A stretch of DNA of 24,336 nt from a virus (IMGVR_UViG_3300042567_001852:1-24336), one strand, 5' to 3'; shown: positions 1-24,336, counted from the first letter of the stretch. Notes: generated by a model not told the origin, from the letters alone. Program-made: numbers and translations.

Positions 1-515
1 TGCGCCTCATGGGTCTCGACCTCTCCCTGACATCCACGGGCATATCTATGAACGGAACGACTAGTGTTATCCGTCCCAAGACACGAGGTGCGGAGCGTTT
101 GTCTGATGTTACGAAGGAAGTATTGCATCAGTGCTTGGAAAACGAAATTGCTTGCGTTCTGATTGAGGGTTACTCGTTTGCTTCCCGAAGTGGACAAGCA
201 TTCAGTATTGGCGAACTCGGTGGTTGCATCCGGATGACGCTGTTTGAATGCAATATTCCTATTGTTGAAATCCCGCCCACCTGTCGTGCAAAGTTTGCAA
301 CTGGAAGAGGAAATGCATCAAAGGGAGAAGTCATTTCTGCCATCTCAGCAAAGACTGGAATCATCTTCAGTGGAGCCTCCGGCAATGACGAATGTGATGC
401 GTGGGTTCTTGAACGAATGGGTATGGTTCGCCTAGGAATAGATTCACAATGGGACTGGACAAAAGAGCAACTTTCTGCACTTGACAAAGTAGACTGGTCT
501 CCACTAGAAGAATAG
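1..515 (+). CDS. RuvC-like Holliday junction resolvase (5' edge of window)
   Basis: RuvC/RNase H-fold endonuclease, expected to cut Holliday junctions or branched phage DNA before packaging, using two metal ions. Counting from the ATG at 9, the family's acidic residues are in place: Asp4 in the GLDLSLTSTG strand, Glu53 in VLIEGYSF, and Asp127 and Asp130 in NDECDAW. The PPTCRAKFATGRGNASK stretch (residues 89-105) matches the conserved RuvC segment before the last helix. The frame is open to the left edge; bases 1-8 read (x)TG-CGC-CTC, so with an A just outside the window the protein would begin M-R-L-M-G-L-D, which fits RuvC N-termini better than a start at 9. About 170 aa is normal for the family. 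It heads a tightly packed + strand operon. Family assignment is firm; the exact start is not. Confidence 0.85.
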   Translation, partial: RLMGLDLSLTSTGISMNGTTSVIRPKTRGAERLSDVTKEVLHQCLENEIACVLIEGYSFASRSGQAFSIGELGGCIRMTLFECNIPIVEIPPTCRAKFATGRGNASKGEVISAISAKTGIIFSGASGNDECDAWVLERMGMVRLGIDSQWDWTKEQLSALDKVDWSPLEE

Positions 516-517
516 GT

Positions 518-865
518 GTGAATAAAAATATGAGAAATTCCCCAATAAGCCAAGTTGACATTGAACAAGAATTGATTCGTTTAATGGACTCTTTGGAAGA
601 GGAAACAGAACAGTTTGAATCTCTGTCCATGGACATGGCCAAAAAGGAAGCTTTTTACAAAGCTAACTGGGCACGAGAATACCTGTCAGCTAAGGGTTCA
701 ATCAAAGAGCGCGAAGCATGGGCTGATTACAAATTAGACCAAGAGCATTTTGAATACAAGTGTGCCGAGGCTCTGGTTAAATCTAAAAGAGAAAAACTGT
801 TCTCCGTTCGTGCATCAATGGATGCAATAAGAACGCTTAACGCTAACGTAAGGTCTCAGGTATAA
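518..865 (+). CDS. Small charged helical protein, function unknown
   Basis: A 115-aa hydrophilic protein rich in Glu, Lys and Ala, predicted by eye to be mostly helical with coiled-coil character: the LIRLMDSLEEETEQFESLSMD stretch near the N-terminus and the repeated Lys/Glu runs afterwards. No family was recognised and no catalytic motif is visible. The start chosen is GTG at 518, with AGAAG about 8 nt upstream; ATG at 530 is an in-frame alternative that would remove four residues. The gene begins 2 nt after the RuvC-like stop and ends 2 nt before the ParB-like start, so it is almost certainly translated with them. A DNA-metabolism accessory role is only a guess from position. Confidence 0.7.
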   Translation: MNKNMRNSPISQVDIEQELIRLMDSLEEETEQFESLSMDMAKKEAFYKANWAREYLSAKGSIKEREAWADYKLDQEHFEYKCAEALVKSKREKLFSVRASMDAIRTLNANVRSQV

Positions 866-867
866 GC

Positions 868-1731
868 ATGGCTAATGGAATACACGAATCCTTAACTTCT
901 CTAGCTTTTGATATAAATCTTCTAGAGTCCCTTCATAACAATCCACGCAGAGGAGACGTTAATGCGATTATGGCTTCGTACGCCGAGTTCGGTCAAATTA
1001 AGCCAATAGTGATAAGACCCAACAAGGACGGTACAGCAACCGTAATAGCTGGTAACCATCAGCTAGAAGCAGCAAAACTGCTTGGGTGGGACAAAATAGC
1101 CGCTGTCCAGTATGACGTTGATGACACTAGGGCTATGGCTTTTGCTATCGCTGACAACCGAACAATGGAACTCGGATACACCGAGCCAGAACTTCTTGAA
1201 GAGTTTGTTTTAGAAATGGTCGACTTCTATCCAGAACTTTTAACCGGACTGGGTTGGGATGAATTCTCAACAGCCGAAATCGAACAACGCTTTATCAGAG
1301 AAGACAATCGGGTTATTGAGCCCGGAGCAGGATTTATGGCCCCTGTAATTAATTCCGACTACGGGAACGGATTCAGTTCTCGACTTGACAAGTTTTCCGA
1401 CTATGAAGATTCTGATGAAGATGTTCCAGTTAAGGACGCACCAGAAATGGACAGAAATGTTGTTTCGGTAACCCAAACAGGAGACGGGAAACAAAGAATC
1501 GACATAATGCCAGGCATGAATCAAAACGATGCTGTCATTAGGGGCTCAACAACAATAGCCCCTGGGTCCGCACCAAGAGCTGTTGTTCAGTACACAATCG
1601 TGTTTGACAATACAGACCAACAAGCACGATGGTATGAATTCATGAAATGGCTCAAGGCTGACCCAGCTATTGCTGGCGTAACAATGGCTGAAAAACTAAT
1701 CGACTTCATAGACCAACACATAGAAATATAG
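868..1731 (+). CDS. ParB/Srx-fold (ParB-like nuclease domain) protein, long form
   Basis: 287 aa. Residues ~20-125 form a ParB N-terminal (ParB/sulfiredoxin fold) domain: the N-N-P-R-R start, the FGQIKPIVIR strand, then AGNHQLEAAKLLGW, which replaces the GERRxRA box of chromosomal ParB, and later FAIADNR. This fold binds a nucleotide, and in different families acts as a CTP switch, nuclease or kinase. No helix-turn-helix DNA-binding domain typical of partition ParB follows; instead there is an acidic linker (~180-205) and a C-terminal domain (~235-287) with the pattern YTIVFDNTDQQARWYEFMKW. The second position of the box is His-Gln where Arg is usual, so the activity is uncertain. It lies one small gene upstream of a PP-loop/PAPS-reductase-like gene and a second ParB-like gene. 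A role in plasmid-type partition is unlikely, since no ParA is present. Confidence 0.8.
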   Translation: MANGIHESLTSLAFDINLLESLHNNPRRGDVNAIMASYAEFGQIKPIVIRPNKDGTATVIAGNHQLEAAKLLGWDKIAAVQYDVDDTRAMAFAIADNRTMELGYTEPELLEEFVLEMVDFYPELLTGLGWDEFSTAEIEQRFIREDNRVIEPGAGFMAPVINSDYGNGFSSRLDKFSDYEDSDEDVPVKDAPEMDRNVVSVTQTGDGKQRIDIMPGMNQNDAVIRGSTTIAPGSAPRAVVQYTIVFDNTDQQARWYEFMKWLKADPAIAGVTMAEKLIDFIDQHIEI

Positions 1732-1739
1732 GATTACCA

Positions 1740-1943
1740 ATGGAACAGACCATAGAACAAAAATGCAGATACCTTCTCGGCAAAGGAAAAGTATCGCCGG
1801 CTGAGTGCGCTGAAGTTTTGGAGGCGCTCGATACTCGCATCTCTGAGGCCACGTACTGGAAAGGCGTAGCCGAAAACATGATGCGCGAGAACAACGAGCT
1901 TCGTGCCGAGGTATCACGCCTCACTCAAATCGCAAGATACTAA
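1740..1943 (+). CDS. Small coiled-coil protein, function unknown
   Basis: 67 aa. The C-terminal half (about residues 38-64: YWKGVAENMMRENNELRAEV and following) has the heptad pattern of a short coiled coil. The N-terminal part holds two Cys (in KCRYL and AECAEV) but no zinc-finger spacing. No homologue was recognised. The ATG lies 8 nt after the ParB-like stop, and its own stop TAA abuts the ATG of the PP-loop protein with no gap, which implies translational coupling inside the ParB - PP-loop - ParB cassette. It may be an adaptor or oligomerisation subunit of that cassette; this is inference from position only. Confidence 0.65.
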   Translation: MEQTIEQKCRYLLGKGKVSPAECAEVLEALDTRISEATYWKGVAENMMRENNELRAEVSRLTQIARY

Positions 1944-3083
1944 ATGACTCGTCAGCGCCTATTTCTTGATATGTCCTGCGTTGACGCTGCAAGACAGAGA
2001 ATACGGCACGTCTACGACACTTTCGACACTGTCTGCGTACAGTTCTCTGGAGGGAAAGACTCCACTGCGATTCTGTATCTAGCAAAAGAAATACATGAAG
2101 AGCGAGGCCTTGGTCCGGTAAAGGTAATCTTTCGAGACGAAGAGATGGTCAGTCCCACTGTCGTAAAGTACGTGGAAAAGGTTCGCAACTACGACTGGGT
2201 GGATATGGAGTGGTACTGCCTTCCTTATCCTGCAGAGATATGGTTTTTGGGTCATAGGCTTACTACTATTTTGTGGAGCCAGCAAAGATTCGAACAAGAT
2301 AGATGGGTTAGGCCGATGCCTCCATGGGCTATTAGTGGTAAGCATTTTGGTTTAACTCATGAAGTTTCTCTTCCTGAACAGACGGACTATTACACAATGC
2401 AGGGAAAAAGGGGGAACGTAGCTTTCCTGACTGGTGTTAGAGCCAGTGAATCAATGGTTCGTTATCGCTCCGTGGTTCAAAAGCTTCATGAGAACTACAT
2501 CAATATCCCATATAAGTTGAAAAAGGGAATCCCGTTAAAGTTTGCAAAAATAATATATGACTGGAATACAAATGATGTATTTAAGTTCATTATTGAAGAG
2601 CATGACGCTGAGTATTGCGAGTACTACGACCTGGCCGTAACCACAGGGAGCAATACGAGGGTCGGTATTCCACTTCATGCTACGGCAATTCGCAGAATAG
2701 GTGATGTGGTTGCTACTGAACCGGAATTTTATGACAGACTGTTTGATTGCTTTCCTTACATAGACGCTCAAAGACGCTTATGGGCTGATTTCGATTCAGA
2801 AAAACTCATAGAAAGTTATGCGCGAAGAGGATTTGATGGGGCGTCTGCGTTTATCGACAAGTACCTGATAGGTGATAGGCGAAAGACGGAGGCTCGTGTT
2901 TATGTTTCAAAATTTAGAAAAAAACATCTTGGTGACCCTCATGGATATCCAGTCAGCTGGTTGATAAGAAACTTAATGCTTAATGATATTGACGTTAATT
3001 CACCGACCCCTGTGGGTCCCAAAACTCGCGCTCATGCTGTGCGAGCGCTAGAACTAGAAAGAGCAGATATCTATGAATATTAA
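1944..3083 (+). CDS. PAPS reductase-like PP-loop ATPase (IbrA-like)
   Basis: 379-aa member of the adenine-nucleotide alpha-hydrolase (PP-loop) superfamily, phosphoadenosine-phosphosulfate reductase-like branch. The PP-loop SGGKDS is at residues 35-40 after strand VCVQF. A GVRASESMVRYRS motif in the middle and IYDWNTNDVFKFI after it are typical of the PAPS reductase/IbrA (DUF3440-type) group. The CCxxRK and ECG-type cysteines of assimilatory reductases are not seen, so classical sulfate reduction is unlikely; an adenylation or sulfur-transfer chemistry on another substrate is more probable (inference). The next gene, a ParB-like protein, overlaps it by 11 nt, the same partnership as IbrA-IbrB in E. 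coli, where the pair affects expression of surface immunoglobulin-binding proteins. The start at 1944 directly follows the preceding stop. Confidence 0.85.
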   Translation: MTRQRLFLDMSCVDAARQRIRHVYDTFDTVCVQFSGGKDSTAILYLAKEIHEERGLGPVKVIFRDEEMVSPTVVKYVEKVRNYDWVDMEWYCLPYPAEIWFLGHRLTTILWSQQRFEQDRWVRPMPPWAISGKHFGLTHEVSLPEQTDYYTMQGKRGNVAFLTGVRASESMVRYRSVVQKLHENYINIPYKLKKGIPLKFAKIIYDWNTNDVFKFIIEEHDAEYCEYYDLAVTTGSNTRVGIPLHATAIRRIGDVVATEPEFYDRLFDCFPYIDAQRRLWADFDSEKLIESYARRGFDGASAFIDKYLIGDRRKTEARVYVSKFRKKHLGDPHGYPVSWLIRNLMLNDIDVNSPTPVGPKTRAHAVRALELERADIYEY

Positions 3084-3630
3084 AATCGAATACGTTGAAC
3101 CGTCCCTGCTTTCTGTTCCTGAATGGAAAGCTACCTACACCCTGCGTCCAGAGATGCTTGTTATCTCTGCCTCCTTGTCTCAGTTTGGCTTCATTCAGCC
3201 GATACACGTCAGGCTTGCCACTGGGGAAATAATCGACGGCTCGGAAAGATACTTGCTGGCAACAAATATTCCGCAAATTCTTGCTATGAGCGATGGAAAA
3301 ATACCGGTCGTGTACCACGACGTTGACAAAATGGACGCCATGATGATGCACCTTCGGCTCAATAGGGGACACTCCCATGTGTTGGCTCCTAAAACATCAG
3401 ACATAATCCGAACACTTAGACGTTCTGGTAAATACGGTATTTCAGATTTTGAAGACATGCTTTGCATGCGTTCGGAAGAACTCTCTCTAATGCTTGACGG
3501 AAGTCTCTATAAAGTGAGAAAAATTAAAGAGCACAATTACGCCAGAGCATGGATTCCTATTGAGGCTCCGCCTGGCTCACTAGAGTCATCTACGGTCTCT
3601 ATCGAAAGACCCCCCAATCCTGACAGATAA
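3073..3630 (+). CDS. ParB/Srx-fold protein, short form (IbrB-like)
   Basis: 185 aa. Residues ~5-105 show the ParB/Srx core: LSQFGFIQPIHVR, then EIIDGSERYLLATN (the GxxR box, here G-S-E-R), IPVVYHDVD and HLRLNR. The C-terminal ~80 residues (LRRSGKYGISDFEDMLCMRS and on) are a short helical domain that may bind nucleic acid, ending in a Pro/Ser-rich tail. It starts inside the end of the PP-loop gene (11-nt overlap), so the two are translationally coupled and likely act together. It is clearly diverged from the upstream 287-aa ParB-like protein: shorter, a different box and no YTIVFDN C-terminal domain. Function in phages is not established; nuclease, nucleotide-switch or kinase activity are all possible for this fold. 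Confidence 0.78.
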   Translation: MNIKIEYVEPSLLSVPEWKATYTLRPEMLVISASLSQFGFIQPIHVRLATGEIIDGSERYLLATNIPQILAMSDGKIPVVYHDVDKMDAMMMHLRLNRGHSHVLAPKTSDIIRTLRRSGKYGISDFEDMLCMRSEELSLMLDGSLYKVRKIKEHNYARAWIPIEAPPGSLESSTVSIERPPNPDR

Positions 3631-3674
3631 ATATTTCTGGTATATTTGTAAAAAGACTTTAAGTAAGGAACATT

Positions 3675-4451
3675 ATGCCAGGAGTACGTTACGGCCCAGA
3701 CATATCCGACGATGCGGCCTACTTTGTTGACAAGGTTAAGGAAATTCAAGCCAACATTCGTTTAGGGAAAAAACCGAACGCTGGAGAACGAACAACCCTG
3801 GCAAATGCTGCAGAATTGGCTAATAAAGTTTTTGGTGTCAGTAAAGCAAATTTCGATAAAGGTAAACTTGGCGAAATGGCTGAGATGGCACGATACGGTG
3901 GCTCCAAGGCATTAAGTCGACGAGCAAAAGACTCTCGAGACGGTTCGTCGATGACGAAGTCTGTAGCAGAAGAGTTGCTGGACAGGTCTACTGGCAGAAA
4001 CAGTCGTGGCAGTAGAACGAAGCCTGCAGAAGGAACTTACTACGAAGGACGTACTCGCTCGAAGAGATTCCGTGAGCTTGAAGCAAAAGCAACCAAGCGT
4101 TTGAACAGGAACGGAGTGGAGATAGGCAAAAGGTCGATAAAGAAAGGCGGAATCAATTCGTCAAACTTTAAAGATAGAGTCGACGGGCTGCAAATTACTA
4201 AAGCAAGAGGCGGCAAGAAAGACACGGCACGGGGAGCGGCTAGTTCCGACTTGATGAACCGAGTAAGAGGAGACTCTGCCGTCACGAAGCCAGGAATAGG
4301 TATCCGTCCTCGATTGGCGAGGTCTCAGCAAAGAGCAGAGCAACGTAAGAAAAAAGTTTCAGGACCCAAAACACCTGCGAGCGCAACAAGAGCCAAAAGT
4401 GGTCAGGCGAAAACAAAAACAACAGTCCAAAGAGCCGGAAAAAATAAGTAA
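3675..4451 (+). CDS. Very basic Lys/Arg-rich protein, function unknown
   Basis: 258 aa, strongly positively charged. Residues 1-75 are a mixed-charge, probably folded helical domain (DDAAYFVDKVKEIQANIRLG, then a Gly/Ala/Met stretch). From about residue 80 onward the chain is dominated by Lys, Arg, Gly, Ser and Thr with few hydrophobics, and the last ~60 residues resemble a histone-H1-like tail (PASATRAKSG, AKTKTTVQRAGKNK). Such composition suits binding of DNA or RNA, for example a packaged internal protein or scaffold, but no family was recognised. A good Shine-Dalgarno AAGGA at 3665-3669 supports the ATG at 3675. It is separated by 44 nt from the ParB-like gene and converges on the minus-strand pair. 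Confidence 0.72.
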   Translation: MPGVRYGPDISDDAAYFVDKVKEIQANIRLGKKPNAGERTTLANAAELANKVFGVSKANFDKGKLGEMAEMARYGGSKALSRRAKDSRDGSSMTKSVAEELLDRSTGRNSRGSRTKPAEGTYYEGRTRSKRFRELEAKATKRLNRNGVEIGKRSIKKGGINSSNFKDRVDGLQITKARGGKKDTARGAASSDLMNRVRGDSAVTKPGIGIRPRLARSQQRAEQRKKKVSGPKTPASATRAKSGQAKTKTTVQRAGKNK

Positions 4452-4463
4452 AAAGATAAATTT

Positions 4464-4901
4464 CTAAAGGGTTGTAATCTCGTCCTCTTCGTCCCCTAGA
4501 ACTTCTTTCTCATCCATCAGCCTCCAACTATGCAGTCCTAGTCCGGCATCCGGTTCAGCATCCTCTAGAAAATCTTCATAGTAATAATCATTTTCCTGTC
4601 CGAAGTCTTTTTCCAGTAAAAATTGCTTTACAGACTCTACTGGTTCAAAAGTGGCTAAATATCTTCCAGTTGAGCTTTCTGTTCCAATAATTCTTAATCC
4701 GCACATGGCCATAAGGGTAGTTGCAACCTGCCACATGTAATCGCCCAACTCTACTTTTATGTCGTCATCTTCTATTTCAGGCTCATGCTCGGTGTAGTAG
4801 TAAAATAATCCCTGATGAAGCCTGTCCACAATGTTTACAGTCGCGGCTCTTCTTGCGTTTTGGTCCGCAAACAAAGTGCCCTTAATTTCTTGTTCTGACA
4901 T
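4464..4901 (-). CDS. Acidic protein, larger member of a tandem paralogue pair
   Basis: 145 aa, read on the minus strand. The core (residues ~22-100) aligns by eye with the neighbouring 100-aa protein: NIVDRLHQGLF against SVLDRVTQALF, ATTLMAMCGLRIIGTE against ATVVMAVAGMSIVGEN, and GRYLATFEPVESVKQF against GDYVARFKPYKSFSDF. It adds an acidic Tyr-rich tail (YYYEDFLEDAEPDAG, GDEEDE). No known family was recognised; the pattern suggests a small alpha/beta domain. AAGGAT precedes the start at optimal distance in the 12-nt gap to the upstream partner. It faces the + strand gene ending at 4451 with only 12 nt between the stops and no hairpin terminator visible there. A minus-strand cassette inside a plus-strand structural block looks like a separately regulated insertion. 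Confidence 0.72.
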   Translation of the reverse strand: MSEQEIKGTLFADQNARRAATVNIVDRLHQGLFYYYTEHEPEIEDDDIKVELGDYMWQVATTLMAMCGLRIIGTESSTGRYLATFEPVESVKQFLLEKDFGQENDYYYEDFLEDAEPDAGLGLHSWRLMDEKEVLGDEEDEITTL

Positions 4902-4913
4902 ATTTATCCTTCT

Positions 4914-5216
4914 TTATTGAATATTGTTTTTAATAGCAAAGTCACTAAAGGACTTATAGGGCTTGAACCGTGCAACATAATCGCCGTCGATGTTTTCCCC
5001 AACAATGCTCATTCCCGCAACTGCCATGACTACAGTGGCCATTTCAAAAGACTGATTTGCTAAATCGTCAATTTCGTCAGGAGACTCAATTCCGCCCTCC
5101 GGCATAAATAATGCAAATAACGCTTGAGTGACCCTATCTAAAACGCTCATATTGGCTTCAGATATCTCTTTGTTGTCGAATTCAACAGTTGGATTAAATT
5201 TTGATGAATCGCTCAT
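4914..5216 (-). CDS. Acidic protein, smaller member of a tandem paralogue pair
   Basis: 100 aa, first gene of the two-gene minus-strand operon. Residues ~22-98 share a family with the 145-aa downstream protein (see the motif pairs there), with low but collinear identity, so the two arose by an old duplication. It is acidic, has no membrane segment and no catalytic motif that can be recognised. The start at 5216 has GGAG directly abutting the ATG (rev. comp. ACGGAGATG), poor spacing; a downstream in-frame ATG before SVLDR has no better site, so the longer form is kept. Transcription must begin in the divergent gap 5217-5334. Regulatory protein or anti-defence protein are possibilities without direct evidence. 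Confidence 0.7.
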   Translation of the reverse strand: MSDSSKFNPTVEFDNKEISEANMSVLDRVTQALFALFMPEGGIESPDEIDDLANQSFEMATVVMAVAGMSIVGENIDGDYVARFKPYKSFSDFAIKNNIQ

Positions 5217-5334
5217 CTCCGTAATCTACACCGGAATCACCTTGCGAGCAACCCCAGTGTTCGGCCAGGTCATTACTAGGTGTTAGAATTTGATACAACA
5301 TTTATTTGCAACATCGCTTTAACCGGGAGCCGCC
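5217..5334. promoter_or_regulatory. Divergent intergenic region between minus-strand pair and neck operon
   Basis: 118 nt without a gene, flanked by divergent starts at 5216 (-) and 5335 (+). It must carry at least one promoter for the minus-strand pair, and probably one for the structural operon. The right half is AT-rich (around 5280-5315). I found no pair of -35/-10 boxes with good matches and correct spacing on either strand, so a phage-specific or host-modified promoter is possible. GGGAG at 5325-5329 is a good ribosome-binding site for the ATG at 5335. Confidence 0.4.
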
Positions 5335-5979
5335 ATGATTGTCTCAGTCAACGACATTAAGACATATATGGACATCAAATTGTCCGCTCGCCAAGAAGAC
5401 GCTGCAGAAATAATTCTGGCTGGCCTTCAAAGTGAAATGGAAGCTTTCCTTAAGCGACCAATAGAAGTCCAAGAATTTACCGAAGAAATACGTCTTGACT
5501 CCAATCACACAGGAGTGCCAATGGGTTCGTTTTTGACATCAAACGACAACACGTACAACTCTTCATATACGTCAAGCCCAAGCAACGACACAACGACTTG
5601 GGCCACTCCTCCACCAACCGTCTATCTAAAAAATACTCCTATAGTTTCGGTTGACGAAGTAAAAGTAAAACCGCTTTTTGGAGCAGAAAAAGTTCTCCAA
5701 GAAGAGGTCGATTACATCACTAGAAAATATGGAATTGATTACTACTACGGATGGTCCGACGATTTAGTGACAATAACTTATACCGCCGGCCTAGACGGAA
5801 CATCAATACCTATCTTTAGGCTCTTAATCATCAGAGCGGCTTCACGTGAAATGCAGAATATGTACGACGACGTTGTTGGCGTAAAAGACTTAAATACGCG
5901 TGGTACTGGCCCTCTTGTGACTGGATTCCTTGATAGCGAGCTTGGTTCGATTAGGAAATATAGACGAGTTCGGGTATAA
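5335..5979 (+). CDS. Head-tail connector protein (gp6-like)
   Basis: 214 aa. The N-terminus MIVSVNDIKTYMDIKLSARQEDAAEIILAG, of a helical type that begins with 'the next residues of a conserved DIKxYL helix', and the later RLLIIRAASREMQNMYDD helix are typical of the gp6/gp15-like connector family that forms a ring under the portal and closes the DNA channel. Between these lies a longer-than-usual beta-rich Ser/Thr/Asn segment (residues ~60-100) and a YTAGLDG turn that often appears in this family. It begins the neck operon and is followed by the completion and terminator proteins in the expected order. Ribosome-binding site GGGAG lies 5 nt before the start. The family is well supported by both sequence pattern and order. 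Confidence 0.8.
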   Translation: MIVSVNDIKTYMDIKLSARQEDAAEIILAGLQSEMEAFLKRPIEVQEFTEEIRLDSNHTGVPMGSFLTSNDNTYNSSYTSSPSNDTTTWATPPPTVYLKNTPIVSVDEVKVKPLFGAEKVLQEEVDYITRKYGIDYYYGWSDDLVTITYTAGLDGTSIPIFRLLIIRAASREMQNMYDDVVGVKDLNTRGTGPLVTGFLDSELGSIRKYRRVRV

Positions 5980-5983
5980 CGAC

Positions 5984-6484
5984 GTGGCCTCAAGAAACGT
6001 TTTAGTAACAGTCACGGACGTTGACTGGCAGGGCAAAGATACTGTAGACAGACTGCAAAACATGCGAGACAGAGCCAATGACATGAGGCCGGTTTTGCAA
6101 TGGGGAAAAGACTACTTACAAAGAGCTTATTCAAAAAACTTTACAACGATGGGTGCGATGTCTGCAAAGGCGATGTTAAAGGGGGCATGGCCTCCTCTTG
6201 ATGATGACTATGCGTTTCAAAAAGCCGAACGTTATCCTGGCGCTCCGATGATGATGATAACTGGAGAACTTTTTAGAAGCGTTGCCAATATGGCGTCTAG
6301 TTCAAAAAATGTAATAACCGAGATGGAGGGGACTTTTGTTATCGACAGTCCCATAGCCAGGTTTCATCAATACGGAACCCGAGACATGCCAGCAAGAAAA
6401 ATACTTTTTATTCCTCGAGATTTTGACAGAGACATAAATAAAAAAACACTCCAATACGTTGTTCAGGGAAGTAAATTAATATGA
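5984..6484 (+). CDS. Tail completion / virion morphogenesis protein
   Basis: About 166 aa from GTG at 5984. Contains a helical N-terminal half (DTVDRLQNMRDRANDMRPVL) and a C-terminal part with GELFRSV, then a strand and FHQYGTRDMPARKILF, the signature seen in the phage virion morphogenesis family (P2 gpS / Mu gpG-like), proteins that finish the head-tail junction. The start was chosen because it lies 4 nt after the connector stop; a TTG at 5930 in the same frame would give 184 aa with a 50-nt overlap and has no better ribosome-binding site. It overlaps the next gene by 4 nt (ATGA). Order (connector, this, terminator, sheath) supports the role. Confidence 0.75.
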   Translation: MASRNVLVTVTDVDWQGKDTVDRLQNMRDRANDMRPVLQWGKDYLQRAYSKNFTTMGAMSAKAMLKGAWPPLDDDYAFQKAERYPGAPMMMITGELFRSVANMASSSKNVITEMEGTFVIDSPIARFHQYGTRDMPARKILFIPRDFDRDINKKTLQYVVQGSKLI

Positions 6485-7089
6485 CGGCTTTAATGAATGG
6501 TTCTCATTTTGCAAAGAAATATGTCAATGATTACTTGACACAGGACCTACCAATAAGATTAATCCGCTACAGAAATGGCTGGAACCTGGACAGCACTTTG
6601 CTGCCAGACCCTGGTCAGTACATAGCTTACGAACCACTAGCCATAGATGAATGGCCCTCAATCATCACCGTAACGACTGCCATGAATGGATTAGAGCGAA
6701 TAGGCTTCGATGGTGCAGACCCTCTTTACAGGGTCTCCTACAGCATGAGAACGTACATTTGGGTCCGCGACGAAGGCAATGAGCCAACGACGGTAATGAG
6801 AGACAGACTAACCACTGTCGTTAGAAGCGCGCTTCTTGACTACCCCTGCCTAAAGGCCTACGACTCTAGAACCTCATTTAGGGCGATAATAGGCGAAAAC
6901 AGCATTCGTGAAGAATATTCAGATATCTCTCTACTAAAAGGCGAGAGAATGATGGCTGGTGCATACATCTCCTACATCCTCGAAATAGACGAAGTTGTCA
7001 CAAGAGAGCCTCTCGGAGTTGTGGATTCAATAGAAATAGAAACAGTTACCGCAGGAACTGCAGAAGAAATGCCGTCACTTGATAATTAG
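6481..7089 (+). CDS. Tail terminator protein (probable)
   Basis: 202 aa. Alternating strand and helix pattern with IRLIRYRNGW near the N-terminus, a YRVSYSMRTYIWVRDEG strand pair, a TTVMRDRLTTVVRSALLDYP helix and a closing ISYILEIDEVV strand. This layout fits the tail terminator fold (lambda gpU / phage gp15-like), which caps the tail tube and sheath and joins them to the neck. The assignment rests on this pattern and on its place directly before the sheath gene; no catalytic motif is expected. The start overlaps the previous stop by ATGA, with GGAAG upstream. A 111-nt gap follows. Confidence 0.65.
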   Translation: MTALMNGSHFAKKYVNDYLTQDLPIRLIRYRNGWNLDSTLLPDPGQYIAYEPLAIDEWPSIITVTTAMNGLERIGFDGADPLYRVSYSMRTYIWVRDEGNEPTTVMRDRLTTVVRSALLDYPCLKAYDSRTSFRAIIGENSIREEYSDISLLKGERMMAGAYISYILEIDEVVTREPLGVVDSIEIETVTAGTAEEMPSLDN

Positions 7090-7200
7090 TTTTTATATTT
7101 TTAAAGTTCAATTCATAGTTGCACAGAATAATACATACCCCTCTGTACAATTGAAATCACAATCACAAACGGGATTCCCAATGCGAAACAGTGAGGTCCT
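7090..7200 (+). promoter_or_regulatory. AT-rich gap before the tail sheath gene
   Basis: 111 nt with no gene. The left part (7090-7115) is very AT-rich. It contains the inverted repeat at 7117-7152 listed separately. A promoter driving the highly expressed sheath and tube genes would fit here, but no convincing -35/-10 pair was found. GAGG at 7193-7196 is the ribosome-binding site for the ATG at 7201. Confidence 0.35.
7117..7152. repeat. Imperfect inverted repeat upstream of the sheath gene
   Basis: AGTTGCACAGA (7117-7127) and TCTGTACAATT (7142-7152) are complementary at 9 of 11 positions (one mismatch is a possible G-U pair), with a 14-nt loop. No T-run follows, so it is not an intrinsic terminator. 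It could be an operator or an mRNA 5' leader hairpin. Confidence 0.45.
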
Positions 7201-8655
7201 ATGCCTGGCGTAGTTATATCAACTTCAGTAAGAACCGGTCCTTCGACCACAACAGTACGCGAGTCGTCACAGTTGTTTGTCGTAGGCCTGACAGAGAGAG
7301 GCCCTTCAGACGAGCCTGTACTCATCCAAAACCTGGGAGAGTTCGAGGATACGTTTGGAGATTACCTAACCGGTACCTACACTCACTCAACCCTGGAAAC
7401 ATTTTTCGAAGAAGGCGGCACACGGGCTTACGTAGCCAGAGCCGTTGGAGCATCTGCAACCGTAGGAAGCCTTGTGCTTAACGACGGAGGAACCGCTGCT
7501 CTTACACTTACCGCAAACGGAGCGGGCGCATGGAGCGCGAATGTTGGTGTCGTAGTCACGGCCCCTACGGCAAGCACGTTTAAAATTGACATCTATTACT
7601 CTGGAGTACAGAAGTACTCAACAGGAACAGTGTCTACAACATCTCAGGCAGCGGGCAGAATAAATCTGAGCGCAATCGCCCAAAGATACGTAAACGCAAC
7701 AGTTAACAGCACCAGCCTCGTCCCAGACGCTCTCGCTTTGACTTCTCTTAGTGCAGGCGACTCTTATCATAACCAAGTTGTCCAAGCTACTTATGAAACA
7801 CAATTGGCACTCTTCAATGACGCCCTTGGTTCTGGTGCAGTAGTTTGCCCAGAAGACTTTTCTGATGCAATGTCAACTGCTCTGATTGAACATGCAAATG
7901 CAAACAGTAGAATTGCTCTCTTGTTCACAGGCGAGAATGCGGCTGTATCTGCAGTCAAGTCAACAGCACTTACGCTTCAAGCCGAAGACGGTGCAGAACA
8001 CGCAGCCTTATACTACCCATGGGTAGAGGTTCCAACTGGAGTACCAGGAGTTACCAGATTTGTTCCGCCAGTAGGATATGTCGCTGGCAAGCGTGCGGTT
8101 GCTCACAACCAAACAGGGCCACATCTTCCTGCAGCAGGTCTTATCTCGGCAGCATCATTTGTAGTCGGCCTGAAGGCTGACATAAACAAAACAATTGGTG
8201 ATGACCTTGATGCCAACTACGTCAACCCAATCAGAATCATTCAAAACACAATTAGAATCTACGGTGCACGTTCACTGTCATCTGACGTTGATAACTTCCG
8301 CTATATTACTCAGCAAGACGTTGTAAATACAATTGTTACAGAGTGCTACCGCTCTATCGAAGATGTTGTGTTTAGCTCCATCGACGGCAGAAACACTATT
8401 TTCGCCAACATTGAGTCACGATTGATATCGATTTTGTCGGTCATGCGTAATCTCGGAGCTCTTTACCCAGCTTTTGACGCAAACGGTCGTCAGCTTGATG
8501 ACGGTTATGTTGTGAAGTGCGATACTTCGCTCAACTCAACATTGCAGTTGTCTGAAGGCTTGGTCAAAGCAAAAGTTGGCGTTCGTGTCAGCAGCGTCGG
8601 TGACAGAATCGAAATCGATATTGTCAAGTCAAACCTAACCTCAACAGTAGTTTAA
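7201..8655 (+). CDS. Tail sheath protein
   Basis: 484-aa contractile tail sheath, the outer cylinder that shortens to drive the tube through the host envelope. The N-terminus MPGVVISTSVRTGPSTTT, then SSQLFVVGLTERGP and a FEDTFGDY stretch, is the hallmark of sheath proteins in many myoviruses. The central part (residues ~95-170) is an inserted beta domain. The C-terminal third has the conserved features GARSLSSD, then FRYITQQDVVNTIV, GRNTIFANIESRLISIL, and the closing strand VGVRVSSVGDRIEIDI that donates to the neighbouring subunit. Presence of this gene establishes the myovirus tail type. The tube gene follows 16 nt later. Confidence 0.95.
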   Translation: MPGVVISTSVRTGPSTTTVRESSQLFVVGLTERGPSDEPVLIQNLGEFEDTFGDYLTGTYTHSTLETFFEEGGTRAYVARAVGASATVGSLVLNDGGTAALTLTANGAGAWSANVGVVVTAPTASTFKIDIYYSGVQKYSTGTVSTTSQAAGRINLSAIAQRYVNATVNSTSLVPDALALTSLSAGDSYHNQVVQATYETQLALFNDALGSGAVVCPEDFSDAMSTALIEHANANSRIALLFTGENAAVSAVKSTALTLQAEDGAEHAALYYPWVEVPTGVPGVTRFVPPVGYVAGKRAVAHNQTGPHLPAAGLISAASFVVGLKADINKTIGDDLDANYVNPIRIIQNTIRIYGARSLSSDVDNFRYITQQDVVNTIVTECYRSIEDVVFSSIDGRNTIFANIESRLISILSVMRNLGALYPAFDANGRQLDDGYVVKCDTSLNSTLQLSEGLVKAKVGVRVSSVGDRIEIDIVKSNLTSTVV

Positions 8656-8671
8656 ACAAAGGAAATTCCTC

Positions 8672-9169
8672 ATGTCAAAAGTAGCTCAAAGACAAGTACT
8701 AGCAACAATAGTTCCAAGCACTTTCAGCGACAACGCCAAACAGCAAACCAACGTGCAGGCCAACCTGCCTAAGTGGAACGGATTCCGCTTTGCTCAGGTT
8801 TCAGGTGGCGAGATAACAGCATCTGTAGAGAAAATCTACGAAGGCGGAAAGTCTAGACCAACAGTCCTATGTGCCCCTTCGGAGATAGGTGACATCACGC
8901 TGACTGCTCACTATGACGATGATATGAATACCTCACTCACTGAAGCTGGTATCGGCCGTAAACTCAAGGACTTGCGTCGATACGTCGGAACAGCTTACTT
9001 TAACCTTACAGTATCTGTTTACGACTGCGACATCAAGGACCCAACCAATGACCGTATTTACACAAATGCGCTTCTTGTTGGAATGACTGAGCCAGAAGGT
9101 GACTCGTCATCTGGAGCTCCAGCCACCTTCGCATTGACCTTCGCAATCTCAGACGTAGACGCCGCCTAA
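8672..9169 (+). CDS. Tail tube protein
   Basis: 165-aa tail tube protein that stacks as hexamers inside the sheath. It shows the beta-rich pattern of the family: SGGEITASVEKIYEGGKSRP, then EIGDITLTAHYDDD, and a long LRRYVGTAYFNLTVSVYDCDI strand and the closing FALTFAISDVD. Length and position directly after the sheath are standard for contractile tails. AAAGGAA 7-8 nt upstream of the ATG is a strong ribosome-binding site, as expected for an abundant structural protein. Confidence 0.88.
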   Translation: MSKVAQRQVLATIVPSTFSDNAKQQTNVQANLPKWNGFRFAQVSGGEITASVEKIYEGGKSRPTVLCAPSEIGDITLTAHYDDDMNTSLTEAGIGRKLKDLRRYVGTAYFNLTVSVYDCDIKDPTNDRIYTNALLVGMTEPEGDSSSGAPATFALTFAISDVDAA

Positions 9170-9217
9170 ATACGCTAGTTGCAACGCCAGGCAATATGTC
9201 TGTGCTAGCTTCTCAGC

Positions 9218-9769
9218 ATGAGCGATAATCCACTGTACACAACCGAAGACTCCGACGACGTTAAGAGCAGCAAAAAGGCTGGTCAGCGTGATGGACTTAC
9301 TTCTTCTATAAAAGAAGAGACACAACTTGACCGCTTGCGTTCTGTTGTCAAAAAGAAAGTTGAACGCCCTGTTGTTCATATTCCTGTCACGGAACGTGAT
9401 GGTGTGAGCATTAAGGTCAGCCCAAACATTACCCAGTCACAGATGAAAAACTGGAGAAAATCTGCTGGCGAAGACTCACGAAACGGTCTTGATGCCACTA
9501 AATTTGCCTGCCTAGTTATTGGTAATACAACCATCGGCATCTGTATGGATGATGAGGAAATCTATGACGAGAGTGGCAATAATCTTAACTTTGCTCACCC
9601 ATTAGTTTTGGAAATGACCGATACTACTCGTCCGGTTCCAGATGCCGTTCGTGCCATGTTTGGTGTTGACCCTCACATCGAATCAGCCGCTTTGGCAATC
9701 TTGGACGCCGCTGGATATTCAGATACTGTTGCCGCGGTGGACCCTACGAAGGAATCTTCGACGAACTAG
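9218..9769 (+). CDS. Tail assembly chaperone, short (G-type) product
   Basis: 183 aa in the zero frame. The first ~65 residues are charged and probably disordered (TTEDSDDVKSSKKAGQRDG and following). The middle, with VSPNITQSQMKNWRKSAG and FACLVIGNTTIGI, is a small alpha/beta domain that matches chaperones that coat the tape measure during tail assembly; their C-terminal region is helical (PDAVRAMFG, LAILDAAGY). The stop at 9767-9769 lies within the stem-loop described separately. No Shine-Dalgarno sequence is evident before 9218. Position between tube and tape measure genes is the classical place for this gene. Confidence 0.8.
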   Translation: MSDNPLYTTEDSDDVKSSKKAGQRDGLTSSIKEETQLDRLRSVVKKKVERPVVHIPVTERDGVSIKVSPNITQSQMKNWRKSAGEDSRNGLDATKFACLVIGNTTIGICMDDEEIYDESGNNLNFAHPLVLEMTDTTRPVPDAVRAMFGVDPHIESAALAILDAAGYSDTVAAVDPTKESSTN

Positions 9770-9933
9770 TTGAAGATTCCATAGTCATCTCCGCAGCAAG
9801 ACTTGGAGAACTTTTCCACGTTAATCCGTTGGAACTCATGAACTTTGACGATAATGACTGGTTGGTCCTTCTCGCCTGTGCTAAAGTAATAAGTAACGAC
9901 CGCGAAGAGCAAGAGCGCAAGTCGAAGACTTAG
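9218..9933 (+). CDS. Tail assembly chaperone, -1 frameshift (GT-type) product
   Basis: The zero-frame chaperone reads to about codon 176 (CCT, 9743-9745); a -1 slip then continues from 9745 to TAG at 9931-9933, giving ~238 aa. The extension (62 residues) reads YEGIFDELVED, then SIVISAARLGELFHVNP, a Trp-rich DDNDWLVLLACAKVI stretch and a charged end, which is a plausible folded T-domain that contacts the tape measure. This frame has no suitable ATG near its beginning and is open well upstream of the slip point, so expression through frameshifting is the simplest explanation. In lambda and most tailed phages the same gene pair is expressed this way. The slip site is inferred; the extension itself is seen directly. 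Confidence 0.78.
9739..9745 (+). promoter_or_regulatory. Candidate -1 slippery heptamer G-GAC-CCT
   Basis: In the zero frame the codons are GAC-CCT preceded by G. After a -1 slip the A-site Pro tRNA re-pairs with CCC in the first two bases and third base, while the P-site Asp tRNA would re-pair poorly with GGA, so the heptamer is not a canonical X-XXY-YYZ. It was chosen because it lies 5 nt before a strong hairpin. Confidence 0.55.
9751..9780 (+). promoter_or_regulatory. Frameshift-stimulating hairpin spanning the zero-frame stop
   Basis: GGAATCTTCGAC (9751-9762) pairs with GTTGAAGATTCC (9769-9780): 12 bp with one G-U pair and a 6-nt loop at 9763-9768. It starts 5 nt after the candidate heptamer, the usual distance for -1 frameshift stimulators. 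No T-run follows, so it is not an intrinsic terminator. Confidence 0.65.
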
Positions 9934-9966
9934 GGATACTGCTCCCATAGCTTGACCGCCTTAGAC

Positions 9967-9986
9967 TCACGTGATGTAAAAATCAC
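9967..9986. repeat. Small palindrome/hairpin before tape measure gene
   Basis: TCACGTGA (9967-9974) is a perfect 8-bp palindrome, and GTGAT (9971-9975) can also pair with ATCAC (9982-9986) across a 6-nt loop. It sits 15-34 nt before the tape measure start. It could affect translation there, or be chance. Confidence 0.25.
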
Positions 9987-10000
9987 TCTGGGCAGGCTAT

Positions 10001-13000
10001 ATGGCAGACGAAAATATTAATGTAAAAATTAAATTTGATGCCCAAACTGGTGAAATTCGCCGTGCGATTGCAGAAATTGCAGTTTTACACAAAAGACTAG
10101 ACAAGCTTTCTAGCGGTAGAACAGACAAGTTTGCCAACAGCACAAACAAAAGCCTAAACAGCATGACCAGTGGCTGGAAGAGAAGTTTTGACGCCATAGA
10201 CAAAGGCGCAAAGATGGCAGGCAAAGGCCTGACCAAGTTCTTGGGAATGTCAGTTAAGGGTGTTGTTGTCGAAATGGCAATACTTGGCGCAACAATGATT
10301 GGCATCCATGCATTATTTGCTGCAGGACAATTTCTGGTCAAAGCCTATAGGGGAGCCATGCAGATGCTTGCGTCAGGTGCGGCGGGGGTGGTTGTTGCAA
10401 TATCTGCAGCCTCGGCAGCCATACGAGAACAACAAGCAGCAATATATGCCTACAGGGGCAAGGGTGCTCCAGCTTTTGGGTCAGCGATGAATCAGACCCG
10501 CATGGCGATGAGAAACCTGCAATCCGATGCCGCTCTGTCGAGCCTTGGCGTAGAAGCACTCAATAAGGCATATGGAAATATGTCAAAATCAATGAATACC
10601 AGCCAAATTAATCAAAGTGGTGGTGCAATCAAGGCTTTGATGGACTTTGGTTCAGCAGGTCAAGACCCAGCCAAGGGGCTTGAGCAAGTATCTGTAGTTA
10701 TAGCCGCACTTTCTGATAAAAAGAAAAACATCAGTGACGTCATAACTGAGGCAAAAAAACTAGGTCCAGAGATGGAATCGGCTTTAAAAAAGGCGAACGT
10801 TAAGACAAAGAAACAATTTCAAGAACTCCTGATGTCTGGAGACCTTGCTAAAAAGGGTGGCGTCTCCGGTCAGTTTGACGCAGTGAACAATACTTTGATT
10901 AGTCAAATGAAAGGCTACTTTACCCGTTTACGTGGCGAATTCGCGGACTTTGGCGACATGTTTCTTGAGCCGCTAAAAACTGCATTTGCTCGCGTGTTTG
11001 ACAAAGTCAGAACCGACTTAGCGCGCGTATTTGCTGCAATCCAGTACAGCTTTGGAGCAGAGGAAGGAATAAATAACTTTGCAAGCGCTATAGAAAAAGC
11101 ATCTGGCTGGCTAGTGAAAATGATTCGCGAATACCTTCCTACTGCTGTTGGCATGTTCGACAGAATCGGTGACTGGTATACAAAATTCAAGCGTGGTTGG
11201 AATCTTGTTCTAGATGCGACACGTCCACTTATCGACGGAGCAAAGGTTCTATATAAGGCCATGGACCCGATATGGGATTCCATCAAGGGAGGCGCTCAAA
11301 ACCTTACGCTTTTCAAGGACCTCCTGGAAGAAAATAGTTTTTTTGTTGAAGAGTTCGGTCAACGCATAGCCGACATCATCGACACCCTTTCTGAATACTT
11401 TATGGGCCTAAAGAAAAACTTTGCCCAAATGGCTCCATTTATAAATGACCTTTTAGCAGGCCTTAATCAGGTATTAAAAGTGCTTACGAAAGTAATGACC
11501 GTTGGAGCCGGAAGCGGTCTTGGGGCAGCGCTTGCCCCACTAATGGGTGCTGCTGTTTTGGGACGAGGATTGGCCGGAGTCAAGGGGCGCTTAATGCCCA
11601 AGTCCGGAACCCATACACAAACCATGAACGTAACGGCCAACAGTGTAAATATCGGCAATGCTGGTCCAGTCGGTTCCGGTCGCCTTTCTTCTGGCGCAAC
11701 GTCAGCAGGAGGTAGTGGTGCTCCTGGTAGTTCTGGTACGTCCGTTTATCCGTCGTCAAGAATAGGAGGCGGAGCGTATCGCGAAATGAGAGATGACCCA
11801 TCTCGTAGATTTTCCCAAAATATTAAAGACGGATATCGCATGGGGTTTCGCTCAAGTGGTTCAACCCAAAGACACACAGAAAGATTTACCAAGAGGCAGC
11901 AAATAGGACGAGGAGCTGGATATGCGGCATTTGGGCAACCCAAAGACCCGTATGCATCCCCGACCATTATGGGTCGTGATGGAAAACCTCAACCAAACCC
12001 TCAGTACAATCTTGCACAGTCTGCTCGTTTTCGAGCCGAACAGTCACTAAATGGTCGCTCTAGAGACGAGTTGCATCAAATTGCGACAGGCAAAGGCATT
12101 ACTGGCATAACTAAAGAATCTACAAGAGAAGAAATAAATCGCCAAATACTTGCAAAAAAGGGCTCAGTTGCAGAATTCAAAAACGACCCTCGCCCTGTCG
12201 GAATCGGAACAGGCGTTTCAAACGACCTTAGACGTGCAGCAAACAAAACCAGGTCAGGCATAGATAGGGGAGTTGGTGTCGCTAGAGGCGGAATGGCTTA
12301 CCTCAACTCTGGTGCGTACGACAGCGAAAAAGGTGAGTTCAGAGATGTAAAAGCACAGCGCGACGCACTAAAGAACAGAAGATTTGGCGTGAAAGGCGAC
12401 GACGGAATAAGAAAAGGAGGAACTGACTCGCAAGGGGGCCTGAGAAAACTTTCGGGAAGATTAAATTACGCCCGCGATATGAACAGAATTACGCGTAACG
12501 ACAGTAAATTCGGAGCAGGCACAAAGAAGTTCAACAACAGTATGGGTGGTCGCGCCGGTGTAGGAATAGGACTTGGAATGGCAAGTCAGTATGCCCCAGA
12601 AGAAATGCGTGGAGCCATGGCTCTTGGAGCAACCGTTGCCACCATTAACCCAATGCTTGGACTTGGTGTTGCTGGAATAGGTGGAGCCATGAAGGCTCAG
12701 GGCACAATGAAGGGTGCGATATCTGGTGCTGCTGGTGGAGCCGCTCTAGGCGGAATGCTTGGGCCACAAGGCGCGGCTATTGGTGCTGGAATAGGTCTAC
12801 TTGTCGGCGGAATAATGGGAGCCGTAAATAAAGGAAAGGCTCAACTTGCTGCAGCTAAAGCGACAGTCATGGAAAGCTTCGGGCGTCTTTATATGGAGAC
12901 CACGAAAAGCGCAGGAGCAGCATTTCAGAAAAACTACGAAGCTTCCCAGAAAGGTCAAAGCCTGGCTGGAAAAGGTGCAACCATGCTTGGAGTTGGAGCA

Positions 13001-14734
13001 GGTTATGCAAAAACCCAAGCCGGTATTCGCAGCTCTATAAGTGGCGCAATAGCAGGTACCGGCGGAAGCTACATGTCGGGTGGGAGACAGGAATTCGAAG
13101 ACCCCGTAGCCGCTCTTGAGGCGTACTACAAGACTGCAGAAGGAAAAAAGGTAAGCGCAGAAGACCAAAAGACACAGAAAAAAAAGGCGACTGGCACGCT
13201 GCGCACAATGCTAAAAGAAACTGACCCGGCTGTTCAGAAACAACTTGGGGAAATAGACAAACAAAACACCGCCAGAATAGATGCGTTATCTAGAGCTACT
13301 GGTAAAAGTGGTGCAGAACTAGAACAAATGGCTAAAAAGTTGGGTATAGACCTCTATAACCCAACCGTAAAGTACAACGAACTTCTAACAAAATTTACTG
13401 AAGGCATCATAAAAACCGGAGCAGCCCTGAATGATGCGTTAGTAGATACTTTTCTTACTGGAGCAAATCCCTTCAAGGAAACCAGAGAAGCAGGAGAAAA
13501 AAGCGCCGCTCTCAACCAGAACGTAGCCGGTTTAGGTGATGTCCTTCGTAAGAAGGGAACAAGCAAGGCGGATAAATCAAAAGCCATTGGCGCTTCCTTT
13601 GAGCAAATGATGCCGCAACTACTGGCAGTAAATGGTGGGGATGCGACAAAAGCCTATCTTGCCTATAACGAAATGTTTGGTCAAGGAGAAGAGGGGGGGG
13701 TTTTTGCAAAAGGCGGAGCCCTGGCAGGACAGGGAAAGACCGTCTTGGGGGATAAAGATGTTATAAAATCTCAAGGTTTGCTAAAAGAGGGAATGGTTGG
13801 CGAAGCTGCTACTCAAATAAGCGCAAGACTATCCAAGAAGAACATGACGGTCGACCAGGGAGCCCTGAAAGCAGCTCTCGCTAGTAAGAGTCCAAAAGAA
13901 TTGGCAGCGATACTGGGCGATGTTTCGACGTTTGACGAGGCAATGGACCCAGAGCTTGCAAAGCGCGGCGTAGACACTAACAGACTAAGAAAAGGCTTAA
14001 AAGGCGAAACTGCAGCAGATTTAACATCAGGTCTTGAGAGCATCATCGGGCCCGGTGTAGCGATTACTGCTGAAGACCCAAAGAAGCTTGACGCAATAGC
14101 TACTGCGGCTACTGATTTTTCTACTTCTGCGACAGGTCTAGAAACTGCTATTAATACATTTAACACCAATATGGAAGGCTTCTTCAAGGCCCCTCTCGGC
14201 GAAATGCCGGGATGGTGGGAAAAGGGTCTGGTATTTGATGGCAAGACTCTTAAGCCGGCCAACGATACATCTACCCCTCGCGCGGGTGGCGTAGGAGACA
14301 CTGCAACAAGCAAACTTTCTCAAACAATGGGCCGTCACGCTGCTATGAACGGTCAACTAACAGGAAAGAGAACAGTCACTTCTTCTCTCAGAGATTACGC
14401 ACTTGGTTCAATAAACTCAGACCACGCAACTGGTTCTGCTTATGACCTCACAGGACAGAACCTAGGTCAGTACGCAAAGCTTGTTCACGCGAATGGAGGC
14501 TTTGCTGAGTTCCACGGTTCCATGGCTAATCGTCATCTCCACGTTGTTCCTGGTTCCGGCATGGGTGACACATCAACACCTTCACCAGTTTCTACATCAT
14601 CTAGTTCCGGTGGTGGAACCAATAATTACTATACATTTGAAATAAATGGCAACAACGCTGCTCCTGAAGTAATTGCCAATATGGTCATGGCCAAGATTCA
14701 AGAAAAAGAACGTTCTGACAGGCAGAGAAGATAA
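10001..14734 (+). CDS. Tail tape measure protein with M15-like peptidase motif
   Basis: 1577 aa, which sets tail length and is ejected into the host. The N-terminus is helical (IRRAIAEIAVLHKRLDKL) and is followed by a hydrophobic region (~83-142). The centre (~500-830) is Gly/Ser/Arg-rich and low in complexity; ~847-945 is an Ala/Gly hydrophobic stretch (MLGLGVAGIGG, GPQGAAIGAGIGLLVGGIMG) suited to membrane insertion. Near the C-terminus is a zinc peptidase motif of the M15 type: His1475-x6-Asp1482 in SDHATGSAYDL and HLH at 1512-1514, with Glu/Phe residues before it, so local peptidoglycan cleavage during DNA entry is likely. The end (FEINGNNAAPEVIANMVMAKI) is a common tape measure tail motif. 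At about 3 residues per 4.5 angstroms of tail, the length suggests a tail over 200 nm, as an estimate only. The stop overlaps the next start (TAATG). Confidence 0.93.
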   Translation: MADENINVKIKFDAQTGEIRRAIAEIAVLHKRLDKLSSGRTDKFANSTNKSLNSMTSGWKRSFDAIDKGAKMAGKGLTKFLGMSVKGVVVEMAILGATMIGIHALFAAGQFLVKAYRGAMQMLASGAAGVVVAISAASAAIREQQAAIYAYRGKGAPAFGSAMNQTRMAMRNLQSDAALSSLGVEALNKAYGNMSKSMNTSQINQSGGAIKALMDFGSAGQDPAKGLEQVSVVIAALSDKKKNISDVITEAKKLGPEMESALKKANVKTKKQFQELLMSGDLAKKGGVSGQFDAVNNTLISQMKGYFTRLRGEFADFGDMFLEPLKTAFARVFDKVRTDLARVFAAIQYSFGAEEGINNFASAIEKASGWLVKMIREYLPTAVGMFDRIGDWYTKFKRGWNLVLDATRPLIDGAKVLYKAMDPIWDSIKGGAQNLTLFKDLLEENSFFVEEFGQRIADIIDTLSEYFMGLKKNFAQMAPFINDLLAGLNQVLKVLTKVMTVGAGSGLGAALAPLMGAAVLGRGLAGVKGRLMPKSGTHTQTMNVTANSVNIGNAGPVGSGRLSSGATSAGGSGAPGSSGTSVYPSSRIGGGAYREMRDDPSRRFSQNIKDGYRMGFRSSGSTQRHTERFTKRQQIGRGAGYAAFGQPKDPYASPTIMGRDGKPQPNPQYNLAQSARFRAEQSLNGRSRDELHQIATGKGITGITKESTREEINRQILAKKGSVAEFKNDPRPVGIGTGVSNDLRRAANKTRSGIDRGVGVARGGMAYLNSGAYDSEKGEFRDVKAQRDALKNRRFGVKGDDGIRKGGTDSQGGLRKLSGRLNYARDMNRITRNDSKFGAGTKKFNNSMGGRAGVGIGLGMASQYAPEEMRGAMALGATVATINPMLGLGVAGIGGAMKAQGTMKGAISGAAGGAALGGMLGPQGAAIGAGIGLLVGGIMGAVNKGKAQLAAAKATVMESFGRLYMETTKSAGAAFQKNYEASQKGQSLAGKGATMLGVGAGYAKTQAGIRSSISGAIAGTGGSYMSGGRQEFEDPVAALEAYYKTAEGKKVSAEDQKTQKKKATGTLRTMLKETDPAVQKQLGEIDKQNTARIDALSRATGKSGAELEQMAKKLGIDLYNPTVKYNELLTKFTEGIIKTGAALNDALVDTFLTGANPFKETREAGEKSAALNQNVAGLGDVLRKKGTSKADKSKAIGASFEQMMPQLLAVNGGDATKAYLAYNEMFGQGEEGGVFAKGGALAGQGKTVLGDKDVIKSQGLLKEGMVGEAATQISARLSKKNMTVDQGALKAALASKSPKELAAILGDVSTFDEAMDPELAKRGVDTNRLRKGLKGETAADLTSGLESIIGPGVAITAEDPKKLDAIATAATDFSTSATGLETAINTFNTNMEGFFKAPLGEMPGWWEKGLVFDGKTLKPANDTSTPRAGGVGDTATSKLSQTMGRHAAMNGQLTGKRTVTSSLRDYALGSINSDHATGSAYDLTGQNLGQYAKLVHANGGFAEFHGSMANRHLHVVPGSGMGDTSTPSPVSTSSSSGGGTNNYYTFEINGNNAAPEVIANMVMAKIQEKERSDRQRR

Positions 14735-16218
14735 TGGCACTAAATAGCATTTCATACATAACTGTCGGCTATACCGAAACAGACAACGCAAGCGTTAGAA
14801 AAGGCTATCCAATAAAGCAGCTGTTTAAGCAAACAGTAAACACAAACACTCCAGTTTTCCCTGCTTCCTATACTCCTGTTTCTACTCAAAAATATTGGCT
14901 TCCCTTTCTAAGTGGTGCCCAGCAAGACTTTAACTTTATTGAGTACACGGTGGGTGATGAGTACGGGTGGAACGATGCCGACAACCTCCGAGCACCACAG
15001 ATACCGTACTCAAACCCAAAAACAACAAAATACGACGACTTCGTAACTGGTCATAAGATTGTTTTTGCTAACAATATATACGTAGCAACGCAATACACGT
15101 TTGAGTGGGGTCTTACCAAGTTTAAAAGCAACACGAATCCTTACAAGCAATCACGAATTAAAAAATGGCGTAAATTTAATGACACCGATGATGACTGGTC
15201 TCAATACTGGTATCATCCTCTCCTTAAATTGTTTTTTCTCTTAGACTCCACAGATGCAATAGCGGAACTTCCTAATTTTGACGAAGCCTCACAGTCAAAA
15301 TGGGATAATTTTGTTGGTGATTCAACTGATATGAATCTCGAAAACTTCGACTTAGCTCAAATTAGAGAATTGACATCTGGCGGAACTTCCAATGCGGCTG
15401 CAACGAGCCTGGTTGCTTCGCTGTCTACAAGAAATAACAATTTTGCATCTACTTATATTGTCAATACTGCAGTAAAAGCAAAAAGCGCAACAATTTCTGT
15501 TTTGTCACCTACACAAACTGTAAAAGCATCATCAAAACCTGAATCGCCAAAAATGATTCAACGCAGAGCAATATCTAATTCTACTGAAAAAACGGTCCTA
15601 GATGAGTACGAGTTCAACTTACGTCCCAACAATATCTCATACAGCAATATTGGAATTACATGGACGGAAATTGAACGTTTAAATAATTATGGATTGGTTG
15701 ACTATAAAAACAATAAGCTTATGAAAATTTCATTTGAATTTGTTGTTGAAGCTCATTCAGGAGATAAATCAAGCATTTACGAATCATGCGAAGACAAACT
15801 CGCAAAACTTCAGAGAATGGCAAACACTCCAGAACTTGTAATATTTAGAAATTTTGACTCCCTGTTTAGCGGCAGCACTGCAGTCATAGAAGATAAAAGC
15901 TATAGGGAATGGGCGATTTTTGATATGTCAATCTCTTCTATTCAAAGAACTCCCCTTACCTCCGTATCGGATGGGGGGAGCATAAGTCGCGCTACCGTAA
16001 ATATGACAATTCAAGAAGTGCGTCTCAGCCCTGACAATGTCATTTTTATGCCAAAACTTCGTAAGGTTCCGAACGTACCGAACGCCCCAGGAGGAACTCC
16101 CGACCCAGAACTGTGTACCGAACTAGCAACAGACTCTTCAGAGACAGCTCGCTCGGGCGGAATTAAACTCAGTCCATGTTGGTACAAGAACCGAGGAATG
16201 GCCGTTCCTGCGGAGTAA
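14734..16218 (+). CDS. Tail protein after tape measure, XkdP-like position (function uncertain)
   Basis: 494 aa. The N-terminal ~200 residues are Tyr/Trp/Asn-rich (YWLPFLSGAQQDFNFIEYTV, KWRKFNDTDDDWSQYWYHPL) and were not recognised. Residues ~290-440 have a pattern seen in phage baseplate/hub accessory proteins, FNLRPNNISYSNIGITWTEI followed by KISFEFVVEAHSG and SISRATVNMTIQEV, reminiscent of the XkdP-type protein that sits between tape measure and the gpD-like hub protein in many contractile tails; no LysM domain is seen. A Pro-rich, two-Cys tail ends it (PELCTEL, LSPCWYKNRG). Its start shares bases with the previous stop. The call is from gene order and partial pattern, so the role is moderate confidence; expression as a structural protein is likely. 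Confidence 0.65.
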   Translation: MALNSISYITVGYTETDNASVRKGYPIKQLFKQTVNTNTPVFPASYTPVSTQKYWLPFLSGAQQDFNFIEYTVGDEYGWNDADNLRAPQIPYSNPKTTKYDDFVTGHKIVFANNIYVATQYTFEWGLTKFKSNTNPYKQSRIKKWRKFNDTDDDWSQYWYHPLLKLFFLLDSTDAIAELPNFDEASQSKWDNFVGDSTDMNLENFDLAQIRELTSGGTSNAAATSLVASLSTRNNNFASTYIVNTAVKAKSATISVLSPTQTVKASSKPESPKMIQRRAISNSTEKTVLDEYEFNLRPNNISYSNIGITWTEIERLNNYGLVDYKNNKLMKISFEFVVEAHSGDKSSIYESCEDKLAKLQRMANTPELVIFRNFDSLFSGSTAVIEDKSYREWAIFDMSISSIQRTPLTSVSDGGSISRATVNMTIQEVRLSPDNVIFMPKLRKVPNVPNAPGGTPDPELCTELATDSSETARSGGIKLSPCWYKNRGMAVPAE

Positions 16219-16225
16219 TTAGATT

Positions 16226-17950
16226 ATGGCTAAATTATTTTTACCATCCAGCGTAGATAGTTTCGGAAGACCTGTAGGCAGTTCTGTCAGGTCTAACTTT
16301 CGAGGACCTTTTGAAAGAAAGTTACTCATATCTTCCCTGCCTGACAATTTGGTGTCAGACATTTCTGACAAAGTAACCGCGTTCTCGGTTAGTTACTCAA
16401 TAAGTCAAGCTTCTGAAATATCGTTTGATGTTGTAGATGTTGATTTAGAGATGGCAAGAAATAACTATTTCATACTTGGAAGAGATATAATCTACGAAAC
16501 ACAAACTCTGGGAAGAGTCAACTCGTTTACTGGTGAAGTAAGACAAGTTAGACAGCTCTTCGAGATAGCTCAGGTCACCTCAGCACAAGGGCCGGGCGGA
16601 AGTGCCATATATAGTGTTCAGTGCTATTCAAAAGCTGTTCAGCAAATGAAGAGAGACAAGACTCCAGCAACAATCAAAGGCAATGGCAGTCAATATGTTA
16701 AAAATGCTGCAAAAAAATATGGCCTTGATTTCTACTGCGAAGAATCATCTAAAGCAAAAAATATTACTAAAGCAAAAGGGTCAAAACAGTCGGAATCCGT
16801 TTGGGACGTTTTGGACAGGTTGGCAAAAGATGCAAAATTTGTTTTATTCGAAGTAGATGGGGTTTTAGTATTTGCTTCGGAAACGTTTTTGCTTCACAAA
16901 TGGGGAACAAATATAAGATACATAGACAGAAAAGTAATCGACAAGAAAACCAAGAAAAAGTCTATAAAAAAACTGGCCAGAAGATTCATCCCCCTGCAGT
17001 GGCCAAACAGTGGTCCCCAGTACAACGGAACTTCTGGTTTCTTTCGTCTTATCGAAAGACCTACGATTACAAAGTCCGCAAACGACCCTTACGCCGGAAA
17101 TGGAAGCTGTTTGGTTGAAAGGTTTAACGGCGTACAGATTCGGCCAGGAATGACTGCCTATGTTGGTTATGTTCCCAATTCATCCGGTTACTACTTGGTG
17201 GAATCCGTATCATTCAAAGAAATGACGCCAGACCCTGTTGCTGTTGGTTTCAGAACACTGACTCGTGACGAAGAAAAAGAAGCAATAAGGCTCTTGCCTT
17301 TAGGTCAGACGTATCAACAAACATTTACGAGGAATGCTCCTTTACGAACAACAAAAGAAGCAGCTCGTAACGAGCTAGGAAAGCCAATAGTAAACCCCTC
17401 CAAGGATAAAAGAATTACTGGGAACAATTTTCCGACACAAGAGGACCCACTTCGTTATCCAGACATGGAGTACGCAAACATTTCCCGCACGTATGCATCT
17501 ACTTATGGAAAAATACCTAAGAGCACGAACAACAGAAACTCAGTAATACTAACCGGGAACATAGACCTATGGAATAGGCCTATTGTTCTTTCCGTAAGCA
17601 ACGGAAAAACGGTCGGATATCACACTCTTTTTAGCGTTGAATACGTTTATGCAGAGGGTTCTTCCTTTAAGGCAGCAGTTCTACCAACCGTATTCACAGA
17701 AGACGGCGTAGCTGTAATAAAGACATATGACGAAGTTGTAGCAAAATATTTAGCCGATGGCGGATACTCTGGGTCAGCTAAATATTTAGCCATCATTGAA
17801 GGCGGGTCTCGACAAGACGCAGTACTTAATGGGCGAGATTATGGCCTGCTTCTATCTATACAGCAGTCTGGCGTGATTGAAGAACGTTTCCCTGGCATTA
17901 GTTTTAAGAACTTTGTCAATACTCCAGGGGGTGTAGATAGTGAATGGTAA
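16226..17950 (+). CDS. Baseplate hub protein (gpD/gp27-like, XkdQ-type)
   Basis: 574 aa, expected to form the trimeric hub that joins the tail tube to the spike. The first domain (residues ~25-130) has strands FSVSYSISQASEISFDVVDVD and the sequence IIYETQTLGR then VRQLFEIAQVTSAQG; the following helix, GNGSQYVKNAAKKYGLDFYCE, and the conserved SVWDVLDRLAKDAKFVLFEVDGVLVF are characteristic of the gpD-like hub family (late control gene D / XkdQ). The second half includes FRLIERPTITKS and RPGMTAYVGYVP, matching a barrel domain of the same family. It lies two genes after the tape measure and directly before the OB-fold protein, the typical order. The spacing to the previous gene is 7 nt; the start has no clear Shine-Dalgarno. 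Confidence 0.78.
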   Translation: MAKLFLPSSVDSFGRPVGSSVRSNFRGPFERKLLISSLPDNLVSDISDKVTAFSVSYSISQASEISFDVVDVDLEMARNNYFILGRDIIYETQTLGRVNSFTGEVRQVRQLFEIAQVTSAQGPGGSAIYSVQCYSKAVQQMKRDKTPATIKGNGSQYVKNAAKKYGLDFYCEESSKAKNITKAKGSKQSESVWDVLDRLAKDAKFVLFEVDGVLVFASETFLLHKWGTNIRYIDRKVIDKKTKKKSIKKLARRFIPLQWPNSGPQYNGTSGFFRLIERPTITKSANDPYAGNGSCLVERFNGVQIRPGMTAYVGYVPNSSGYYLVESVSFKEMTPDPVAVGFRTLTRDEEKEAIRLLPLGQTYQQTFTRNAPLRTTKEAARNELGKPIVNPSKDKRITGNNFPTQEDPLRYPDMEYANISRTYASTYGKIPKSTNNRNSVILTGNIDLWNRPIVLSVSNGKTVGYHTLFSVEYVYAEGSSFKAAVLPTVFTEDGVAVIKTYDEVVAKYLADGGYSGSAKYLAIIEGGSRQDAVLNGRDYGLLLSIQQSGVIEERFPGISFKNFVNTPGGVDSEW

Positions 17951-17992
17951 TACACGATTTTTAATTAAACTTGGCATAGTAAGGTAACGGCC

Positions 17993-18892
17993 ATGGCAGA
18001 AATTATTGACAGAGTAAAATCGTCATCCCATCCGCTTGCCCCAGGTCGAATCTATTCAGGCTTGATAAAAATGGTTGATTCGCGCGGTGCCGTAACTGTA
18101 TATATCCAAGAACTGGCGTCTTCTTACGAAAAAGTCGTCCCTCTTAACACAAACAGTAACTCGATTCTGGCTGTTGGAGACGTGGTTAAATGCACGTTTT
18201 CTAACGAGTTCTTCACCGAACTTATCGTTTTAGGCTTGGCAAACATTAAAGAAGCGGCGCAAGCAGGGGTGGCCATATCCGATACTGCTCCTTCAACTCC
18301 ATCCTCAGGAGATTTATGGTTCGACTCAAGTACGAGTACGACTTTTATTTACTACGACTCGTCATGGATTGAAATTGGACCACAACCACTAAGTATTGTT
18401 GGACCGAGTGGGCCATCCGGTCCTGCCGGTGGACCAACTGGACCTACGGGCGTCTCTGGTGTTAGTGGTGTCTCTGGAGTCAGTGGCGTTATAGGCGCTA
18501 CTGGACCTACTGGACCTACCGGTTCAACAGGACCTACTGGACCCACTGGCGTCGGCGCAACTGGTGCAACTGGTGCAACTGGTGCAACTGGAGACTGGTC
18601 AACGGCACAAGAAGTTGTTTTATTTACGACTGGAAACCTAACTTCATCCAGCGTAGGTAAATTACTTTACAATACAGCCGCATGCACCCTTACTGTAAAC
18701 AGTTCTACTGGATTCTCAGTCGGTCAACGAGTAGACCTTGCCCGTTTAAGTAGCGCCACCTTCACTGTTGCTCAAGGTTCTGGAGCGACGGTTAACGGAA
18801 CGCCTGCCCTTACTCTTCGGGCGCAGTACTCAGCCGCTTCTATTATTTGCACAGCCAGCAACGTTTATCTCGTTGTAGGGGACCTTGGTTAA
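17993..18892 (+). CDS. Baseplate OB-fold protein with collagen-like repeats
   Basis: 299 aa. Residues ~10-90 form a gpV/gp5-type OB-fold-like domain ([40 protein letters not shown]). A linker with [18 protein letters not shown], a motif used as a joint in phage fibres, leads to a collagen-like run at residues 137-199: about 20 Gly-X-Y triplets (GPT, GVS, GAT types) with two breaks. The C-terminal ~95 residues are a beta-rich domain ending in [11 protein letters not shown], of the kind that ends many phage fibres. The OB-fold suggests a place at the tail tip; the rest suggests a trimeric fibre or spike extension instead of the usual metal-tipped beta-helix. The gene is preceded by AAGG at a suitable distance and ends in a TAATG overlap. 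Confidence 0.75.
18554..18589 (+). repeat. Tandem 9-bp repeat in the collagen-like region
   Basis: Four consecutive copies of GGYGCAACT (the first with C, the other three identical) encode Gly-Ala-Thr triplets at the end of the collagen-like run. Such perfect DNA repeats can gain or lose units by slippage and so change the length of the stalk. Confidence 0.85.
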
Positions 18893-20001
18893 TGCCGTCA
18901 ACTATTGGCATTGTTTCTTCTGGCGCAGTAATAATTGCCCCTGCTTGGACTGACAATACCATCAGTTCAACAATGAATTTAACAATTGCTTATTCTGATG
19001 CAGTAACTGCGTCTGGCACCCCTCCACCAACATACTCGGTAACGTCTGGGTCTTTGCCGGCAGGCATTTCTCTTAACTCATCTACGGGTGCGTTAACAGG
19101 CACACCAACCTCTCCTTCTTCTTATTCTTTTACAATAACTGCAACGAATGCTGGTGGTTCAGTAAGTCAAGCCTTCTCAATAACAGTCGGCACTGGCATA
19201 ACTGGAGGAAGTTCATTTATTGACAGCGGCGGTAGGCGCTACCATTTCATGACAGCAAACGGGAACTTAACGAGTGTTCGTAGTTCAGCCACTTCGGTCA
19301 ATGTGCGCGTACATGCAGGGGGAGGGGCTGGGGGCTCCTCCGTTGGTGGCGGGGGTGGTGCCGGTGGATTGACAGCCGTTGACCAAACCCTTCCCGCTAG
19401 TGGTTCTCTTGTTGCGACAATAGGGGGAGGCGGAGCGCGTCAGACTTCTTACTTTGGCGGTCAAGGAGCAAACGGAGTAAATACTGTTGCAACCGTAAAT
19501 GGTGGCACCTACACGGCAACAGGAGGCGGAGGCGGGGGCTATTATAATGCCAATGCTCCTACCACTGGCTCTTCTGGTGGTTCAGGTGGCGGTGGGTCTA
19601 GTGGTGTTAACTTGAATAACTTTTCGGCGGGAGGCTCGGCAACGCAAGGCAACGCTGGCGGCAGTGGTGCAAATCAAACAAACGGCTATTATCTTGCTGG
19701 TGGTGGCGGTGGGTTTATTGGAGCAGGAGGAAACGCGGTTTCTGGCGTGAATAGTGGAAACGGTGGCGCAGGAGTTTCTTTTTTGAGTACCTTTTATTGC
19801 GGTGGAGGAGGAGGCGGTGGCGACAACATTGCTGGAACCGGGGGAAGTGGCGTTGGCGGAAACGGAACTACCGGGAATACAACCGGGGTAAGTGCTGCTG
19901 CGAACACAGCAAGTGGTGGTGGTGGATGCAGGAATGCGTCAGGCGGAGTTGCTTCCGGCGCTGGAGGAAGCGGAATAGTGATTGTGAGTTACGCAATATA
20001 A
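18892..20001 (+). CDS. Glycine-rich adhesin-like protein with Ig-like domain
   Basis: 369 aa from the ATG at 18892 that shares its first base with the previous stop; an ATG 45 nt upstream in the same frame is inside the preceding gene and was not used. Residues ~15-105 look like a bacterial Ig-like (He_PIG type) domain: PPPTYSVTSGSLPAGISLN, STGALTGTPTSPSSYSFTI, ATNAGGSVSQAF. Residues ~115-150 (FIDSGGRRYHFMTANGNLT) lead into a long glycine-rich domain to the end (~141-365) with repeated GGGGGAGG, GGGSSG and YCGGGGGGGDN loops, the class often found at the tips of phage fibres, where such loops can pack as polyglycine-II helices and bear host-binding loops. It is likely a receptor-binding part of the baseplate; its target is unknown. 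Confidence 0.75.
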   Translation: MPSTIGIVSSGAVIIAPAWTDNTISSTMNLTIAYSDAVTASGTPPPTYSVTSGSLPAGISLNSSTGALTGTPTSPSSYSFTITATNAGGSVSQAFSITVGTGITGGSSFIDSGGRRYHFMTANGNLTSVRSSATSVNVRVHAGGGAGGSSVGGGGGAGGLTAVDQTLPASGSLVATIGGGGARQTSYFGGQGANGVNTVATVNGGTYTATGGGGGGYYNANAPTTGSSGGSGGGGSSGVNLNNFSAGGSATQGNAGGSGANQTNGYYLAGGGGGFIGAGGNAVSGVNSGNGGAGVSFLSTFYCGGGGGGGDNIAGTGGSGVGGNGTTGNTTGVSAAANTASGGGGCRNASGGVASGAGGSGIVIVSYAI

Positions 20002-20360
20002 TGGCACACTGGGCAGAAATAGATGAAAACAATATAGTTCTACGCGTAACCGTAGGTGACAACAATGACCCCGACGAAGGTTACCAGTGGTTGATGGACA
20101 ACCTTGGGGGAACATGGGTGCAAACTTCGTACAACAACAACTTCCGTAAACAGTTTGCGGGCATCGGATTTACGTATGACGAAGTGAGTGATGTTTTCAT
20201 ATCCCCTTCTCCGTTCCCTTCATGGTTACTAAGTGAATCATTTGACTGGGAGCCACCATTTCCCAGACCAGATGACGACAATTTCTATTTGTGGGATGAA
20301 GAAACATTGTCTTGGGTTAATCCTGTAGAAGCGCAACAAAGCCATGATGGTATGGGATAA
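20001..20360 (+). CDS. Small conserved fibre-associated protein (MAHWAEID family)
   Basis: 119 aa, starting at ATG 20001 that overlaps the stop of the glycine-rich gene (TAATG). The order MAHWAEIDENNIVLRVTVGD, then TWVQTSYNNNFRKQFAGIGFTYD and FPSWLLSE, ending in LWDEETLSWVNP, is a pattern I recognise from small hypothetical proteins encoded beside tail fibre genes in marine and freshwater phages. It is rich in Trp, Phe, Asn and Asp, suggesting a soluble beta fold. It may be a fibre chaperone or a minor tip subunit; no function is established. Translational coupling with the glycine-rich gene supports a joint role. A longer frame extending upstream into the glycine-rich gene is composed of Arg/Trp-rich antisense-like residues and was rejected. 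Confidence 0.75.
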   Translation: MAHWAEIDENNIVLRVTVGDNNDPDEGYQWLMDNLGGTWVQTSYNNNFRKQFAGIGFTYDEVSDVFISPSPFPSWLLSESFDWEPPFPRPDDDNFYLWDEETLSWVNPVEAQQSHDGMG

Positions 20361-20367
20361 TTGAAAA

Positions 20368-20670
20368 ATGGATTCTCTCGCTTTTCCAATAAAATTTGAC
20401 AGTACTGGTATCAAAAAACACCAGGACGGAACAACTGACTACTACTCTCAGTTGCTGTCTATTTGCATGCTCACAGAGCCAGGAACCCACCCGATGACCC
20501 CTGGGTTCGGAGCTTTTGACCCTGTTTTTCAAGAGATAGACAAAAACGTGTTTATTCTTAACGCTGCTCAGTTCGTCCCAGAAATTACGATTACAGCTAT
20601 GGATACAACAGGCGTCGAACAGTCCTCTGGGTTGGCCAAAATTTCAGTAGCTTTTGAAATAGCGGATTAA
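20368..20670 (+). CDS. Baseplate wedge protein, gp25/gpW-like
   Basis: 100 aa. Members of this lysozyme-like but non-enzymatic family connect sheath and baseplate and help start sheath assembly. The sequence shows the expected pattern: hydrophobic FPIKFDSTG start, a helix with SQLLSICMLTEPGTHPMTPGFG (close to the family's LLxTxPGERxxxPxxG), then FQEIDKNVFILNAAQF and strands EITITAMDT and KISVAFEIAD. The loop is E-P-G-T-H-P-M instead of the usual PGERVMRP. Its place directly before the J-like gene is the canonical gp25-gpJ order. The start is 7 nt after the previous stop. Confidence 0.82.
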   Translation: MDSLAFPIKFDSTGIKKHQDGTTDYYSQLLSICMLTEPGTHPMTPGFGAFDPVFQEIDKNVFILNAAQFVPEITITAMDTTGVEQSSGLAKISVAFEIAD

Positions 20671-20680
20671 AGGACAGAAC

Positions 20681-22156
20681 ATGCCAGCAGATTTTAGTGA
20701 ATACGTAGACCTATCAATATTTGACAAGGAACCTGGAGATATCTATAGAGACTCCATAGAGCTTGCTCGTCTTTCCTTGCCTGACTTCAATCTACGTCCG
20801 GGAACTCCTGAAGACGCGATGTTTCAGGCTGCTGCATACGTCAGTGCGCTAAACATAAACGCAATCAACAGACTACCAGACAGGCTCATGGCGGGCATTG
20901 TTCAAATTCTCGGCTACCAGCGTCAAGAAGCCATTCCCGCAGAAGTAGACGTTGAGGTAACCATAGGTTCTTACGAAGGTGGAAACATTCCTGCTGGAAC
21001 CGTATTTGTTTACGATTCTACGTTTGAAGACGAATCTGAACAGTACGCATTTCAGACAATATCTGCCACAACGGTTCCTGCAGTTGCAGAGGGCGTAACC
21101 ACCTATCCGTCGGCAGTAGTAACGGTCCGTTCACTAGAACCCGGAATTATTCCTCCATTAGTGGCAGGAATAGAATTAAGCATAATATCTTCTGGAACAA
21201 ACATTATTGCAGCCGAGATTGCAACTACAGCAAACTTTGCAAATGGTTTAAATGACGACACCGATGCAGACTATCTATCAAAAGCTTCTACGTATCTTCG
21301 TTCACTCAGTTCAGTCCTGGTAACCCCTTCTCAAGTTGACGCCTACCTACTAACAAACTACCCAGCTATTGTATCTAGGGCAAAAACACTGGACTTAACC
21401 TACGGGGATGACAGCACCGATGCAGACAAAAATCAAAACCTGACGGTATATCGTCCGGCTGGAGTAATTAAAACTTTTGCAGATGGAACTCTTGCAACGA
21501 TAGAAACAGAAGCACCTCATCTTTACGTAGTTGGCGATGTTGTCGACTTAGATGTGTTTAACTCATCAGTAAGTGCAACTTTTAATGGCGAATACACAAT
21601 TACTGGTAGAAGCGACACGACTTTTAGTTTTGCAAAAATAGCAAACTCGGCAAGCACTGTAGTTACAGGTTCAGCATATGCTGGTCAAGATGTGACTGGT
21701 TACGTAGCCGTTGTTGCATACGGAAACGGTAGTGAACTAAGCGATATTGAAAAAGGAAACTTAGCTACCGCTCTAAGGGAAAGGTCTATAGGTGGATTGG
21801 TTTTAGACGTTATTGACCCAGCATTCGCAACACTAGAAATTACTGGCTCGATAAAACTTAACGAAGAATACGAGCAAGCAGCCCTCATAGAAACGATAGA
21901 GGACATTATTGTAGACTATTTAAGTCCACAGTCTTTTTCTTTAAGTTCAGATAGAATAAGACAAACTCAAGTAATTGCCTTGATTAGCAATATTCCTGGC
22001 GTTGTTTACGTTGAGTCCTTAACCCTGACCCCGACTGGCACTCAGTGGCTTCCAAAGTATGGAACGGACCTTTTGTTTAGATACAAAAACGCTCTTCCTC
22101 TTTTGTCTCTTGATGATATTGATATTACATATGCGTCAATCAACGTTGGAACGTAG
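20681..22156 (+). CDS. Baseplate J-like protein
   Basis: 491-aa wedge protein of the BaseplateJ / gp47 family. The N-terminal half has a helical start (LSLPDFNLRPGTPEDAMFQA, then YVSALNINAINRLPDRL), followed by VEVTIGSYEGGNIPAGTVFVYDS and the DTDADYLSKASTYLRSLSSVLVTPSQVDAYL segment typical of this family. The C-terminal part resumes with YVAVVAYGNGSELSDIEK, then ALRERSIGGLVLDVIDPAF and IPGVVYVESLTLTP. Between them, residues ~261-337 form an extra beta domain (GVIKTFADGTLATIETEAPH, VGDVVDLDVF, FNGEYTITGRSDTTFSF), see findings. Good ribosome-binding site AAAGGA precedes it; only 2 nt separate it from the next gene. Confidence 0.9.
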   Translation: MPADFSEYVDLSIFDKEPGDIYRDSIELARLSLPDFNLRPGTPEDAMFQAAAYVSALNINAINRLPDRLMAGIVQILGYQRQEAIPAEVDVEVTIGSYEGGNIPAGTVFVYDSTFEDESEQYAFQTISATTVPAVAEGVTTYPSAVVTVRSLEPGIIPPLVAGIELSIISSGTNIIAAEIATTANFANGLNDDTDADYLSKASTYLRSLSSVLVTPSQVDAYLLTNYPAIVSRAKTLDLTYGDDSTDADKNQNLTVYRPAGVIKTFADGTLATIETEAPHLYVVGDVVDLDVFNSSVSATFNGEYTITGRSDTTFSFAKIANSASTVVTGSAYAGQDVTGYVAVVAYGNGSELSDIEKGNLATALRERSIGGLVLDVIDPAFATLEITGSIKLNEEYEQAALIETIEDIIVDYLSPQSFSLSSDRIRQTQVIALISNIPGVVYVESLTLTPTGTQWLPKYGTDLLFRYKNALPLLSLDDIDITYASINVGT

Positions 22157-22158
22157 CA

Positions 22159-23370
22159 ATGGCCAGCACTTTTAATCTTTTACCAGACAACAACGCACTA
22201 TTGGTATTCTCCTCACAGCAGGGTGAGTACGTAGGTATATCTTCTCTTTCTTACGACTGGACCGCGTCAAACGCAACTCTTTTTATAACAAGCTCAGAAG
22301 CGGTTGTCAATACTAGATACGTTATGCAGTTGGCACCGAGTACTTCGAACGACGTTGTTTTAACTTTAAATAACATTCCTCTTACTCTTTCAGACAATGG
22401 ACGAGCCATCTCGGCAAATATAAAAATGAAGGCCAACTCCCCGATTAGTATCTCTTCTCTTCTTTATATAGATTCTGCTTCTGCTTCATACGACCCTAAC
22501 GTTCAGTCCATAAATAGTGGTAAATATTCAGCAATTCATACAAATCAGGCTTCTGTTCCTGACGACGGAAATGCGCACACTGCAACAATGAAGTTTACGA
22601 TTTCAGGCCAGGGTAGCGCAAACATTTATGCAACACTTCCTCACCTCATACATGAGTTAGGTTTTTATAAAAATCGTTTTGTTGGCCGAGCAAGAACGTT
22701 CTTGCCGGATTTTTACTTTGAAGTTGACTCTTCTCAGTTATATCCATCTTTTCCTTTTTTCAGACTTTTAGACATCCTTACCTCGGCAGCTGGGGAAACG
22801 TTAGATGAGCACGACAGGATGTACGGGGTTGAACAACAACAACTTCAATCTCCTTCACAGGTAGCTGAATATTGGGCGTCTAGTTCGCTTGTCTCGACTC
22901 GCTCTGTGCGCACCGACTACATACCGTGGCTGTCTCAGTTTAATGGTTCGTTAATAAAACAAAATATTTCAAAAACTGACGGAACACTGTTTTTTGACAA
23001 TCCCAGAATCAAAAGAGATTTTCTTGAATGGCAATTAAGTACTTCGCATTACGGAGCGGCTGCAGGAAGCAGGAATGCCATTCTAGAAGCAGCGCGACAG
23101 GTTCTGATAAAGACAAAAGACGGAAACCCTAGCACTTTGTCGGTAGCAGTATTGCCGAGATATCTAGGCGACCCCTTTGCAATCCGAGTTGCAACCCTTG
23201 CCAACGAGACGCCGGACGCCGAAGAAGGAGAAGTCAGCTCGCTGGTGACCCAATCGGTTAACTGGGCAAAACCAATGGGCTATTCAATAACTGTGCAAAC
23301 GTTTGACGAATTTTTCTTTTCGTTTGACGACCCAACGTTGGGTGCACTAGACAATTTCAGGTTTGGTTAA
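22159..23370 (+). CDS. Baseplate/tail protein (tail protein I-like)
   Basis: 403 aa. Residues ~1-165 are a beta-rich domain (LLVFSSQQGEYV, TLNNIPLTLSDNGRAIS, KFTISGQGSANIY). The section from ~165 on contains FVGRARTFLPDFYFEVDSSQLYPSFPFFRLLDIL and AGETLDEHDRMYG, the pattern of P2 gpI-like proteins that follow the J protein and link baseplate to fibres, then HYGAAAGSRNAILEAARQVL. The N-terminal domain is additional to standard P2 I proteins. The gene starts 2 nt after the J-like stop and is followed by the fibre gene, consistent with a linker role. The call is moderate on sequence pattern, stronger with gene order. Confidence 0.72.
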   Translation: MASTFNLLPDNNALLVFSSQQGEYVGISSLSYDWTASNATLFITSSEAVVNTRYVMQLAPSTSNDVVLTLNNIPLTLSDNGRAISANIKMKANSPISISSLLYIDSASASYDPNVQSINSGKYSAIHTNQASVPDDGNAHTATMKFTISGQGSANIYATLPHLIHELGFYKNRFVGRARTFLPDFYFEVDSSQLYPSFPFFRLLDILTSAAGETLDEHDRMYGVEQQQLQSPSQVAEYWASSSLVSTRSVRTDYIPWLSQFNGSLIKQNISKTDGTLFFDNPRIKRDFLEWQLSTSHYGAAAGSRNAILEAARQVLIKTKDGNPSTLSVAVLPRYLGDPFAIRVATLANETPDAEEGEVSSLVTQSVNWAKPMGYSITVQTFDEFFFSFDDPTLGALDNFRFG

Positions 23371-23409
23371 AATGATACACTCATCTATGAGCAATTTAGG
23401 AGAAAAATA

Positions 23410-24336
23410 ATGGCTGGCGCAGGAGTAAAACTTTTTTTATCTGGCGAAATAGCTTATGCGGCAGATATAAATCAATATTTAATGGACCAGTCCGTTTCTC
23501 TTTTTCTCAACGAAGCAGCACGAAATAGTGCATTCGGAAACGGAATACCGATAACCCAGGCGGGCGGTGATGGAAAGCCCCTGCTGACTGCTGGAAGAAT
23601 TTGCTTCCTACTGGAAGCTGCAGGTAGCACGGTCGGAAACCCTATTCGAACTATTCAATATTACGACGGTTCAACGTGGGTCGACTCGGGACAGTTCACT
23701 GTCCCTGATGGTGCAGTAACGTCGGCCAAACTAAACGCTGGAGTAGCCGGAAGCGGCCTGTCAGGTGGTGCCGGAACTGCACTTGCAGTCAATGTTGATG
23801 ATTCAACGATTGAAATCAACTCAGACACACTGAGACTTAAAGATGCAGGAATAACATCAGCAAAACTTGCTTCGGCAGTAGCCGGAAGCGGCTTGTCTGG
23901 TGGTGCTGGAACTGCGCTTGCGGTCAACGTTGATGGCTCAACTATTGAAATCAACTCAGACACACTGAGAGTTAAAGACTTAGGAATTACGTCAGGAAAA
24001 CTTGATAACAATCTTACTCTTGCAGGAAATGTTACTGGAAACCCTGCCGCTGGAACAGTCTCAACTGGCACTAGCGGTTTTGGCTATATGGGGCTACCAC
24101 AAAACGCCACCACGACAGGTGCTTATCGTCTAGTTGCGGCCGATGCTGGAAAACACATCTACTCAACAGCAACTCGCACAATAACCATTCCTGGAAATGC
24201 TACTGGTAATACACCTCAAGTTGCTTTTCCAGTTGGGACAACAATCGTTTTTGTTGCTGGTTCTGGCGCAACATTAACTTTATCAATGGATGGAACAACA
24301 ACAGACACATGTTTACTTGCAGGTCCTGGAACAAGC
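23410..24336 (+). CDS. Tail fibre protein, 3' end outside the window
   Basis: At least 309 codons, open to the right edge. ATG at 23410 is preceded by AGGAGA at 23398-23403. The N-terminal ~90 residues (MAGAGVKLFLSGEIAYAADI, QAGGDGKPLLTAGRICFLLE) probably attach to the baseplate. Residues ~103-202 hold two copies of a 45-residue repeat (VAGSGLSGGAGTALAV..., STIEINSDTLRLKD, GITSAKL), a shaft motif common in trimeric phage fibres. A later part (YRLVAADAGKHIYSTATRTI) resembles the beta domain at the fibre ends. The protein is probably the main receptor-binding fibre, but the tip lies outside this window so host specificity cannot be read. Order after the I-like protein agrees with a fibre role. 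Confidence 0.85.
   Translation, partial: MAGAGVKLFLSGEIAYAADINQYLMDQSVSLFLNEAARNSAFGNGIPITQAGGDGKPLLTAGRICFLLEAAGSTVGNPIRTIQYYDGSTWVDSGQFTVPDGAVTSAKLNAGVAGSGLSGGAGTALAVNVDDSTIEINSDTLRLKDAGITSAKLASAVAGSGLSGGAGTALAVNVDGSTIEINSDTLRVKDLGITSGKLDNNLTLAGNVTGNPAAGTVSTGTSGFGYMGLPQNATTTGAYRLVAADAGKHIYSTATRTITIPGNATGNTPQVAFPVGTTIVFVAGSGATLTLSMDGTTTDTCLLAGPGTS
23743..24012 (+). repeat. Two direct 135-bp repeats in the fibre gene
   Basis: The unit beginning GTAGCCGGAAGCGGC at 23743 recurs at 23878, a period of 135 bp or 45 codons, with high identity at both DNA and protein level (for example ATTGAAATCAACTCAGACAC in both). Each unit encodes one shaft repeat, and the high DNA identity indicates a recent duplication or gene conversion. 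Confidence 0.85.

Follow-up and report, generated by a model that had tools for sequence, protein, structure and literature searches.

A ParB–PP-loop–ParB gene cassette shared by phages of Actinobacteria, Bacillus, and Rhizobium as a candidate DNA-modification module

Among the closest described counterparts of the phage locus considered here is the IbrA-IbrB pair, found on an E. coli genetic island and in Streptococcus, Lactobacillus, and Flavobacterium phages, in which a PP-loop protein adjoins a ParB-fold protein. The DNA phosphorothioation enzymes DndC, SspD, and BrxP belong to the same PP-loop PAPS-reductase superfamily, and Dnd systems may carry DndB, a protein of the ParB superfamily. 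Another relative is the PAPS domain of FAD synthase, which performs adenylylation without a catalytic cysteine. By gene position, the locus is comparable to the preQ0/DpdA module of Rosebush, Faze9, and StAugustine, whose QueC is itself a PP-loop enzyme, and to the TET and TET-associated glycosyltransferase (TAGT) hypermodification module of Acadianvirus Rich; ParB/TET phage operons are reportedly treated by Iyer et al. (2013). In the literature, PAPS-reductase-like genes of phages are mostly taken as sulfur-metabolism genes (PMC8066274) or as DndC-like (PMC8092301), and full-text searches retrieved no paper describing the three-gene set reported below.

The window, i.e., the whole stretch of DNA that was analysed, is a 24-kb virus fragment (24,336 nucleotides) with the following features at its 5' end:

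9-515, + strand: RuvC-like resolvase, a conserved neighbour outside the cassette (PHROGs, IMG/VR relatives)
518-865, + strand: phrog_1389 protein without assigned function, a conserved neighbour outside the cassette (PHROGs, IMG/VR relatives)
868-1731, + strand: ParB1, a 287-aa ParB/Srx-fold protein, the upstream ParB of the cassette (ParB_N, phrog_723, phrog_498, ParB tree)
1740-1943, + strand: small 67-aa coiled-coil-like protein, a facultative insert (no Pfam or PHROGs family)
1944-3083, + strand: PP-loop protein, a 379-aa ATP pyrophosphatase of the PAPS-reductase superfamily, the core enzyme (PF01507, phrog_2302, SGGKDS)
3073-3630, + strand: ParB2, a 185-aa ParB fold with a helical (HTH-like) C-terminal part, the IbrB-type partner (phrog_2159, tree, predicted fold)

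The last four reading frames had been described in an earlier note on this DNA as co-directional and tightly spaced, and their positions were confirmed to the base: ParB1 and the 67-aa ORF are separated by 8 nt, the 67-aa ORF and the PP-loop gene by 0 nt, the PP-loop gene and ParB2 overlap by 11 nt (3073-3083), and SGGKDS occupies residues 35-40 of the PP-loop protein. The family identities given in that note also held in HMM searches; ParB1 (Pfam ParB_N, E = 1.5e-9; phrog_723, E = 1.9e-33) and the PP-loop protein (PF01507, E = 8.7e-11; phrog_2302, E = 6.1e-77) pass the Pfam cut-offs, and ParB2, which matches Pfam weakly (E = 0.038), is recognised via phrog_2159 (E = 4.7e-21). Genes for a head-tail connector, sheath, tube, and baseplate of a contractile tail follow 3' of the cassette in the window, and terminase, Rad52-like, Cas4-like nuclease, HNH, and RuvC genes lie 5' of it in longer relatives (119-159 kb). 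The latter also encode WhiB, Thy1, and a class II ribonucleotide reductase, a set suggestive of a host among the Actinobacteria.

The arrangement was counted over 208 loci in 75 clusters, clustered at 80% identity, which lessens but does not remove the dominance of near relatives in the IMG/VR counts: a ParB gene stands on both sides of the PP-loop gene in 24 of the 28 clusters that make up this PP-loop clade, versus 0 of 47 IbrA-type clusters. The four exceptions comprise one locus at a contig edge (L118), one with ParB1 3 kb away (L208), one whose PP-loop protein contains an intein and for which no ParB1 turned up (L120), and one without a ParB (L205). Among 80 IMG/VR loci with PP-loop identities of 77-100%, ParB1 and ParB2 stand on either side of the PP-loop gene in every contig that extends far enough to show them, and for the window's lineage alone, the cassette matches at least 599 IMG/VR stretches. 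The clade spans Actinobacteria, Bacillus, and Rhizobium phages with PP-loop identity down to about 30%; for instance, Arthrobacter phage Kovu has the order ParB (gp5), PAPS (gp6), ParB (gp7), acetyltransferase, terS, and terL, and the cassette also occurs in prophi79-1, Bacillus 035JT001, and Rhizobium L338C. The single-ParB IbrA types are exemplified by Streptococcus, Lactobacillus, Flavobacterium, Fusobacterium, and E. coli phages. In the PP-loop tree, the two architectures split on a single branch (SH-aLRT 92), with the window's PP-loop protein outside the IbrA clade. A pattern search for viral relatives with the Bacillus PP-loop protein as query found none. Because ParB1-PP-loop-ParB2 recurs with PP-loop proteins only 30-41% identical, the cassette is not a product of chance, and ParB1, the PP-loop protein, and ParB2 form a real and ancient unit. 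The proposal that two ParB partners surround one PP-loop enzyme, in a unit larger than IbrAB, is thus borne out; in the neighbourhood counts on which it had been made to depend, co-conservation with related phages' PP-loop genes was found for ParB1 but not for the small gene.

The 67-aa protein matches no family in Pfam or PHROGs and has a variable N-terminus followed by a short conserved tail, RLxQIAxY. In near relatives, purifying selection acts on its gene (dN 0.21-0.33 versus dS 2.1-3.8), and in many relatives, the ParB1 and PP-loop genes are directly joined by a 4-nt overlap, or a different small gene separates them. The gene is real but a replaceable insert; the view of it as a coupled part of the cassette was not upheld, and a role as core component was rejected, as it is missing or replaced in most relatives.

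The two ParB-fold proteins are of different kinds. In a ParB tree with long branches, whose finer joins are unsure, a 100/100 branch separates all upstream ParBs from ParB2 and IbrB; ParB2 is the counterpart of IbrB, and ParB1 belongs to a clade of its own, which also includes the ParB1 of the B3 and Arthrobacter cassettes. ParB1 matches phrog_498 (the N-terminus of a 'DNA methyltransferase') at 3.8e-17, and both proteins keep nucleotide-site motifs of the ParB type (GQxxPI, AGNHxLxAAK, and DNR in ParB1; GxxQP, IIDGxxR, and NR in ParB2). By its model, ParB2 resembles CTP-binding ParB, Noc, and KorB, and a helical domain follows the ParB fold. ParB folds bind CTP, ATP, or GTP, and phage examples frequently occur as fusions with methyltransferases (PMC12704722); in phage contig L229 and in L249, a single protein joins the ParB1 domain to an N6/N4 DNA methylase. 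In bacterial Dpd systems, DpdB, a ParB-like ATPase, is described as aiding insertion of the modified base (PMC12839542), so that helpers with a ParB fold have a direct precedent. Identity as a ParABS partition ParB was rejected, since ParB1 reaches 40.9 bits against the TIGR00180 cut-off of 58.45 and ParB2 has no match. The residues invariant across the PP-loop clade include SGGKDS, D65, E67, W111, R123, R166, E169, R173, D206, W207, D211, Y228, and R239, and ATP pyrophosphatase chemistry is likely from established knowledge of the family.

The strongest evidence on the function of the cassette comes from what takes its place. A gene of the ParB1 clade lies 5' of the terminase in mycobacteriophages and their relatives, and the genes between the two vary; clade membership was confirmed with a profile built from cassette ParB1s, which matches gp1 of B2, B4, and B5 phages at 90-94 bits. 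In Mycobacterium phage Obutu (B3), the order is ParB1-small-small-PP-loop-ParB2-TerL; in Faze9 (B2, the same species as Rosebush), it is ParB1-DpdA-QueC-QueD-QueE-FolE-TerL, with the same preQ0/DpdA pathway in the ParB1-terminase slot of StAugustine; and in Rich (B5), ParB1 is followed by TET/JBP, TAGT, a PIG-L deacetylase, a P-loop nucleotide kinase, and TerL. The slot holds a PLP enzyme in Vincenzo and an ABC/GNAT protein with a formyltransferase in Gordonia phage NHagos, and the ParB1-methylase fusion of L229 stands beside TerL. ParB1s at least 70% identical adjoin different modules. For Rosebush DNA, dPreQ0 has been measured at about 28% of G (PMC6884629). Unlike the preQ0/DpdA module, the PP-loop cassette has neither a TGT-like inserting enzyme nor a deazaguanine pathway, and it brings a PP-loop protein and ParB2 where the Rich module brings oxygenase and glycosyltransferase chemistry.

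A recognised enzyme module is present in 9 of 11 ParB1 clusters (28 ParB1-terminase loci; 8 clusters by gene content plus the L229 methylase fusion), a count in which actinophage isolates are oversampled and the slot-module queries came from the same phages. Given the two weak clusters, L230 and L251/L253 (L251 with QueE and FolE, L253 with nothing recognised), the slot may be open to cargo in general. Of 26 records, all complete or long, 11 carry the PP-loop gene and show no match above the cut-off to DpdA, TAGT, or QueC, the remaining 15 have no PP-loop gene, and no genome holds two of the probed modules (PP-loop, DpdA/QueC, and TAGT); DpdA was probed with a DpdA protein query, the TGT family PF01702 having been discarded after it missed a known DpdA phage. 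Among the families listed, no decisive match to a second modification pathway was found in a 158-kb relative, and no TET/TAGT partners accompany the PAPS-like gene of Microbacterium phage Rasputia, which lies beside glycosyltransferases. The cassette is directly 5' of TerL in B3, Arthrobacter AL, and prophi79-1, and away from annotated terminase genes in Bacillus and Rhizobium phages. Because the terminase of the window's own lineage lies about 4 kb upstream of the cassette, not directly downstream, the replacement argument is drawn from relatives with 30-41% PP-loop identity, and the putative slot membership of the window rests on the homology of its ParB1, PP-loop protein, and ParB2 to the B3 and Arthrobacter cassettes.

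Since the cassette replaces DNA-modification pathways that are measured or strongly predicted, in the same place and beside the same adaptor-like gene, DNA modification is its best explanation: with a probability of roughly 0.55, the phage uses the cassette to place a modified base or nucleotide in its own DNA. This function, listed earlier as one candidate among several, is now the best supported owing to the pattern of module replacement.

Among the alternatives, the one that survives best, though unlikely, is that the proteins turn the expression of phage or prophage genes on or off, whether directly or via a small-molecule signal, and leave DNA unmodified, as IbrAB would in E. coli ECOR-9. 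IbrAB is annotated as a co-activator of prophage gene expression, and its known role is transcriptional co-activation rather than modification; ParB2 groups with IbrB, and ParB folds bind both NTPs and DNA (PMC12704722). A purely regulatory role is harder to reconcile with the invariance of the ATP-pyrophosphatase site and with a slot common to DNA-modification enzymes, and the known effect of IbrAB could itself follow from DNA modification. The IbrA types share the catalytic residues of the PP-loop protein and have one ParB, whereas the cassette's PP-loop clade stands apart, adds ParB1, and is found beside the terminase in actinophages.

Insertion of sulfur by a DndC/SspD-like sulfurtransferase, which would leave phage DNA with phosphorothioates or thiolated bases, is likewise improbable. 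The common superfamily and weak DndC and BrxP profile matches speak for it, and the DndC similarity of a prophage PAPS-reductase-like protein has been noted by others (PMC8092301). Against it, an alignment of 26 members has no invariant cysteine, so that the DndC-type cysteine dyad is not matched; the best-kept cysteine, C225, reaches 92% in the PP-loop clade and is Asn in the IbrA clade. The PP-loop protein scores 21.9 bits against the DndC equivalog TIGR03183 (cut-off 290.4), far below the threshold, and no cysteine desulfurase (PF00266) was found in eight relatives of 119-159 kb, with 14 of 14 control genomes positive, although host IscS may stand in for a phage-encoded desulfurase and still supply sulfur. 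In profile and fold searches (AlphaFold2 model, mean pLDDT 80.7), FAD synthase ranks first, with DW...D and YCxxYD motifs in common, and PAPS/APS reductases come next in the fold search; however, identity to FAD synthase is about 14%, the gene context differs, and no link to flavin was seen. Because an invariant cysteine is absent, the DndC, CysH, and CysD cut-offs are missed, and FAD synthase is nearest, adenylation with a non-cysteine nucleophile is favoured over sulfur transfer, and the sulfur chemistry offered in the earlier note is disfavoured.

For DNA modification, the following division of labour can be proposed. The PP-loop protein and ParB2 would form the catalytic core, equivalent to IbrA-IbrB, where this pair is the entire system. 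Using ATP, the PP-loop enzyme would transfer an adenylyl group to a carbonyl or phosphate that belongs to a base, a nucleotide, or a small donor, and a non-cysteine nucleophile, such as ammonia, an amine, or an amino acid, would then displace AMP, as in lysidine synthase TilS or QueC, with DNA as the inferred substrate. ParB2, as an NTP-binding ParB fold, would be an obligate partner that perhaps presents DNA or gates the reaction. ParB1, which also accompanies preQ0/DpdA, TET/TAGT, and methylase modules, would be a module-independent accessory that couples modification to DNA near packaging.

TilS and TtcA are PP-loop enzymes that act on tRNA, and TilS and tRNA thiolases are among the weaker structural matches of the PP-loop protein; modification of RNA or tRNA, aiding phage translation or evading tRNA-targeting defence, is nevertheless quite unlikely, as no tRNA gene was found in the window, those slot modules whose products are known have DNA as their target, and ParB1-type domains are fused to DNA methylases. 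Slightly less probable still is an accessory role in packaging, in which ParB1 and ParB2 would work together with terminase and RuvC to mark sites, nick, or load, with no more than a tuning role for the PP-loop enzyme: terminase and RuvC are indeed constant neighbours in actinophages, but they stay while the PP-loop gene and ParB2 are exchanged for biosynthetic modules, and the cassette of Rhizobium phage L338C is away from the terminase. A true PAPS reductase (cysH) serving sulfur assimilation as an auxiliary metabolic gene, the usual virome label and one reported as a regular feature of pelagic freshwater viruses (PMC8066274), is highly improbable, given that no CysH model matched the window's protein at E ≤ 0.01 (its B3 homologue scores 26.9 against a cut-off of 154), the curated CysD model gives 17.9 bits against 195, the C-terminal ECGLH motif is absent from every member scanned, as is an invariant cysteine, and the gene almost always has ParB genes as partners. 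Viral 'cysH' annotations of this kind are probably erroneous.

A broader version of the DNA-modification reading may also be entertained, with odds somewhat below even: PP-loop and ParB-fold pairs, IbrAB included, would constitute a new DNA-modifying class that makes an undescribed base by cysteine-free adenylation, ParB1 would be a general adaptor for unrelated pathways, and the abundant viral 'cysH' genes of this kind would be DNA modifiers rather than sulfur-metabolism genes. If true, a widespread phage gene set would gain a testable function, and the IbrAB pair, a biochemical puzzle since 2002, a mechanism to test; virome papers that count such genes as sulfur metabolism would need correcting, and a common ParB-fold adaptor would serve unrelated DNA-modification chemistries. 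The cassette is carried by culturable phages of Mycobacterium, Arthrobacter, and Bacillus.

A direct tie between the ParB1 clade and DNA modification is provided by fusions of a ParB1-clade domain to an N6/N4 DNA methylase, which are encoded in the following loci:

L229, 1185-3020: fusion protein
L249, 317-1972: fusion protein
L218, 1-1440: fusion protein, weak here

An intermediate locus (L119:2641-5733) carries a PP-loop gene flanked by a ParB gene on either side; despite the two flanking ParBs, the nearest branch for its PP-loop protein and ParB2 is the IbrAB group.

The PP-loop gene is preceded by a small protein in the window and in related loci:

Window, 1740-1943
L026, 5740-6000
L068, 5831-6001
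L073, 5819-6001

Its N-terminus varies among phages, but a C-terminal RLxQIAxY-like tail is retained, encoded directly next to or across the start codon of the PP-loop gene. In some freshwater phages, the PP-loop protein is interrupted at ...MEWY/C... by an intein that includes a LAGLIDADG endonuclease (L120:2759-4861; likewise L121 and L122; Pfam families LAGLIDADG_3 and Intein_splicing).

Further features of the window lie downstream of the cassette:

3675-4451: highly basic 258-aa protein, immediately after ParB2
4464-4901 and 4914-5216: a pair of acidic proteins encoded on the minus strand within the rightward late region
10001-14734: 1577-aa tail-region protein
14734-16218: 494-aa tail-region protein

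The basic protein evolves fast (27-50% identity among relatives) and is possibly a virion or DNA-binding protein. The acidic proteins look like mutual paralogues, and the minus-strand pair is found again in relatives (L018:8521-8934 and 8931-9239). PHROGs returned zero matches for either tail-region protein.

Among relatives (158-kb relative, L209-L216), genes are present for a dTDP-sugar pathway of the RmlABCD-like kind, for several 2OG-Fe(II) oxygenases, and for glycosyltransferases and WhiB-like regulators.
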